Positions 1 to 64,000 of a stretch of 64,000 nucleotides of DNA are shown here, in pieces. The DNA is from Paradevosia shaoguanensis. Its GTDB lineage: Bacteria > Pseudomonadota > Alphaproteobacteria > Rhizobiales > Devosiaceae. How positions within the stretch are numbered: position 1 is the first letter of the stretch; the number at the start of each line of letters is the position of its first letter. A model generated the notes under the pieces. It made no database searches and was not told the DNA's origin. It saw only the letters and a program-made list of their open reading frames with translations. Location of the stretch: positions 248,001 through 312,000 of the forward strand of contig NZ_CP068983.1 of NCBI RefSeq assembly GCF_016801025.1, in the 5' to 3' direction. The translations under genes were made by a program, and so were the position numbers.

Positions 1-664
1 TCCAACGGGCGATGAAGGGATTGGACGTGTCTACGATCGGCACGCGCTGGAAGTTGATGTTGGTCTGCGTGAACTGGGGCGTGATGTAGCGCACGTAATC
101 GGGCATGCGCCGCAGGATGGTGTCCATCACCGCCTCGGCCGAATAGCCGCGCGCCGAGCGGTCGCGATGGATCTTCTGAATCCATTCCAGATTGATGACC
201 GGGACGACGCCAATCCTGAGATCGGCATGACGCGGCAGGTTGACCTTGTCAGTCACGGCACAGCCGTGAAGCCCTTCATAAAAGAGCAGGTCGCTCTCGC
301 CGAACTCGCGCCAGGGCGAGAAATTGCCGGCAGGCAGGCCGTAGGTCTTGGCCTCTTCGTCGTCATGGATATAGGTGCGGGTGCGGCCGGTGCCGGACTG
401 CGCATATTCGGCGAAGATGGATTCGAGCGTTTCGAGCTCGTTGGCATCCGGGTGGAAGTGGGTGAAGTTCGGATTGCCGCGGGCTTCCTCCTCGGCGATC
501 TTGGCCTTCATGTCCGCCCGGTTGTAGCGGTGGAACGCATCGCCTTCGATGAAGGCGGCGCCGATGTTCTCCCGCCGGAAAATCAGCTCGAAGATGCGCT
601 TGACCGATGTGGTGCCGGCGCCCGACGAGCCCGTGATCGATATGATCGGATGCAGTTGCGACAA
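1..664 (-). CDS. cbbP: Phosphoribulokinase, Calvin cycle (C-terminus lies outside the window)
   Basis: Phosphorylates ribulose 5-phosphate with ATP to ribulose 1,5-bisphosphate, the substrate of RuBisCO, in the cytosol. The reverse strand reads a PrkB-type protein beginning LSQLHPIISITGSSGAGTTS. It carries the P-loop GSSGAGTTS near residue 12, then EGDAFHRYNR, then LLFYEGLHG, and ends at the window edge in RVPIVDTSNPFIARW, about three quarters through the family's usual ~290 residues. I chose a TTG start because the strong purine tract GGGGAGGGG lies just upstream and the alignable N-terminus begins there. No ATG is available. It lies 20 bp downstream of cbbF, so the two are almost certainly one operon under CbbR. 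The family call is firm; the start codon is inferred. Confidence 0.95.
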   Translation of the reverse strand, partial: MSQLHPIISITGSSGAGTTSVKRIFELIFRRENIGAAFIEGDAFHRYNRADMKAKIAEEEARGNPNFTHFHPDANELETLESIFAEYAQSGTGRTRTYIHDDEEAKTYGLPAGNFSPWREFGESDLLFYEGLHGCAVTDKVNLPRHADLRIGVVPVINLEWIQKIHRDRSARGYSAEAVMDTILRRMPDYVRYITPQFTQTNINFQRVPIVDTSNPFIARW

Positions 665-684
665 GTTCCCCTCCCCCGCGACCG

Positions 685-1731
685 TTATGACCGGAACAGG
701 CCGCGATGCCCGAAGAGCGGCGAGCGCTCCCCGATCTGGCCGGCTTCGGCGTGGTAATGTTCGATGCGCGTGACCTCGGACGCGGACCCGAAGACCAGCG
801 GCACGCGCTGGTGGAGCGCTGTGGGCTGGATTTCGAGGGTGCGGGTCATGCAATCGGTCGCCAGGCCCCCCGCCTGTTCGACCAGCATCGCAATCGGATT
901 GGCTTCGTAAACGAGGCGCAAACGGCCCTTGCCGTAGCCCTTGCGGCTATCGCCCGGATAAAGGAACACGCCGCCGCGGATCAGGATGCGATAGGTGTCG
1001 GCCACGAGCGAGGCGATCCAGCGCATGTTGTAATCGCGGCCGTGGGCGCCGGTGGAGCCGTTGAGGCATTCGTCGACATAAAGGCGCACCGGGGAATCCC
1101 AGTGGCGGTAGTTCGAGGCGTTGATGGCGAACTCGCTCGCCTTGTGGGCGATCTGCACATCCGGGTAGGCCTCGACGAAAGTGTTCTGGCGCGGCGAATA
1201 GACGAAGATATGGGTGCCGGCGCCGAGCGTGAGCACCAGCGCCAGTTGCGGCCCATAGACAAAAAAGCCTGCAGCGAGCTGGGAGATACCCGGCTGCAGG
1301 AACGTCTCGATGCCGCTCGCCTCCAATGGCCGCACCACCGGCAACAGGGAGAAGATCGAACCGACGGAGACGTTAGTTTCGATATTGGACGAGCCATCGA
1401 GCGGATCGATCGCGATGGCGATATGGGCGTCGCGGTCGAGCACGACCGGGTTTTCCAGTTCCTCGGACGCAAAGAGCGCGACAGGCGCGCCGGCCATGGC
1501 GTTGAGGAAAATCTCGTCGGCGAGGACGTCGAGGTCCTTCTGCACGTCGCCGCCCGCATTGGTGGAAGCGATGCCGGCAAAGGCATTGCCGAGCGCACCC
1601 AGGTTGATCGCCTCGCGCACCTCGACGGCGGCGCCGGCCAGCTTGCGGATGACATCGGCGACCGCCAGGCATTCGGCGGACGAGGTGCCGACAAAGGCAT
1701 TGAGGTGATCGTCTAGCGACGGCGCGGGCAT
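685..1731 (-). CDS. cbbF: Class 1 fructose-1,6-bisphosphatase
   Basis: Hydrolyses fructose 1,6-bisphosphate to fructose 6-phosphate in the Calvin cycle and gluconeogenesis. The 348-residue length is normal for the class 1 family. The metal-binding signature PLDGSSNIETNVSVGSIF is present around residues 110-130. The C-terminal substrate-binding block GGVFLYPGDSRKGYGKGRL is followed by YEANPIAMLVEQAGG. A purine-rich AAGGAGGAGGAG ribosome site precedes the ATG. It is first in the cbbF-cbbP operon and divergent from cbbR, the common arrangement in autotrophic Rhizobiales, so I use the cbb name rather than fbp. A role limited to gluconeogenesis cannot be excluded from sequence alone. Confidence 0.95.
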   Translation of the reverse strand: MPAPSLDDHLNAFVGTSSAECLAVADVIRKLAGAAVEVREAINLGALGNAFAGIASTNAGGDVQKDLDVLADEIFLNAMAGAPVALFASEELENPVVLDRDAHIAIAIDPLDGSSNIETNVSVGSIFSLLPVVRPLEASGIETFLQPGISQLAAGFFVYGPQLALVLTLGAGTHIFVYSPRQNTFVEAYPDVQIAHKASEFAINASNYRHWDSPVRLYVDECLNGSTGAHGRDYNMRWIASLVADTYRILIRGGVFLYPGDSRKGYGKGRLRLVYEANPIAMLVEQAGGLATDCMTRTLEIQPTALHQRVPLVFGSASEVTRIEHYHAEAGQIGERSPLFGHRGLFRS

Positions 1732-1842
1732 GCTGCTCCTCCTCCTTGATACCGCCCGCCAGCTTTGCCTCGATGGGCGCCGGTCTTTTGCGATGCGTTC
1801 AGACGATCAGCAGGAATCGGGCAAGTAAAATTTATTCTCTAT

Positions 1843-1857
1843 GCAAAGCCTATTTGC
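1843..1857. promoter_or_regulatory. Candidate CbbR binding site in the cbbF/cbbR divergent promoter region
   Basis: The 144-bp gap between cbbF and cbbR is AT-richer than its surroundings. It contains the perfect inverted repeat GCAAA-GCCTA-TTTGC about 20 bp before the cbbR start. LysR regulators usually bind such dyads in shared promoter regions. The assignment to CbbR rests only on position and symmetry. Confidence 0.4.
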
Positions 1858-1875
1858 GAAACTTATAGTTCTGTC

Positions 1876-2793
1876 ATGAAGAACATCACTTTGAGGCAGC
1901 TCCGCGCTGCGGCGGCCGTACAGAAGGCCGGAAAAATCATATTTGCTGCCAATGAATTAGGCCTCTCGCAGCCGGCCGTGACGTTGCAATTGCGCGACCT
2001 CGAGAAGCTCGTGGGCACTCAGCTCTTCGACCGCACCAACGAGGGGATGCGTCCCACTGCCGCAGGTCTGGCGGTCGCCGAGGCGGCCAAGGCCATCGAG
2101 GAAAGGCTGCTGGTGCTGGGCGACGAGATCGACGCCATCAAGGGGGTTCGCAAGGGGGCCCTGCGGTTGGGGGTGGTTTCGACCGCCAAGTATTTCGCAC
2201 CCAGCATCATGGCCGCGTTCATGAAGCAGTTTCCCGATGTGGACGTGACACTCTTCGTGGGCAACCGCGCCGAGACCATTGCCAGCCTCAACAATCATAC
2301 GGTCGACGTGGCGCTGATGGGTCGCCCGCCGCGCGAGTTGCCGGTGCGTGCCGCATCGTTCGGCGAGCACCCGCTCGTCTTCGTGGCGCCGCCCGATCAT
2401 CCGCTGGCGCGGGCCAGGCAGATCAGCAAGGAGCGGATCGGGCAGGAAAAGTTCCTCGTGCGCGAGCGCGGATCCGGCACGCGCATCTCGCTCGAAATCT
2501 TCCTCGGCGAGCTTCCCGGTCGTATCGACGACCTCGGAACGGAACTCGAATCGAACGAAACCATCAAGCAGGCGGTGATGGCCGGGCTGGGCCTCGCCTT
2601 CATCTCGGGGCACACGATCGCGCAGGAAGTGGAACTGGGGCGGCTGGTGGTGCTCGATGTCGTCGGCACCCCGATCCGGCGGCAATGGTTCTCGGTCACG
2701 CGCGCGGATCGCTCGATCTCGCCGGCCATGAAGGCGTTCGAGACGTTCCTGTCCAGCGAGGGCAACCGGTTCCTCCCGGTCATCACGTCGTAG
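1876..2793 (+). CDS. cbbR: LysR-type transcriptional regulator CbbR
   Basis: Regulator of the adjacent Calvin-cycle genes. The N-terminal winged helix-turn-helix runs from MKNITLRQLRAAAAVQKAGK through AANELGLSQPAVTLQLRDLE (residues 1-60). It is followed by a periplasmic-binding-protein-like effector domain. The 305-residue length matches CbbR proteins. I start at the ATG at 1876: the frame is open further upstream, but LysR homology begins exactly at this methionine and the extra codons would occupy the promoter. Divergent orientation to cbbF fits classic CbbR control, in which metabolites such as NADPH or RuBP act as effectors in known members. The identification relies on homology plus context. 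Confidence 0.9.
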   Translation: MKNITLRQLRAAAAVQKAGKIIFAANELGLSQPAVTLQLRDLEKLVGTQLFDRTNEGMRPTAAGLAVAEAAKAIEERLLVLGDEIDAIKGVRKGALRLGVVSTAKYFAPSIMAAFMKQFPDVDVTLFVGNRAETIASLNNHTVDVALMGRPPRELPVRAASFGEHPLVFVAPPDHPLARARQISKERIGQEKFLVRERGSGTRISLEIFLGELPGRIDDLGTELESNETIKQAVMAGLGLAFISGHTIAQEVELGRLVVLDVVGTPIRRQWFSVTRADRSISPAMKAFETFLSSEGNRFLPVITS

Positions 2794-2889
2794 TGGCGAG
2801 TCCTCGTTTCGTAATGTTGATCATTGGAAAGTTAGCAGGCTCACAATCCTAGAGGTGATTTAGGTGGCCATATCGGGCAAGCTCTGACC

Positions 2890-3963
2890 ATGGACGAAAA
2901 CGAAATCGACAACAGCGAGAAGCTCCTGGGCCAGATCAACGCCCTGCTCCGCTCGCCGCGCCCCGCAAAGGCCGATGCCAAGCGCCCCGAAATCACGCTG
3001 CATCAGTTGCGCATTTTCTGGGCCGTAGCGCATTCGGACACGCTGACCAAGGCCGCCAAGCAGCTCGGACTGGCGCAGCCGTCGCTGTCCCAGCAGTTGT
3101 CCAAGCTCGAGGGAATCGTCGGCACGCGGCTCTTCGACCGGCGCTCCAACCAGATGGTCCTTACTGACGCGGGCAACTACATGATGAGCCGCGCCGAGAC
3201 GGTACTGCGCAACATGCGCGACCTCGAGGATGGGCTGGCGCAATTCAGCGGCGGGCGGCGGGTTACGGTGCGGCTGAGCGGCATCAGCTCGGTGCTCCGC
3301 GTACTGCTCCCATCGGCGCTGGCGCGCATGCACGGCAAGTTTCCCGATGTGGATTTCGACATCCAGGACAATGCGCCGGCCGACGTGCTCGAACAGCTTT
3401 ACGGGCGGCGGGTGAACATCGGTCTCGTGGCTTCGAGCTCGCTGGCTCAGGCGGGCGTCGGTTTCCTGCAGGTGCCGATCGTGGATGACCCGATGGTGCT
3501 GGTCGTGCCCGACCGGCTGGACCTTTCAAAGGTGAGGAACGCCAACAAGGACATGCGGCGCGAGGATCGAGCTATCCTCAACCAGTCGATCCAGTTCATC
3601 TTCGGCACGCAGCACGCCAAGCGCGTCGAAGACTGGTACGACCAGATGCTGCCTGAACATCGCGTCGCCGCGCAGTGCCGCAGTTTCGAGGTGGCCATCG
3701 GGCTGGTGCGGGCGGGGATGGGCGTATGCCTGGCGCCGGCGCTTTCGACGGTCGCGGGGACGCAGGCTTTCGAGGGCGTGCGGCTCTACAAGGTGCAGGC
3801 GCCGCCGCGCCATATCGTGGCGATGCTGCCCTCGCAATACCGGCGGCTCGAGCCCTATGCGAGCCTCATCGATGCGCTGCAGGAAGTCGGTGAGGCTTTC
3901 CGGCTGCCGTCAATCGAGGCGACGCCACCGTTTCTCGATCGGCCTGCGGTGAACGATCTCTAG
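2890..3963 (+). CDS. LysR-type transcriptional regulator, upstream of the PQQ operon
   Basis: DNA-binding regulator with a typical LysR winged helix at residues ~37-95 (ITLHQLRIFWAVAHSDTLTK, AAKQLGLAQPSLSQQLSKLE), then a substrate-binding effector domain. At 357 residues it is longer than usual, because about 35 residues (MDENEIDNSEKLLGQINALL and on) precede the HTH. The GACC ATG context gives little ribosome-site support, but no better start is visible. It lies in the same direction as pqqA, 106 bp upstream, and a dyad of LysR type sits between them, so control of PQQ biosynthesis is a reasonable inference. Control of neighbouring cbb genes is an alternative. The effector is unknown. Confidence 0.85.
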   Translation: MDENEIDNSEKLLGQINALLRSPRPAKADAKRPEITLHQLRIFWAVAHSDTLTKAAKQLGLAQPSLSQQLSKLEGIVGTRLFDRRSNQMVLTDAGNYMMSRAETVLRNMRDLEDGLAQFSGGRRVTVRLSGISSVLRVLLPSALARMHGKFPDVDFDIQDNAPADVLEQLYGRRVNIGLVASSSLAQAGVGFLQVPIVDDPMVLVVPDRLDLSKVRNANKDMRREDRAILNQSIQFIFGTQHAKRVEDWYDQMLPEHRVAAQCRSFEVAIGLVRAGMGVCLAPALSTVAGTQAFEGVRLYKVQAPPRHIVAMLPSQYRRLEPYASLIDALQEVGEAFRLPSIEATPPFLDRPAVNDL

Positions 3964-3965
3964 CA

Positions 3966-3980
3966 ATAGGCAATGCCTAT
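3966..3980. promoter_or_regulatory. Perfect LysR-type dyad upstream of pqqA
   Basis: ATAGGCA-A-TGCCTAT is a perfect 7-bp inverted repeat around a single A. It contains the T-N11-A pattern (TAGGCAATGCCTA) of LysR boxes. It begins 2 bp after the stop codon of the LysR gene and 90 bp before pqqA, which makes it a good candidate operator for that regulator. Confidence 0.5.
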
Positions 3981-4069
3981 CGCTGCCATAGAGTGCGAAA
4001 TCTCTCTCGCTCCTTAGCTTTTTCCTCAGGCAGGCAATCGTGCCGCCTGAACATCTGAGGAGAAAACTC

Positions 4070-4150
4070 ATGGCCTGGAACAAGCCGAAGATCGTCGAAG
4101 TGCCGGTTAGCATGGAAATCAACATGTACGCCTGCGCTACGCGCAAGTAA
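4070..4150 (+). CDS. pqqA: PQQ precursor peptide PqqA
   Basis: Ribosomally made 26-residue peptide whose Glu and Tyr are cross-linked and excised to become pyrroloquinoline quinone. The sequence MAWNKPKIVEVPVSMEINMY-ACATRK shows the invariant E-x-x-x-Y (E16, Y20) and the conserved leader KPKIVEVPVSMEI. The ribosome site CTGAGGAG lies 7 bases before the ATG. The gene is 29 bp ahead of pqqB. PqqE, PqqD and other enzymes of the pathway follow in order. Small size hides it from length-filtered gene callers, but the family match is unmistakable. Confidence 0.97.
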   Translation: MAWNKPKIVEVPVSMEINMYACATRK

Positions 4151-4179
4151 CAACGATCCCGCCGCGGGCGCTGAAGCTC

Positions 4180-5088
4180 ATGCTACGCATAATCGTTCTC
4201 GGCGCCGCGGCGGGTGGTGGCGTGCCGCAGTGGAACTGCGGTTGCGCCGTCTGCTCGGCCGCGCGAAACGGACAGCCCGAACTGCGCTCGACGCAGGCTT
4301 CGGTGGCGGTGAGTGCCGATGGGGAGCACTGGTTCCTCATCAACGCCTCCCCCGACATCCGCCAGCAGATCATAGATACGCCGTCCCTGCACCCCAAGGG
4401 CGGCAAGCTGCGGCACAGCCCGATTGCGGGCGTGATCCTGACCAATGGCGAGGTCGACGCGGTGGCAGGGCTGCTGTCGTTGCGCGAGGGTTGGCCCTTC
4501 GAGATCCATGCGCACCAGCGCGTGCTCTCGATCCTCAAATCGAACAGCATTTTCAACGTGTTGAATCCCGAGCTTGTGAAACGGATTCCGATCGAGGCAG
4601 GAGCGGTTTTCGAGCCGAGGCTGCCAGATGGTTCGCCGTCGGGACTGGAGATCGAGGCGTTCGAGGCGCCGGGCAAGGCGGCCTGGTATCTGGAGGGCAT
4701 CGCGGACGAGCAGCCGGGCGATACGCTGGGGCTCGTTGTCCGCAGCAAGGCGGATGGCGACAGCTTCGTATTCCTGGCGGCCTGCTCGATGGTGACGCCG
4801 GACGTGGCTGCCAGGCTCCAGAACGCGCCGCTGGTGTTCTTCGATGGCACGCTTTGGCGCGATGACGAAATGATCGCCCAGGGGCTTTCCAAGAAGACCG
4901 GGCAGCGGATGGGTCATATCGCCATGGAGGTGGCGATCCCCGCACTTTCCGATTCCGGAATTGGCCGCAAGGTCTTCCTTCACATCAACAATTCCAATCC
5001 CGCCCTCCTGCCCGGCTCGCCGGAGCGGGAAGCAGCGGAAGCGGCGGGATGGCTGATCCCGTCGGACGGCATGGAGATCAAGCAATGA
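4180..5088 (+). CDS. pqqB: PQQ biosynthesis protein PqqB
   Basis: Metallo-beta-lactamase-fold protein of PQQ synthesis. It has been linked to hydroxylation of the Glu-Tyr derived intermediate, and earlier to PQQ transport. The 302 residues begin MLRIIVLGAAAGGGVPQWNC followed by GCAVC, the characteristic PqqB N-terminus with its metal-binding cysteines. The sequence ends in PSDGMEIKQ. Mid-protein QHR/H residues typical of the fold are replaced as in other PqqBs (TNGEVDAVAGLLSLREGWPF). The stop codon overlaps the pqqC start as ATGA, indicating translational coupling. Confidence 0.96.
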   Translation: MLRIIVLGAAAGGGVPQWNCGCAVCSAARNGQPELRSTQASVAVSADGEHWFLINASPDIRQQIIDTPSLHPKGGKLRHSPIAGVILTNGEVDAVAGLLSLREGWPFEIHAHQRVLSILKSNSIFNVLNPELVKRIPIEAGAVFEPRLPDGSPSGLEIEAFEAPGKAAWYLEGIADEQPGDTLGLVVRSKADGDSFVFLAACSMVTPDVAARLQNAPLVFFDGTLWRDDEMIAQGLSKKTGQRMGHIAMEVAIPALSDSGIGRKVFLHINNSNPALLPGSPEREAAEAAGWLIPSDGMEIKQ

Positions 5089-5849
5089 CTGCGATGACGG
5101 CCTTTTCGGTTGCGACCGACGCGCCTCTCAACTCGGCGGAGGAACTGGAAAACCAGCTCCGCCACATCGGGGCCACGCGCTACCACAGCCTGCATCCGTT
5201 CCATAAGCTTCTGCATGGCGGCAAGCTCGACAAGGGCCAGGTGCAGGCCTGGGCCCTCAACCGCTACTATTACCAGAGCTCAATTCCCATCAAGGACGCG
5301 GTGGTGCTGTCGCGGTTCCGGGACCGGAACATCCGGCTCGAATGGCGGCACCGCATTGAAGACCATGACGGCAATTTCGGCACCGAGGGCGGCATCGAGC
5401 GCTGGCTCAAGCTGACCGAGGGGCTGGGGCTGGACACCGATTATGTGGAATCCGCCGAGGGCATCCTGCCGGCGACCCGCTTTGCCGTGGATGCCTATGT
5501 GCACTTCGTACGCGATCGCACGCCGCTCGAGGCCATCGCCTCCTCGCTGACCGAACTCTTCGCTCCGAACCTGCACGAAGAGCGCATCTCGGGGATGCTC
5601 AAGCACTACGATTTCATCAATCCAAACGTGATGACCTATTTCCAGCGCAGGCTGGAGCAGGCCCCTCGGGACGCCAATTTCGCACTGGCCTATGTCAAGG
5701 AACACGCGACGACGCCCGAGCAGCGCAAGCTTGTCTGCAACGCGCTGATCTTCAAGACCAACGTCCTCTGGGTGCAACTCGACGCGCTCTACCACGCCTA
5801 TGTCGAAGGCCACACTCCGCCCGGCGCCTTCGTGCCGGAAGCGAAATGA
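5085..5849 (+). CDS. pqqC: Pyrroloquinoline-quinone synthase PqqC
   Basis: Cofactor-free oxidase catalysing the last step, the eight-electron oxidation and ring closure of AHQQ to PQQ. The 254-residue protein shows the TenA/PqqC helical fold signatures: HPFHKLLHGGKLDKGQVQAW, ALNRYYYQSSIPIKDA and RIEDHDGNFGTEGGIERWL. The start at 5085 overlaps the pqqB stop by 4 bp. An in-frame upstream ATG at 5049 would lie inside pqqB and is rejected because homology starts near the SAEELENQLR segment. It overlaps pqqD by 4 bp. Confidence 0.96.
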   Translation: MTAMTAFSVATDAPLNSAEELENQLRHIGATRYHSLHPFHKLLHGGKLDKGQVQAWALNRYYYQSSIPIKDAVVLSRFRDRNIRLEWRHRIEDHDGNFGTEGGIERWLKLTEGLGLDTDYVESAEGILPATRFAVDAYVHFVRDRTPLEAIASSLTELFAPNLHEERISGMLKHYDFINPNVMTYFQRRLEQAPRDANFALAYVKEHATTPEQRKLVCNALIFKTNVLWVQLDALYHAYVEGHTPPGAFVPEAK

Positions 5850-6166
5850 CAGCCCCGGTCGCACCGGCCGCACGGCGGCGGATGAGCGTCAGCGAGGAGA
5901 GCACCCCTACCCTCGCCCGCGGCGCCAAGCTGCGGTTCGACGAGAGCCGGGGGCGCTGGGTGTTCTTGGTGCCCGAGCGGGTGATGGCTCCCGACGAGAT
6001 CGCCGTCGAGATCCTGCAGCTTTGCGACGGGGAGCGGACAGTCGCCGCGATTATCGACCTGCTGGTCGAAAAGTATACGGCGCCGCGCGAGGAAATCGCT
6101 GCGGACGTCATTGCCATGCTGCAGGACCTGGCCGAGTCCGGGTTCCTGGTGGAGGCCAAGTCATGA
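5846..6166 (+). CDS. pqqD: PqqD, PqqA peptide chaperone
   Basis: Small RiPP-recognition-element protein that binds the PqqA leader and presents it to the radical SAM enzyme PqqE. The 106 residues include a variable ~20-residue N-terminus and then the PqqD core: LRFDESRGRWVFLVPERVM, AVEILQLCDGERTVAAIIDL and DVIAMLQDLAESGFL. Both ends overlap neighbours by the ATGA motif, so pqqC-pqqD-pqqE are translationally coupled. Confidence 0.95.
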   Translation: MTAPVAPAARRRMSVSEESTPTLARGAKLRFDESRGRWVFLVPERVMAPDEIAVEILQLCDGERTVAAIIDLLVEKYTAPREEIAADVIAMLQDLAESGFLVEAKS

Positions 6167-7374
6167 GCCCTTCGATTACCCATTCCAGCCCGGTTCTGTC
6201 CGATCCAAGGGATGGCGTTGCCATCCTGGAAGGCAACCGCTCGGTTGCGGAACAATACGGCATCCCGTTGGCTGTTTTGCTTGAGATGACGCACCGTTGC
6301 CCCCTGCAATGCGGGTATTGCTCCAATCCGGTGGAGATGGAGCGGGCGGGCAATGAACTGACCACCGAGGAGTGGAAGAAGGTTCTGACCGAGCTTGCCG
6401 AAATCGGCGTGCTGCAGGTGCATTTTTCGGGCGGCGAACCAACCGTGCGCAAGGACCTGGTGGAGCTTGTGCAGCATGCAAGCGACGTCGGCCTCTATTC
6501 CAACCTCATCACTTCGGCCGTGCTGCTCTCCAAGGAGAAGCTCGAGGCACTGGCCGATGCCGGGCTCTCGCATATCCAGATCAGCTTTCAGGCTGCAGAC
6601 CCGGTGCTGGCCAACCGCATCGGCGGGTTCCAGAACGGACACGCCAAGAAGCTGGAAGCCGCAGGCTGGGCCCGCGAGGTGGGACTGCCGCTGACGGTCA
6701 ACGCGGTGATGCACCGGCAGAACATGAGCCAGCTCCCCGAGATCATCGACATGGCAGTGGCCATGGATGCCGACCGGATCGAGGTGGCGAACGTCCAGTA
6801 TTATGGGTGGGCGCTCAAGAACCGCGCGTCGCTGATGCCATCCATCGAGCAGATCGACGAAATGACCCGGGTGGTCGAGGAGGCGCAGGCGCGGCTCAAG
6901 GGCATCCTTGCGATCGACTTCGTCATTCCGGACTACTACGCGACCCGACCCAAGAAGTGCATGGGCGGGTGGGGCCGGCAGTTCTTCAACATCACGCCTG
7001 CGGGCAAGATCCTGCCGTGCCACGCAGCTGAGACGATCACGGACCTCAATTTCGAGTCCGTGCGCTCGAACCATTCGATCGCCTGGATCTGGCAGAACTC
7101 GGACGCCTTCAACAAGTACCGCGGCACCGGATGGATGCCGGAGCCCTGCCAGAGCTGCGCCTTCAAGGAACAGGATTACGGCGGTTGCCGCTGCCAGGCT
7201 TTCGCCCTGACGGGCAGCGCCGGCAATACCGATCCGGCCTGTTCGCTCTCCCCGCTCCATGACAAGATCTTCAAGATCGCCGAGACGGAAGCGGCAGAAG
7301 GCACCAATCGGTATATCTACCGCAACTTCTCGGGCGGCACGCTGGAGCCCGAAGAGAACGCGCATGGCGCCTGA
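6163..7374 (+). CDS. pqqE: Radical SAM enzyme PqqE, PqqA Glu-Tyr cross-linking
   Basis: Radical SAM enzyme that forms the carbon-carbon bond between Glu and Tyr of PqqA. The 403 residues contain the 4Fe-4S/SAM motif RCPLQCGYCSNP (C46, C50, C53), then FSGGEPTVRKDL. A C-terminal SPASM region rich in cysteine follows (ILPCHAAE, PCQSCAFKEQDYGGCRCQAF, ACSLSP), which binds auxiliary clusters. The start at 6163 is set by the 4-bp overlap with pqqD; the frame is open further upstream but only as antisense-like reading of pqqC/pqqD. The last 11 bp overlap the following peptidase gene. Confidence 0.96.
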   Translation: MSPSITHSSPVLSDPRDGVAILEGNRSVAEQYGIPLAVLLEMTHRCPLQCGYCSNPVEMERAGNELTTEEWKKVLTELAEIGVLQVHFSGGEPTVRKDLVELVQHASDVGLYSNLITSAVLLSKEKLEALADAGLSHIQISFQAADPVLANRIGGFQNGHAKKLEAAGWAREVGLPLTVNAVMHRQNMSQLPEIIDMAVAMDADRIEVANVQYYGWALKNRASLMPSIEQIDEMTRVVEEAQARLKGILAIDFVIPDYYATRPKKCMGGWGRQFFNITPAGKILPCHAAETITDLNFESVRSNHSIAWIWQNSDAFNKYRGTGWMPEPCQSCAFKEQDYGGCRCQAFALTGSAGNTDPACSLSPLHDKIFKIAETEAAEGTNRYIYRNFSGGTLEPEENAHGA

Positions 7375-8338
7375 CGGAAGCCATTCCGATCCGTTCACAC
7401 CACTGACGACGATGATGATGCCGGTCGGCGACGGGCACGAGGTCTATGTCGAGACGGTGGGCAGGCTGGACGGCACGCCGGCGGTCTATCTGCACGGAGG
7501 ACCCGGCAGCGGGTGCCAGCCGGGACACCGGCGACTTTTCGATCCGACGCAGTTCCGTGCCGTGTTGTTCGACCAGCGTGGGGCCGGCAGGAGCGCTCCG
7601 CGCCGCAGCCGGCAGGCGAATACGACCCAGCACCTCATCGCAGACATGGAGTTGATCCGGGAGACACTTGGGATCGATAGATGGCTGGTCGTCGGCGGGT
7701 CATGGGGGGCAACGCTGGCGCTTGCCTATGCCCAGGCTCATCCTGAGCACGTCAGCGGAATCGTGTTGCGTGCGACGTTCCTTGGCACGCGCGAGGAGCT
7801 CGACTGGGCTTTCGGCACCGGGCTTTCACGTTTTCATCCCGGCCTGTATCGGGATTTCCTGAGCCTTCTGCCCGGGATGGAGCGCGCAAACTCCCTCGAC
7901 GGCTATTGGCGTCGAATCCTGGATGCCGATCCGGCGGTGCATGGACCGGCGGCGCGCGCGTGGAATGACACCGAGCGGGCGCTGTCCGAAGTTATTCCTG
8001 CGGCAAGTCGCCTCAACTTCGAGGCCATCGCAGACCCTGCGACACCCCTCGCCGCATCCCCTTTCATGGAAGCCCATTATTTCAGCAATGACTGCTTCCT
8101 GGAGCCTGGGCAGCTCATGGCCAATGCTGGCCGTCTCGCCAGGATTCCCGGGGTTATCGTGCAGGGTCGGTATGACCTTCTGTGCCCCCCGGCCACTGCC
8201 TTTGAGCTTGCCGAAAAATGGGGCAATTGTGATATCCGGGTGGTCGAGCGAGCGGGCCATTCGCTAAGCGACCCAGGCGTTACCGAGCAGGTGGTTGCGG
8301 CAATAGGCGCCTTTGTGGAGCCACTTTCCCCCGCCTAG
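7364..8338 (+). CDS. Alpha/beta-hydrolase, prolyl iminopeptidase family (S33), in the PQQ operon
   Basis: Probable proline iminopeptidase that releases N-terminal residues from small peptides. The 324 residues carry every S33 landmark: oxyanion motif HGGPGSG (44-50), DQRGAGRSAP, nucleophile elbow GGSWG with S113, catalytic Asp in QGRYDLLCPP and His in RAGHSLSD. The start is the ATG at 7364, inside the end of pqqE, so it is co-translated with the pqq genes. No M16 peptidase (PqqF/PqqG type) is encoded nearby, so this enzyme may trim PqqA remnants. That role is inference; known prolyl iminopeptidases act on general peptides. Confidence 0.85.
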   Translation: MAPDGSHSDPFTPLTTMMMPVGDGHEVYVETVGRLDGTPAVYLHGGPGSGCQPGHRRLFDPTQFRAVLFDQRGAGRSAPRRSRQANTTQHLIADMELIRETLGIDRWLVVGGSWGATLALAYAQAHPEHVSGIVLRATFLGTREELDWAFGTGLSRFHPGLYRDFLSLLPGMERANSLDGYWRRILDADPAVHGPAARAWNDTERALSEVIPAASRLNFEAIADPATPLAASPFMEAHYFSNDCFLEPGQLMANAGRLARIPGVIVQGRYDLLCPPATAFELAEKWGNCDIRVVERAGHSLSDPGVTEQVVAAIGAFVEPLSPA

Positions 8339-8373
8339 GGTCTTCATCCCACGACGAAAATGGGAGCCCGGCG

Positions 8374-9402
8374 ATGACGAACGATCCTGAGGTTCTGGAC
8401 CTGCCAGAGGGACTTGGCGCCCCCAGACAGATCAGCCAGTCCATCTATGCGCTGTTGCGGCGCCACATTGAGAAACGCACGTTTCCCGACGGACTCGTGC
8501 TTGGTGAAGCCGCGATCGCGAAAGCGCTCGATATCGGCCGCGGTCCGGCGCGCACCGCGCTCGAACAGCTGGCGGCCGATTGGCTTGTACTGCGCTTCGG
8601 CGGGCGCGGCCTCATCGTGTCCTATACGGGTCGCCCGGTGGCACCGGTACGCAAGGACCTCTACGAGGCGGGTCTCGAGCTCAGCCAGAGCGACCGGGAC
8701 GCCTTCGGGCTTTCCGGGGCGTCGGACAGGATCTATCCGCAGGTCGAGGCGACCATTTCCTCCTGCGTGGCCTTCGGGCGCTTCGCCATCGACCGGCTGG
8801 CCATGGCCGAGCACCACCATATCAGCCCGACACTGGCACACGTGATCCTGACGCGGCTCGAAACTGTCGGGCTCGTGCGGCAGGACAAGCTGCGCTGGTA
8901 TGCAGATAAGCTCACGCCCGATCAGATCTCGGAGTACTACGAGATCCGGCAGTTGATGGAGCCCGAGGCGCTCAAGCGCGCCTACCCGCTGCTCGACCGC
9001 AACCGCGTGATCGCGGCGCGGGACCGGCTGAAGGCGGTGATGGCGCGCGGAGACGTTTCGCCGGCTGAACTCAACCAGGTCGAGCGCGATATCCATATCG
9101 ACATCGTGCATGCCTGCCCGAATGTGCAGATGGTGCGCATCATCAAGGACAGCCAGCGCTCGCTGATCACGACGATGCATACGTTCGAGCGCTATGGATC
9201 GACGCCCAAGATGGTGCTGGCGTTCGAAGAACACCTGGCGGTGCTCGAGGCGATCGTTGCCGGCGATCCCGATGGGGCAGCGGACGCGCTGCGGCAGCAC
9301 CTTATCCGGGCGCAGGCCAGCACGGTGCCGCGCATGATCGACCTGCCGCCGCTGGACAAGGACCGGTACCCGCCCTACTTGCTGCCCGTCGAAAGCACCT
9401 GA
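8374..9402 (+). CDS. GntR-family regulator with two winged-helix regions and an FCD domain
   Basis: Transcriptional regulator of 342 residues. Residues ~18-75 form a GntR winged helix (ISQSIYALLRRHIEKRTFPD, LGEAAIAKALDIGRGPARTA). Residues ~100-165 look like a second, degenerate winged helix (YPQVEATISSCVAFGRFAID, HHHISPTLAHVILTRLETVG). Residues ~165-310 form an FCD ligand-binding domain (EYYEIRQLMEPEALKRAYPL, ERDIHIDIVHACPN, FEEHLAVLEAIVAGDPDGAA). The family normally has a single HTH in ~240 residues, so this is an enlarged member. It is downstream of the pqq operon and convergent with the sugar ABC genes; its target is unknown. Confidence 0.82.
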   Translation: MTNDPEVLDLPEGLGAPRQISQSIYALLRRHIEKRTFPDGLVLGEAAIAKALDIGRGPARTALEQLAADWLVLRFGGRGLIVSYTGRPVAPVRKDLYEAGLELSQSDRDAFGLSGASDRIYPQVEATISSCVAFGRFAIDRLAMAEHHHISPTLAHVILTRLETVGLVRQDKLRWYADKLTPDQISEYYEIRQLMEPEALKRAYPLLDRNRVIAARDRLKAVMARGDVSPAELNQVERDIHIDIVHACPNVQMVRIIKDSQRSLITTMHTFERYGSTPKMVLAFEEHLAVLEAIVAGDPDGAADALRQHLIRAQASTVPRMIDLPPLDKDRYPPYLLPVEST

Positions 9403-9410
9403 AAAAGAAG

Positions 9411-9436
9411 AGGCCCTGCCGGGAGAAGCAGGGCCT
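9411..9436. terminator. Bidirectional terminator hairpin
   Basis: AGGCCCTGC and GCAGGGCCT form a 9-bp perfect stem with an 8-base loop between two convergent genes. The stem is preceded by a run of A residues on the plus strand, which reads as a U-tract for minus-strand transcripts. Confidence 0.7.
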
Positions 9437-9459
9437 TCAGGCTGAACAGAAGGGAGTCC

Positions 9460-10344
9460 TCAGCCCTTCACGCCGGCCGAGAGCATGATCGCCTGCGTTA
9501 CGCGGCGCTGGAAGATGAGATAGACGATCGCCACCGGCAGGCCCGCCAGGACGGCGGCCGCGAGCTCGCGAGCGTATTGCACGCCGAAGGCATCGTGGAC
9601 CTGAGTGATGCCGACGGTGACGTTCATCATCTCTTCCTTGGTGGTGATGAGAAACGGCCAGAGGAAGGCGTTCCAGGCGCCGATGAAGGTGATGATGGCG
9701 AGCGCGGTCGTGACGCCCCAGTTCATCGGCAGGAAGATCTTGAAGAGCATGCGGAACTCGCTGGCGGAGTCCATGACCGCCGCCTCGCGGAATTCCTTGG
9801 GCACGCTATCGAAGAACTGCTTGTAGACGATCACCACCACCGGAACGATGAGCTGCGGAAGGATGACGCCCAGCCAGCTGTTGATGAGCTTGAACTGGCT
9901 CATCAGCACGAAGTGATTCACGATCAGGGCCTGGATCGGCACCATGAAGCTGGCGAGGATCATGAACCAGAGAATACGGCGGCCGGGGAAATCCAACTGG
10001 CTGATCGCATAGCCGGCCCCTGCTCCCATCAGCACCACGAGCACGGTAACGGCCAGCGAGGTCATCAGCGAGTTGAGATACCAGAGCCCGATATTGGTGT
10101 GGGTCAGGATGTGGATATAGGCCTCGAGCGTGAAGGTACGCGGCCACGGATTGAAGCCGGGCTCGACCACCTGGAATTCCGGCTTGAGGGTAGTGATGAT
10201 GCCCCAGTAGAGCGGGAAGGCCCAGACAATGGCCGAAAGGACCGTGATGACGGCGAGAATCGCGCCGCCGAGGTCGAAGGCCTTCAGCGTGCGGAGCTGG
10301 CGCTGCGAGATCGTGCCGGCGCTGCTTTCGGTAACGGCACTCAT
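9460..10344 (-). CDS. Carbohydrate ABC transporter permease, MalG type
   Basis: Inner-membrane permease of a CUT1-class sugar ABC importer. The 294 residues have six predicted membrane segments, starting with LGGAILAVITVLSAIVWAFPLY after a short cytoplasmic N-terminus. The EAA loop that contacts the ATPase reads EFREAAVMDSASEFRMLFKI, followed by the proline-rich FLPMN. The start codon overlaps the stop of the upstream permease by 4 bp. It is the last gene of the glycosidase-ATPase-binding protein-permease locus. The substrate cannot be read from sequence. Confidence 0.92.
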   Translation of the reverse strand: MSAVTESSAGTISQRQLRTLKAFDLGGAILAVITVLSAIVWAFPLYWGIITTLKPEFQVVEPGFNPWPRTFTLEAYIHILTHTNIGLWYLNSLMTSLAVTVLVVLMGAGAGYAISQLDFPGRRILWFMILASFMVPIQALIVNHFVLMSQFKLINSWLGVILPQLIVPVVVIVYKQFFDSVPKEFREAAVMDSASEFRMLFKIFLPMNWGVTTALAIITFIGAWNAFLWPFLITTKEEMMNVTVGITQVHDAFGVQYARELAAAVLAGLPVAIVYLIFQRRVTQAIMLSAGVKG

Positions 10345-11219
10345 TTTTCACCTCGCGCACGCAGGACGGTGAACTGCAGCACCGACATGGCAATGATGAT
10401 GACGAAGAGAGCGACGGCGATGGTCGCGCCGTAGCCGCCCTGGCTCTTCTGGAAGGCGGTAACGTAGATGTACTGCACCATGACCATGGAGGGGTCGGCG
10501 CGTCCGCCCTGCACGAAGAGATAGACCTGGTCGAAAATCTTGAGCTGCAAGATGAGCTGGATGGTGAGCACCAGCGCCGTGACCGGCCAGATCAATGGCC
10601 AGGTGATGCGGGTGAACTGTTTCCAGCGCCCGGCATTGTCGAGCGATGCGGCTTCGTACATCTCCGGGGAAATGGCGCGCAGGCCGGCCAGGAACAGCAG
10701 GATATTGAAGCCGCAGGTCCACCAGATGGTGACGAAGGCCACGGCCGGCAGGAAGAGCGCAGGCGTCCGGAAGACCGGGATGCGCTGGCCGGTGAAGAAC
10801 TCGATCGGGTACTGCATGACGCCGAACTGCAGATCAAACATCCAGTTCCAGATGCGGTAGACAACGGAGACCGGCAGTATGTAGGGCAGGAAGAACAGCG
10901 CCAGGATCAGCGATTGCTGCCAGCCCTTGAGGCGGTTGACCATCATGGCGATGGCGAGGCCGATGAGCGTGTTCGGAATGACCGTCAGCAGTACGAAATA
11001 GAACGTGTTGATGACTGAGGTCTGGAATTTGCGGTCGGCGAACATCTTGGCGTAGTTCTTCAACCCAACCCATTCGCCCTCGCCGATCAGGGGGGCGTTG
11101 GTAAAGCTCATCGCGACCATCTGGATGGTCGGATAGATGAAGAGCACGGCATAGATCAGCACGAAGGGCGCGACCAGGATCAGCGCTGCTGTAACTTCGG
11201 CGGTCCGGTTCTTGATCAT
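10341..11219 (-). CDS. Carbohydrate ABC transporter permease, MalF/UgpA type
   Basis: Partner inner-membrane permease of the same sugar importer, 292 residues. The first membrane helix is ALILVAPFVLIYAVLFIYPT. The EAA motif reads EMYEAASLDNAGRWKQFTRI followed by TWPLI. The ATG follows the hairpin downstream of the binding-protein gene by 25 bp, and the gene overlaps the second permease by ATGA. Together the two permeases form the heterodimeric channel served by the ATPase at 12674-13759. Confidence 0.92.
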   Translation of the reverse strand: MIKNRTAEVTAALILVAPFVLIYAVLFIYPTIQMVAMSFTNAPLIGEGEWVGLKNYAKMFADRKFQTSVINTFYFVLLTVIPNTLIGLAIAMMVNRLKGWQQSLILALFFLPYILPVSVVYRIWNWMFDLQFGVMQYPIEFFTGQRIPVFRTPALFLPAVAFVTIWWTCGFNILLFLAGLRAISPEMYEAASLDNAGRWKQFTRITWPLIWPVTALVLTIQLILQLKIFDQVYLFVQGGRADPSMVMVQYIYVTAFQKSQGGYGATIAVALFVIIIAMSVLQFTVLRARGEK

Positions 11220-11243
11220 CGAAAGTCCCCTCGCCCGAAGGCT

Positions 11244-11274
11244 CGAAGCCGGCCGCTTGAGGCGGCCGGCTTCG
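11244..11274 (-). other. Strong stem-loop between binding-protein and permease genes
   Basis: CGAAGCCGGCCGC and its exact complement form a 13-bp stem with a 5-base loop, in the 63-bp gap between the two genes. No T-tract follows on the minus strand, so it is more likely an mRNA-stabilising or attenuating hairpin, as between malE and malF, than a full terminator. Confidence 0.7.
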
Positions 11275-11282
11275 CTTGGTTG

Positions 11283-12563
11283 TTACTCGACCTGACCCTG
11301 AAGGTCGTCGCGCATCTCTTCCATGGCCTGCTGGACTTCCAGCTCGCCATTGACGGCCGGCATCAGGTAATTGCCGGCGGCGTCGTAGACGGGCGAAGCC
11401 ACGCCGGCGAGCTTGGAGACCGGGTCGAAGGCAGCGGTTTCAGCGAGCACCGAGTAGGTGGCGTTCGGCTGCATGGCCTTGAACTCGGCGCTGTCGCGAA
11501 CCGGACCATAGGCGGGGATGTGACCGGCGCCGGCCCAGGAGAGCGAGTGCTGGTTCATCCAGGCGATGACTTCCATCACGGCCTTGCGCTTTTCCGGGGT
11601 CATGTCCTTGCCGACATTGTTCGGGATGGCGAAGGAGTGGGAGTCAGCCCAGGTAGCCGGGTGATCGAAGAAGGTCGGCAGGGCCACGGCGCCCCATTCG
11701 AAGCCGAGCTGCCCCTTGGCAGCCAAGTCGGTGAAGGTCGGGACTTCCCAGACGCCGTTGATGTGCATGGCCGCTTCACCCGAGGTGAAGAGCGCGATCG
11801 AAGCCGGGTATTCGGTGGTGGCGGGAGCCAGGCCATCCTTGACCCAGTCGGCTGCGACGGTGGCGGCCTTTACGGCCTTGTCGAGATTGTCGCCATCCAG
11901 GAACTTGTCGTCGGCGAGGAACTTGCCGTCCTGCTGGTTGAACAGCGAGTAGAAGATACGCCACTGGGTAGCGCCGTCGGCGGTAGCGGTCGAAACGCCG
12001 TACTGGGTGCCGCCGTCCTTGAGCTTCTGGAGGGCTGCCTTGAAGTTATCGACGCCATCCAGGCCCTTGGGCAGACCATTGTCATCGAGGAGGCCGGCAG
12101 CCTTCAGCTTGTCCTTGTTGTAGTAGAGGACGATCGAGTGGATATCGAAGGGCACGGCGTATTGCTTGCCGTCGATATGGGCGGCCTGCCAGTTGGTGGC
12201 AGCGAAGTCGCTTTCCTTGAGGCCGACACCGGCCAGATCGTCAGCAGTGATCTCGCCGAGAGTGTTGGTCGAGACGCCGAGCGGCAGGCGCGAGAGGTGA
12301 TAGGTCATGATATCGGGACCCTCGCCAACGGCGGCAGAGGTCTGCACCTTGGTGTAGAAGGGCGTGCCCCATTCCAGCGTCGTCGCCTGGATTTCGATGG
12401 TGTCGGCGTGCTCCTTGTTGAACTGGTCGAGCAGCGCCTTCATGCGTACGCCGTCGCCGCCGCTCAGGAAGTCCCACCAAACTACGGTTTCCTTGGCATG
12501 GACCATCGAGCTGAACGACATCAGCGCGGTTGTCACCATTGCCAGCTTCATCAAAGTCTTCAC
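11283..12563 (-). CDS. Extracellular solute-binding protein of the sugar ABC transporter
   Basis: Periplasmic receptor that delivers the sugar to the permeases. From the GTG start the protein is 426 residues. It begins with a signal peptide (VKTLMKLAMVTTALMSFSSM, cleavage near VHA-KE) and continues with the family-1 binding-protein fold (ETVVWWDFLSGGDGVRMKAL, FNKEHADTIEIQA, GEAAMHINGVWEVP). I chose GTG at 12563 because GGGAGG sits 7 bases upstream and the signal peptide starts there. An ATG 38 codons earlier gives a non-signal-like leader that runs into the ATPase gap. It lies 110 bp downstream of the ATPase gene. Confidence 0.9.
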   Translation of the reverse strand: MKTLMKLAMVTTALMSFSSMVHAKETVVWWDFLSGGDGVRMKALLDQFNKEHADTIEIQATTLEWGTPFYTKVQTSAAVGEGPDIMTYHLSRLPLGVSTNTLGEITADDLAGVGLKESDFAATNWQAAHIDGKQYAVPFDIHSIVLYYNKDKLKAAGLLDDNGLPKGLDGVDNFKAALQKLKDGGTQYGVSTATADGATQWRIFYSLFNQQDGKFLADDKFLDGDNLDKAVKAATVAADWVKDGLAPATTEYPASIALFTSGEAAMHINGVWEVPTFTDLAAKGQLGFEWGAVALPTFFDHPATWADSHSFAIPNNVGKDMTPEKRKAVMEVIAWMNQHSLSWAGAGHIPAYGPVRDSAEFKAMQPNATYSVLAETAAFDPVSKLAGVASPVYDAAGNYLMPAVNGELEVQQAMEEMRDDLQGQVE

Positions 12564-12673
12564 GTTATTCCTCCCTTGTGGGTAAACGCTCCAAGCGCCC
12601 TTTCGGCAAATGTTCCGGATCTGCCGATCCCCCTCGGCTTCCCGGCTGGAGCTGCCGGAGCGCCGGGGTAGTC

Positions 12674-13759
<1,086 letters not shown>

Positions 13760-13854
13760 GCTTTTCCTCCCTCGGCCTTCCCTGAAGTCGGCCTCAAATT
13801 TCGGACCGGCCTTGCCCGATCCACGCCGGTTACCCCGGCGCTGCTCCCTGTCGG

Positions 13855-13927
13855 TCAAACTATCTTAGGGGTCGCCTTTGTCAACGCGAAATTCGATATG
13901 CACCCGATAGTTTGATATTTATATCAA
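13855..13927. promoter_or_regulatory. Cluster of inverted repeats upstream of the ABC transport operon
   Basis: TCAAACTATC (13855-13864) recurs as the exact inverse GATAGTTTGA (13905-13914), centred 50 bp apart. The second copy overlaps the palindrome TTGATAT-TT-ATATCAA (13912-13927). All lie in the AT-rich gap between the GH2 gene and the ATPase gene, so they probably form the operon's own promoter and operator region. Confidence 0.5.
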
Positions 13928-13954
13928 GTCACTGATTTCACTATTGTTTCTAAA

Positions 13955-16741
13955 TCAGGCCTTTGGTTTTCCATCCAGCTTTGCGGCGGTCTGGATCACT
14001 GCATCCAGAAGTGCGGTAGCTACAGGATCGGCGCCGGGGGCGTCCTCGGTGAGACGGAACGTGGTGACGACCACGCCGCCCCGATCGATAGAGCGCTGCG
14101 CGATGAGCGCGGCCGGCTTGTTGAGGTAGCCCACCGCCAATCCGGCATGGACGAGCCCATCATATTCCCAGGACCGGAAGCCGGTCAGCACGTGGCGCGG
14201 CACGACCTTGTCGAACGAGACATCGAGCAACGGACCGCCCGGCAGCGTGGCGAAGGCGCCCTGCCGCTTGATCCAGCTGAAGCTGGCGATCCAGTCGCCG
14301 CGCCAGATGGTACCCTGGCGTTCGACGAGGCCGATATTGGGCAGAAGCGCCTCGGCGCCCATCGGCTGCCCCGGCGTCTCATCGACAATAGGCATGAAGG
14401 GCTGCTCGCGTGCCGGCACATCGGTGCGCAGGTTGCGATTGGTCTTGGCCTTGCCGTCGGCGAGCACGGCGTAGCGTGCGCCCTGCTGCATGGCAGCTAC
14501 GTCGGAAGGATCGATCGAGCGAGTCAGCACTACGTCGGCAGCGGCTGCGTCTACCACTTCGTAGCCGAGCACCGTGACGCGGGCAGCCAACCCGGCATCA
14601 CTCGTGGCGATTTTGGGGAGACCGGAAGTTACACGCGGCGCATAAACCGCGATTTCGATATGGTTGCGGGCAAGCTCGGCGCCGGCAGCCTCAAGGGCCA
14701 GCGACACCTTCACCATACGGCTTTCGCTCGCTTCGGGAAGCTGGACGCGCAGGGCGCCGAGGTCAGCGACGGCGAGACCGGGCGTAGCAGGGACCGCGAT
14801 TTCGCCGGACTGGCCGCCTTCGACCGACCAGAGGAGCTTTGCGCCGGCCGGAACCCATCGGCCACCTGTGGCGACCTTGAGGCTGAGCGAGACCTCGGTG
14901 CCCGCGACAGCGGAGTGGCGCTCCAGCTGCGGAACGATGACGAGGTCGGCGTTGACCTCGTGGAAATTGGTGAGCGAGCCGCGCACGTTGCGGTTCATAT
15001 CGAGAAGTCCGTTGGCTTCCCAATGCACGTCCGTGAGCTCGGTGATGACGTATCCCTGGATGGAGGGATAGGCGCGCATCGACTCGATCTCATATTTGAG
15101 ATTGGCGTATTGGTACTTCTGCACCTGCTCGATGAACCCCTCGAACGAGCCGAAGACCTTGGCCAGATGGTAGGTTGCGAAGCGGTTCTCGATGCCGTGC
15201 GGATAGGCAACGCCATCGCCCCAATTGCCGCCGGTTTCCGCCCACCACGGCTCATTGCCTTCTGCGGTGCGGATCTGCTCGGGGAAAGGCAGGCCCCAGA
15301 CGCCGAATTCTGACACGACCAGCGGCTCGTCGCCGCGACGCTCGGCGTCGCCATGGTGGCTGAAGGTCCAATCGGCGCCGGCAGCGAATTCCTCGGTCAG
15401 CTTCTCCCATTCCTCGCGACGCTCGGGGATCGAGCGATAATAGTGGTAGTCGTTGATGTCGGTCTTGACGTGGAAGTTCGGGATGCAGGCAGAGTTGTCG
15501 ACCACGAGCCGCGCCGGGTCCTCGCCCTTGAGCCAATCATAGGTGTCCTTGAGCCATTCCCGGTGCTCGGCGCTTTCATAGACGCGCGTACCCCAGTCCT
15601 CGTTGATGATCGTCCAGGCGATGATCGAGGGGTGGTTGCCGTCGCGGCGCAGGATGCCGGCCATGGTCTCGCGCAGACGTTCACCGCCGCGCTGCGAGAA
15701 ATATTGAAGGTTCGGGATTTCGGTCCAGACGAGGAGACCCAGGCGATCGGCCACCTCGTGGTAGCGCGGATCGGGAACCTTGATGTGGCAGCGCAGCAGG
15801 TTGAGGCCGAGTTGCTTGGCCTTGCGCGCCTGATCCTCAAGGAATTCGAGCGAGGGCGGCGTGCAGATGCCTTCGGGGTAATAGTCCTGATCCAGCGCAC
15901 CGCGCAGATAGAGCGGCTGGCCGTTGAGGAAGAACTTGCCGTCGCGCGTCTCGATGGTGCGGAAACCGAAGGTATGCCGGCTGCGGTCGATGAGCGAACC
16001 GTCGGCGGCCTTGAGGTCGACGCGGGCGCTGTAGAGGCTGGGCGATTCCGGCGACCAGGGCGCGACGTTCGGGATGGTGAAGGAGATGTCCGAGCCAGCT
16101 GCACCCGAGGCGGCTGCGACCTCCTCGCCGCCAGGGCCGGTGACGACTACTTCAACCGCGGCGCCTTGCGCGGCGGCCGAGAATTCCAATTTCGCGGTCA
16201 CGCGGCCGGTGGCGAGATCAGAGCGGATCGCGGCATTGACGAGATGGCGCGGGTCGCGTGCTTCCAGCGTCACGGACTGCCAGATGCCGCCTAGCGGACC
16301 GTACCAGCTCTGCTTGCCATGCGGGATCTCGCCGAACGGGTAGTCCGGATATTGGCTGGCATCGGCATTGGGGAGCGCCACGCGGACTTCGATAGTGTTG
16401 TCACCTGCGAGGTCAGCAGCCGGCAGCACGAATTCGAAGGGCAGATAGCCGCCCTCGTGCGAGCCGAGCAGCTTGCCGTTGAGGTAAACCTCCGAGAAGT
16501 AGTTCACCGCGCCGAAGCGGATGGCGATCTCCCTGCCCTGCCATTCGGACGGGAGGACGAAGCCACGCGTGTAGACAGCCTTGCCGAAGGAGTGGCGCAG
16601 ATCGGCGAATTCGGCCTGCCACGGATTGGGGACATTGGCCGTGCGCCAGCTCGTCTCGCCATCCATGCGGAAGTTCCAGGCACCGTCCAGCGAGATGGTC
16701 TCGCGCGCGCCGGCCTCGGTCACGGTTGCCCGTACAGTCAT
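13955..16741 (-). CDS. Glycoside hydrolase family 2 enzyme
   Basis: Retaining exo-glycosidase of the beta-galactosidase, glucuronidase and mannosidase family, 928 residues, with no signal peptide and so probably cytosolic. Residues ~14-165 form the sugar-binding jelly roll (ISLDGAWNFRMDGE, FGAVNYFSEVYLNGKLLGSH). Residues ~165-260 form the Ig-like domain. Residues ~262-650 form the TIM barrel with acid/base E381 in WTIINEDWG and nucleophile E478 in VVSEFGVWG. About 280 further C-terminal residues are unassigned. The ATG at 16741 follows GGGGGAG; an upstream ATG would pass through the promoter. It is divergent from a LacI regulator and ahead of the sugar transporter, so the imported substrate is probably a small beta-glycoside. 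The exact specificity is unknown. Confidence 0.9.
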   Translation of the reverse strand: MTVRATVTEAGARETISLDGAWNFRMDGETSWRTANVPNPWQAEFADLRHSFGKAVYTRGFVLPSEWQGREIAIRFGAVNYFSEVYLNGKLLGSHEGGYLPFEFVLPAADLAGDNTIEVRVALPNADASQYPDYPFGEIPHGKQSWYGPLGGIWQSVTLEARDPRHLVNAAIRSDLATGRVTAKLEFSAAAQGAAVEVVVTGPGGEEVAAASGAAGSDISFTIPNVAPWSPESPSLYSARVDLKAADGSLIDRSRHTFGFRTIETRDGKFFLNGQPLYLRGALDQDYYPEGICTPPSLEFLEDQARKAKQLGLNLLRCHIKVPDPRYHEVADRLGLLVWTEIPNLQYFSQRGGERLRETMAGILRRDGNHPSIIAWTIINEDWGTRVYESAEHREWLKDTYDWLKGEDPARLVVDNSACIPNFHVKTDINDYHYYRSIPERREEWEKLTEEFAAGADWTFSHHGDAERRGDEPLVVSEFGVWGLPFPEQIRTAEGNEPWWAETGGNWGDGVAYPHGIENRFATYHLAKVFGSFEGFIEQVQKYQYANLKYEIESMRAYPSIQGYVITELTDVHWEANGLLDMNRNVRGSLTNFHEVNADLVIVPQLERHSAVAGTEVSLSLKVATGGRWVPAGAKLLWSVEGGQSGEIAVPATPGLAVADLGALRVQLPEASESRMVKVSLALEAAGAELARNHIEIAVYAPRVTSGLPKIATSDAGLAARVTVLGYEVVDAAAADVVLTRSIDPSDVAAMQQGARYAVLADGKAKTNRNLRTDVPAREQPFMPIVDETPGQPMGAEALLPNIGLVERQGTIWRGDWIASFSWIKRQGAFATLPGGPLLDVSFDKVVPRHVLTGFRSWEYDGLVHAGLAVGYLNKPAALIAQRSIDRGGVVVTTFRLTEDAPGADPVATALLDAVIQTAAKLDGKPKA

Positions 16742-16829
16742 GACTCCCCCTTGGGTAATCTTATTAGTTATATTATTAGCAACGCTAGTCGAGGATTCCG
16801 GCCTTGGCAAGAGCGCAGCGGGAGCGGCC

Positions 16830-16850
16830 TTTGCAAATAACTTTGGCAAA
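16830..16850. promoter_or_regulatory. Candidate LacI-family operator between the GH2 and lacI-type genes
   Basis: A 21-bp imperfect palindrome with arms TTTGC and GCAAA (7 of 10 pairs complementary) lies 34 bp before the regulator's likely GTG start, in the divergent promoter region. AT-rich direct repeats of TATTAG lie nearby at about 16760-16780. The position suits autoregulation and repression of the GH2 gene. Confidence 0.4.
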
Positions 16851-16883
16851 CGGCGGCGCCCCGTGGCAGGAAGGCGATTAGCA

Positions 16884-17933
16884 GTGACCGATCAACCGGT
16901 TGAGGACATGGGTAAACGAGCAACGATGATCGACGTGGCGGAACGCGCCAGCGTTTCGCAGGCGACGGTGTCGCTCGTGCTCAATGGCGTTGCCAATGCG
17001 CGTGTGTCGGAATCGACCCGCCAGCGCATTTTCGAGGCGGCAGAGGCGCTCGGCTATCGCAAGGGGCCGCGCCATTCCGTTCCGGAAAACGCCTCCCCCG
17101 TTATCGGCCTTTTGCTCGATGAGGTGAGCACCACGCCTTTTGCCATGCCCTTCATCGAAGGCGCGCGCGACGAAGCCGCGCTGCAGGATGTGCTGCTGGC
17201 GACTTTCTGTACGCGCGGCGACCCCAAGCTGGAAAACGCTGCGCTGGAAATGCTGGCGCAGCAGAAGGCCATCGGGGTGATCTATGCGACGCTGGTCACC
17301 ACCCAGCTCGCCGATATGCCCAAGCGGCTCGGCAACCTGCCTACGGTTTTGCTCAATTGCTATGAGAAGCGTGCGCGTTACCCGTCCGTCGTTCCCGGTG
17401 ACGTGGCCGGCGGGCACGCTGCTACGGAGGCGCTGCTGAAGGTCGGGCACCGGCGGATCGCGCACCTCGCGGGTGAGCAGTGGATCGAGGCAGCACGGGC
17501 ACGCGCGCAGGGTTACCGCCAGGCCTTGACGACCTGGGATGTCGCCGTCGATCCCGACCTGCTGGTTACGGGGGGCTGGACGGTCAATGGCGGGCGCGAG
17601 CTCACCGCAAAGCTGCTCGAACTCGACAACCCGCCGACGGCGATCTTCTGTTTCAACGACCGTATGGCGATCGGCGCCTATGATGCGGTTCGGGCAAAGG
17701 GACTGCGAGTGCCAGACGATATTTCCATCGTCGGGTTCGACGACGAAGACCTCGCCTCCTATGCTCAGCCACCGCTTTCGACGGTGATCCTGCCGCACGA
17801 TGAAATGGCTCGCTGGGCCGTGGGCGCGTTGCTCGATCGACGGGCCGGCGACACCAGCGCTCGCAAGATCAAGATGGAATGCCCGCTAGTGCCGCGCGGC
17901 TCGATCGCACCGCCAGCGAAGACTCGCAGCTAG
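16884..17933 (+). CDS. LacI-family transcriptional regulator
   Basis: Repressor probably governing the divergent glycosidase and transporter genes. It has an N-terminal LacI helix-turn-helix, MIDVAERASVSQATVSLVLN, then NARVSESTRQRIFEAAEALG with the hinge. A periplasmic-binding-protein-like sensor domain follows (VIGLLLDEVSTTPFAMPFIE, HRRIAHLAGEQW, PDDISIVGFDDEDLASYAQP). From the GTG at 16884 it has 349 residues. AGGAAGG lies about 9 bases upstream of that codon, while the in-frame ATG at 16908 lacks good spacing, so either start is possible. The stop codon abuts a miniature repeat element. Confidence 0.9.
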   Translation: MTDQPVEDMGKRATMIDVAERASVSQATVSLVLNGVANARVSESTRQRIFEAAEALGYRKGPRHSVPENASPVIGLLLDEVSTTPFAMPFIEGARDEAALQDVLLATFCTRGDPKLENAALEMLAQQKAIGVIYATLVTTQLADMPKRLGNLPTVLLNCYEKRARYPSVVPGDVAGGHAATEALLKVGHRRIAHLAGEQWIEAARARAQGYRQALTTWDVAVDPDLLVTGGWTVNGGRELTAKLLELDNPPTAIFCFNDRMAIGAYDAVRAKGLRVPDDISIVGFDDEDLASYAQPPLSTVILPHDEMARWAVGALLDRRAGDTSARKIKMECPLVPRGSIAPPAKTRS

Positions 17934-18173
17934 GTCGGTACTCAATAAGTCCCGGCGCCCCCAGAGCGCTTATCTCCCCATCCGACAATTCCAACGGAAG
18001 CGCTGTCCGTCGGCCACGCCACAACTACTGGACTTCCCCGGCCGCAGAGCCGGGGCCCACGGATTCCTCCACTCGAGTGGAGGGTGGCAATGGGCCCCGG
18101 ATCAAGTCCGGGGAAGTCCGGTGGATGGGGCGACCATCGCAACCTCATCTACGGGTGCAATTGAGTACGGACC
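17933..18173. mobile_element. 241-bp miniature inverted-repeat element, copy 1
   Basis: This non-coding element fills most of the 310-bp gap between the LacI gene and nadC. Its ends are GGTCGGTACTCAAT and ATTGAGTACGGACC, near-perfect terminal inverted repeats. Inside lies a palindromic core with arms CTTCCCCGG and CCGGGGAAG. A second copy of identical length is at 49218-49458, differing at scattered bases. It encodes no protein, so it fits a MITE or a compound REP-type element mobilised in trans. The remaining 70 bp before nadC hold only its ribosome site, GGGAGGCGGG. Confidence 0.85.
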
Positions 18174-18243
18174 CAAGGCCGCGACGTCTTGTCAGTACGC
18201 GCGTGCGCGCGTAAACCGACGCCAACGTGCCGGGAGGCGGGAC

Positions 18244-19116
18244 ATGCATATCATCACTTCACCGGTGGCTGAACTGCCCCGACCGTTGGTCGACAAGGCA
18301 GTCCTCTCCGCGCTCGAGGAAGACCTGGGATTGGCAGGCGATCTGACCAGCCAGGCAACGCTTCCTCCACAGGCGACAGCGGCAGCAGTGCTCTCGGTGC
18401 GCGAAGCCGGCGTGATCGCGGGTCTTGCCCTGCCCGCTGCGGCGTTCCGGCTGATCGGCGACGGCCTCACTTTCGAAGCGTCGGTGGCGGATGGCGACAC
18501 AGTAGAAGCCGGTACCGTGGTGGCGCGCGTATGGGGCAATGCCCGACTGATGATGATGGCCGAGCGCGTAGCGCTCAATTTCATCAACCACCTCAGCGGC
18601 ATCGCAACTCTCACACGCATCTATGCCCGTGAGCTGGAAGGCACCAGCACGCGCATCTGCGACACGCGCAAGACCACGCCGGGGCTGCGCGCTTTCGAGA
18701 AATACGCCGTGCGCTGCGGCGGGGGCGTCAACCACCGCTATGCGCTCGATGACGCGATACTCATCAAGGACAACCATATCGCCGTCGCCGGTGGTGTGAC
18801 GGCGGCATTCAAGGCTGCGCGCGCCTTTGCGGGACATCTGGTCGCCATCGAGATCGAAGTCGAAACGCTCGAGCAGTTGGAGGAGGCTTTGGCAGCTGGC
18901 GCCAAAATCGTTCTCCTCGACAACATGGACGATGCGACATTGTGCAAGGCAGTCGAGCTCACGGCAGGCCGCGCAACGCTGGAGGCTTCCGGCGGCGTCA
19001 AGCTGGAGCGCCTCAAGGCGATTGCGGCGACCGGTGTCGACTATATTTCGACCAGCCAGATTACCATGTCTGCCCGCCCACTCGATCTCGGGCTCGATAT
19101 CGAGATCGGCCACTGA
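18244..19116 (+). CDS. nadC: Nicotinate-nucleotide pyrophosphorylase (quinolinate phosphoribosyltransferase)
   Basis: Converts quinolinate and PRPP to nicotinate mononucleotide, CO2 and pyrophosphate in de novo NAD synthesis. The 290 residues match the family length. Signatures are ALEEDLGLAGDLTSQATLP, ALNFINHLSGIATLTR, RICDTRKTTPGLRAFEKYAV with CGGGVNHR, and LDDAILIKDNHIA. The frame is open 41 codons upstream into the repeat element, but the ATG at 18244 has GGGAGGCGGG ahead of it and begins the alignable protein. Followed after 5 bp by the cysQ-like gene, so probably co-transcribed. Confidence 0.95.
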   Translation: MHIITSPVAELPRPLVDKAVLSALEEDLGLAGDLTSQATLPPQATAAAVLSVREAGVIAGLALPAAAFRLIGDGLTFEASVADGDTVEAGTVVARVWGNARLMMMAERVALNFINHLSGIATLTRIYARELEGTSTRICDTRKTTPGLRAFEKYAVRCGGGVNHRYALDDAILIKDNHIAVAGGVTAAFKAARAFAGHLVAIEIEVETLEQLEEALAAGAKIVLLDNMDDATLCKAVELTAGRATLEASGGVKLERLKAIAATGVDYISTSQITMSARPLDLGLDIEIGH

Positions 19117-19121
19117 ACACC

Positions 19122-19940
19122 ATGACCGACCTTCTCGAACTCATGCTCGATGCGTCGATCGCCGCCGCGCGCGTGATCAACGACGTCTATAGCCGTCCGT
19201 TCGAGGTCATTGAAAAATCTGACGGCTCACCGGTCACCCAGGCCGATGCTGCGGCCGAGGCCGTGATCCTGCGCATGCTGGCGCCAACAGGTATTCCGGT
19301 GCTGGCGGAAGAGAGTGCAGCTGCGGGACGCATCCCCGTCCTTGGCGATCGATTCTTCGTGGTCGATCCGCTCGACGGCACGAAGGAATTCGTCAAACGC
19401 AATGGCGAGTTCACCGTCAATATCGCGCTGGTGGAACACGGTGCGCCAACGCTCGGCGTCGTGCTCGCGCCGGCGACCGGCGAATGCTTCGCGGGAAGCA
19501 AGGCTGGGGCCTTTGCCTGCCGCATCGTCGATGGCCGCGCCGAGGAGCGGGTGGCGATCCATGTCGATTGTAGCGCGCCGATGCGCGTGGTCGCCAGCCG
19601 CTCGCACGGACACAGGGCGCTGGCCAGCCTGATCGATGCGCTCAAAGTCGAAAGCGACGTGTCGGTCGGCTCATCGCTCAAGTTCTGCTTGCTGGCGCGT
19701 GGCGATGCGCAACTCTATCCGCGCTTCACGCCTACATCCGAGTGGGATACCGCGGCTGGCCAGGCGGTTCTGGAGGGAGCCGGCGGCGTGGTCATCACGC
19801 TCGACGAACAGCCGCTTCGCTATGGAAAAGCCGCAAATGGGTTTATTAATCCGTTCTTCGTGGCAGCCAGCAGTCCAGACCTTGCGCGCAAGGCAGCCAT
19901 GCAAATGCGGGATGTAGCGGATTTGCAGCTTCCCGACTAA
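19122..19940 (+). CDS. cysQ: 3'(2'),5'-bisphosphate nucleotidase CysQ (inositol monophosphatase family)
   Basis: Mg-dependent, Li-sensitive phosphatase that hydrolyses PAP from sulfate assimilation to AMP. The 272 residues contain KSDGSPVTQADAAAE, an EE pair in LAEESAA, and the metal-binding signature VVDPLDGTKEFVKRNGEFTV, whose KEF insert is typical of CysQ rather than inositol phosphatases. The C-terminal block EWDTAAGQAVLEGAGG is present. The start is the ATG 5 bp after the nadC stop; the frame's further extension lies within nadC. Confidence 0.9.
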   Translation: MTDLLELMLDASIAAARVINDVYSRPFEVIEKSDGSPVTQADAAAEAVILRMLAPTGIPVLAEESAAAGRIPVLGDRFFVVDPLDGTKEFVKRNGEFTVNIALVEHGAPTLGVVLAPATGECFAGSKAGAFACRIVDGRAEERVAIHVDCSAPMRVVASRSHGHRALASLIDALKVESDVSVGSSLKFCLLARGDAQLYPRFTPTSEWDTAAGQAVLEGAGGVVITLDEQPLRYGKAANGFINPFFVAASSPDLARKAAMQMRDVADLQLPD

Positions 19941-20046
19941 GGTTCCAGTAAGGCGTTGTCTGTAAACGCCTTTGTATCCGCGACCCGCCTGCAAGCCCAC
20001 AAGACTGCGTTAACCGGTCGCGCGCCTTCCGACTCTCAGCAAGCTT

Positions 20047-20091
20047 GCCATATACTCGTTCGGCATATATACGGCCGCCATATACTTGGCG
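20047..20091. promoter_or_regulatory. Three 15-bp phased repeats upstream of the PadR-RND operon
   Basis: GCCATATACT, GGCATATATA and GCCATATACT start at 20047, 20062 and 20077, exactly 15 bp apart, followed by a degenerate AGCATAG. They end about 30 bp before the PadR start codon and probably hold promoter and PadR operator sequences. Confidence 0.55.
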
Positions 20092-20119
20092 AGCATAGTG
20101 TTCGCCGGAGACCAGCCAC

Positions 20120-20674
20120 ATGAATGTCAGAACGGTCTGCCTTTCGATCCTCTATGAGGGCGAAGCGACGGGATACGAGATTCGCCGGATGACGGTGGAG
20201 GGCGAGTGCGCCTATTTCGTGGAAGCGAGCTTCGGCTCGATTTACCCTGCGCTAGCCAAGATGGAAGCCGAAGGCCTGGTCACCAGCCGTGTCGAGCCGC
20301 AGGACGGCAAGCCGGCCAAGAAAATCTACGCCATCACGGAAGCCGGCCGGCGCGCCTTCGTCGCGTCGCTGTTCGAGCCGCTTGGCGAAGATGTCTACCG
20401 TTCACCCTTCCTCCTCTTCGCGCGCTACGCGCATCTGCTGCCGGCCAGCCTGGTCGAGACCCGGCTCAACGAGCAGCTGAACAAGATGGGTGAAGACAAG
20501 AAAAAGCTGGAGGACGTCCTCCAGTCTCACCAGCCGCTCAGCGCCGCAGACGCCTGGGTGGTTCGTTACGGATTATCGGTGATGGAGGTTGCGCAGCAGC
20601 ATATGGCTTCCCATATGCGCGAGCTAATCGCGATGGCGCGCCCTGACACCGAGGCCGCAGAAGCGGCAGAATAG
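20120..20674 (+). CDS. PadR-family transcriptional regulator
   Basis: Winged-helix repressor of 184 residues. It has the PadR N-terminal fold (VRTVCLSILYEGEATGYEIR, FGSIYPALAKMEAEGLVTSR, PAKKIYAITEAGRRAF) and a C-terminal helical dimerisation region (Vir_C-like, residues ~95-175). It is first in a likely operon with the RND adaptor (17 bp downstream) and pump, and is preceded by phased repeats. Regulation of its own efflux operon in response to a toxic ligand is the usual pattern in this family; the ligand is unknown. Confidence 0.9.
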   Translation: MNVRTVCLSILYEGEATGYEIRRMTVEGECAYFVEASFGSIYPALAKMEAEGLVTSRVEPQDGKPAKKIYAITEAGRRAFVASLFEPLGEDVYRSPFLLFARYAHLLPASLVETRLNEQLNKMGEDKKKLEDVLQSHQPLSAADAWVVRYGLSVMEVAQQHMASHMRELIAMARPDTEAAEAAE

Positions 20675-20691
20675 CGGGGGTTTTTTAGATT

Positions 20692-21900
20692 ATGCGTGCA
20701 TTTTTTTCTTACGGCGTAGCCTTCCTGATCATATTGGCGGCAGGCGCATGGCTCTCGACCGGGACGCTCATTCAGGGCGGCCAGGGTCCGGGCAATGGCG
20801 AACGCCATATCGTTGAACTCGTTGACGGCGGCAAGGAAGGCCCGGTCAAGACTGCGCTCGAAACTTCGGGCGTACTCTCCGAACCCGAGCACCATACCGA
20901 CGTCGACCCTGCTCTGACCATTGCCCAGCGGCAGGAAAAGACCCAGGGTGAAACCGCGCCGGCCCGCTCGGTGCGCATCCAGACCTTCACCGCCAAGGAC
21001 ATGCCGATCGAAGTTCCGCTTCGCGGCCAGACCAAGGCCAAGGCCACCGTGACCGCTGCTGCCGAAACCACCGGCATCGTGGCTTCGGTTACCGTGTCCA
21101 AGGGCCAGGCGGTCAAGACCGGCGATCTTCTCTGCACCCTTGACCAGGGTACCCGCCAGGCTGCCGTGGCACAGGCTGAGGCCTCCCTCGCCCAGGCGCA
21201 GACGGCCTATACCAGCACGCAGGCGCTGGTGAACAAGGGCTCCGCCGCCTCCAACACCCTGGTTGGCGTCGAGGCTTCGCTCAAGGCCGCCCAGGCGGCC
21301 GTCGACCAGGCCAAGGCCGAACTCGACCGCACCGAAATCCGGGCCAAGAGCGGCGGCATCGTGCAGGATCCGCTGACCACGGTCGGCTCCATGCTCTCTG
21401 CCGGTGCGCCCTGCGCTACGATCGTCCAGATGGACCCGATCCTCTTCACCGGCAACGTGCCGGAAGCCCGGATCGGCTATGCCCGCCTCGGCCTGCCCGC
21501 CACGGTTTCGACCGTTACCGGCAAGACCGCCGAGGGCAAGGTCAGCTTCATCGCCTCGGTGGCCGATGCCGCTACCCGCTCGTTCCCGATCGAGATCGAG
21601 ATCCCCAATGCCGATGGCTCGCTCCAGGCTGGCCTGACCGCATCGGCGACAGTCAATCTCGGCTCCGCCGCAGCTCAACTGTTGCCGCAGTCTGTGCTGA
21701 CCCTTGACGACGAAGGCACGCTTGGCGTGCGCGCCGTCGAGAACGACAAGGTGGCCTTCTTCCCGGTCACCATCATTAGCGATACACGCGATGGCGTTCT
21801 GGTCACGGGCCTGCCCACGACGCTGGATGTCATCACTGTCGGGCAGGAATTCGTCCAGACCGGGCAGACCGTGAACGCCAGCAAGGCTGATGGGGCTTAA
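20692..21900 (+). CDS. RND efflux periplasmic adaptor subunit (membrane fusion protein)
   Basis: Periplasmic adaptor linking the inner-membrane RND pump to an outer-membrane channel. The 402 residues start with an N-terminal membrane anchor or signal (YGVAFLIILAAGAWLSTGTL). About 80 residues of polar linker precede the HlyD-like core: the biotinyl-lipoyl halves around VSKGQAVKTGDLLCTLDQG and AKSGGIVQDPLTTVGSMLSA, flanking an alpha-hairpin rich in AQAEASLAQAQTAY. The beta-barrel and proximal domains complete the protein. It ends 2 bp before the pump gene. No TolC-type gene is in the window. Confidence 0.93.
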   Translation: MRAFFSYGVAFLIILAAGAWLSTGTLIQGGQGPGNGERHIVELVDGGKEGPVKTALETSGVLSEPEHHTDVDPALTIAQRQEKTQGETAPARSVRIQTFTAKDMPIEVPLRGQTKAKATVTAAAETTGIVASVTVSKGQAVKTGDLLCTLDQGTRQAAVAQAEASLAQAQTAYTSTQALVNKGSAASNTLVGVEASLKAAQAAVDQAKAELDRTEIRAKSGGIVQDPLTTVGSMLSAGAPCATIVQMDPILFTGNVPEARIGYARLGLPATVSTVTGKTAEGKVSFIASVADAATRSFPIEIEIPNADGSLQAGLTASATVNLGSAAAQLLPQSVLTLDDEGTLGVRAVENDKVAFFPVTIISDTRDGVLVTGLPTTLDVITVGQEFVQTGQTVNASKADGA

Positions 21901-21902
21901 TC

Positions 21903-24900
21903 ATGCTTGATTTCATCGAACGCATCCTTCGGATGCCGCGAGTAGTCCTGACGATCATGGCGTTGCTCATGATCGCGGGCTTCGGCGCCTATACGTCGCT
22001 GCCGAAGGAAAGCTTCCCGGCCATCGATATCCCCTACTTCTACGTTTCGGTAAGCCAGACCGGCGTTTCGCCCTATGACGCCGAGCGCCTGCTGGCCAAG
22101 CCTATCGAAGACCGCATCAAGGACCTCGACGGTCTCGAGAACTATTCGACGACCTCGACCACCGGCCATGCCTCGGTCTTCCTCGAGTTCAACGTGAATG
22201 CCGACAAGGACAAAGCCCTCGCCGACATCCGCGCCAAGCTCGACGGCGTGACCGGCGACCTGCCGACCGATGCAACCACCCCGACGGTGACCGAGATTTC
22301 GTTCTCGGGCATGCCGTCGCTGTCGGTTGCCCTTTACGGTTCGGTGCCTGAGCGCGCCCTCGTCGAGAAGGCCAAGGATCTCAAGAAGCGCCTGGAAGAA
22401 ATTCCGGACGTGCAGAGCGTCACCATTTCGGGTGCACGTGATGAGATGCTTGCCGTCACCATCGACACCAATCGCCTCGAAGCCTACGGCCTCACCGCTG
22501 CCCAGCTCATGGACGCGCTGGCCAAGAACAACATGGTCGTGCCCGGCGGCACGCTCGACACCGGCAAGGGTGCCTTCAACGTTGAAGTGCCCGGCCTCAT
22601 CACCAATGCCGCCGACGTCTACTCGCTGCCGCTCAAGACCGACGGCAATACCGTCGTGACGTTCGGCGACGTGGCCACTGTCCAGCGTACCTTCAAGGAC
22701 GCGACCGAATATGCCCATGTGAACGGCCAGCCGGCCATCACCCTGGGCGTGGTCAAGAAGCTCGGCACCAACGTCATCTCAATCTCCGACGAAGTCCGCA
22801 AGGTTACGTCTGAGTTCACGGCCAGCTGGCCGGATGGCATCGAGCACTCGTTCCTGGTGGACCAGGCCGACTCGACCAAGAGCCTCTACCGCTCGCTTGA
22901 AGCAGCCGTGCTGACCGCCGTTGCGCTGGTGATGATCACCTGCGTGGCGACCCTCGGTATCCGTCCTGCCATCATGATCGGCACCTCGATCCCGATCTCG
23001 TTCATGATCGCCTTCCTCGTCGTCCAGCTCATGGGCATGACCGTCAACATGATGATCATGTTCGGCCTCGTGCTGGCAGTGGGCGTGCTCGTGGACGACC
23101 CGATCGTGGTCGTGGAATACGCGGAACGAAAGCTCGCCGAAGGCTACGACAAGAAGGAAGCCTTCATCATGGCCGCGCGCAAGATGTTCGTGCCGGTGGT
23201 TTCGGCCACCTTCACGACGCTCGGCGCGTTCATTCCGCTGCTCTTCTGGCCGGGCATCATCGGCAAGTTCATGAGCTACCTGCCGATCATCGTGATCGTG
23301 GTCATGGTGGCCTCGCTGGTCTCTGCCCTCATCTTCATGCCGGTCATCGGCGGCATCATCGCCCGTGCCCATATCGATGAAGAAGAGAAGGAAGCCGCCG
23401 ATATCGTGATGTATCCGGACAAGTTCGACCTCAAGAAGGTTCGCGGCTTCTCCGGTCACTACGTGCGCCTGCTCTCGGTGCTGCTGCACTACCCGCTGAT
23501 TACCCTGCCAGTGGGCCTGGGCATCATCGCGGTGATCTTCGGCCTCTACATCACCCACCCAACCGGCATGGAAGCCTTCCCGGCGTCCGAACCGGAATTC
23601 GGCACGGTCAACGTCATCGCCCGCGGCAACTACTCGCCGGTCGAGATCCGTGACCTGCTGGTGGAAGTCGAGACGCAGATCCTTCAGGTTCCGGGCATCC
23701 AAGACTCCATCATGACCTTCGCCGGTTCGGGCGGGAACATGATGGGCTCGAGCGCCCCGCCGGATACGATCGGCCAGTTCAACCTGCAGCTCCTGCCGTG
23801 GAACGACCGCGTCAAGGCTGAGGAGATCTTTGCCAATATCCGTGAGCGCACCAAGGACATCCCGGGTCTGCAGGTGCAGATCGCCGCTCAGGAAAACGGC
23901 CCGCCGGCAGGCAAGGCCATCAACCTGCGCGTCGAAAGCACCAACTATGCCGACCTCGCTCCTGCGGTTGCCAAGCTGCGCAACTTCATCGAAAACGACC
24001 TGGGCGATACGGTGGACGTCGAAGACGGCCGCCCCTCCCCCGGTATCGACTGGGAAGTGACGATCGATCGTGCGGAAGCTGCCAAGTACGGCATCGGCGT
24101 GCGTGAGCTCTCGCCCTATGTCCAGCTCGTGACTTCCGGCGTGAAGCTGGGCACGTACCGTCCGGATGATGCGACCGACGAACTCGATATCCGCGTTCGC
24201 CTGCCGCAGGACGAGCGCACCTTCGATACGCTCGACAACCTGCGCATCATGACCACTGCCGGTCTCGTCCCTGTCTCGAACTTCATCGAGCGCAAGGCCG
24301 TACCGAAGGTGGCCAACATCCAGCGTCGCAATGGCGTCTACGTGATGAACGTGGCTGCCAACCTGCTGCCGGGTGTAGCGACGGACCAGAAGATCGAGGA
24401 ACTCAAGGCCTGGCAGGCCAAGCAGGAATGGCCCTCGACCATCAACATCGCCTATGGCGGTGCGGAAGAGCAGATCGGCGATACCAATGCCTTCATCGTG
24501 CAGGCATTCGGCATGGCGATGTTCCTGATCTTCTTCGTGCTGCTGCTTGAGTACAACAGCTTCTACCAGGTGCTGGTGACACTCTCGACGGTGATCATGT
24601 CTCTCGCAGGCGTGCTGCTAGGCATGCTGGTGACCGGCATGAGCTTCTCGGCGATCATGACGGGCCTGGGTATCGTGGCCCTGGCAGGTATCGTGGTGAA
24701 GAACGGCATCGTGCTGATCGACACCTACAACCACTACCGTCGCGACGATGACGTCGAGCCGGTCAAGGCCATGCTGCTCACGGCCGCACAGCGCGTGCGT
24801 CCGGTGCTGCTGACCGCGACCGTGACGGCGCTGGGCGTCATCCCGATGGCGCTCAACATCGAGTTCGACTTCATCCGCCGCGAAATTGTGGTGGGGGGCC

Positions 24901-25238
24901 TCGCCGGTTCTTGGTTCGTGCACCTGTCAGCCGCACTGGTCTCGGGCCTGTTCTTCTCGACGGCCCTGACCCTGATCATGGTTCCGACCATGATCACGGC
25001 CCCGCACGTGATCAAGCACCAGCTCGGCTGGGTGGGTACGCTCATCGGCCGCGGCTTCGGCGCCCTGCTCTCGCCCTTCCGTCGCCGCCAGGTTGCGGAA
25101 ACGCCGGAAGGCGTGGCGGTGGAGATCCCGCCGGATGCCGACAGCGCCAAGAAGTACATCCGTACCGATGGCAACGGCCTGGTCGAAACCGAAAAGGACG
25201 GCGTGACCATCGTGTCCCGCCAGGATGCCGCCGAGTAA
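21903..25238 (+). CDS. RND-family multidrug efflux permease (HAE-1 type)
   Basis: Proton-driven inner-membrane pump of 1111 residues with the twofold RND layout. Each half has one helix, a large periplasmic domain and a bundle of helices. The first helix reads VVLTIMALLMIAGFGAYTSL. The proton-relay aspartates appear in helix 4 as GVLVDDPIVVVEYAERKL. The conserved partner lysine region is in helix 10-11 (GIVALAGIVVKNGIVLIDTY). A soluble C-terminal tail of ~60 residues follows the last helix. It is co-operonic with the adaptor and PadR genes. Substrates are not predictable from sequence. Confidence 0.93.
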   Translation: MLDFIERILRMPRVVLTIMALLMIAGFGAYTSLPKESFPAIDIPYFYVSVSQTGVSPYDAERLLAKPIEDRIKDLDGLENYSTTSTTGHASVFLEFNVNADKDKALADIRAKLDGVTGDLPTDATTPTVTEISFSGMPSLSVALYGSVPERALVEKAKDLKKRLEEIPDVQSVTISGARDEMLAVTIDTNRLEAYGLTAAQLMDALAKNNMVVPGGTLDTGKGAFNVEVPGLITNAADVYSLPLKTDGNTVVTFGDVATVQRTFKDATEYAHVNGQPAITLGVVKKLGTNVISISDEVRKVTSEFTASWPDGIEHSFLVDQADSTKSLYRSLEAAVLTAVALVMITCVATLGIRPAIMIGTSIPISFMIAFLVVQLMGMTVNMMIMFGLVLAVGVLVDDPIVVVEYAERKLAEGYDKKEAFIMAARKMFVPVVSATFTTLGAFIPLLFWPGIIGKFMSYLPIIVIVVMVASLVSALIFMPVIGGIIARAHIDEEEKEAADIVMYPDKFDLKKVRGFSGHYVRLLSVLLHYPLITLPVGLGIIAVIFGLYITHPTGMEAFPASEPEFGTVNVIARGNYSPVEIRDLLVEVETQILQVPGIQDSIMTFAGSGGNMMGSSAPPDTIGQFNLQLLPWNDRVKAEEIFANIRERTKDIPGLQVQIAAQENGPPAGKAINLRVESTNYADLAPAVAKLRNFIENDLGDTVDVEDGRPSPGIDWEVTIDRAEAAKYGIGVRELSPYVQLVTSGVKLGTYRPDDATDELDIRVRLPQDERTFDTLDNLRIMTTAGLVPVSNFIERKAVPKVANIQRRNGVYVMNVAANLLPGVATDQKIEELKAWQAKQEWPSTINIAYGGAEEQIGDTNAFIVQAFGMAMFLIFFVLLLEYNSFYQVLVTLSTVIMSLAGVLLGMLVTGMSFSAIMTGLGIVALAGIVVKNGIVLIDTYNHYRRDDDVEPVKAMLLTAAQRVRPVLLTATVTALGVIPMALNIEFDFIRREIVVGGLAGSWFVHLSAALVSGLFFSTALTLIMVPTMITAPHVIKHQLGWVGTLIGRGFGALLSPFRRRQVAETPEGVAVEIPPDADSAKKYIRTDGNGLVETEKDGVTIVSRQDAAE

Positions 25239-25257
25239 GGCAATCAGCAGAACATGA

Positions 25258-25287
25258 GAAAGGGCCCGCAGCGATGCGGGCCCTTTC
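25258..25287 (+). terminator. Rho-independent terminator of the RND operon
   Basis: GAAAGGGCCCGCA, loop GCGA, and TGCGGGCCCTTTC form a 13-bp perfect stem 20 bp after the pump stop codon. GTGTTTTT follows. This is the strongest terminator in the window. Confidence 0.9.
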
Positions 25288-25380
25288 GTGTTTTTCACGG
25301 CAGCTATCGCCAAATTGCGGTTGCTCTCCCCTGCCCTCCGGCAGATGGTGCGGACCTCTCGTCAGGTTCCGAGTCCTTCT

Positions 25381-26304
25381 ATGCAAATCAAAGCAGTCCG
25401 CCGGCCACTCGACGCCACGGCCTTCGGCATCATGCTCGTGCTGTGCCTGTGCTGGGGCTTCCAGCAGGTGGCCATCAAGCTGGCGGCGCCCGATGTCACT
25501 ACCGTCATGCAGATCGCCATCCGCTCCGGCTTCACGGCGGTTGTGCTTGGAATCTACCTCGTCGCCAAGGATGGTCTCGGCCAGTTCCGCGACGGCTCAC
25601 TCGCGCCGGGCATCGGTATCGGCGTGCTCTTCACGCTCGAGTTTCTCTTCATCGCCTGGGCGCTCAACTATACCTATGCCTCGCATGTGTCGGTATTCGT
25701 CTACACCTCACCGATCTGGGCCGCGCTTGGGCTTCACCTGCGCCTGCCCGAGGAGCGTATGTCGCACATTCAATGGCTGGGCGTGCTCGTCGCCTTTATC
25801 GGTGTGGGGATTGCCTTTGTCGGCAATGGCGGCGCAGGCGGAGAGGCCAGCAACGTCCTCCTCGGCGACTTCCTGGCGCTGCTGGGCGGGGCGTCATGGG
25901 GCTTTACGACTGTGGTCATCCGCAATAGCCGCATCTCGGAGGCGCCTGCCGCCAAGACGCTGTTCTACCAGGTCGCCGTCGCGACCATTCTCATGCTGAT
26001 CATCGCAGTGGTGACGGGCGCAACCCACGTCGAATTCACGCCGGTTGCCATCGCGAGCCTCGGCTTTCAGTCGGTGGTGGTGACGCTGCTGACGTTCCTC
26101 GTCTGGTTCTGGCTCCTCAAGCGCTACCTCGCCACACGCCTGGGCATCCTCTCTTTCATGACCCCGCTCTTCGGCGTGGCCAGCGCCGTGATCGTGCTGC
26201 ACGATCCGATCGATCCCTCATTCGCCATCGGAGCTCTGCTGGTACTGGCGGGAATTGTGATCGTGAATGGGGGCGAACTGTTTTCGCGGAAGGCTGCAGC
26301 GTAA
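25381..26304 (+). CDS. EamA-family (DMT superfamily) transporter
   Basis: Inner-membrane metabolite exporter of 307 residues, made of two EamA repeats giving about ten helices. The first repeat starts FGIMLVLCLCWGFQQVAIKL and the second LGDFLALLGGASWGFTTVVI. I chose the ATG at 25381, where homology starts (MQIKAVRRPLDATAFG); earlier in-frame ATGs at 25345 and 25288 would put a charged leader through the terminator region. It is monocistronic as far as visible. The substrate is unknown; family members export amino acids, sugars or drugs. Confidence 0.88.
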   Translation: MQIKAVRRPLDATAFGIMLVLCLCWGFQQVAIKLAAPDVTTVMQIAIRSGFTAVVLGIYLVAKDGLGQFRDGSLAPGIGIGVLFTLEFLFIAWALNYTYASHVSVFVYTSPIWAALGLHLRLPEERMSHIQWLGVLVAFIGVGIAFVGNGGAGGEASNVLLGDFLALLGGASWGFTTVVIRNSRISEAPAAKTLFYQVAVATILMLIIAVVTGATHVEFTPVAIASLGFQSVVVTLLTFLVWFWLLKRYLATRLGILSFMTPLFGVASAVIVLHDPIDPSFAIGALLVLAGIVIVNGGELFSRKAAA

Positions 26305-26461
26305 GGGGGCACGCTCCGGCTGCGGTACGCAGCGCGCGTTGCGCGCCGCCAGAGCTGTGTTGCTCAAATCTCTCCCGTCCGGCAAAGGCCTAGAAGATCG
26401 TGCAACATGCGCTGGGCCGTAGTCTGATCCCCGGGCCGTCGCCGGGGAACGTGTATCGAGT

Positions 26462-26486
26462 GCGGGCGGCGCCAGGTCCCGCCCGC
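26462..26486 (-). terminator. GC hairpin downstream of the Atm1-type gene
   Basis: GCGGGCGG and CCGCCCGC form an 8-bp stem with a 9-base loop, 9 bp past the exporter's stop codon. There is no T-tract, so termination is plausible but not certain. Another small GC palindrome sits at about 26429-26447. The rest of the 190-bp gap holds nothing I recognise. Confidence 0.3.
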
Positions 26487-26494
26487 TCCGCTTC

Positions 26495-28405
26495 TTACTC
26501 CGCCGGCTCGTTCTCTGCCGAGGAACTCCGCCCGAGGAACCCGTCCTTGTCGTCCTGCACCGCGCGCAGATGTTCCTCTGCTTCGGTCGCTTCGCGCTGG
26601 CGGTTCCACATCTGGGCGTAGAGGCCGTCACGCATCAGCAGGTCGGGATGGCGGCCGCGCTCGGCGATCTGGCCGTCGCGCAGCACGATGATCTCATCGG
26701 CATTGATGACGGTCGAGAGCCGGTGGGCGATGACCACTGTCGTGCGGTTCTTGGACACCGCATCGAGTGCGGACTGGATGTCGCGCTCGGTCTTGGTGTC
26801 CAGCGCAGAAGTCGCCTCATCCAGCACCAGGATCGGCGGCGCCTTGAGGATGGTACGGGCTATGGCCACGCGCTGCTTCTCGCCGCCTGAGAGCTTGAGG
26901 CCGCGTTCGCCGACGGGCGTGTCGTAGCCGCGAGGCAGCGACTCGATGAACTCGCCGATCTGGGCCATGCGCGCAGCCTCGTGCACCTCCTCATCGGTCG
27001 CGTCGGGGCGGCCGTAGCGGATGTTGTAGGCGATGGTGTCGTTGAAGAGCACCGTATCCTGCGGCACCATCCCGATGGCCGAACGAAGCGAGTTCTGCGT
27101 GATGTCGCGGACATCCTGCGCGTCGATGGTCACCGAGCCGCTGGAGACGTCGTAGAACCGATAGAGCAGTCGCGAAATCGTGGACTTGCCGGCACCCGAT
27201 GGGCCCACCACCGCGATAGTCTTGCCGGCGGGCACCTCGAAGCTTACGCCCTTGAGGATCGGGCGGTCGGGATCATACTGGAAGTGGACATCGTCAAAGC
27301 GGATCACCGGACCCGTAATCTTGAGCGGGGTGGCGCCGGGCTTGTCGACGATCTCCGGATCCTGGTCGAGCAGCTTGAACATCTCCTCGATATCCGTCAG
27401 GCCCTGGCGGATTTCGCGGTAGACGAAGCCGATCATGTTGAGTGGCCGATAGATCTGCATCAGGAAGGTGTTGAGCAGGACGAAGTCGCCCAGCGTCAGG
27501 CGGCCGTTCAGCACACCCACGATCGACATGGCCGACATGATGGTGAGGCCGACGTAGAAGATGACCGCCTGGCCGAAATTGAGCACACCCAGCGAGTTCC
27601 AGATGCGGATGGCCGAGCGCTCATAGGTGGCCATCGAAGCGTCGAACCGGCGCGCCTCGAGGTCCTCGTTGTTGAAATACTTGACGGTCTCGAAGTTGAG
27701 CAGGCTATCGATCGCCTTCGAGTTGGCGTCGGTATCCGAGTTGTTCATGTCGCGGCGGATGGCGATACGCCAGTTGCTCGCCTTGATGGTGAACCAGAGG
27801 TAGAGCCAGATCGTGACGATCAGCACACCCAGATAGCTGATGCCGAAGATCGAGATGAAGACCACGCCGACGATCACGAACTCGACCAGGGTCGGCGCCG
27901 TGTTGAGCATGGTAAAGCGGACGATGGTTTCGATGCCCTTCGTGCCGCGCTCGATGACGCGCGAAAGCCCGCCGGTGCGCCGCTGCAGATGAAAGCGCAG
28001 CGAGAGGCGGTGGAGGTGATTGAAGGTCTGGAAGGCTAGCGTGCGGACGGCGTTTTGACCGACGCTGGCGAACAGCACGTCGCGCAATTGCTGGAAGCCG
28101 GCATCCACCACATTGGCAACGCCAAAGGCGACCACCAGCACGATGGGGACGGCGATGCCCATGATCAGCGCCTGGTTGCCGCCGGTCTGCCCCAGGGTAT
28201 CGATGATGCCCTTGTAAGCGAAGGGCGCGAGCGTGGTGGCGACCTTCGATACCAGCAGCGCGGCGATGGCCAGCACCACCCGCATCTTCAGATCAGGGCG
28301 GCCTTCCGGCCACATATATCCCCACAGATTCCTGACCGTAGAGAGCAGCGAGCCCTCCTCGGCACTGACCCGGGGCTTCTTTTGCGACATTTCAGGAGAA
28401 GACAT
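26495..28405 (-). CDS. ABC exporter of the Atm1 / heavy-metal tolerance family
   Basis: Homodimeric half-transporter of 636 residues. Bacterial Atm1 proteins export glutathione-linked compounds and metal-glutathione conjugates, aiding heavy-metal resistance. The membrane domain (residues ~40-340, six helices) ends in GFVYREIRQGLTDIEEMFKL. The ATPase domain has Walker A GPSGAGKSTISRLLYRFYD, signature LSGGEKQRVAIARTI and Walker B ILVLDEATSALD. Its ATG overlaps the ArsR stop codon (TGATG), so the two are translationally coupled and the exporter is probably metal-inducible. An alternative start is the Met 5 codons further in. Confidence 0.9.
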   Translation of the reverse strand: MSSPEMSQKKPRVSAEEGSLLSTVRNLWGYMWPEGRPDLKMRVVLAIAALLVSKVATTLAPFAYKGIIDTLGQTGGNQALIMGIAVPIVLVVAFGVANVVDAGFQQLRDVLFASVGQNAVRTLAFQTFNHLHRLSLRFHLQRRTGGLSRVIERGTKGIETIVRFTMLNTAPTLVEFVIVGVVFISIFGISYLGVLIVTIWLYLWFTIKASNWRIAIRRDMNNSDTDANSKAIDSLLNFETVKYFNNEDLEARRFDASMATYERSAIRIWNSLGVLNFGQAVIFYVGLTIMSAMSIVGVLNGRLTLGDFVLLNTFLMQIYRPLNMIGFVYREIRQGLTDIEEMFKLLDQDPEIVDKPGATPLKITGPVIRFDDVHFQYDPDRPILKGVSFEVPAGKTIAVVGPSGAGKSTISRLLYRFYDVSSGSVTIDAQDVRDITQNSLRSAIGMVPQDTVLFNDTIAYNIRYGRPDATDEEVHEAARMAQIGEFIESLPRGYDTPVGERGLKLSGGEKQRVAIARTILKAPPILVLDEATSALDTKTERDIQSALDAVSKNRTTVVIAHRLSTVINADEIIVLRDGQIAERGRHPDLLMRDGLYAQMWNRQREATEAEEHLRAVQDDKDGFLGRSSSAENEPAE

Positions 28406-28731
28406 CAGACCGCTTCCGGCAACCGTTGCGGGGCCTGGCTGAGACCCGAGAACAGGCCTCCGCAGGCGGAGTTAAGAGCATCGAGCCGATCAGTGCGGAG
28501 CGAGTAGCAGTTACGCGTACCCTTGGCCTGGCGCTCGATCAGTCCGGCATCGAGCAGCACCTTGATGTGCTGGGATACGGTGGACTGGGCCAGCGGCAGG
28601 CACTGCGTGACATCCGTGCAGCAGCAATCGTTCTGCGCGCCGAGGATGCGCAAAATCGAAAGCCGCACCGGGTGTCCCAGCGCGCGAAGCATGGCGGCCA
28701 GATCGTCGTCCTGCATGATCGGATTTTTCAT
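28405..28731 (-). CDS. ArsR/SmtB-family regulator with a Cys-Cys-Cys motif
   Basis: Winged-helix repressor of 108 residues: LAAMLRALGHPVRLSILRIL, then CLPLAQSTVSQHIKVLLDAG and LIERQAKGTRNCYSLRTDRL. Residues 36-38 are three consecutive cysteines (NDCCCTDV), in the region where arsenic and antimony sensors of this family place their ligand pair; more cysteines occur at 44, ~75 and 90. Coupling to an Atm1-type exporter supports metal or metalloid sensing. An inverted repeat covers its own start codon, suggesting autorepression. The inducer is inferred, not shown. Confidence 0.88.
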   Translation of the reverse strand: MKNPIMQDDDLAAMLRALGHPVRLSILRILGAQNDCCCTDVTQCLPLAQSTVSQHIKVLLDAGLIERQAKGTRNCYSLRTDRLDALNSACGGLFSGLSQAPQRLPEAV

Positions 28732-28745
28732 CGTTAAATTACGAT
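28730..28745. promoter_or_regulatory. Candidate ArsR operator at the arsR-type start codon
   Basis: ATCGT-TAAATT-ACGAT is a perfect 5-bp dyad with a 6-bp spacer that begins on the ATG of the ArsR gene. AT-rich dyads of this kind near the start are usual for ArsR autoregulation. Confidence 0.4.
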
Positions 28746-28907
28746 AGAAGAAGGCACTCTCATCCGCAAGTTAGAACTATACCAAAGTGTGCGATTCCCC
28801 CAAATGAGGGCAGCATGAGGCTGGCGTCATGGATCTTCTTCCCCGACATGGGGCCGGGGAAGAGAAAGTGCCGGACGGACGCCGAGCACGTCCGCTATGC
28901 GTATCGC

Positions 28908-30677
28908 CTACTGCTTGTCTTCGGGCAGGGAGAAGACCTGGCCCGGATAGATCCAGTGCGGGTCACGGATCTGCGTGGTGTTGGCCTCGTAGATCGTCGT
29001 GTACTTGATGCCTTGGCCATAGACGCGGCGGGCGATCGTCCAGAGGTTGTCACCCGATCGAATGATGGCCTTTCCCGAGGCAAAGCGCTGGGCTTCAGGA
29101 TCGTTGCCGACAGGTACAGCCACCATGGTCGGAACGTTCGACTGCGTGGGTGCGGCGGGCGCCTGCGGCTGGGCGGCAGCTTCGGTAGCTTGCGCGGGTG
29201 CCGGAGTCTCGGGCACTGAAGCCGGAGTGTTGGCAGATTGCTCGGTCGGCGCTGTAGCCGTCGCGGGTGCTTCGGTGGTCGACGGCGTCGCGGGTTCGGC
29301 GGCAGGAGGCGTGGCAGCCGGAGCTTCGGCCTGAGCAACGGCCACCGGAGCTTCCGCTCCTGGCAGCTGCACTTCGAAGTTCACTTCGGCACGCGCGGCC
29401 ACTTCCGATGTGCCCGGACGCAGCAGGTCGACGCGGACCAGTTGAGCGGATTTGGTCAGAACATTCTGCGTTGTCTCGACCAGCCAGCGTCCGCCGCGCA
29501 CGATGCTGTCGGCAACGAACTTGTCGTCCACATAAAGGCGGACGGTCGCCCCATCAGGGCCCGCCCCGGCGAAGAAGTTATGGGTGCCGTCGATCTCGAT
29601 GGCGTCGATAGTCGGCGGCGCCAGGAGTTGCGCGGGCGCCTGCTCGGTCGGAGTCGCCGGAGTAGCGGCCGGCGCCTCTGCCGCGGCGACCTGCTGCTCG
29701 CCACCATTGGCCGTGGGCTGCGTTGCGGGCACCTGCGGTTGGGCAGGCTGCTCGGCGGTAGCGGTTTCCGTCGCGGCCGGAGTGGCGGGTTCAGCTGGCG
29801 TTGCGGCGGGAGCCGCAGCCGGAGCGTTCTGCGCTTCGGTGGCCGTGGTGGCCGCAGGATTGCTTTGAGCAGGAGCGGCAGTGTTGGTGGCGTTGTTCGC
29901 AGGCGCTTCAACCGTAGCAGCGGGCTGCTCTGCGGCGGGCGCAGCAGCGGGTGTTTCGGGAGCGGTGACGGGGGCGTTTGCGTCAGACGTTGGGGTTGCC
30001 GTCTTGGGCTCCTCGGCGGTCGCAACCTGCATCGGTTGCTCGGTGGAGGGCTTTGCCAGCCCCTGCAGCACTTCGCTGGCCTTGCCTGGCACGCTGGCCA
30101 CGACCAGCGGTTCGTTCTTGTGGGATGGATCGATCACGACGACGAAGGATTGGCCGGAGCGCTCCTTCGAGCCGGCTTCGCCGACCGTCAGTTCCACGCC
30201 GCCGCCAGGCAACGGCTTTTCGGGGACGAGCACCCAGTCGCCGCTCGTTTCGACCTTGGTTTTGCCGATCGAAGCGTCGTTGGAGAAGACCTCGACCTCG
30301 GTGCCAGGCTTGCCGCTACCGGCGATAACCACGGAGCCATTCGGCTCGGCGCGCAGCAGGCCGAAAGTGGGGGTGATGATGTCGGGATAGGTGGCCGCCG
30401 GTTGCGTCGTTTCGGGCGTGGCGGTTTGAGCAGCGGGCTCGGGCGTCGTGGCGGGTGCGGTGGTTTCCGCAACGGCCACGGGAGCGGGCTTGGGCAGGAT
30501 GCCGACATCGGAGAGCTTGCCGGAGACACAGGCGCCGAAACCTTCGGGGCTGCCGGAGCAGCTAAGGAGCGTGGGGCCTGTCAGAACCCCCGCAATAATG
30601 ACCAACGTGGCGACTGCCGCACCGATGGTGACGGCAAGGGGACGTTTCGGGGTGGTCTCGGCCAGTTTAGCCTCCAA
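28908..30677 (-). CDS. LysM-domain cell-envelope protein with a long Ala/Pro/Thr/Glu-rich linker
   Basis: Envelope protein of 589 residues that probably binds peptidoglycan. One membrane helix lies near the N-terminus (PLAVTIGAAVATLVIIAGVL). A conserved folded section at ~95-190 resembles a bacterial Ig-like repeat (IAGSGKPGTEVEVFSNDASI), and a second similar unit lies at ~345-425 (GTHNFFAGAGPDGATVRLYV). They are separated by over 100 residues of A/P/T/E-rich sequence. A C-terminal LysM domain completes it (IRSGDNLWTIARRVYGQGIK, WIYPGQVFSLPEDKQ). It follows cimA by 52 bp in the same direction. The family is common in Rhizobiales; its precise role is unknown. Confidence 0.88.
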   Translation of the reverse strand: MEAKLAETTPKRPLAVTIGAAVATLVIIAGVLTGPTLLSCSGSPEGFGACVSGKLSDVGILPKPAPVAVAETTAPATTPEPAAQTATPETTQPAATYPDIITPTFGLLRAEPNGSVVIAGSGKPGTEVEVFSNDASIGKTKVETSGDWVLVPEKPLPGGGVELTVGEAGSKERSGQSFVVVIDPSHKNEPLVVASVPGKASEVLQGLAKPSTEQPMQVATAEEPKTATPTSDANAPVTAPETPAAAPAAEQPAATVEAPANNATNTAAPAQSNPAATTATEAQNAPAAAPAATPAEPATPAATETATAEQPAQPQVPATQPTANGGEQQVAAAEAPAATPATPTEQAPAQLLAPPTIDAIEIDGTHNFFAGAGPDGATVRLYVDDKFVADSIVRGGRWLVETTQNVLTKSAQLVRVDLLRPGTSEVAARAEVNFEVQLPGAEAPVAVAQAEAPAATPPAAEPATPSTTEAPATATAPTEQSANTPASVPETPAPAQATEAAAQPQAPAAPTQSNVPTMVAVPVGNDPEAQRFASGKAIIRSGDNLWTIARRVYGQGIKYTTIYEANTTQIRDPHWIYPGQVFSLPEDKQ

Positions 30678-30729
30678 GAGGTTCGCAGGCGCAAATGCGC
30701 CTACAAACCGGGTTGTCGCGAAAGTCCGA

Positions 30730-32331
30730 TTACGCCGGAAACTGGGCCGGCTCCTCGGTTTTCAACAGTTTATAGGTGATTGACTCATATAACGCCTCAA
30801 ATGAGGCATCAATGATGTTGGGGGACACGCCGACGGTGTACCAGCGCTCCCCGCTACCATCCCTGCTTTCCACCAGTACACGGGTGACCGCGCCCGTGCC
30901 GCCGTCCAGGATACGCACCTTGAAATCGACGAGCTCGAGGTCGCCGATCTTGTCGGAATACTTGCCGAGGTCCTTGCGCAAGGCGAGGTCGAGCGCGTTG
31001 ATCGGGCCATTACCTTCGGCCACCGACATGAGCAGGTCATCATCGACCCGGATCTTGACGATGGCTTCGGTCACCGCGATCTGCTCGCCGCGCGAATTGT
31101 GCCGGCGCTCGACGCTCGTGCGGTAGTTCTCGACATCGAAGAATTCTGGCAGCATTCCCAGCGTCTTGCGGGCCAGCAGCACGAAGGACGCATCGGCGCC
31201 GTCGTAGGAATAACCGCGAGCCTCGCGCTCCTTGACGTGGCGCAGGAGCGTATCGAGCCGTGGATCGTCCTTGCCGATCTCGATGCCGTGGCGCTTGAGC
31301 GTGATCAGCAGGTTGGATTTGCCCGCCTGCTGGGAAACCATCACCGAGCGCTCGTTGCCGATCGCTTCGGGCGGCACGTGCTCATAGGTAGATGGGTCCT
31401 TGGCCAGTGCCGAAGCGTGAATGCCTGCCTTGGTGGCGAAGGCCGACGCGCCGACATAGGGCGCCTGACGGCTGGGCGCGCGATTGAGAAGCTCATCAAA
31501 TGTCCGCGAAATGCGGGTGATGTTCTGCAGGCGCGCGGCATCGATTCCCAGCTCGAACCGATCGGCAAAGCCGGGCTTGAGCGCAAGCGTGGGGATGATG
31601 GTCATGAGGTTGGCGTTGCCGCAGCGCTCGCCGATGCCGTTGAGCGTTCCCTGGATGTGCCGCACGCCGGCGCGAACTGCCGCCAGCGTGTTGGCGACGG
31701 CCTGACCGGTGTCGTCGTGGGCGTGGATGCCCAGGCGGGCATGATCGACCGGCAGCGCCTTGACGATCTCCTCGATCTCGAAAGGCATGGTGCCGCCATT
31801 GGTGTCGCACAGCACCACCCAACGGGCGCCGGCCGCCAGAGCGGTCTCGACGAAGAGCGAGGCATATTGCGGATTGGCCTTGTAGCCATCGAAGAAATGC
31901 TCGGCATCGACCAGCACTTCCTTACCGGCCGCGAGGCCTGCCTCGATGGTTTCGGTGAGGCCCTTGAGATTGTCCTCGGGAGAAATGCCCAGCGCGAGGA
32001 TGACCTGCTGGTCCCAGGCCTTGGCGACGAAGCAGGTGGCCTGCGCCTGCGAATTGAGCAGCGCCTGCACGCCCGGGTCGTTGCCGACGGAGCGCCCTGC
32101 CCGCTTGGTCATGCCGAAGGCGGTGAACGTGGCGCGCCGAGTGCGTTTTTCGGAAAAGAACTCCGTATCCACCACGTTGGCGCCGGGATAGCCGCCCTCG
32201 ATGTAATCGACGCCGAGTTCCTCAAGCAGGGCCGTCACCGAAATCTTGTCCTCGAGCGAGAACTCGATGCCGGCGGTCTGGGCGCCATCGCGAAGGGTGG
32301 TGTCGAAGAGATACAGGCGTTCTTTTGTCAT
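30730..32331 (-). CDS. cimA: (R)-citramalate synthase
   Basis: Condenses pyruvate with acetyl-CoA to citramalate, giving a threonine-independent route to 2-oxobutyrate and isoleucine. The 533 residues have the DRE-TIM barrel opening LYLFDTTLRDGAQTAGIEFS, the metal-ligand histidines in GIHAHDDTGQAVANTLAAV, GTLNGIGERCGNANL, and a C-terminal LeuA-type allosteric domain (residues ~405-525). Length and the TAGIEFS motif favour CimA over 2-isopropylmalate synthase; enzyme assay would be needed to exclude a relaxed specificity. It lies 7 bp downstream of the GFA gene cluster. Confidence 0.9.
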   Translation of the reverse strand: MTKERLYLFDTTLRDGAQTAGIEFSLEDKISVTALLEELGVDYIEGGYPGANVVDTEFFSEKRTRRATFTAFGMTKRAGRSVGNDPGVQALLNSQAQATCFVAKAWDQQVILALGISPEDNLKGLTETIEAGLAAGKEVLVDAEHFFDGYKANPQYASLFVETALAAGARWVVLCDTNGGTMPFEIEEIVKALPVDHARLGIHAHDDTGQAVANTLAAVRAGVRHIQGTLNGIGERCGNANLMTIIPTLALKPGFADRFELGIDAARLQNITRISRTFDELLNRAPSRQAPYVGASAFATKAGIHASALAKDPSTYEHVPPEAIGNERSVMVSQQAGKSNLLITLKRHGIEIGKDDPRLDTLLRHVKEREARGYSYDGADASFVLLARKTLGMLPEFFDVENYRTSVERRHNSRGEQIAVTEAIVKIRVDDDLLMSVAEGNGPINALDLALRKDLGKYSDKIGDLELVDFKVRILDGGTGAVTRVLVESRDGSGERWYTVGVSPNIIDASFEALYESITYKLLKTEEPAQFPA

Positions 32332-32337
32332 CAGCTC

Positions 32338-32811
32338 TCAGCCTTGCGGCTGCCAGTTGTCGGTGTCGCGGTCGGGATGCTGGAACGAACGGAGAATCGC
32401 CAGCATGTTGCGCTCCTCGTCGGTCGAACCGAGATCTTCGGGAATGAGGCCATCGAGGTTGTCGAGCACTGGGTGCCGGTTCTCACGGGCGAATTCGATG
32501 GTCGGCACGATGTCGTTGACCCGGTCGAAGGCGCCAATGGCAAGCGCCGGATTGCCCTCGCCGACCTGGTAGGTCAGCGGTGTGCCGCACTTGTTGCAGA
32601 AACCGCGCTGGACGGCTTGGGAGCTACGGAACAGCGTCGGGCGGCCACGCGTCCATTCCACGGGCGCCTTGAAGCTGGCAAACGGGGCCATGAGATTGCC
32701 GAATGCCTTCTGGCACATACGGCAATTGCAGATCGAGGCGTGATTGACCGGGCCCTCGACCCGGAAACGGACGGCGCCGCACTGGCAGCCGCCGGAAAAA
32801 CTCTCGCTCAT
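32338..32811 (-). CDS. GFA-family (glutathione-dependent formaldehyde-activating type) zinc protein, copy 1
   Basis: Small 157-residue cytosolic zinc protein of the Gfa fold. Cysteine motifs are GGCQCGAVRF (C10, C12), ICNCRMCQKAF and GFCNKCGTPLTYQ, which build the structural and catalytic zinc sites. It overlaps the upstream paralogue by ATGA. Longer readings of the frame upstream are antisense-like and not protein-like. Family members include Gfa, which promotes formaldehyde-glutathione adduct formation, but most members have no known function. The ending IRSFQHPDRDTDNW resembles the paralogue's tail. Confidence 0.88.
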   Translation of the reverse strand: MSESFSGGCQCGAVRFRVEGPVNHASICNCRMCQKAFGNLMAPFASFKAPVEWTRGRPTLFRSSQAVQRGFCNKCGTPLTYQVGEGNPALAIGAFDRVNDIVPTIEFARENRHPVLDNLDGLIPEDLGSTDEERNMLAILRSFQHPDRDTDNWQPQG

Positions 32812-33272
32812 GCGCTGTCTCCGGAACGTGTCGTATCGTGGTCGGGGTGCTGGTAGCTGACCACTGCCGCGTAGAAGGGCTCGCGCTCCGCGGACCGCTG
32901 CTGCATGGGCAGGTTGGCCAGGCCTTCGAAATAGGGAAGCCTGTCGGCAGGGTTTACCTGGATGGTCGGAGCAGCCATTTCGGGATGGTCCAGCGCCCCG
33001 ATGGCCAGTTCGATTTCGTGCCCGTCGGCCTGATAGGTCAGCGGCGTGCCGCAATCGGCGCAGAAGCCGCGGCTGGCAAGGTTCGAGCTGCGGAAGAGCT
33101 TTGGCTGGCCTCGTGTCCAGATCACACCATGGCCGGTCACCAGCGGCCCGAAGAAGCTGCCAAAGGCCTTCTGGCACATGCGGCAATGGCAGATGGAAGG
33201 CCGCCCAAGGCTTTCGGCGCGAAAACGCACCGCGCCGCATTGGCAGCCACCGGTCAACTCATTCTGGCTCAT
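32808..33272 (-). CDS. GFA-family zinc protein, copy 2
   Basis: Paralogue of the next gene, 154 residues, with the same motifs (GGCQCGAVRF, ICHCRMCQKAFGSFF, GFCADCGTPLTYQ) and the shared tail VVSYQHPDHDT. The tandem pair arose by duplication: cysteines, spacing and the C-terminal QHPD motif are kept. Its start overlaps the VOC gene by 14 bp and its stop overlaps copy 1 by 4 bp, so the cluster is co-translated. Function unknown beyond zinc binding. Confidence 0.88.
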   Translation of the reverse strand: MSQNELTGGCQCGAVRFRAESLGRPSICHCRMCQKAFGSFFGPLVTGHGVIWTRGQPKLFRSSNLASRGFCADCGTPLTYQADGHEIELAIGALDHPEMAAPTIQVNPADRLPYFEGLANLPMQQRSAEREPFYAAVVSYQHPDHDTTRSGDSA

Positions 33273-33642
33273 GGCAACAGGCCTCGATGTTGTGTCCGTC
33301 GGGATCGAGCACGAAAGCGCCGTAGTAATTGGCGTGGTAATGCGGCCGCGGGCCGGGCGCACCGTTATCGGTGCCTCCCATGGAGAGCGCCACCGAATAG
33401 AAAGCGTTGACCTCGGCATGGCTGCGCGCCCGGAACGCCAGATGCGCTTCGCCGCGGACTTTCTTGCCCGAGTGCAGCCAGAACGTCGCCCGATCGATGC
33501 CGAAGCCGGCGATACGGCTGTCGCCGAAGGTCCAGTCGGCAAGCAGCTTGATACCCAGCGTGCCGAGAGCCTCGGCGTAGAAGGCCTTGGACTTCTCGAA
33601 ATCGGTGGCCGAAAGGCCGACGTGATCAATGATGACGGTCAT
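33259..33642 (-). CDS. VOC-family (glyoxalase/dioxygenase superfamily) protein
   Basis: 127-residue protein made of two beta-alpha-beta-beta-beta units: MTVIIDHVGLSATDFEKSKA opens the first and NYYGAFVLDPDGHNIEACCH closes the second. Metal-ligand candidates are H7, H69 and the C-terminal E in NIEACCHEPE. Such proteins include lactoylglutathione lyases and thiol-transfer resistance enzymes; none can be assigned here. It overlaps both the DUF559 gene (4 bp) and the GFA gene (14 bp). The association with thiol-related GFA proteins hints at glutathione-adduct chemistry, which is inference. Confidence 0.88.
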   Translation of the reverse strand: MTVIIDHVGLSATDFEKSKAFYAEALGTLGIKLLADWTFGDSRIAGFGIDRATFWLHSGKKVRGEAHLAFRARSHAEVNAFYSVALSMGGTDNGAPGPRPHYHANYYGAFVLDPDGHNIEACCHEPE

Positions 33643-33971
33643 TGCAGGGTGCTCCTGTGGAGAGCGTGCCAGATGGCATCGAGCACGCTATCGGGCGCGG
33701 CGAGGTCGTTGTTCCAGATGCGGAGGATGTGGAAGCCACGGCGGCCAAGCTCGCTGTCCCGCGCGGCGTCTCGCTGGCTTTCGAAGTGCTGGCTGCCATC
33801 CAGTTCGATGATCAGCATGGCATCGAAACAGGCGAAGTCAGCGACGAAAGGACCAACGGGAACCTGACGGCGAAACTTGAAGGCCGCGAACCGCCGGTTC
33901 CGAAGCAACTCCCAGAGCAGCTTTTCCGCCTCCGTGGAGTTGCGCCTGAGTTTTCGTGCGATGCCACGCAA
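33639..33971 (-). CDS. DUF559 / very-short-patch-repair-like endonuclease domain protein
   Basis: Restriction-endonuclease-fold protein. The core reads ARKLRRNSTEAEKLLWELLR, FKFRRQVPVGPFVADFACFD, LIIELDGSQHFESQRDAARD and FHILRIWNNDL. It shows the D...ELDG-x-QH active-site pattern of DUF559. I place the start at a TTG (33971), giving 110 residues. The frame stays open to an ATG at 34226, but those 85 extra residues are translated palindromic repeats (PSPLVGEGARRAGEGG and similar). The true start is uncertain. It overlaps the VOC gene by 4 bp. Function unproven. Confidence 0.7.
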   Translation of the reverse strand: MRGIARKLRRNSTEAEKLLWELLRNRRFAAFKFRRQVPVGPFVADFACFDAMLIIELDGSQHFESQRDAARDSELGRRGFHILRIWNNDLAAPDSVLDAIWHALHRSTLQ

Positions 33972-34022
33972 GCGCGGGCTGACCGGCTGGTGGGTTTCCT
34001 CATGGCGCGGCGCTGGCGGCCC

Positions 34023-34156
34023 GCCCCCCTCACCCGCCCTTCGGGCACCCTCTCCCACAAGGGGCGAGGGTGAGCCCGCGTTCGCGGCGCGTTCAGCATG
34101 CCCCTCGTCCTTCTCCCCTTGTGGGAGAAGGTGGTCCGAAGGACCGGATGAGGGGG
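34023..34156. repeat. Palindromic REP-type repeat pair (type B)
   Basis: Two facing arms, one containing CCCTTCGGGCACCCTCTCCC (34023-34070) and one containing CCCCTTGTGGGAGAAGGTGG (from about 34116), can pair into hairpins. The first arm is a 48-bp block repeated identically at 50782-50829. It lies between cysS and the DUF559 gene. Confidence 0.8.
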
Positions 34157-34207
34157 ATCGATCGCTCCACCCCTCCGGCATCCCGTCCTCCGAGCCATTG
34201 CGTACCA

Positions 34208-35593
<1,386 letters not shown>

Positions 35594-35785
35594 GAAATTC
35601 CTGCCACAGAACGGTTTTCACGCGGGCGCGGAGTCTTCGATAGTCTGGATGTTGGGGTGAAGAAAACCGCGCCGCGCCCGATGGGTTAGCGGATAATAAT
35701 GCAGCCGGTAATGCAGATTGCGTTGACGGTTTTCATGGCGCGCATGTTTGACCGCGAACGCGATGGAAAGCAAGCGGTTTCGACG

Positions 35786-36793
35786 CTAGCGGCGGTAGAT
35801 GGCGACCCGCTGGTCGATCGCTCCGACGACAGAGGCGCCAGCGGCGTCGAGGACTGCGATGCTGACGCGATCGCCATCCTTGAGGAACGGCGTGCGGGCC
35901 TTGCCGTATTTGAGTTTCTCAACCGCCCGCGCTTCGGCGATGCAGGAAAAACCGATGCCATCGCGCTTGATGGGCGGGGCCTCCTCATGCCGGTTGGTGA
36001 CCGTGCCCGAGCCGATGATGGTCCCGGCGATGAGCCGACGCGTACCGGCGGCAGCTGCGATGAGGTCGGCGAAATCGAAATGCATATCGATACCGGCGTC
36101 GGGCTGGCCGAAGAGCGCGTCGTTGACGGTGATGCGCAGCTTGAGGTGGAGCTTGTTGTCCCGCCAGGCCGAGCCGAATTCATCGGGCGTGGCGACAACG
36201 GGACCGAAAGAAGTCGAAGGCTTGGAATGGAAGAAGCCGAAACCATTCTGGAGGTCGTCTGCAACCAGGCGGCGCAGCGACACGTCGTTGCAGACGGTGA
36301 TGAGGCGGACGGAGGCGGCAGCTTCCGAGCGGGTCGGCAGCATGGGGACCGGGCCGGTGATGACGGCGATCTCGGCCTCGAAGTCGACGGCGAGGCCATC
36401 GTCCGAAACGAGGATCGGCTCGTTCGCGCCCGAGAGCGAATCGGAGCCGCCCTGGTAGAGCAGCGGGCGGGCCGATTGCAGTTCGGCATCCTTGCTGCCG
36501 GCGAGGGTGCGGACCCGTTCGAGGTGGCTGAGGTAGCCCGAACCGTCGATCCAGGAATAGGCGCGCGGCAGCGGGGCCAGCGCCTCACCGGGGTCGAAGG
36601 ACTGGGAGGCGATGCCTCCGGCATTGAGGGCCTGGCTGATTTCGGCGAGCGCAGGAGCGCTGGTTTCCCAGGTGTCGAGCGCGGCCTGTAGGTTGGGAGC
36701 AACCTTGCCGGCCGAGACGAAGCGCTTCAGATCGCGCGAAACCACGGCGAGTTGTCCGTCAGGGCGGCCGTTGCGGAGGGTAGCAAGCTTCAT
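35786..36793 (-). CDS. Fumarylacetoacetate hydrolase (FAH) family protein
   Basis: 335-residue hydrolase of the FAH fold. The N-terminal section (MKLATLRNGRPDGQLAVVSR) resembles bacterial fumarylacetoacetases of aromatic amino-acid breakdown. The C-terminal barrel carries metal and catalytic residues around VDFEAEIAVITGPVP and FFHSKPSTSFGPVV, then GTIIGSGTVTNR. Tyrosine/homogentisate genes are not adjacent, so the substrate may be fumarylacetoacetate or a related beta-diketone. Single gene with its own upstream promoter region. Confidence 0.88.
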   Translation of the reverse strand: MKLATLRNGRPDGQLAVVSRDLKRFVSAGKVAPNLQAALDTWETSAPALAEISQALNAGGIASQSFDPGEALAPLPRAYSWIDGSGYLSHLERVRTLAGSKDAELQSARPLLYQGGSDSLSGANEPILVSDDGLAVDFEAEIAVITGPVPMLPTRSEAAASVRLITVCNDVSLRRLVADDLQNGFGFFHSKPSTSFGPVVATPDEFGSAWRDNKLHLKLRITVNDALFGQPDAGIDMHFDFADLIAAAAGTRRLIAGTIIGSGTVTNRHEEAPPIKRDGIGFSCIAEARAVEKLKYGKARTPFLKDGDRVSIAVLDAAGASVVGAIDQRVAIYRR

Positions 36794-36949
36794 TACGGGG
36801 ACTTCTCGGCGCTTTGACGTGACAGGGGCGGCGCTGTTGGGCTAACCACGAGAAGCATAGTGCGGTGCTTATCTCACGGTTTCCTTAAACGGGGTCGCGG
36901 ATTCGGCACAATCGAGCGCTAGCCGTCGCAAGGAGATAGGCACCCGGGC

Positions 36950-38098
36950 ATGCAGGTTTCAATGAAAAACGCTATCCGCTTCCTCGCCCTGTTCGTGGCG
37001 ATGGCCGGGGGCGCGCTCCTCGACGTCACCGATGCCTATGCGCAGGCCAATGCCTGCATGCAGTTGCAGCGACAGCTCAACCAGCTTGAGCGCAACAGCG
37101 CCTTCCGGCAGGGGCAGAGCAATTCCGACCAGGCGCGGATGGTGGCGTCGCAGTTGCAGGACGCCGAAAGCGCCTATGTGCGCACGGGCTGCAACGCGGC
37201 CGCCAAGGCCGGTCAGCAGTTGAACCGGGAATGCCAGCAGCTCGCCCGCCAGATCATCAAGGGTCGCCAATTGCGCGACAATCTTGGCGAGTCGGTGCAG
37301 ACGGCCAATGCCGTTGCCCAGCAGCGCGAGGCGGTGCTCCAGGAGATGATGCGTTTCGGCTGCAATTCCGGTTCGCAGGCGACCGTCACCCAGCAGAACA
37401 CCGCCAATCGCGGCGGCCTCTTCGATCGCCTCTTCGGCGGCTACACCAACCAGCAGGGCCAGTTCACCGAAGGCGACATCATCGGGGACGAATATACCGG
37501 CGCGGGCTACGGCACGCTGCGCACGGTCTGCGTGCGCAAGAGCGACGGCTATTTCTGGCCGATCAGCTATTCCACGCTGCCAGACTATCTCGGCCAGGAC
37601 GCCTATCAGTGCCAGGAAACGTGCCCAGGCACGCCGGTCGACCTCTTCTACTACAAGAACCCCGGGCAGGAGCCCGAGCAGATGGTCAATCTCGACGGCT
37701 CGGCCTATTCCTCGATGTCCTATGCCTTTGCCTACCGCAAGACGGTGGACTTGACGGCGAGCTGCAAGCCCTCTGCTCCGCAGGGTTCGATCGCGACGAT
37801 CGGCGGCGGAGGGGGAGGCGAGGAGGGCCGATCCATGGTCGAGTTTGCCGACGTGGATTTCCCGCTGCCGCTGCGCGACCCGCGCGGCTATTCGCGCTCG
37901 GCTGCCAACAACATCCAGGTGGCGCAGGCGACGCTGATCGATGTTCCCCTGCCCCGCCGTCGCCCGGGCTCGGTTGCGCCGACCGTCACCGCGCAGCCGT
38001 CGGAAGCCGGCGACCGCGTCATTCAGTTCGGGAACAAGAGCGTCAGGATAGTCGGTCCTGACACGCCTTACGCCCAAGTAAAGGCAGCAGGGCCTTGA
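36950..38098 (+). CDS. Secreted DUF2865-family protein
   Basis: Exported protein of 382 residues with a signal peptide (KNAIRFLALFVAMAGGALLD, cleavage near AYAQA). The N-terminal half is a helical, Gln-rich segment with paired cysteines (ANACMQLQRQLNQLERN). The DUF2865 core follows: GYGTLRTVCVRKSDGYFWPI, SYSTLPDYLGQDAYQCQETC, DLFYYKNPGQEPEQMVNLDG. It ends in a Pro/Arg-rich tail. AAGGAG lies upstream of the ATG, and a second ATG 4 codons in is an alternative. The family occurs in Rhizobiales and its function is unknown. The final 56 bp overlap the convergent gltX gene. Confidence 0.9.
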   Translation: MQVSMKNAIRFLALFVAMAGGALLDVTDAYAQANACMQLQRQLNQLERNSAFRQGQSNSDQARMVASQLQDAESAYVRTGCNAAAKAGQQLNRECQQLARQIIKGRQLRDNLGESVQTANAVAQQREAVLQEMMRFGCNSGSQATVTQQNTANRGGLFDRLFGGYTNQQGQFTEGDIIGDEYTGAGYGTLRTVCVRKSDGYFWPISYSTLPDYLGQDAYQCQETCPGTPVDLFYYKNPGQEPEQMVNLDGSAYSSMSYAFAYRKTVDLTASCKPSAPQGSIATIGGGGGGEEGRSMVEFADVDFPLPLRDPRGYSRSAANNIQVAQATLIDVPLPRRRPGSVAPTVTAQPSEAGDRVIQFGNKSVRIVGPDTPYAQVKAAGP

Positions 38099-39368
38099 GC
38101 TCCGGGCCGTCGTGACGGCCCGTCAGAGCCATGCGCAGCGGCAGGAAGAGCGCCTTGCCCTTCCGCCCGGTCTTTTCCTTGAGGGCGTTGGTCCAGAGGA
38201 TCCAGGTGGCTTCGTCCCAGGGCTCGGCCGGGAGCATGTCGCGAGCCAGGTCGATGAACTCGCGATCCTCGGGCAGGATCACAGGCTCGACGGGGCCAGT
38301 GACGAGCTTGGCCCATTCCACGATGTCATCGAACCGGTTGAGGTTCTGCCGGTTGGCCAGCCATAGCGGCTCGCTGGCGAGGCCTAGGTGCTCCAGCCGC
38401 GGGCGCGCCGCCTCATAGGGCATGGCGTGGAGGATGCGGGCGTTGAGCGTGTCGAGTTCGGCCGGATCGAAGCGGGCCGGCCCGTGCGAGATCATGCGCA
38501 GCTCGAGCTTCTCGGCGATGGCATCGAGGCTCTCCGACGGCTCGATCGGCAGCGACGTGCCAGTGAGTGAGGCCATGATGGCGACCGCCAGGGACTCGTA
38601 GCCGCTCTCGCGCAGGTCGGACAACGAGAGCGAGCCAAGGCGCTTGGAAAAGCCCTGCCCTTCGGCATCGGTCAGCAGGTTGTGGTGCGCGAAGAACGGC
38701 ACCTTGCCGCCCAGCGCCTCGAAGATTTCGATCTGCGTGCCGGTGTTCGAGACGTGGTCTTCGCCGCGGATCACGTGGGTGATGCCCAGGTCGATATCGT
38801 CGACGACGGAAGGAAGGGTGTAGAGGAAGGAGCCATCCTCGCGCACGAGGACCGGGTCGGACATCGAGGCGGTGTTGACGGTCTGCTCGCCCTTGATGAG
38901 GTCGGTGAACTGCACCGGCTTGCCATCGAGTTTGAAGCGCCAGTGCGGCTTGCGGCCCTCCGCTTCGAGCTTGCGGCGATCGTCGTCGGTAAGCTTGAGC
39001 GCGGCACGATCGTAGATCGGCGGATTGCCCATGGCGCGGGCACGCTTGCGGCGGCGGTCGAGTTCGTCTTCCGTTTCGTATGCCGGATATAGCCGGCCGG
39101 ATTCGATGAGCTTGAGCTTGGCGGCTTCGTAAAGCGCGGTGCGATCGGACTGACGCACGAGGGCATCGGGCTTGATGCCGAGCCACGCAAGATCGGTCTC
39201 GATGCCGTCGGCGAATTCGCGGGTCGAACGCGCCGTGTCGGTATCGTCCATCCGCAGGATATAGGTGCCCGAATGCGAGCGGGCGAAGAACCAGTTGAGC
39301 AAGGCCGGGCGGGCATTGCCAAGGTGAAGCCGGCCCGTGGGGGACGGCGCATAGCGGACGGTCGTCAA
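38043..39368 (-). CDS. gltX: Glutamyl-tRNA synthetase, short alphaproteobacterial type
   Basis: Attaches glutamate to its tRNA. The 441 residues open MTTVRYAPSPTGRLHLGNAR with the HxGN version of the HIGH motif, then ILRMDDTDTARS. The KMSKS counterpart is GFSKRLGSLS, and THVIRGEDHVSNTGTQIEIF is present. Many alphaproteobacteria carry two GluRS genes; this compact type is often the second, so a paralogue elsewhere is likely and tRNA-Gln mischarging is possible. The ATG overlaps the nadE stop by 4 bp. The 3' end overlaps the DUF2865 gene tail to tail. Confidence 0.94.
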   Translation of the reverse strand: MTTVRYAPSPTGRLHLGNARPALLNWFFARSHSGTYILRMDDTDTARSTREFADGIETDLAWLGIKPDALVRQSDRTALYEAAKLKLIESGRLYPAYETEDELDRRRKRARAMGNPPIYDRAALKLTDDDRRKLEAEGRKPHWRFKLDGKPVQFTDLIKGEQTVNTASMSDPVLVREDGSFLYTLPSVVDDIDLGITHVIRGEDHVSNTGTQIEIFEALGGKVPFFAHHNLLTDAEGQGFSKRLGSLSLSDLRESGYESLAVAIMASLTGTSLPIEPSESLDAIAEKLELRMISHGPARFDPAELDTLNARILHAMPYEAARPRLEHLGLASEPLWLANRQNLNRFDDIVEWAKLVTGPVEPVILPEDREFIDLARDMLPAEPWDEATWILWTNALKEKTGRKGKALFLPLRMALTGRHDGPELKALLPLLGRKACQDRLS

Positions 39369-41038
39369 TTAGTGTTCCCGCTATCGTCGCGATAGCCGTT
39401 GGTGATGGGGTATTTGCGGCCGAGGCCGAGCGCCTTGGCGGTGAGCTTGACGCCCGGCGCCGATTGCCGCCGCTTGTATTCGGCGATGTAGAGCAGCTTT
39501 TCGATGCGCTTGACGGTGGCGAGGTCGAAGCCGCGCGCCACCAGTTCCTTGACCGACAACTCCTCCTCGACGAACCCTTCGAGGATCGCATCGAGCACGG
39601 GGTAAGGCGGCAGGCTGTCCTGGTCGGTCTGGTTGGGGCGCAACTCGGCGCTGGGCGCCTTGTCGATGATAGCCTGCGGAATGATCTCGCCGGCCTTGCC
39701 CAGCACATCGCCCGGCAGGTGCTGGTTACGCCAGTGCGCCAGCCGGTAGACCTGCATCTTGAGCATGTCCTTGAGCGGATTGAAGCCGCCGTTCATGTCG
39801 CCGTAGATCGTGGCGTAGCCGACCGACATCTCCGACTTGTTGCCGGTGGTGAGGAGCATCGAGCCGAACTTGTTGGAGACGGCCATGAGCATGAGGCCGC
39901 GCATGCGCGACTGGATATTCTCTTCGGTCAGGTCCTGCGGCTGGTTGCCGAAGACCGGCGCGAGTTCGGTAAGGGCATCATCGACCGGAGCGCCGATCGA
40001 GACGATGTCATAGCGTACGCCCAGGCGCTCGGCGCAGTCCTTGGCGTCGCGCAGGCTTTCTTCCGACGTGTAGCGGTAAGGCAGCATCAGGCAATGGACG
40101 TTTTCGGAGCCGAAGGCATCCACTGCCATGGCGGCAACCACGGCGCTGTCGATGCCGCCGGAAAGACCGAGCACCACCTGCTTGAAACCGTTCTTGTGGA
40201 CATAGTCGCGCAGGCCCAGGATGCAGGCGCGCCAGGGAGCTTCGTCCGATGAGACAAGCGGTACGACCTCGCCCTGCTCGCAGCGCCAGCCGTTATCGGT
40301 GTGCGTCCAGTCGCTGACGATGAAATCGGTCTCGAATGACTTGCCCTGCAGCGCCAGCCGGCCGCCGGGCTCGATGGCGAAGGAAGCGCCGTCATAGACC
40401 AGCTCGTCCTGCCCGCCGACCTGGTTGAGGTAGAGCATGGGGACGTTGTCTTCGTTGACGCGGGCCAGCACCAGTTCCTTGCGCGTGTCCTGCTTGTTGC
40501 GCCAATAGGGCGAGCCGTTGGGGCAGAGCAGCAGCCGGGCGCCGTTGTCGACCAGGTGCTCGCAGACTTCGGCGTGCCAGATGTCTTCGCAGATCGGAAT
40601 GCCGATGGAGACGCCCTTGATGGTCACCGGTTCGGCGAGATCGCCAGGCACGAAATAGCGGCGCTCGTAGAAGACGTCGTCATTTGGCAGCTCACGCTTG
40701 AAGCGGCGGGCGGTGACGCGGCCGTTCTCGCCGAGGACGATGGCGTTGCGCAGGCCCTCCTCGTCACGCCAGACGGTGGGCAGGATGAGGCTGACGGAGG
40801 TGTTGGCGGTAGCGGCGATGAGCTCGCGCGCCGCGGCGATCGCGTCGTCCACGAACTGGCGCTTGAAGAACAGATCCTCCGGGAAATAGCCGGTGAGGAA
40901 GAGTTCGGGGAACATCAGGATATCGGCCCTGGCCTCGACGGCATCGGCCAGTGCCTGGCGGCCGAGGGCAAGATTGCCCTTGAGGTCGCCGACCTTGGGA
41001 TTGAGCTGAGCAAGGGCGATGCGAAGACGATCGGTCAC
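39365..41038 (-). CDS. nadE: Glutamine-dependent NAD+ synthetase
   Basis: Final step of NAD synthesis: amidates deamido-NAD using ammonia from glutamine. The 557-residue two-domain protein starts with a nitrilase-type glutaminase (RIALAQLNPKVGDLKGNLAL, FPELFLTGYFPEDL with catalytic Glu, FKRELPN Lys, LLLCPNGSPYW Cys). It continues with the synthetase P-loop in VVLGLSGGIDSAVVAAMAVD and LTTGNKSEMSVGY. It is co-translated with gltX through a 4-bp overlap. The window also holds nadC, so parts of NAD metabolism are dispersed here. Confidence 0.96.
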   Translation of the reverse strand: MTDRLRIALAQLNPKVGDLKGNLALGRQALADAVEARADILMFPELFLTGYFPEDLFFKRQFVDDAIAAARELIAATANTSVSLILPTVWRDEEGLRNAIVLGENGRVTARRFKRELPNDDVFYERRYFVPGDLAEPVTIKGVSIGIPICEDIWHAEVCEHLVDNGARLLLCPNGSPYWRNKQDTRKELVLARVNEDNVPMLYLNQVGGQDELVYDGASFAIEPGGRLALQGKSFETDFIVSDWTHTDNGWRCEQGEVVPLVSSDEAPWRACILGLRDYVHKNGFKQVVLGLSGGIDSAVVAAMAVDAFGSENVHCLMLPYRYTSEESLRDAKDCAERLGVRYDIVSIGAPVDDALTELAPVFGNQPQDLTEENIQSRMRGLMLMAVSNKFGSMLLTTGNKSEMSVGYATIYGDMNGGFNPLKDMLKMQVYRLAHWRNQHLPGDVLGKAGEIIPQAIIDKAPSAELRPNQTDQDSLPPYPVLDAILEGFVEEELSVKELVARGFDLATVKRIEKLLYIAEYKRRQSAPGVKLTAKALGLGRKYPITNGYRDDSGNTN

Positions 41039-41137
41039 GGAAAGCGGCCCGGTTTCAAAGACGGCAAAGACTTATCCGCTCACCCCGGCAAGGGCAAGCG
41101 GATGGAGGAATTGGCTGCGGTGCAGTGGGCGCGCAGG

Positions 41138-42079
41138 TCAGAACTTGTAGGTCATTTCCGCCAGGAGGCCGTAGCGGAAGGCCGAGACCCATGACTTGCC
41201 GATGAAACCCTGATGCCCGGCCGTGGAGACGGCATCGTAGGTGTAATCGAGATTGCCGCCGACATACCAGGCGCGGCCACCGGCCCGGATCGCCATGTTC
41301 TCGACCGGCTTGAAGCCGACCATGAGTTCGCCCATGGCGCCATAGCCGAAGCCGGAAATGTTGGTCGAGGAGGCCTGGTAATAGTTGATGCCGCCGTAGT
41401 TGAACGGGGCGATCGAACCGGTGCCCAGCGTGCCCGACATCCAGGCATAGGGGATGGCGGCGACTTCGGCGGTGACGTCGAACATGCCGAAATCCATGCG
41501 GCCGGCGAGGCCGAGGCGCAGGGCGTTGATGTCGAGGTTGTTCACGGCGCTGTTGAAGGCGTTGGGGTTGCCGGCGCCATCGAGACTCACGACGAAAGGA
41601 CCGCGGCCCATCTCGGGGGAGTCATTCCAGTACTGGTAGCCGACGAAGCCGTAGATGCCGTTGCCGGCCGGGGCCCAGCCGAAGGGCGACCAGCCGAAAT
41701 CCGCACCGGCATAGGCGACACGGCCAGACTCGATCGGCCCGCCGGCAGCGCCGCCGATCTGGTAGTCGCCATTGATGACGGCGGAATAGCCGGCGAGGCC
41801 CTTCACGTAGCTCTGGGTGGAATAGTCATCGATGCGCAGGTGAGCTTCGACGATGCTCGCGCGGTCGTTGGAATTGAGCTCGCCGTTGCCGAAATCGGCC
41901 TTTTGCTGGCCCCACGAATACCAGTAGCGCAGGCCGGCCTCGAAGCCGAGCGGCTGGTAGTTGTCATAATCCTCCGGGTAACCCATGCGGAAGCCATCGG
42001 GATAGTCTGCGGCCATTGCTGGAGCGGCTGCGAGAAGCGCCAGGGCAGACAAGGTCAGGGCTGGGACCAAACGATACAT
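41138..42079 (-). CDS. Outer-membrane beta-barrel protein
   Basis: 313-residue exported protein. The signal peptide MYRLVPALTLSALALLAAAP ends at AMA-ADY. The mature part is glycine- and aromatic-rich with alternating strands (AGLRYWYSWGQQKADFGNGE, GFGYGAMGELMVGFKPVENM) and finishes in the sorting-signal-like EMTYKF with terminal Phe. The ATG at 42079 has GGAGG six bases upstream; a longer frame to 42130 lacks signal-peptide shape. It resembles Rhizobiales surface barrels of unknown function rather than classic porins. Confidence 0.85.
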   Translation of the reverse strand: MYRLVPALTLSALALLAAAPAMAADYPDGFRMGYPEDYDNYQPLGFEAGLRYWYSWGQQKADFGNGELNSNDRASIVEAHLRIDDYSTQSYVKGLAGYSAVINGDYQIGGAAGGPIESGRVAYAGADFGWSPFGWAPAGNGIYGFVGYQYWNDSPEMGRGPFVVSLDGAGNPNAFNSAVNNLDINALRLGLAGRMDFGMFDVTAEVAAIPYAWMSGTLGTGSIAPFNYGGINYYQASSTNISGFGYGAMGELMVGFKPVENMAIRAGGRAWYVGGNLDYTYDAVSTAGHQGFIGKSWVSAFRYGLLAEMTYKF

Positions 42080-42315
42080 GGTGTCCTCCGGCTCGCCGCC
42101 CCCATGGCAGGCTCCCGTCGTCCTATTCATCGCTCATTAGGGTTAATGTTGTCCTAAATGCCCTGCCCTGCTGGCGCGGCGGGCCGACGAGCACTTGCGA
42201 AACGCGAGCGGCTTAAGAGTTTCGGTAACTATTGTTTTCAATCTTAGCGAATGGAGCGTTCGGCGTTGCAACCATATGGCTGAGTCGCGGGTTGGGCGTC
42301 TGAAAGTGATTTGAA

Positions 42316-42741
42316 ATGCCGACAGCTACTCAAAAATCCGCCGAACGCGTCCTGATCGTCGAAGACGAAATCCTGGTCGCGATCGATATCGAAAGTGTCC
42401 TTGGCGAGATGGGCCTGGCGCCCGTCGGCATCGCTGCGGACAAGACCAGCGCCCTGCGGCTCGCCGAACGCGCGGACGTGGCGCTCGTCGATATCAACCT
42501 GCGCGATGGTCCGACCGGCCCGCAGATCGGGCGCGACCTGGCGGAGCGGGGCATTACGGTGCTGTTCATGACAGCCAATCCCGAGCAGCTCGGGAACGGC
42601 GTGCCGGGTACGCTGGGCGTATTGACCAAGCCGGTGGCCGACGCCGAATTGCGGCAGGCGATCCGCTTTGCGGTGTCGCGCCGCGAAAAGGAGCGGCACG
42701 CCCCTCCCCGCAGCCTTCAGCTTTTCGACAGCGCGGCCTAG
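42316..42741 (+). CDS. Single-domain response regulator (receiver only)
   Basis: 141-residue CheY-like receiver without an output domain. The acidic pocket is E16/D17 ([10 protein letters not shown]), the phosphorylation site is D59 in [10 protein letters not shown], the switch Thr is T86 in FMTAN, and the conserved lysine is K105 in LTKPV. About 25 extra residues follow the domain. No kinase is adjacent, so it probably takes phosphate from a distant HWE or His kinase, as such stand-alone receivers do in Rhizobiales. Its stop codon overlaps the convergent DAHP synthase stop in a shared CTAG. Confidence 0.9.
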
Positions 42742-44111
42742 ACGCCCGCAACCTTGGCCGGGCGAGCCGGCTGGGCGTGCACTTCCTCGGCGACGAGGAA
42801 GGCCAGTTCCAGCGCCTGGCTGGCATTGAGGCGCGGGTCGCAATAGGTGTGGTAGCGATCCTTGAGATTGGCCTCGGTCACGGCCGAAACGCCGCCGGTG
42901 CATTCGGTGACGTCGTCGCCGGTCATCTCGATATGGACGCCGCCGGCATAGGTCCCCATCTGGCGGTGCACCTCGAAGAAGCCCTTGACCTCATCGAGAA
43001 CCTTTTCGAACTGGCGCGTCTTGTAGCCGGTCGAGGCCTTGACGGTGTTGCCGTGCATCGGATCGGAGCACCAGACTACGGTGCGGCCGGCCTTCTGGAC
43101 GGTCTCGATCAGGCGCGGCAGGTGATCGCGCACCTTGTCGGCGCCGAAGCGGCCGATCAGGGTGATGCGGCCGGCTTCATCGCTGGGGTTCAGCTTGTCG
43201 AGAAGGCGCAGCAGGTCGTCGCTGGAGAGCGTCGGGCCGCACTTGATGCCGATCGGGTTCTTGATGCCGGCGAAGTATTCGACATGAGCCTGGTCGGGCT
43301 GGCGGGTGCGGTCGCCGATCCAGAGCATGTGGCCGGAGGTGGCGTACCAGTCGTTGGTGATGGAATCCCGGCGGGTCAGCGCCTGCTCGTAGCCGAGCAG
43401 CAGCGCCTCGTGGCTGGTATAGAACTTGGTCTCGCGCAAAGCCGGTGTGTTCTCGGGGTTGAGGCCGAGAGCCGCCATGAAGTGGATGGCGTCATCGATC
43501 TTCTTGGCCACTTCCTCGTAGCGCGGGAACCAGTTGGAACCCTTCATGAAGCCGACGGTCCATTCGTGGACGCGGGTGAGGTCGGCGTAGCCGCCCGAGG
43601 CGAAGGCGCGCAGCAGGTTGAGCGTGGCGGCCGACTGGCGATAAGCCATCAGCAGGCGCTGCGGATCGGGGCGGCGCGCATCTTCGGAGAAGCCGATGTC
43701 GTGGATGATGTCGCCGCGATAGCTCGGCAGCGTGACGCCTTCGACGGTTTCGGTATCGGACGAGCGGGGCTTGGCAAACTGGCCGGCGATGCGACCGACC
43801 TTGACCACGGGCTTGCTGCCACCGTGGGTCAGAACCACCGCCATCTGCAGGAACACGCGGAAAAAGTCGCGGATGTGGTCGGCGCCGTGCTCGGCAAAGC
43901 TTTCGGCGCAGTCGCCACCCTGCAACAGGAACGCCCTGCCGCGGGCGACTTCGGCCAGAGAGGTCTTGAGCTCGCGCGCCTCGCCGGCAAACACCAGCGG
44001 CGGGAAAGAGGCGAGCTGACGCTCCGCATCCTCGAGTGCCGCCGGGTCCGGATAGGCCGGGACCTGCGAGATGGGTTTGTCGCGCCAGCTTGCGGGGGTC
44101 CAGGTGCTCAT
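42738..44111 (-). CDS. Class II 3-deoxy-7-phosphoheptulonate (DAHP) synthase
   Basis: First enzyme of the shikimate pathway: condenses PEP and erythrose 4-phosphate. The 457 residues match plant-like class II enzymes: [90 protein letters not shown] and [18 protein letters not shown]. These hold the metal and substrate ligands. It is commonly named aroG or aroF in this order. The ATG is 91 bp downstream of gor, with which it may be co-transcribed. Confidence 0.95.
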
Positions 44112-44202
44112 GTGCTGCTACTCGCCTTGTCTGCCCGTCATGCGGGCTGGAGGCGGTTTACAGCGCTCGGGCGGCGGTGCCAAGCAGCAATTGGTAGGGA
44201 CG

Positions 44203-45579
44203 TTATTGCTTGACGCCACCCTTGTAGCTGTAGCTCGGCGCCTTGAAGGTCACCAGTTCCTCGGCCGCCGTGGGGTGCACGGCAATGGCGCGGTCGAAAT
44301 CGGCCTTGGTCGCGCCCATGGCCATGGGGATGGCGACGAGCTGGATCATCTCGGCGGCGCTCGGCCCCACGATATGGACACCCAGCACCTTGCCGCCATT
44401 GGCGGCAGTGATGAGCTTCATCATCACGCGGTCGCTGCGGGTGGAGAGCGTGTTCATCATCGGCCGGAAACGGGTGAGGTAGACCTCGAGGTCGGGGTGC
44501 CCGGTCAGAGCCTCCTCCTCGGTGAGGCCGATGACGCCGACTTCCGGCTCGGCGAAGACGGCGGTCGGCAGCAGCGAGAGGTCGACGGCGGTCGGCTTGC
44601 CGCCGAACAGGGTCTCGGCAAAAGCCTGCCCTTCGCGGATGGCGACGGGCGTCAGTGCGGCGCGGCCGGTGACGTCGCCGACGGCGTAGATGTTGTCGAC
44701 CGAGGTCTTCGAATAGGCGTCGACCTCGATATAGTTGTCGGGCGTGAGCTTGACCCCGGCCTTGTCCAGTCCAAGGCCATGGATGTTGGCGCGGCGGCCG
44801 GTGGCGAACATGACGGCGCCGTAGGGCGCGGTGGTGCCGTCGCTGAACTCGACCGTGATGTCTTCGTCGTGGCGCTTGAGCGAACGGATGGTGGTTTCGT
44901 AGATCAGCTTGATGCCGCGCGCTTCAAGACCTGCTTCAAGCCCGGTGCGCACGTCGGCGTCGAAGCCGCGCAGGATCTGGTTGCCGCGATAGTTGATGGT
45001 AGTCTGGACACCTAGGCCCGCGAAGATCGTGGCAAACTCCACGGCGATGTAGCCGCCGCCCTCGATGAGGATGGAGTGCGGTAGCCGCTTGAGGTGGAAG
45101 GCCTCGTTGGAGGTGATGCCGTGTTCCCTGCCCGGGATATCGGGCACGTAAGGGTGGCCGCCCGTGGCGACGAGGACGAAGCGGGTCTTGATCTCGGTGC
45201 CGGAGTTGACGAGGCGGATGGTATTGGCATCCACCAGCTCGCCGCGATCGCGGATGATCTCTACGCCCGGCTTTTCAAGGCCGGCGACATAGGCGGCTTC
45301 GAGGCGCGCGATTTCCTTGTCCTTGTTGGCGACGAGCGTGGGCCAATCGAATTTGGCATCGACCTGCCAGCCGAAGCTTTCGGCGATCGAGAACATGTCG
45401 GTGAAGCGGCTGGCATAGACGAAGAGCTTCTTGGGCACGCAGCCGCGAATGACGCAGGTGCCGCCGACCCGGTATTCCTCGATGATCGCCACCTTGGCAC
45501 CAAGGTTTGCCGCCACCCGAGCGGCGCGCACGCCACCGGAGCCTGCACCAATCACGACGAGATCATAGGTCTGGCTCAA
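44203..45579 (-). CDS. gor: Glutathione-disulfide reductase
   Basis: NADPH-dependent flavoprotein that reduces oxidised glutathione. The 458 residues have the FAD-binding GAGSGGVRAAR, the redox-active disulfide C42/C47 in GTCVIRGCVPKK (the VIRGCVPKK form is typical of glutathione reductase), the NADPH region GGGYIAVEFATIFAGLG, the FAD-binding ATGRRANIHGLGLD, and the dimer-interface active site AVHPTAAEELVTF. It follows rpiA and a DUF2059 gene, as in many Rhizobiales. Glutathione use fits the GST and Atm1 genes in this window. Confidence 0.96.
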   Translation of the reverse strand: MSQTYDLVVIGAGSGGVRAARVAANLGAKVAIIEEYRVGGTCVIRGCVPKKLFVYASRFTDMFSIAESFGWQVDAKFDWPTLVANKDKEIARLEAAYVAGLEKPGVEIIRDRGELVDANTIRLVNSGTEIKTRFVLVATGGHPYVPDIPGREHGITSNEAFHLKRLPHSILIEGGGYIAVEFATIFAGLGVQTTINYRGNQILRGFDADVRTGLEAGLEARGIKLIYETTIRSLKRHDEDITVEFSDGTTAPYGAVMFATGRRANIHGLGLDKAGVKLTPDNYIEVDAYSKTSVDNIYAVGDVTGRAALTPVAIREGQAFAETLFGGKPTAVDLSLLPTAVFAEPEVGVIGLTEEEALTGHPDLEVYLTRFRPMMNTLSTRSDRVMMKLITAANGGKVLGVHIVGPSAAEMIQLVAIPMAMGATKADFDRAIAVHPTAAEELVTFKAPSYSYKGGVKQ

Positions 45580-45623
45580 GGGACGACTCCTGCTGGGTAA
45601 ACGATGCTGCCCTTACATAAGAA

Positions 45624-45648
45624 AAGGCCTCGCGCAAAGCGAGGCCTT
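45624..45648 (-). terminator. Terminator downstream of the DUF2059 gene
   Basis: AAGGCCTCGC and GCGAGGCCTT form a 10-bp stem with a 5-base loop. On the minus strand the stem is followed by TTTTC. It separates the rpiA-DUF2059 unit from gor. Confidence 0.75.
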
Positions 45649-45680
45649 CCTAAGTCGTGGATGGCTGGGTTGCAGCCGGA

Positions 45681-46211
45681 TCAGAGATTGATGCCCTGGG
45701 CCTTCAGGTCGGCGCGGACCTTCGACATGAATTCGATCTGCAGGTTGTTCTGGAACACCTGCATGACGCGCTGCAGGTCCTGGTTGGCCTCGCTGTTCAC
45801 CTGGGCGAGCTTGGAGCCAGCCGGCGACTCGTAGAAGGCAACGATCTGCTGGAGTTCTTCCATCGACAGACGCAGCGCGTAGACGCGCGCGAACTGGTCG
45901 AGGAGCTCGCCCTTCTTGGCCTTGTATTCGTCGAGCGTCTTGGTGATGGCAGCGTCGAGCTGCTTGGAGACTTCCGGGTTCTGGGTGATGAGCTGCTGCA
46001 TGGTGGCCACGCCGGCCTGGAGCAGCGCAATCTCGTAGACCGAGGACTTGTCGGTAAGGTCGACATACTTGCGGGCGAGCGCAATGTGCTCGGGCGCAAG
46101 TTCCTGCGCAATGGCCGGCAAGGAGGCGAAGGAGACGGAGGCCAGCGACAGCGCGGCCACGACGACGAGCGCGGCGCGCTTGCGGAAACTGGTCATTGCT
46201 TTGGTACCCAT
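45681..46211 (-). CDS. Exported DUF2059-domain protein
   Basis: 176-residue protein with a signal peptide (FRKRAALVVVAALSLASVSF, cleavage near IAQ-EL). The mature part is all-helical DUF2059: EHIALARKYVDLTDKSSVYE, LSMEELQQIVAFYESPAGSK and FMSKVRADLKAQGINL. I take the ATG at 46211. The frame continues upstream, but that part reads through the rpiA end and lacks protein character. It sits between rpiA and gor as in related genomes. The function is unknown; the periplasm is the likely location. Confidence 0.88.
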   Translation of the reverse strand: MGTKAMTSFRKRAALVVVAALSLASVSFASLPAIAQELAPEHIALARKYVDLTDKSSVYEIALLQAGVATMQQLITQNPEVSKQLDAAITKTLDEYKAKKGELLDQFARVYALRLSMEELQQIVAFYESPAGSKLAQVNSEANQDLQRVMQVFQNNLQIEFMSKVRADLKAQGINL

Positions 46212-46242
46212 ATTGAGTTGTCCACCCGTTTGGTTGCGCCGT

Positions 46243-46947
46243 TCAGGCGTCGTAAGTCTTGATGCCGTCGGCACCGGCCACGTAAGCACGCTGGCACAGG
46301 CCCAGAAACAGACCGTGCTGTACCACTCCTGGAACTTCAAGCAAGGCATCCGAGAGCGCTTTTGGCTGTGAAATACGGCCAAATAAAGCATCGAAGATAT
46401 AGTGCCCGCCGTCGGTGACGAAGGTCTCGCCGGCCTTGGTCTTGCGCAGGGCGAGACCACCGTCGGCATCGAACTGTTTCAGGATCCGCTCGAGCTCGAT
46501 CTGCGTGGCGCCCAGGCCGAAGGCGTTGACTTCGATGGGGAGCGGGAAGCGGCCGAGGGTCTCGACCATCTTGGAAGCGTCGGCGATGACGACCATGCGG
46601 TCGGAAGCCGCCGCGACGATCTTTTCGCGCAGGAGCGCGCCGCCGCCGCCCTTGATGAGGGCGAGGCCGGGGCCGATCTCGTCGGCGCCGTCGACCGTCA
46701 TATCGAGATGCGGCAGGGTTTCGAGATCGGTGAGGGGAATATTGAGGCTGCGCGCCTGGGCGGCAGTGACTTCGGATGTCGGGACGCAAAGGACTTCAAA
46801 GCCCTCGGCAACCCTGGCGCCGAGGAGATCGACGAAGTGTTTGGCCGTCGAGCCGGTGCCGAGACCGAGCTTCATTCCGGGGCGCACTTCGAGCAACGCC
46901 ATGGCGGCGGCTTCGCGCTTGAGATCTTCGTTCACCGGCTTCCCCAA
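46243..46947 (-). CDS. rpiA: Ribose-5-phosphate isomerase A
   Basis: Interconverts ribose 5-phosphate and ribulose 5-phosphate in the pentose phosphate and Calvin cycles. The 234 residues show [37 protein letters not shown] with the catalytic Asp residues, [16 protein letters not shown], and the base region around [14 protein letters not shown]. Ribulose 5-phosphate is the CbbP substrate, so the enzyme also serves the carbon-fixation genes at the left end. Its stop is 31 bp from the DUF2059 start. Confidence 0.96.
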
Positions 46948-47184
46948 ATAACGACGTCCAACAAGGCCCCTAGAGGGCGGCGGGGGGCCTTGTCAACCGG
47001 GGCCTCAAGCATAGGTGAACGGGCGCTGTAACTTCCTAGCAACACACTGGTTTGTACCTTACCGCGATGTGGCCGAATCATGGCATGCAACTTTGCGACT
47101 TCATCAAAACCGGGTAAGCACCGGAATCACTGGCCCAAAGCGGGTGGACGCGCGGGCTTTACTGTCAGAGGCACAGTCGGACAA

Positions 47185-47778
47185 ATGAATTTCTTCAAGC
47201 CCGCGATAGCAGTTGCGCTGTCGGCTTTGCTTACTATTTCGCTTGCCGCCCCCGCATCGGCCGCACGCGTCTATAATCCCGATACCAATAGCTGGGAGGA
47301 AGCATCCGTCGTTGCTTCCAAAAGCAAACGTGGCTCGCCGATCAAGCGCGAGGTCGTTTCTTACGCCGGCAAGTTCGCTCCGGGCACGATCGTTGTTGAG
47401 ACGAGCGAGCGCCGTCTCTACTTCGTCTTGGACGATGGCAAGGCGGTGAAGTACGGCATCGGCGTGGGCCGTGACGGCTTCCGCTGGTCGGGCACCCACC
47501 GCATCACCCGCAAGGCGGAATGGCCCGGCTGGACGCCGCCGCCGGCCATGCGCAAGCGCGTTCCGGACCTGCCGGCTTATATGCCCGGCGGCCCGAACAA
47601 CCCGCTTGGCGCCCGTGCGCTCTATATCGGCTCGACCCTTTATCGCCTGCATGGCACGTCCGAGCCCTGGACCATCGGCCAGGCCGTCTCGTCGGGCTGC
47701 ATCCGCCTGACCAATGAGGACGTGACCGATCTCTACGAGCGCGCCAAGGTCGGCGCCACGGTCGTCGTCCACCAGTAA
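47185..47778 (+). CDS. L,D-transpeptidase (YkuD family)
   Basis: Periplasmic enzyme making 3-3 cross-links in peptidoglycan or attaching proteins to it. 197 residues: signal peptide (NFFKPAIAVALSALLTISLA, cleavage after ASA), then the YkuD domain with IVVETSERRLYFVLDDGKAV and the catalytic motif H156...SSGC172IRLTNEDV (RLHGTSEPWTIGQAVSSGCI). The ATG at 47185 starts the signal peptide; the frame is open 35 codons upstream without a signal-like start. Rhizobiales, with polar growth, carry many such paralogues. Confidence 0.93.
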   Translation: MNFFKPAIAVALSALLTISLAAPASAARVYNPDTNSWEEASVVASKSKRGSPIKREVVSYAGKFAPGTIVVETSERRLYFVLDDGKAVKYGIGVGRDGFRWSGTHRITRKAEWPGWTPPPAMRKRVPDLPAYMPGGPNNPLGARALYIGSTLYRLHGTSEPWTIGQAVSSGCIRLTNEDVTDLYERAKVGATVVVHQ

Positions 47779-47804
47779 GGGTTCGGACAACACTGGAATT
47801 TGCA

Positions 47805-47826
47805 GGGCTGACCCAAGGGTCGGCCC
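47805..47826 (+). terminator. Terminator downstream of the L,D-transpeptidase gene
   Basis: GGGCTGACCC and GGGTCGGCCC form a 10-bp stem (one T-G wobble) with a 2-base gap, followed by TTTCTGTTT. Confidence 0.7.
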
Positions 47827-47862
47827 TTTCTGTTTGGCGCATGCCGCTGTAAACCTTGGGCC

Positions 47863-48897
47863 ATGACGGTTCTCTTCCAATCGGCGGATATCGACGGCGC
47901 GGCGACGCGGCCGCTGGTCGACCGCTTCGGACGCACGATCAGCTACCTGCGCGTATCGGTTACCGACCGGTGCGACTTCCGCTGCGTCTATTGCATGTCC
48001 GAGCACATGACGTTCCTGCCCAAGAAGGACGTGCTCAGCTTCGAGGAGATCGACGCGATCGTGCGGGCGTTCGTCGCGCGCGGCGTGCGCAAGGTGCGAC
48101 TGACCGGTGGCGAGCCGCTGGTGCGGCGCGACATCATGGAACTGGTCCGCAAGCTGGGCGGATATCTCGGCAAGGGGCTGGAGGAGCTGACGCTTACCAC
48201 CAATGGCAGCCAGCTGGCGCGCTATGCGGAGGGGCTGGCGGCAGCGGGCGTGCGGCGGCTCAATGTGTCGCTCGATACGCTCGACCCGGCGCGGTTCGCC
48301 GAGATCACGCGGCGGGGACGGATCGAGGACGTGCTGGTGGGGCTCGAGGCGGCGCAGCAGGCGGGGCTGGCGATCAAGATCAACATGGTGGCGATGCGCG
48401 GCGTCAATGACGACGAGATCGAGCCGATGCTGCATTGGGCGCATGGGCGCGGCTACGGGCTGACGCTGATCGAAGGTATGCCGCTGGGCGAAGTCGGCGT
48501 CGACCGGGTGGACCAGTACCTGCCGCTCAAGGAACTGCGCGACCGGCTGGCGGCACGCTATACGCTGACCCGGCTCAACCAGACGACCGGGGGCCCTGCC
48601 CGCTATGTGCGGGTGGAGGAGACCGGCGGGGTGCTCGGCTTCATCACGCCGATGAGCCACAATTTCTGCGAGAGCTGCAACCGGGTGAGGCTGACGGCGA
48701 CCGGGCAGCTCTATATGTGCCTGGGGCAGGAAGACATGGTCGACCTGCGGGTGGCGCTGCGTGAAGGCGGCGTCGGGGCGCTCGATGGGGCGCTGGACCG
48801 GGCCATGCTGCTCAAGCCCAAGGGGCACGACTTCGTGCTCGACCGAAGCCACGCGGAGCCGGCGCTGACCCGGCATATGAGCGTTACCGGCGGGTGA
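47863..48897 (+). CDS. moaA: GTP 3',8-cyclase MoaA (molybdenum cofactor)
   Basis: Radical SAM enzyme that starts molybdopterin synthesis by converting GTP to 3',8-cyclo-GTP. The 344 residues have the N-terminal cluster C37-x3-C41-x2-C44 ([20 protein letters not shown]), [14 protein letters not shown], the C-terminal cluster in [20 protein letters not shown], and the terminal Gly-Gly (SVTGG) needed for activity. Some codons are unusually G-rich in the 3' half (GGG, GCG), but the frame is intact. No other moa gene is nearby. Confidence 0.96.
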
Positions 48898-49217
48898 GAG
48901 GCGCGTGAAACATTGTTTCACGGGGTTTCGGCGGTTTTTTGCGAAGTTTTGGAGGAGTCAGCGTCGTTACGGCGTTGATTTTTATTGGTGTTTCGAAACG
49001 ACGCGACGGCAAATCGTTAAATTTTGACTCAATTTCGGGGGAATTTTGACGATGTTTGCGGGGTTTTGCGGCGGTTTGGAGTGAAATCGGGGGGATGTTT
49101 TGAGGGCGGCGACTCTCGGGACGATGGCTGGGTTATGAGTGGGCGGCGGTAGTTTAGCCCGGCGGGCCCGGGGGGTGGATAAGTTTTTGGGGTGGCCAGA
49201 AGGTGGGAAATTCCTAG
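48898..49217. other. Gene-free region of skewed composition with GTTTC/GAAAC palindromes
   Basis: I see no gene here. The plus strand is rich in G and T runs, unlike its surroundings, and contains two related blocks, GGGGTTTCGGCGGTTT near 48922 and GGGGTTTTGCGGCGGTTT near 49061. GTGAAACA-T-TGTTTCAC at 48905-48921 is a perfect 8-bp dyad just after moaA, and GTTTCGAAAC lies at 48990-48999. Short open frames are low-complexity and rejected. The first dyad could serve as a moaA terminator. Confidence 0.5.
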
Positions 49218-49458
49218 GGTTCGTACTCAATAAGTCCCGGCACCCCAGAGCGCTTATTTCCCCATCCGACAGATGCCAACGGAAGCGCTGTCCGTCTGCC
49301 GCGCCACAACCACTGAACTTCCCCGGCCGCAGAGCCGGGGCCCACGGATATCTCCACTCGGGTGGAGGGTGGCAATGGGCCCCGGATCAAGTCCGGGGAA
49401 GTTCGGTGGGTGGGGTGGCCATCGCAACCTCATCTACCGGTGCAACTGAGTACGGACC
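49218..49458. mobile_element. 241-bp miniature inverted-repeat element, copy 2
   Basis: Same length and organisation as 17933-18173: left end GGTTCGTACTCAAT, right end ACTGAGTACGGACC, and the internal palindromic core with GCCGGGGCCCACGG and CCCCGGATCAAGTCCGGGG. It differs by scattered substitutions only. It lies next to a broken IS110 element, a position suggesting an insertion hot spot. No coding capacity. Confidence 0.85.
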
Positions 49459-49693
49459 CTGGGCCATGGGCCGGAGATGGTGGCTGGGGCGAGGGCGTTG
49501 GAACCGCGGGGCTTGCTGGGCGGGCCATGGGCCCCTGTGTAATTGAGCTGTGTCATATTGGGTACGGGCGGGAGACCGTTGGGCCCCAGGTTTAAAGACC
49601 GAGAGCCGGCACGGGTCCCCGCCCGCTTTGACAAACACCTGAACAGTTGCGCGAGGCCGCTCGAGACGGACCTCGGATCACAGGGACAGGCCC
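49459..49693 (+). other. Left non-coding flank of the IS110 element, possible bridge-RNA region
   Basis: This 235-bp stretch lies between the miniature element and the transposase start. From about 49570 on it is compactly structured: GAGAGCCGGC, GGGTCCCCGCCC, and CCGCTCGAGACGG then GACCTCGG. IS110-group elements encode their bridge RNA in this position, upstream of the recombinase gene. I cannot place the element's left end or fold the RNA, so this is a position-based inference. Confidence 0.35.
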
Positions 49694-50625
49694 ATGACCC
49701 TATCACCGACCTGGATTGGAATCGACGTTTCGAAAGCCTGGCTGGATATCGCCTCTTCCGGCGGGGAGGGCGTGCAGCGGATCGCCAACACCATGGACGC
49801 CATCGCCGCATTCGCCGCCACGCTGGAGCGGGAGGCACTCTCGTGGTGCTGGAGGCGAGCGGGGTTTACGACAAGAGCTTGCGCGCCGGACTGGCGCTGG
49901 CCGGGATCGGCCATGTCCGGGTCAATCCGCAGCGGGCCCGTGACTTTGCGCGGGCCAGCGGCCGGCTCGCCAAGACCGATGCGCTCGATGCGGCCATGCT
50001 TGCCGAAATGGGCCGGGCCCTGCGCCTCGTGGCCGACCCGCTGCCCGAGGCCGGACGCGAGCGGCTCGGCCTGCTCAGCCGCCGCCGCGACCAGTTGGTG
50101 GCCATGCGCACCCAGGAAAAGCAGCGCCGGATCGAGATGACCGATCCCTTCATCGGCGCCGACCTGGACCGGCACATGGCCGGCCTCAACCAGGCCATCG
50201 CCGCCATCGAGGTCGAAATCCAGAACCAGATCGGCAGCGATGCCGCCCTGGCACAGGACCAGGCCCTGATCCGCTCGGTGCCCGGCATCGGCCCGGTCAC
50301 CGCCTCTGTCCTGGCCGCCCTGATGCCCGAACTGGGCCGGCGCTCGGGCAAGCAGATCGCCACCCTGGCCGGGTTGGCCCCGCTCAACAACGATAGCGGC
50401 CTACGGCGCGGACAGCGCTCCATCCGCGGTGGCCGCCGCCGCGTCCGTCAGGCCCTTTACATGGCCGCCGTCGCATCCTTGCGAACACAATCGCCTCTCA
50501 ACGCTTTCTACCACCGCCTGCGCCAGGCCGGAAAACCACCCAAGCCCGCCCTCGTCGCCCTCGCCAGAAAGCTCCTCGTCACCATCAACGCCATGATGAA
50601 AACCCGAACACGCTTCGCAACCTGA
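49694..50625 (+). pseudogene. IS110-family transposase, frameshifted
   Basis: DEDD recombinase of an IS110-type insertion sequence. The N-terminus MTLSPTWIGIDVSKAWLDIA (first catalytic Asp) reads in one frame until about 49830. The rest reads in another frame: TLVVLEASGVYDKSLRAGLA (catalytic Glu), KTDALDAAMLAEMG (catalytic Asp pair), then the C-terminal Tnp20 domain RSVPGIGPVTASVLAALMPE, GLAPLNNDSGLRRGQRSIRG, ending MMKTRTRFAT. A single-base loss near 49826-49835 (in CTGGAGCGGGAGGC) explains the switch. An intact frame upstream of the second part is not transposase-like. A programmed frameshift or sequencing error is possible but less likely. Confidence 0.85.
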
Positions 50626-50728
50626 ATTACAGTTGCCGGCTCTGCGGCTGGGGAAGATGGAGTTTGTGGCCGGGGAAGATGAGGATGGGGTGGTGGGGTG
50701 AGGTCGGATAGTGCCTCAGTTTCCTTGT

Positions 50729-50829
50729 CCCCTTGTGGGAGAAGGTGGCGCGGTAGCGCCGGATGAGGGGGCTCGGTGGTTGCCCCCCTCACCCGCCCTT
50801 CGGGCACCCTCTCCCACAAGGGGCGAGGG
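50729..50829. repeat. Palindromic REP-type repeat pair (type B), second copy
   Basis: It carries the arm CCCCTTGTGGGAGAAGGTGG first and then a 48-bp block identical to 34023-34070. The order of arms is reversed relative to the copy at 34 kb. It lies in the 414-bp gene-free gap after the IS110 element. Confidence 0.8.
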
Positions 50830-50880
50830 CGATGGGGCGGGATCTCGCGCTGAATAGAATTCCGCGCCACCCTCTCGATC

Positions 50881-50963
50881 TTCCCCGGCGGAGAGCCGGG
50901 GCCTACGGGTATCTCCACTCGGGTGGAGGGGGGCAATAGGCCCCGGATCAAGTCCGGGGAAGT
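50881..50963. repeat. Isolated palindromic core of the 241-bp element
   Basis: From TTCCCCGG to CCGGGGAAGT, this 83-bp sequence matches the interior of both 241-bp elements (including CTCCACTCGGGTGGAGG) but lacks their terminal repeats. The core therefore exists as an independent REP-like unit. The remaining gap to 51039 holds only G-rich sequence with no gene. Confidence 0.8.
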
Positions 50964-51039
50964 GCGGTGGTGGGGATGGTGAGGGGGATGACGGGGACGG
51001 TGGTTGGCGTGGTGGTTGCCTGGTCCCTGCCCGGTAGTA

Positions 51040-52014
51040 TCAGCCTGAGATCGCGGCCTTTGGCGGCGATGGCGTGTCGGCGAAAAGGGCGCTTACGGAT
51101 TCGCCGGTGTTGATGCGGCGCATGCCTTCGGCCAGCGCGGGGGCGACCGACAGGACGGTGAGCTTGGGGTGGCGCTTTTCGGGGGCGATGGGGACGGTGT
51201 TGGTGCAGACGAGTTCGAGGATATCGGGCTCGGCGGCGATGCGGGCGACGGCGTCGCGGGCGAAGATGCCGTGGGTGGTGGCGATACGGACCGAGCGGGC
51301 GCCGTGGGCGCGCAGGTGCTGGAGCAGCTCGATGATCGAGCCGCCGCTGGCGATTTCGTCATCGAGGACGATGACGTCACGATTGCGGACTTCGCCGATG
51401 AGCGCGGTGATGCGAACCTGGGTGTCGCTGATGCGCTCCTTGGCGCCGGCGGCGACGGGGACACCGAGGCGCTTGGCGAAGGCGGCGGCGTTCTTGGCGT
51501 TGCCCAGATCAGGCGAAACGACGACGGCGCGGCTCAGGTCATAGCGCTGGAAATGCTCGGCGAGCTCGCGCAGGGCGTGCAACTGATCGACCGGGACGCT
51601 GAAGAAGCCGTGTACCTGGGGCGAGTGCAGCGTCATGGTGAGGACGCGGTTGGCGCCGGAGGTGACCAGGAGATCGGCGACCAGACGCCCGCCGATGGAA
51701 ATGCGCGGGCTGTCCTTCTTGTCGGACCGGGCGTAGGAGAAGTGCGGGATGACCGCGGTGATGCGGGAAGCCGAGGCGCCGCGCGCGGCATCAAGCATCA
51801 GGAGCAGCTCGACGAGGTTTTCCTGCACCGGAGCGCTCAGCGTCTGGACGATGAACACGTCCTTCTCACGGCAATTGGCCTGAAGCTGGACTTCGAGGCA
51901 ATCGTTGGAGAAGCGCTTGAGCCGCGTTTCCTGCAGCGGAACGCCGAGATAGTTGCATATCTCGGCAGCCAGCTCGGGGTGAGCACTGCCACTGAAAACC
52001 GTGATCTCGTTCAT
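51040..52014 (-). CDS. Ribose-phosphate pyrophosphokinase, divergent paralogue
   Basis: Makes PRPP from ribose 5-phosphate and ATP. The 324 residues contain family blocks: ITVFSGSAHPELAAEICNYL, EKDVFIVQTLSAPVQENLVE, AVIPHFSYARSDKKDSPRIS, TMTLHSPQVHGFFSVPVDQL, VVSPDLGNAKNAAAFAKRLG, the flexible-loop Lys and Arg in GAKERIS, and the PRPP loop VIVLDDEIASGGSI. Residues differ from the usual housekeeping Prs (HFSYARSD for YFGYARQD), so a second, canonical prs probably exists elsewhere. Key catalytic residues are kept, suggesting activity. It lies 76 bp from the Lrp gene. Confidence 0.88.
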   Translation of the reverse strand: MNEITVFSGSAHPELAAEICNYLGVPLQETRLKRFSNDCLEVQLQANCREKDVFIVQTLSAPVQENLVELLLMLDAARGASASRITAVIPHFSYARSDKKDSPRISIGGRLVADLLVTSGANRVLTMTLHSPQVHGFFSVPVDQLHALRELAEHFQRYDLSRAVVVSPDLGNAKNAAAFAKRLGVPVAAGAKERISDTQVRITALIGEVRNRDVIVLDDEIASGGSIIELLQHLRAHGARSVRIATTHGIFARDAVARIAAEPDILELVCTNTVPIAPEKRHPKLTVLSVAPALAEGMRRINTGESVSALFADTPSPPKAAISG

Positions 52015-52090
52015 GGCTATCGCCTCCCCGCCTGTGGGCGGGCCTTATCGCGAGTCGAACGTCACAATCAAGCAGCGGCGGCGCGCGGTG

Positions 52091-52570
52091 CTATTCGTCG
52101 CTGACGATGGCGAATTCCAGAGGCAGCGCGGTGGTGTACTTTATCTGCTCCATGGCGAAGGACGAACTCACATCGGTGAGCGCGATCTTGCCAATGAGCT
52201 TCTTGTAGAAGGTGTCGTAGGCGCCGATGTCGGGCACGACGACGCGCAGGAGATAATCGACATCGCCGCTCATGCGGTAGAACTCGACGACCTCGGAAAA
52301 GTCCTCGACGACGGCGGCGAACTTGCGCAGCCAGGTCTCGTTATGCTCGTTCGTCTTGACGGCGACGAAGACGGTGACGCCGGCATTGACCTTGACAGGA
52401 TCGAGCACAGCGACGCGGCGCTTGATGACGCCATCTTCTTCCATTTTCTGAATGCGGCGCCAGCAGGGCGTGGTGGACAGACCGACCTTGCGGCCGATCT
52501 CGGCCACCGGCATCGTCGCATCCTTCTGAAGGAGCGTCAGAATTTTACGATCGATCTTGTCAAGCGCCAT
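52091..52570 (-). CDS. Lrp/AsnC-family transcriptional regulator
   Basis: Feast-famine regulator of 159 residues. The HTH is LDKIDRKILTLLQKDATMPV, then AEIGRKVGLSTTPCWRRIQK and MEEDGVIKRRVAVLD. It is followed by the RAM ligand-binding domain (FVAVKTNEHNETWLRKFAAV, FYRMSGDVDYLLRVVVPDIG, TTALPLEFAIV). It is in tandem with the divergent PRPP synthetase and could regulate it, which is inference. The ligand is probably an amino acid, as usual in the family. Confidence 0.93.
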   Translation of the reverse strand: MALDKIDRKILTLLQKDATMPVAEIGRKVGLSTTPCWRRIQKMEEDGVIKRRVAVLDPVKVNAGVTVFVAVKTNEHNETWLRKFAAVVEDFSEVVEFYRMSGDVDYLLRVVVPDIGAYDTFYKKLIGKIALTDVSSSFAMEQIKYTTALPLEFAIVSDE

Positions 52571-52671
52571 TACAGCCCCCGAAATGAGTTTGCGAATTTT
52601 GGAGTGAAATCCAAGAATATTTGCACGTCACCTATCCCATGGCCTGCATCAAAGCAATAATCTTTCGCTTG

Positions 52672-53247
52672 TCAACTCCGCCACAGGGCTAGCAGCCACC
52701 CCCAAAGGTCGAACGTGCCTTCATCCTCTCCACGGGTCCGGCGCCATTGCTGGGGCACTTCGAACGAGCCCGCCCAGATGCCGCGTGCGTTCACCCGGGC
52801 CAGGGTCTCGCGGACCTTGTAGTCGCCGTAGGAGACGGCGAGGCCGGCTTCGACCATGTCCGCGCCGAGGTCGATGTCGCCCGCGCGGCATCGTCCTAGT
52901 ATGCGTCCGTACTTGTCGCGCCCTTCGGATACACAGCTAATGGGCTTGTTGGCGACCAGGTCGACCAGATGCTCGCGCGCACTGCGGCCGCAACGCCATT
53001 GGACGCCCCCGGCGTCGGTGCAGGGCTGGTCCAGTTCAGGGGCGTCGATGCCCACGATCCGGATGCGCTGGCGATCGATGGTTATGGTGTCGCCGTCATT
53101 GACATAGGCGGCGCCGGAAATGGGCTCGCGGGTGTCGAGCATGGCGACGGCCACGGCGCCCGCGCCCAGGAGAAGGACGACGAGAAGGAACTGGGCGAGG
53201 CCGGCTCGGCGTGATTTCAATTTGCGACGAGCAGGCAATCTCTTCAC
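52672..53247 (-). CDS. Staphylococcal-nuclease-like (SNase) domain protein, membrane-anchored
   Basis: 191-residue envelope protein. A basic N-terminus and one helix (LAQFLLVVLLLGAGAVAVAM) act as a signal anchor. The SNase OB-fold follows: YVNDGDTITIDRQRIRIVGI, DAPELDQPC, CGRSAREHLVDLVANKPISC, KYGRILGRCRAGDIDLGADM with the catalytic-type Arg, and EAGLAVSYGDY. A role in extracytoplasmic nucleic-acid degradation is expected; activity is unproven. Four cysteines may form disulfides. Confidence 0.9.
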   Translation of the reverse strand: MKRLPARRKLKSRRAGLAQFLLVVLLLGAGAVAVAMLDTREPISGAAYVNDGDTITIDRQRIRIVGIDAPELDQPCTDAGGVQWRCGRSAREHLVDLVANKPISCVSEGRDKYGRILGRCRAGDIDLGADMVEAGLAVSYGDYKVRETLARVNARGIWAGSFEVPQQWRRTRGEDEGTFDLWGWLLALWRS

Positions 53248-53334
53248 CGACCATTAACTACGACGTGGCAAGGCTTTATCCCACAGTAGCGAAAGCGTTT
53301 CTTATTCGCATCAGTCAGTAACCGAGTAGAGTAC

Positions 53335-54864
53335 ATGCCGTTCGATCCGGCTACGAGTGAGACCGATGTCCGGTCCATGATGGGCCGGGGACCGCGCCGT
53401 ACGGCCCAAAAAGCCGTATTCGAGGCACGGCAGCGGCTCACCTCGAGCTCGGGCACTCTCGCTTCCTACGATTACAAGCTGCTTGCAGATTATGCAGCGT
53501 CACGCGTTTCGGGCGCGCTGACGATGCCGGTGCTGCTGGTGATCCTGGCGCTGTTCTCCAGCCTCTGGGTGCCGCCGCTGGCGGCCGCGGCATGGGCGGG
53601 CGCGGTGATCGCGGCGCATTTCGCGGTGGTGTTCGTCTGCCGCCGCTTCATTGCCGCCGACAAGGAAAAGTTCGACGCACAGCGGACCACCGCCAGCTTC
53701 GTGGCGGCGGAAACCGGATATGGCATTGCCTGGGCGCTGGTGGCGCTGTTTACGCTGACCGGAGGCGGGCAGAACCTGGCGGTGGCGCTCTTCGCCATGG
53801 TGCTGGTGGGCGCGGCAACCAATGCAGTGGCTACGCGCACGCTGCCGGCGGCGACGCTGGTGAGCACGCTGCCCGCCGTGCTGACGGTGAGCATCAACCT
53901 CGTGGTGCTGGGCGGCACGCTCAACTATGCGCTGGCGGCCGTGGCGGTGGGCGGGGAGTTCTTCTTCGTCTATCTCGCGCGGCAATTGCACGGCTCGGAG
54001 CTGGAGACGGTGGCGCACCAGGCCGAGAAGGATGCGCTGATTACCGAGCTGGAAGAAGCGCGGCAGATGTCGGACGAAGCGCGGCGCCATGCCGAGCAGG
54101 CCAATATCGCCAAATCCCAGTTCCTCGCCACGATGAGCCACGAGCTGCGTACGCCGCTCAACGCGATCATCGGGTTTTCCGAAGTGCTCAAATCCGAACT
54201 GCTGGGGCCGCATGGGGTGCCGCAGTACAAGGAATATGCGGGCGACATCCATGCCAGCGGGCAGCACCTGCTCAACCTCATCAACGAGTTGCTGGACCTG
54301 TCGCGCATCGAGGCAGGCAAGTACGACCTCAACGAAGAGGCGGTGCAGCTCATCGATATCGCCGAGGATTGCCGGCGGATGGTCGAAATCCGCGCCAAGG
54401 CCAAGGGCATCGAGCTCAACTTCACCTATGACGACAACCTGCCCAAGCTCTGGGGCGACGAGCGCGCCATCCGGCAGGTGATGCTGAACCTGCTTTCCAA
54501 CGCGGTGAAGTTCACGCCGCAATCGGGCAAGATCGCGCTCAATGTGGCGCGGTCGGCCGATGGCGGGCAGCTGATCTCGGTGCGCGACAACGGGCCGGGC
54601 ATTCCGCAGGAAGAGATCGAGACGGTGCTCTCCTCGTTCGGCCAGGGCTCGCTGGCGCAGAAGACGGCGGAGCAAGGCGCGGGCCTGGGCCTGCCGATCG
54701 TGCAGCGGATCATGGAGCTGCACCAGGGGCGGTTCGACCTCTTCTCGAAGCTGCGCTTCGGGACCGAGGTGATCGCCACGTTCCCGCGGGCGCGAGTGAT
54801 GGATGCGCTGGCCCCGGTGGTCGAGCGGCGGCCGCGGCTGCAGATTTACTCGGACGCGAGTTAA
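53335..54864 (+). CDS. Membrane histidine kinase of the PleC/DivJ/PdhS group
   Basis: 509-residue sensor kinase. Five or six hydrophobic segments lie between ~60 and 215 (LTMPVLLVILALFSSLWVPP, LAVALFAMVLVGAATNAVAT), then a coiled coil (~225-262). The HisKA domain has H269 in FLATMSHELRTPLNAIIGFS, followed by the LGPHGVPQYKEYAGDIHASG insert shared by PleC and PdhS kinases. The ATPase domain has NLLSNAVKFTP, RDNGPGI and GAGLGLPIVQRI. Such kinases phosphorylate DivK in the alphaproteobacterial cell-cycle network. Whether this member does so is inference; no cognate regulator is adjacent. Confidence 0.9.
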   Translation: MPFDPATSETDVRSMMGRGPRRTAQKAVFEARQRLTSSSGTLASYDYKLLADYAASRVSGALTMPVLLVILALFSSLWVPPLAAAAWAGAVIAAHFAVVFVCRRFIAADKEKFDAQRTTASFVAAETGYGIAWALVALFTLTGGGQNLAVALFAMVLVGAATNAVATRTLPAATLVSTLPAVLTVSINLVVLGGTLNYALAAVAVGGEFFFVYLARQLHGSELETVAHQAEKDALITELEEARQMSDEARRHAEQANIAKSQFLATMSHELRTPLNAIIGFSEVLKSELLGPHGVPQYKEYAGDIHASGQHLLNLINELLDLSRIEAGKYDLNEEAVQLIDIAEDCRRMVEIRAKAKGIELNFTYDDNLPKLWGDERAIRQVMLNLLSNAVKFTPQSGKIALNVARSADGGQLISVRDNGPGIPQEEIETVLSSFGQGSLAQKTAEQGAGLGLPIVQRIMELHQGRFDLFSKLRFGTEVIATFPRARVMDALAPVVERRPRLQIYSDAS

Positions 54865-54915
54865 GGGCCGTAGGGGCCCTGCCCTAACTTTGATGTTGGG
54901 GCTCCCCCCTCCCAA

Positions 54916-54937
54916 CCTCCCCCGCAAAGGGGGGAGG
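54916..54937. terminator. GC-rich hairpin between convergent genes
   Basis: CCTCCCCC and GGGGGAGG pair around the loop GCAAAG, between the histidine kinase and cobT, which converge here. No T-tract follows, so termination efficiency is uncertain; similar hairpins are common repeats in this group. Confidence 0.45.
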
Positions 54938-54968
54938 TGCTCGATCCAGTTACTGGCTCGAAAGAGGT

Positions 54969-55985
54969 TTACTGCGCTTTGCCGCTGACGGCGGCTTCGG
55001 TGAAGGTGGCCATGTTGTTGTGGAGGTGGAGGGCAGTCTTGACGAGGACGGCGCCCATGGCGGCGCCGCTGCCTTCACCCAGGCGAAGGCCGAGATCGAG
55101 GAGCGCCTTCTTGTCCATGGCCTTGAGAGCGCGGGCGTGGGCGCTTTCGGCGGAGACGTGGGCGAAGAGGCAGTGGTCGATGGCGGCGGGGTTGACCGCG
55201 TAGGCCACGGCGGCGGCAGCGGTGGCGACGAAGCCATCGATGATGACGGGGATGTGCTGGTGGCGGGCGGCGACGAGGGCGCCGAGCATGGCCGCGATCT
55301 CGCGGCCGCCGACACGGGCGAGGACTTCGAGCGGATCTTCGAGGTGGCCGGCGTGGAATGTCAGGGCGTTGTCGACGGCGGCGACCTTGCGGGAGAGGCC
55401 CATGTCGTCGATGCCGGTGCCGCGTCCAACCCAATCGGCGCCCTTGCCGCCGAAGAGGGCGGCGAAGACCGCGGCGGCGACGGTGGTGTTGCCGATGCCC
55501 ATTTCACCCAGGCACAGGAGATCGGGTTTGCCGGCTATGGCCTCCATGCCGTAGGCGATGGTGGCGGCGCACATCTTGTCGTCCATGGCGGGGGCGCGGG
55601 TGATGTCGCCGGTGGGCAACTGAAGCGCCAGCTCGAAGACGCGCAGGTTGAGTTCGTGCAGCGCGCAGATCTGGGAAATGGCGGCGCCGCCATTGGTGAA
55701 GTTGGCGACCATCTGCGCGGTGACTTCGCGCGGGAAGGCGGAAACGCCCTGCTCGGTGACGCCGTGATTGCCTGCGAAGATGGCAACCATCGGATTTTCG
55801 AGCGTAGGTTCGCTCGTACCCTGCCAGCGGCCGAGGAATTCGACGAGTTCCTCGAGCTTGCCGAGGGAGCCGCGCGGCTTGGTCAGCGTGGCCTCGCGGG
55901 CGCGGATCGCTTCGACGGCGGCTTCGTCACCCTCCGGGACGATGGCCAGAAGGTCGACGATATCGGCGTAAGCGGCGGCGGACAT
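54969..55985 (-). CDS. cobT: Nicotinate-nucleotide--dimethylbenzimidazole phosphoribosyltransferase
   Basis: Activates dimethylbenzimidazole to alpha-ribazole phosphate for the lower ligand of cobalamin. The 338 residues show LTKPRGSLGKLEELVEFLGR, VAIFAGNHGVTEQGVSAFP, MVANFTNGGAAI, GEMGIGNTTVAAAVFAALFG, and the catalytic Glu in LRLGEGSGAAMGAVL. The ATG at 55985 begins the family homology; the open frame extends much further upstream, through the divergent cobS, and is discarded. It is divergent from cobS, a conserved pairing. Confidence 0.95.
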   Translation of the reverse strand: MSAAAYADIVDLLAIVPEGDEAAVEAIRAREATLTKPRGSLGKLEELVEFLGRWQGTSEPTLENPMVAIFAGNHGVTEQGVSAFPREVTAQMVANFTNGGAAISQICALHELNLRVFELALQLPTGDITRAPAMDDKMCAATIAYGMEAIAGKPDLLCLGEMGIGNTTVAAAVFAALFGGKGADWVGRGTGIDDMGLSRKVAAVDNALTFHAGHLEDPLEVLARVGGREIAAMLGALVAARHQHIPVIIDGFVATAAAAVAYAVNPAAIDHCLFAHVSAESAHARALKAMDKKALLDLGLRLGEGSGAAMGAVLVKTALHLHNNMATFTEAAVSGKAQ

Positions 55986-56106
55986 GGGCGGCTCCAGTGA
56001 AGGACGGTTGAGACTCGCGGGCCTGCATTCATTGCCACTAATTTGCCGGGAAGTCGAAGCGATGAGATGATAAAGGCAAATCGAATCCCCCATAACCGAG
56101 GACAAA

Positions 56107-56952
56107 TTGGACGTCGCACCGCCCACCGAAAGCGAACGCCCCATTCCGCGCCGCTCCAACGACAACGCGCCGCGCCCGCCCAAGCCGGTGCGGATGGCTG
56201 ACGACCTCATCATGGCCCTGCGCTTCTTCTCGCGCCTGCCGGTGGGGGACAGGCCGCACGAAAAGCCCGATCTCAACCGGATCGCGCGCGTATTGCCGTT
56301 TGCGAGCCTCGTGATCGGGGTCGCGCCGGTGGCGGTGCTGATGCTGGGCGGCTGGCTGGCCATGCCGCCGCTTTTCGTAGCGGCGCTGGCGGTGGCCGTT
56401 GCCGTGGTGGCGACGGGGGCCATGGCCGAGGACGGGCTGGCCGACGCGGCGGACGGGCTTTTCGGGGGCGCGACGAAAGAGCGGCGGCTGGAGATCCTCA
56501 AGGACAGCCGGCACGGCACCTATGGGGTGACGGCGCTGGGGCTGCTGCTGATCGCGCGCGTGGCGGCGCTGGGTTCGATATTGGCCATTCATCCGCTCAA
56601 GGCGGGGGCGATCTGGCTGGCGACGATGATCCTGGCGCGGTCGGGAGCGCTGTGGCTGACGGTGGCGCTGCCCAATGCGCGGGCGGACGGGGTGTCGGCG
56701 GCGGCGGGACGCGTGGGGAAGACGGCGTTCGGGATCGGGGCGGCGTTCGCGCTGGTGCTCGGGTTCGTCTTCATGGCGCCGGCGGCGGGGCTGCTGGCGT
56801 TCCTGACGGCCATCGTCTTCACCATCGGGGTGGCGCTGGGCTGGACGCAGGTGTGCCGCAAGCTGCTGGGCGGGCAAACTGGCGACCTCATCGGAGCGCT
56901 GCAGGCGCTCCTCGAGGTCGCGGTGTTTGCGGCAGTGCTGATCTTCGTCTAG
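56107..56952 (+). CDS. cobS: Adenosylcobinamide-GDP ribazoletransferase (cobalamin synthase)
   Basis: Integral membrane enzyme joining adenosylcobinamide-GDP with alpha-ribazole to complete cobalamin. 281 residues: a basic, proline-rich N-terminus of ~30 residues, then DDLIMALRFFSRLPVGDRPH, the Asp-rich metal motif AMAEDGLADAADGLFGGAT, KDSRHGTYGVTALGLLLIAR and several helices. The start is a TTG preceded by CGAGGAC; the next ATG (56194) has no ribosome site. The stop codon shares CTAG with the convergent GST gene. Confidence 0.92.
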   Translation: MDVAPPTESERPIPRRSNDNAPRPPKPVRMADDLIMALRFFSRLPVGDRPHEKPDLNRIARVLPFASLVIGVAPVAVLMLGGWLAMPPLFVAALAVAVAVVATGAMAEDGLADAADGLFGGATKERRLEILKDSRHGTYGVTALGLLLIARVAALGSILAIHPLKAGAIWLATMILARSGALWLTVALPNARADGVSAAAGRVGKTAFGIGAAFALVLGFVFMAPAAGLLAFLTAIVFTIGVALGWTQVCRKLLGGQTGDLIGALQALLEVAVFAAVLIFV

Positions 56953-57623
56953 GCGGCCTTCTTGAGGACGGCGGCGCCGTTGTTGCGCAGGCGCTCAAGG
57001 TAGAGATCGACGAAGTTGGACGGCACGGCGGTGCGGACGCTTTCGCGCTCGCGCAGCGCCTGGCGCCACTGGTTGAGCTTGGGGAAAGCGTCGAGCAGGC
57101 CCGTGGGCGTCACGGATTCGATGGCGTCGATCTGGCGGAAGGCGGGGCCGAAGACGGCATCGACATTGCTGAACTTCTCGCCGGCGAAGAACGGACCGAC
57201 GACGGTGTTTTCGAGGCGCGCGAACTTGGCGTAGAGCGCCTTCTCGGCGGCATCGAGATCGGCTTCGCTGCCGGCGACGGAGAGCTTCCAGATGTCGGCG
57301 AGGACTTGCGAGCCGAATTCCATCCAGGCGCGGTGCTGGGCGCGCTCGAGCGGATCGGCCGGGTGCAGCTTGGCGCCCGGCGCGGTCTCTTCGAGGTATT
57401 CGAGGATCACGGCGCTTTCGAAGATGACGCCTTCGCGGCCGTCATCCTGCTCCACCTTGAGCACGGGCACCTTGCCGAGCGGGGAGATGGCCAGGAACCA
57501 GTCGGGCTTGTTGGCTAGATCGATGTAGACGACGTCGAAGTCGACGTGCTTCTCCTTGAGCGCGATAATCGCGCGCTGGACATAGGGGCAGGTGGGGAAG
57601 CTGATGAGGGTAAGCTTGGCCAT
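56949..57623 (-). CDS. Glutathione S-transferase family protein
   Basis: 224-residue cytosolic protein. The thioredoxin-like N-terminal domain has a Cys active-site pattern (MAKLTLISFPTCPYVQRAII) and the glutathione-binding cis-Pro in ISPLGKVPVLKVE and FESAVILEYLEE. The all-helical C-terminal domain follows (~90-224). The C-P-Y-V motif suggests an omega- or lambda-like thiol transferase rather than a conjugating GST, which is inference. The ATG at 57623 has AAGGA upstream. It may work with the glutathione reductase at 44-45 kb. Confidence 0.9.
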   Translation of the reverse strand: MAKLTLISFPTCPYVQRAIIALKEKHVDFDVVYIDLANKPDWFLAISPLGKVPVLKVEQDDGREGVIFESAVILEYLEETAPGAKLHPADPLERAQHRAWMEFGSQVLADIWKLSVAGSEADLDAAEKALYAKFARLENTVVGPFFAGEKFSNVDAVFGPAFRQIDAIESVTPTGLLDAFPKLNQWRQALRERESVRTAVPSNFVDLYLERLRNNGAAVLKKAA

Positions 57624-57782
57624 TTCGGGTTCCTTGAACGATCGACCCAATAGTTACCATACGGCACCTAGGCCATTCCAGTAACCAGATAACCAGAAAT
57701 CCAGCCACACGGACAATTGTCTTTTTGTCTAACCGGCCGGCGGGAGAAAAAGCTCCCGGCCGGCCAAGTTCGGGAGAAACGC

Positions 57783-58346
57783 ATGAGCCATTTTTCCACC
57801 TCCGCGCTCGACGAGGCCGCCAACCGCTGGTTCGGCAAGGCAGCCAACCAGTTGCTCGACAGCGAGTTGCGGGTGTTGCGGCAGGCCATGGGGCGTCGGA
57901 CAATCTCGCGCTTCCCGCTGGAAGACCGCGACAAGCTCTCGCTGGGCGAGAAACTGGCCGACCAGGTGGCGCGCTTCGGCGGCTCGTGGACATTCATTAC
58001 GGCCTTCATCCTGTTCCTGGCGCTTTGGGCGGGACTGAACCTCGTAATGGCCGGCCGGGCGTTCGACCCCTACCCTTTCATTTTCCTCAACCTGCTGCTC
58101 TCGATGCTGGCGGCGCTTCAGGCTCCCGTCATCATGATGAGCCAGAACAGGCAGGCGGCGAAGGACCGGGACGCGGCGGCGCATGACTACGAGGTCAACC
58201 TCAAGGCTGAGATCGAGATCATTGCGCTGCACGAAAAATTCGACCAGATGCGGACCCAGCAACTGGAGGCGCTGGTGAAGTACCAGGAGGAGCAGATTAC
58301 CCTGCTCAACCGGCTCATCACGGAAAAGCGGGCAGGTGCTACTTGA
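57783..58346 (+). CDS. DUF1003 membrane protein
   Basis: 187-residue inner-membrane protein. A soluble N-terminal part (FPLEDRDKLSLGEKLADQVA) leads into two helices (WTFITAFILFLALWAGLNLV and FIFLNLLLSMLAALQAPVIM), the second followed by the DUF1003 signature MMSQNRQAAKDRDAA. The C-terminal coiled coil (~140-185) reads EIEIIALHEKFDQMRTQQLE. GGGAGAAA precedes the ATG. Function unknown. Confidence 0.9.
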   Translation: MSHFSTSALDEAANRWFGKAANQLLDSELRVLRQAMGRRTISRFPLEDRDKLSLGEKLADQVARFGGSWTFITAFILFLALWAGLNLVMAGRAFDPYPFIFLNLLLSMLAALQAPVIMMSQNRQAAKDRDAAAHDYEVNLKAEIEIIALHEKFDQMRTQQLEALVKYQEEQITLLNRLITEKRAGAT

Positions 58347-58403
58347 ATTCGCCGCAAAGCCAACCTTTATGGAAGCTGTACACGTGACGAGGCCCAAGAG
58401 CGT

Positions 58404-59090
58404 ATGATCTTCATCGGAGTCGCCCTGCTGGTTGCCGCCGGCCTCGCCCTTCTGATCAGCGCCGATGCGGGGAGCTTCGTCGGGCTGACCCAACAGCAGA
58501 CGGGCCAGCTGGTGCCGCTGCTCGTCATCCTCATCGTCATCGCGGGCGGGCTGTTCACGCGCCGCCGCCGGTTTGCCGAACTCTTCGGCGGGCTGGTGCT
58601 GTGGATGGGCATCTTCGGCGTCGCCATCGTGGGCTATACGCTGCGCGACGATATCCAGAACCTGGCCGGGCGCGTGTTCGGCGAACTGGCGCCGGGTATC
58701 GCGGTGGTGGACAGCCAGAACGGTACGGCCACGTTCCGCCGCGGCATGGGCGGACATTTCCAGGTGCGCGCCAGCATCAACGGCGCCGACATTCCGCTGA
58801 TCTTCGATACGGGCGCCAGCGCCGTCGTGCTGACGGCCGAGGACGCAAGGAAAGCAGGGATCGATACGGATTCGCTGCGCTACACGGTTTCGGTGTCGAC
58901 GGCCAACGGCATGGGCAAGGCGGCCAGCGTCAAGCTGGGGCACATGAATGTGGGCGGGATCGAGCGCGAGGGCGTGCGGGCGTTCGTGGCAGAAGAACAT
59001 GCACTCGATACGAGCCTGCTGGGCATGACGTTCCTGGAGACGCTTACGCGGTACGCGGTGAGCAGCAATTCGCTGGAATTGGTGAATTAG
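58404..59090 (+). CDS. Retropepsin-like aspartic protease, TIGR02281 family, membrane-anchored
   Basis: 228-residue clan AA protease-like protein. Three hydrophobic helices occupy residues 1-80 (MIFIGVALLVAAGLALLISA, LLVILIVIAGGL, GLVLWMGIFGVAIVGYTL). The retropepsin domain then spans ~105-225 with the active-site motif LIFDTGASAVVLT (D135) and the second-half hydrophobic-Gly LLGMTFLETL. Dimerisation through one Asp per chain is typical. It probably faces the periplasm. Its physiological substrate is unknown. Confidence 0.88.
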   Translation: MIFIGVALLVAAGLALLISADAGSFVGLTQQQTGQLVPLLVILIVIAGGLFTRRRRFAELFGGLVLWMGIFGVAIVGYTLRDDIQNLAGRVFGELAPGIAVVDSQNGTATFRRGMGGHFQVRASINGADIPLIFDTGASAVVLTAEDARKAGIDTDSLRYTVSVSTANGMGKAASVKLGHMNVGGIEREGVRAFVAEEHALDTSLLGMTFLETLTRYAVSSNSLELVN

Positions 59091-59145
59091 CGCACGGACG
59101 CGTCCGTAGATCGCGCCGTCCCGGCGAAGAGACATCGAGACGGCG

Positions 59146-60165
59146 TCACGCCGGGAGCAGCACGCGGTCCTGGCGGTCGGCGGCGGCTTCCACAGCTTCG
59201 AGGGCCTGGAAAAGGACTTCCGGGCCGGCGTTGGGCTTGCAGGCATCCACTGAGAGTATCTGGCGGAAGGCGCGGGCGCCGGGGAGGCCGTTGGCGAGGC
59301 CAAGCATGTGGCGGGTGATCTGGTTGATGCGGGCGCCGCGGGCCATTTCACCATCGGCATAGGCGGCCATGGCCAGCATGATTTCGCGCAGCGTCATGCG
59401 CTCGGCGGGCGCGCCGAAGATGCGAGCATCGACATCGGCCAGCAGCATGGGATTGTGGTAGGCGGCGCGGCCGAGCATCACGCCCGACATGTGCCGGAGA
59501 TGCTCGTCGGCCTCATCGAGCGTTTCGATGCCGCCATTGATCATCATCTGCAGCGGCGCGAGGCGCTGGGCCAGGCGGTAGACGCGCGGATAATCGAGCG
59601 GCGGGATGGTGCGGTTTTCCTTTGGGCTCAGCCCCTTGAGCCAGGCCTTGCGGGCATGGACGTAAAGCGCATCGACGCCGGCGGCGACCATCTTGTCTGC
59701 AAAGCGGTCGAGGCTTTCCTCGGTATCCTGATCATCGATGCCGATACGGCACTTGACGGTGACCGGCGTATCGGTGGCGTCGCGCATGGTGCGGACGCAT
59801 TCGGCGACGAGATCAGGCTCGGCCATGAGGCAGGCGCCGAAACGGCCCGACTGCACGCGATCGGACGGGCAGCCGACATTGAGGTTGATCTCGGCATAGC
59901 CGTACTGGTCGCAGAGGGCGACGGCGCGAGCGAGCTCGGCCGGATCGGAGCCGCCAAGCTGGACGGCGACGGGCTGCTCGACGGCGCTGAAGCGCAGATG
60001 GCGCTCGGGATCGCCATGGACCAGGGCGGCGCTGGTGACCATTTCGGTGAACAGCAGGGCATGACGGGTCAGCAACCGATGCAGCACGCGACAGTGCCGA
60101 TCGGTCCATTCCATCATCGGCGCCACGGAAAAGCGGCGCGCCTGCTCGAGGTCGAAAGAGGTCAT
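59146..60165 (-). CDS. dusA: tRNA-dihydrouridine synthase A
   Basis: FMN-dependent reductase that makes dihydrouridine in the D-loop of tRNA (positions 20/20a for DusA). The 339 residues show FSVAPMMEWTDRHCRVLHRL, FTEMVTSAALVHGDPERHLR, VAVQLGGSDPAELARAVALC, EINLNVGCPSDRVQSGRFGA with the catalytic Cys, YVHARKAWLKGLSPKENRTI and INGGIETLDE. The MMEWTDRHCR and LSPKENR motifs distinguish DusA from DusB. I use the ATG at 60165; an upstream ATG would add a leader with no similarity. Confidence 0.95.
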   Translation of the reverse strand: MTSFDLEQARRFSVAPMMEWTDRHCRVLHRLLTRHALLFTEMVTSAALVHGDPERHLRFSAVEQPVAVQLGGSDPAELARAVALCDQYGYAEINLNVGCPSDRVQSGRFGACLMAEPDLVAECVRTMRDATDTPVTVKCRIGIDDQDTEESLDRFADKMVAAGVDALYVHARKAWLKGLSPKENRTIPPLDYPRVYRLAQRLAPLQMMINGGIETLDEADEHLRHMSGVMLGRAAYHNPMLLADVDARIFGAPAERMTLREIMLAMAAYADGEMARGARINQITRHMLGLANGLPGARAFRQILSVDACKPNAGPEVLFQALEAVEAAADRQDRVLLPA

Positions 60166-60308
60166 GGCGTGGCCATACACAATTTGGCCGGCCAGCGCAA
60201 AACACGCTGGGTTCAATCTGCCATGCGCAGTGCGCCGGTCGCGGGCGGCGGGCAACCAAAGCGGAGTGTTCCCGTTTAGACCGATGACTTCATGACCCGA
60301 GGGAAAAG

Positions 60309-60563
60309 ATGGGCATCATCTGGACTTTGATCATCGGCCTCATCGCAGGCATCGTCGCCAAATTCATCGTACCCGGCGCCAACGAACCGTCAGGCTTCGT
60401 GCTGACCGCGCTGCTCGGCGTGGTCGGGGCGTTCGTCGCGACCTATCTCGGCCAGGCCATCGGCTGGTATTCGGCCGGCGAAGGAGCCGGGCTGATCGGC
60501 GCCATCGTGGGCGCTGTCATCGTATTGCTGGTCTGGGGCTTTTTCAGCCGCAGGCGTGCCTAA
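60309..60563 (+). CDS. GlsB/YeaQ/YmgE-family small membrane protein
   Basis: 84-residue transglycosylase-associated-type membrane protein with three helices: IIWTLIIGLIAGIVAKFIVP with GANEPSG, FVLTALLGVVGAFVATYLGQ, and LIGAIVGAVIVLLVWGFF, ending in basic RRRA. Family members are linked to general stress. It precedes the YidB-like gene by 17 bp and is likely co-transcribed. Confidence 0.93.
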   Translation: MGIIWTLIIGLIAGIVAKFIVPGANEPSGFVLTALLGVVGAFVATYLGQAIGWYSAGEGAGLIGAIVGAVIVLLVWGFFSRRRA

Positions 60564-60580
60564 ACCCAAGGAGATCCATC

Positions 60581-61087
60581 ATGGCAGACAACAAGATGCC
60601 GTCCCTGCTCGCGCTATTGGGCCTGCTGGCCGTGGCCGGCTACCAGAACCGGGACAAGATCGGGCAGGTGCTCGGACAGGTCGGCGGCGGCTCGGGCGCG
60701 GGTGCGGGCACTGGTGCAGACAACAAGTTCGGCGAGACGCTCAACGATGCGGGCAACGTCGTGGGCCGGACGGCTTCCGAGGTCGGCGGCTCGCTCAAGA
60801 ACGGGCTGGACGAACTGCTCTCGACGTTCCGCAATGCCGGGCAGCAGGAAACGGCGGATTCCTGGGTGACACCAGGCGTGCCGACGCAGGGGCTTTCGAC
60901 CGATCAGGTGGAGACTGCCCTTGGGCGCGATACGCTGACGGCGCTCGCGCAGAAAGCGGGCATTTCCTATGACGAACTGGTCCAGCGGCTGGCTTCGGTC
61001 ATTCCGCAGGCGGTCGACCGGGCCACGCCCGACGGGAATTTCCCGGCGACGGACCAGGAAGTGCGACAACGCGTGATCGGCTCGTAG
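60581..61087 (+). CDS. YidB-like DUF937 protein
   Basis: 168-residue protein: a short hydrophobic N-terminus (PSLLALLGLLAVAGYQNRDK), a Gly/Ala-rich linker, and the YidB/DUF937 helical domain near the C-terminus (GLSTDQVETALGRDTLTALA, QKAGISYDELVQRLASVIPQ, AVDRATPDGNFP). Family function is unknown. It probably shares an operon with the preceding stress-type membrane protein, and a terminator follows the stop codon. Confidence 0.88.
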   Translation: MADNKMPSLLALLGLLAVAGYQNRDKIGQVLGQVGGGSGAGAGTGADNKFGETLNDAGNVVGRTASEVGGSLKNGLDELLSTFRNAGQQETADSWVTPGVPTQGLSTDQVETALGRDTLTALAQKAGISYDELVQRLASVIPQAVDRATPDGNFPATDQEVRQRVIGS

Positions 61088-61098
61088 CCGGAAAGTTT

Positions 61099-61122
61099 GG
61101 GCCTCGCCTTGTGGCGGGGCCC
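61099..61122 (+). terminator. Terminator after the YidB-like gene
   Basis: GGGCCTCGCC, loop TTGT and GGCGGGGCCC form a 10-bp stem with one T-G wobble, followed by TTTTT. It lies between convergent genes, so it may also block the MarR transcript. Confidence 0.85.
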
Positions 61123-61128
61123 TTTTTC

Positions 61129-61590
61129 TCAGGCGGCGGGGTCGAGGGCTTCGCCGCTGGCGGCCTTGGCCTTGATGATGGCGAGGACGCGCATGGCGGC
61201 TTCGATGTCGGCGGGATCGGCGTCAGCGAGAACGCGTTCGCGGAAGGCGTCCATGTCGATTTCGATGTTGCGGACCGCAGCCCGGCCTTCGGGCGTCAGG
61301 CGCAGGAGATTGGCGCGGCGGTCGTTGGGATCGGGCGTACGGGTGACAAGCCCGGCTTTCTGCAGATCATCGAGCAAACGGACCAGCGAGGCGCCTTCGA
61401 GGCCGCAGCGCTCGGCGAGGACATTCTGGTGCACGTTTTCGCCCATGCGGCTGATCCAGACGAGCGGGATGGCGCCCGCTTCAGTGACGCCATGCTGAAC
61501 CAGGACGTGGCGCGACATCTTCTTCCAGTGCCGGTGGGCGACAGCGATATCGGCGGTGAAATCGCGCAGCAGGTTTGCAAAATCTGTCAT
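61129..61590 (-). CDS. MarR-family transcriptional regulator
   Basis: 153-residue winged-helix repressor: EAGAIPLVWISRMGENVHQN, then the recognition helix region LAERCGLEGASLVRLLDDLQ and the wing GLVTRTPDPNDRRANLLRLT. It is divergent from a DHA2-type efflux gene with a near-perfect palindrome in the 145-bp gap, the classic arrangement of a ligand-relieved efflux repressor. Confidence 0.92.
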   Translation of the reverse strand: MTDFANLLRDFTADIAVAHRHWKKMSRHVLVQHGVTEAGAIPLVWISRMGENVHQNVLAERCGLEGASLVRLLDDLQKAGLVTRTPDPNDRRANLLRLTPEGRAAVRNIEIDMDAFRERVLADADPADIEAAMRVLAIIKAKAASGEALDPAA

Positions 61591-61596
61591 ATGAAT

Positions 61597-61614
61597 TAAT
61601 TAGCATACTAATTA
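61597..61614. promoter_or_regulatory. MarR operator palindrome
   Basis: TAATTAG-CATA-CTAATTA has two exact 7-bp arms and lies 7 bp before the MarR start codon, in the divergent promoter to the efflux pump. AT-rich dyads of this size are usual MarR sites. Confidence 0.65.
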
Positions 61615-61735
61615 TAAGCTTTGCAATTGCGCGACGAGGGCGCGTCCAGACACCCTCCGACTACCGCGGGATACGACCGTTCGGGCCGCCTCCCCTGCCC
61701 GGCAGCCGAAACCTTTCGTTTCCGCACGCACACAT

Positions 61736-63436
61736 ATGACATCGACGCAAAACGGCACCCACAAGTGGATGGTGCTCTCGAACACGACGCTCGGGGTGCT
61801 CGCCTCGACGGTGAATTCCTCGATCATTCTCATCAGCCTTCCCGCCATTTTCAGGGGCATCGGGCTGCATCCGCTGGATCCGGGCAATACCAACACGCTG
61901 CTTTGGACCATCATGGGCTACATGGTGGTGACCTCGGTGCTGGTGGTGACGTTCGGGCGGCTGGCCGACATGTATGGCCGGGCGCGGATCTACAATATCG
62001 GCTTCATCATCTTCACCATCGCCGCCCTCCTCCTCAGCTTCATGCCGACGGGACCGAGCGCGGCGGGGTACCTGGTGTGGATGCGTATCCTGCAGGGCGT
62101 GGGCGGGGCCATGATCACGGCGACATCGACGGCTATTCTCGTCGACGCGTTTCCTCCGCATCAGCGCGGCTTCGCGCTGGGCATCAACACGATGGCGGCC
62201 ATTGCGGGCCAGTTCATCGGCCTGATCCTGGGCGGACTGCTGGCAGACATCAACTGGCGCTGGATCTTCTGGATCAACGTGCCGATCGGCCTGATCGGGA
62301 CGCTCTGGGGCCTCGCCATGCTGCGCGATCGCGGCGTGCGGCAGGTGCATGGCAAGCTCGACTGGTGGGGCAACATCACCTTCGCGGTGGGCCTCATCCT
62401 CATCCTTGTCGGGGTCAATGACGGCATCCAGCCGGATGGCGCCTCGCTGATGGCCTGGGGCAGCCCCAAGGTGCTGATGGAGCTGGGTTTCGGCATTATC
62501 TTCCTCGTGGCGTTCCTCGCCATCGAGAAGCGGGTGAAGCTGCCGATGTTCGACCTCAAGCTCTTCCGCATCCGGCCGTTCGCGGCGGGCGTTTCGGCCA
62601 GCATGCTTTCGTCCATCGGGCGCGGCGGGCTGCAGTTCATGCTGATCGTCTGGCTGCAGGGCATCTGGCTGCCGCTGCATGGCTATACGTTCGAATCCAC
62701 CCCGCTCTGGGCCGGCATCTTCATGCTGCCGCTGACGCTCGGCATCCTGATCGCAGGGCCGGTGGCGGGCATTCTCGCCGACCGGTTCGGGGCGCGGCTC
62801 TTTGCAGCCATCGGCATGGTGGTGGGCGCGCTCACGTTCCTGGGGCTGATGCTGCTCGAGGCGAACTTCCCCTACCCCATCTTCGCGCTGCTGCTGTTCC
62901 TCAACGGCGTCGGCACGGGATTGTTCAGCGCGCCCAACAGCACGCAGATCATGAATGCGGTGCCGGCGGCGGAACGCGGGCAGGCTTCGGGCGTGCGGGC
63001 GACGACGCTCAATGCCGGACAGGTGCTTTCCATCGGCATCTTCTTCACGCTGATGATCCTGGGGCTGGCGATGAGCCTGCCCGGGACTATGGAAGCGCGG
63101 CTGGTGGCAGAGGGCCTGCCTCAGGATGTCGCAGCACAAGTCGCTAGCGCTCCGCCCGTGGCTAGCCTATTTGCAGCCTTCCTCGGCTATAATCCGATGG
63201 GAGAACTCATCCCAGCGACGGCTCTGGCGGCCCTGCCGCCGGATCATGCTGCCGTGATTACGGGACAGACGTTCTTCCCGGACCTGCTTTCGGGCCCATT
63301 CATGGTGGGCATCAAGATCGCCTTCTCGATCTCGATGCTGCTGTACCTGCTTTCGGCGCTGGCGTCGTGGCTGGGTGGGTCGACCCGTCAGCAGGAGGCT
63401 GTCGAGGAGGCAGCCATGCGGGCTGCTGCGGAATGA
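61736..63436 (+). CDS. MFS multidrug efflux transporter, DHA2 (14-helix) family
   Basis: Proton-coupled drug exporter of the inner membrane, 566 residues. It has the MFS motif A in FGRLADMYGRARIYNIGFII, motif C-type glycine/proline spacing in FIGLILGGLLADINWRWIFW, and about 14 hydrophobic helices (GLILILVGVNDG, GILIAGPVAGILADRFGARL). A cytosolic tail follows. The ATG lacks a strong ribosome site, so the start may be imprecise. The divergent MarR gene and dyad suggest drug-inducible expression. Confidence 0.92.
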   Translation: MTSTQNGTHKWMVLSNTTLGVLASTVNSSIILISLPAIFRGIGLHPLDPGNTNTLLWTIMGYMVVTSVLVVTFGRLADMYGRARIYNIGFIIFTIAALLLSFMPTGPSAAGYLVWMRILQGVGGAMITATSTAILVDAFPPHQRGFALGINTMAAIAGQFIGLILGGLLADINWRWIFWINVPIGLIGTLWGLAMLRDRGVRQVHGKLDWWGNITFAVGLILILVGVNDGIQPDGASLMAWGSPKVLMELGFGIIFLVAFLAIEKRVKLPMFDLKLFRIRPFAAGVSASMLSSIGRGGLQFMLIVWLQGIWLPLHGYTFESTPLWAGIFMLPLTLGILIAGPVAGILADRFGARLFAAIGMVVGALTFLGLMLLEANFPYPIFALLLFLNGVGTGLFSAPNSTQIMNAVPAAERGQASGVRATTLNAGQVLSIGIFFTLMILGLAMSLPGTMEARLVAEGLPQDVAAQVASAPPVASLFAAFLGYNPMGELIPATALAALPPDHAAVITGQTFFPDLLSGPFMVGIKIAFSISMLLYLLSALASWLGGSTRQQEAVEEAAMRAAAE

Positions 63437-63525
63437 ACGCATGGCAGTCCTGAAGGGGAAGGGATTGCCGAAACAGACGTCGCTTCTAACCTAAGGACAG
63501 GAGCGACGTCGGAGGGCTCTTGAGA

Positions 63526-64000
63526 ATGACCGGCAATGCGAAGCACAGGGTCGTCATCGTTGGCGGCGGTTTCGGGGGCCTGATGGCCGCCCAGAAGCTG
63601 GCCGGAAGCGGTCTCGACATCACACTCGTCGACAGACGAAACCACCACCTCTTCCAGCCCCTGCTCTACCAGGTGGCGACGGCCGCCCTGGCGACTTCGG
63701 ATATCGCCTGGCCGATCCGGAGCCTCGTGCGCGGCAAGGAGGACATCAAGACCCTCCTCGGCAGCGTGACGGGCGTGGACAAGGAAGCGCGCGAAGTGCT
63801 GCTCGAGGACGGCGCGCGGATACCCTATGACAGCCTGATCCTGGCGACGGGCGCGCGGCATGCCTATTTCGGGCACGACGAATGGGAGCCCAACGCTCCC
63901 GGCCTCAAGACGCTGGAAGACGCGACCGCCATCCGGCGCCGCCTGCTGCTGGCGTTCGAGCAGGCCGAGCGCGAGCCCGACGAGGCGCGGCGCAAGGCGC
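63526..64000 (+). CDS. ndh: NAD(P)/FAD-dependent oxidoreductase, probable type II NADH dehydrogenase (C-terminus outside the window)
   Basis: Non-proton-pumping NADH:quinone oxidoreductase on the inner face of the membrane. The visible 158 residues show the FAD-binding VVIVGGGFGGLMAAQKLAGS, the NDH-2 block RRNHHLFQPLLYQVATAALA, IAWPIRSLVRGKEDIKTLLG and LILATGARHAYFGHDEWEPN. I choose the ATG at 63526 with GGAGGG nine bases upstream; a TTG at 63520 is the alternative. The gene runs past the window edge. The HHLFQPLLYQVA motif separates NDH-2 from related disulfide reductases. Confidence 0.9.
   Translation, partial: MTGNAKHRVVIVGGGFGGLMAAQKLAGSGLDITLVDRRNHHLFQPLLYQVATAALATSDIAWPIRSLVRGKEDIKTLLGSVTGVDKEAREVLLEDGARIPYDSLILATGARHAYFGHDEWEPNAPGLKTLEDATAIRRRLLLAFEQAEREPDEARRKA

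Follow-up and report, generated by a model that had tools for sequence, protein, structure and literature searches.

Two 241-bp non-coding repeats of Paradevosia shaoguanensis very probably belong to a MITE family that joins the ends of an IS5-family insertion sequence (IS) to a palindromic core from the host, that moved in trans, that targets CTAG and that is kept at gene ends. Both repeats lie in the window, by which we mean the whole 64,000-nucleotide stretch analyzed (positions 248,001 to 312,000 of contig NZ_CP068983.1), and the initial annotation had interpreted them as a MITE mobilized in trans. That interpretation is supported by dispersed copies, by empty sites and by an IS5-family transposase element with matching ends; the partner IS, the captured hairpin core and the placement at stop codons are additions to it.

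The mechanism that we propose is as follows. The ends of the element would derive from an IS5-family IS (17 bp on the left and about 20-34 bp on the right), and the interior would consist of about 78 bp of further sequence together with a host palindromic repeat as core. Recognition of these ends and insertion at CTAG would have been the work, in trans, of a DDE transposase of the IS5 family (most likely its IS427 type), with a target duplication of no less than TA and no more than CTAG. Copies would then persist mainly where the CTAG ends a gene, because the duplication rebuilds TAG on both sides and cuts no promoter or reading frame. The family presumably spread after the lineage had split from the other genus member compared here and is now decaying.

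Copies, ends and target site

The two window copies align with 92.4% identity over 237 columns (E 4e-95), and their coordinates, lengths and differing flanks are as first described (Table 1). The internal palindrome is likewise present, with positions 85-200 of copy 1 matching their own reverse complement at 75%. Copy 1 is bounded by GGTCGGTACTCAAT...ATTGAGTACGGACC and copy 2 by GGTTCGTACTCAAT...ACTGAGTACGGACC. The TA that had been observed before both left ends is there as part of CTAG, and the G at 17933 is common to this CTAG and to copy 1, of which it is the first base as originally bounded. Neither copy has an intact CTAG on both sides (CTAG/CAAG for copy 1 and CTAG/CTGG for copy 2). Open reading frames of 111, 331 and 135 amino acids run across the window copies mechanically. 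An Rfam scan of the window at gathering thresholds matched nothing, and neither did a distant-mode search of a plasmid collection.

Table 1. Coordinates of the two window copies, their neighbors and the IS5-family element. Positions are those of the window except where a locus is named.
Feature	Position	Strand	Remark
Upstream LacI-like gene	16926..17933	+	Assigned by eye; its TAG stop lies inside CTAG
CTAG target copy, left of copy 1	17930..17933		Includes the LacI-like gene's TAG stop (17931-17933)
MITE copy 1, 241 bp	17933..18173	+	
Copy 1 left end	17933..17949	+	14-bp terminal repeat plus AAG
Copy 1 palindromic (REP-like) core	18028..18132		
Copy 1 right arm and right terminal repeat	18139..18173	+	Consensus matches the 3' end of IS5-family relatives
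Copy 1 right flank CAAG	18174..18177		Read as decayed CTAG
Downstream nadC-like gene	18244..19116	+	Assigned by eye; ATG at 18244, gene finder's start at 18286
CTAG, left of copy 2	49214..49217		
MITE copy 2, 241 bp	49218..49458	+	Away from any stop codon
Copy 2 palindromic core	49313..49417		
Copy 2 right flank CTGG	49459..49462		Read as decayed CTAG
Free palindromic core	50862..50979	+	Lacks the arms and ends of the MITE; 88.5% to copy 2
IS5-family element	L037 1335-2176	minus	The two frames of relatives are fused; frame break near the N-terminus

Using copy 1 as a query against the source genome (G000; 4.63 Mb in one contig), we found at least 41 distinct places including copy 1 itself. Because the best 40 of 223 first-look candidates were scored, the copy number of the family is a lower bound; 37 other rows represent the palindrome matching itself on the opposite strand. 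Altogether the genome holds at least 49 dispersed copies, 44 of which are bounded with both ends. The other five are four one-ended copies (L036, L043, L044 and L048) and, at L031, a half copy; L013 is the same place as L031. The terminal repeat occurs at 84 places in the genome with at most one mismatch. Best local matches to the consensus average 94.5% identity across the 44 both-ended copies, and the consensus terminal repeat is GGTCCGTACTCAAT on both sides. MITEs are defined as small (about 30-300 bp), multicopy elements (PMC4133298), and the both-ended copies are 158-255 bp long. No transposase gene lies inside an element of at most 255 bp, whose core is a palindrome that is also found free.

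The equal length of the window copies, which had been emphasized, is real in that both measure 241 bp, but it is partly coincidence, since the alignment takes one gap in each copy and lengths vary across the both-ended copies. A specially fixed element length is rejected, as 6 of those 44 copies measure exactly 241 bp (22 fall within 240-244 bp). At L031 (3032-3362), the right flank and the inner part of a full copy are tandemly repeated 227 bp on, which yields the half MITE there, flanked on the right just as the full copy is.

Short direct target repeats flank the family. An exact CTAG stands outside the left end in 33/44 copies, outside the right end in 30/44, on both sides in 21/44 and on at least one side in 42/44; CTAG is rare in the window, at 27 sites versus 89 expected from shuffles. 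Among the 88 ends, single-base departures from CTAG fall nine times on the outer base, once on the inner base and eight times on the middle bases (outer versus inner base, p 0.02). That departures lie more often on the outer than on the inner base leans toward a duplication of TA, with one extra G belonging to each element end, over a duplication of CTAG.

Empty sites and the probable partner insertion sequence

Empty sites were sought in one other genome of the genus (G001), which is 78-90% identical to G000 in matched stretches. G001 contains the palindromic core without the MITE, and it gave no match to the MITE ends or, with three mismatches allowed, to the left-arm pattern. The locus of copy 1 measures 49 bp in G001 and 283 bp in G000, and this site is too diverged for a base-by-base reading of the target. 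For 12 further copies, the flanks were joined with one target copy left and searched in G001. Eight of these queries span the junction (L004, L005, L014, L017, L019, L020, L024 and L051), and a single CTAG is found at the junction in seven of them, L051 having none; at L019 it comes with a one-base gap, and the L019 copy has lost a G. The remaining queries matched by the right flank alone (L010 and L026) or gave no match in G001 (L034 and L045), so that 5 of the 12 loci, with L051, count against as lacking a single-CTAG empty site. The initial annotation had named two patterns that would contradict a MITE, namely copies in syntenic positions only without empty sites and boundaries that lie off the terminal repeats, and we found neither.

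The distribution of the family is narrow. Among 136 genomes of the taxonomic family, the MITE ends are present in G000 alone, and so is the left arm among 397 genomes drawn from the larger order, for which at most two candidates were scored per genome.

One match to the terminal repeat, at position 2,883,662, has no MITE body attached; it marks the left end of a minus-strand IS of 842 bp, bounded by GGTCCGTACTCAATAAG...GGTGCAATTGAGTCCGGATC. Its protein is an IS5-family DDE transposase (NF033580, 221.6 bits against a cut-off of 110), with Pfam DUF4096 and DDE_Tnp_1 also above their cut-offs; solved structures gave no match to it at E 0.01 or less. The family consensus of the 17-bp left end is the left end of this IS. 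The right end of the IS differs from that of the MITE at two bases, and its right flank is CAGG instead of CTAG. The transposase is single-copy, with no second match of the protein in G000. Since the IS is a single copy with a broken frame and a CAGG right flank, no working partner is seen today.

Relatives of this IS in other bacteria carry the same terminal features, with the left end the same as in the MITE and the right end near-identical. A scan found 34 loci of close relatives, and ends were examined at 21 of them, several of which are copies within one organism. Left ends with at most one mismatch and CTAG outside were found at 16/21 loci, the exceptions being L091 (cut by the contig end), L095, L106, L108 and L110 (two mismatches); the corresponding right ends were found at 18/21, the exceptions being L093, L108 (two mismatches) and L110 (TTAG). 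Furthermore, the right arm of the MITE matches the 3' ends of L095 (34 columns, 85%, E 1e-5), of L094 (29 columns, 86%, E 3e-5) and of the G000 IS (18 columns, 94%, E 0.004), all in matching orientation. Because the subterminal bases differ between left and right and each set recurs at its proper end, we read the MITE as derived from an IS of this kind. In the left arm, some 78 bp between the end and the core gave no IS match above chance level. The IS in G000 has one fused frame in its 842 bp and L092, a complete relative from Caulobacter, has two overlapping frames; from this size and these frames the source IS probably belongs to the IS427 group, for which two overlapping ORFs with a frameshift and a length of about 830-870 bp are reported (PMC3281130). 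Taken together, these sequence comparisons suggest that the MITE was moved in trans by an IS of the IS5-family type.

Stop codons and the palindromic core

Using gene ends from a home-made finder trained on G000, we found that 37 of the 44 both-ended copies have a TAG stop no more than one base away, six of them on both sides. The flanking genes are convergent around 32 of 43 copies and tandem around 11, with no copy between divergent genes (L047, without a predicted left neighbor, is not in this count). As a baseline, 20 evenly spaced 20-kb stretches (400 kb) were taken, which contain 121 non-coding CTAG sites, 49 of them at stop codons and 23 in divergent gaps. The copies depart from this baseline both in their excess at stop codons (p 5e-7) and in their absence from divergent sites (p 7e-4). 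Being palindromic and including TAG, a single CTAG can provide the stop for two genes, one per strand; once it is duplicated, both genes retain their TAG with the element between them, as follows from the sequence itself. We infer that intact stops are the reason these copies survived, and copies at stop codons probably do little harm. When stops and convergent gaps alone are counted as harmless, the copies no longer differ from the baseline (37/41 versus 49/62, p 0.18), so selection against insertions elsewhere suffices to explain the placement.

The core of the element, positions 96-200 of copy 1, also occurs free. A 22-base core probe with one mismatch allowed matches 88 places in G000, 41 of them inside MITE copies, and it is present in 3 of 9 other genomes searched in the taxonomic family. 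Twenty-two free cores (L165-L184) lie in convergent gaps (12), in tandem gaps (9) and within a predicted gene (1), with none in a divergent gap, and free cores are possibly a REP-like family of their own. At L039 (2062-2890), a lone MITE-like terminal repeat without arms stands beside three palindromic cores within about 600 bp.

An IS110-like element lies at 49528-50656 of the window and at L176 (387-1514), L182 (297-1428) and L142 (8019-9154), the latter three being 98%, 98% and 79% identical. At three of these places (the window, L176 and L182) its end adjoins fragments of the palindromic repeat, which gives the appearance of an insertion into the hairpin, and the N-terminal part of the window copy lies in another frame. 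We rejected the IS110-like gene beside copy 2 as the mobilizer of the MITE, because none of its copies has ends in common with the MITE and they adjoin the palindromic repeat in its free form.

A rival reading is that the element, whatever its origin, is now a working 3'-end structure under positive selection between convergent genes, with a two-way terminator, an RNA-end protector or an insulator as candidate roles. The orientation counts and the proximity to stop codons given above are in keeping with this, and convergent genes are mildly over-represented when stop-codon sites alone are considered (28/37 copies versus 26/49 baseline sites, p 0.04). Variability points the same way: when 31 copies with lengths of 228-246 bp are compared with their consensus, the two core stems diverge by 2.1% and 2.7%, as against 5.9% for the left arm and 8.1% for the core loop. 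However, the right arm lies outside the core hairpin and is equally invariant (2.8%), and gene conversion with free hairpins could also lower the variability of the stems. Additional evidence speaks against a 3'-end role. The comparison of harmless sites leaves no need for an extra force, a search of copy 1 for a terminator-like site (a stem followed by a T run) found none, and either MITE end may face the stop (right in 18 copies, left in 13 and both in 6), with no preferred orientation. Conserved RNA structure is also unsupported, with 2 cells showing compensatory changes versus 109 broken among 2422. We consider a 3'-end role unlikely. We hold in equally low expectation its fullest form, a mobile 3'-end insulator kept by selection, in which a chimeric MITE would enter a stop shared by two convergent genes that overlap, restore the stop of each and, with its strong hairpin now lying between them, leave the formerly overlapping tail-to-tail genes apart.

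The placement of 37 of the 44 copies at stops could instead have been set at insertion, by a preference of the IS5-family transposase for stops or gene 3' ends, and one reported insertion of an IS427-group element lies immediately upstream of a TAA and duplicated TA (PMC4133298). Full-length IS relatives argue against such a preference: at 6 of 19 loci the flank coincides with the end of a coding-like frame, which is below the MITE value (p 8e-5), in a test that used the gene model of another species and a cut-off set post hoc and that could examine just one end in 10 of the 19. We regard an insertion preference as quite improbable. A spread of the whole 241-bp unit as a REP/BIME-like host repeat, with no transposon behind it, is hardly credible, since REP/BIME repeats are palindromes without IS ends or target duplication and the unit has terminal repeats equal to those of IS5-family elements, CTAG flanks and single-CTAG empty sites, even though its core palindrome occurs free in G000 and in three of the nine other genomes, where free cores lack the MITE ends.

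We favor a MITE with IS5-family ends that is retained at gene ends, presumably by selection against harmful insertions. Its terminal repeats diverge from the consensus by 5.5% and 5.1% in the same 31 copies, and we read the overall divergence pattern as that of an old burst; for the low variability of the stems and right arm, gene conversion, constraint and uneven mutation are candidate causes. The family shows a simple route by which a target site can make a transposon nearly harmless and, with sites occupied in one species and empty in another of the same genus, it offers natural experiments on whether hairpins between convergent genes matter.

Comparison with known systems

Titles and passages of the open-licence literature yielded no description of this MITE family or of its placement at stop codons, and literature searches on MITEs with Alphaproteobacteria and CTAG, or with Devosia, found nothing. 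In the available passages on related elements (PMC3281130, PMC4133298, PMC9241763, PMC2267715, PMC9208149, PMC5493358, PMC2680597 and PMC3119063), direct repeats of 2 or 4 bp are given for the IS427 group, and a mycobacterial IS5-group element is flanked by CTAG repeats.

A close parallel in kind is MiniMdi3 of Methylobacterium, which is related to ISMdi3 and is likewise small, present in several copies and without a transposase; an IS with the same ends resides in its own genome, as for the MITE here. MiniMdi3 differs in that it belongs to another IS and is about 400 bp long, and placement at stop codons goes unmentioned in the available text (PMC2680597). For the partner IS, the likeness is to ISPha1 of Paracoccus, an IS427-group element of 842 bp with 13/12-bp inverted repeats, 4-bp direct repeats and one fused ORF (PMC3281130). 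The G000 IS also measures 842 bp with a fused frame, a likeness drawn from the published description, and relatives such as L092 have the two overlapping frames reported for the group (PMC3281130). The MITE itself differs from ISPha1 in having no transposase.

IS5 of E. coli targets Y-T-A-R, with CTAG the commonest site (15/24 in the published table; PMC5493358), and CTAG, TTAG and CTAA are all seen here too. It belongs to another group of the family, and the departures in our elements are confined to one side, so a TA duplication suits the MITE better. The Bru-RS repeats of Brucella are also an alphaproteobacterial family of palindromic intergenic repeats, and at 103-105 bp they differ in length; we set them beside the MITE by description (PMC2267715). 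The free core resembles REP/BIME sequences in being a dispersed extragenic palindrome, whereas the whole MITE unit differs from them by its IS ends and CTAG flanks (PMC2817692). Set beside these systems, the repeats are a real MITE family, ordinary in kind and most likely moved by an IS5-family transposase, and what goes beyond the ordinary is an unusually clear stop-codon niche together with a captured palindromic core.
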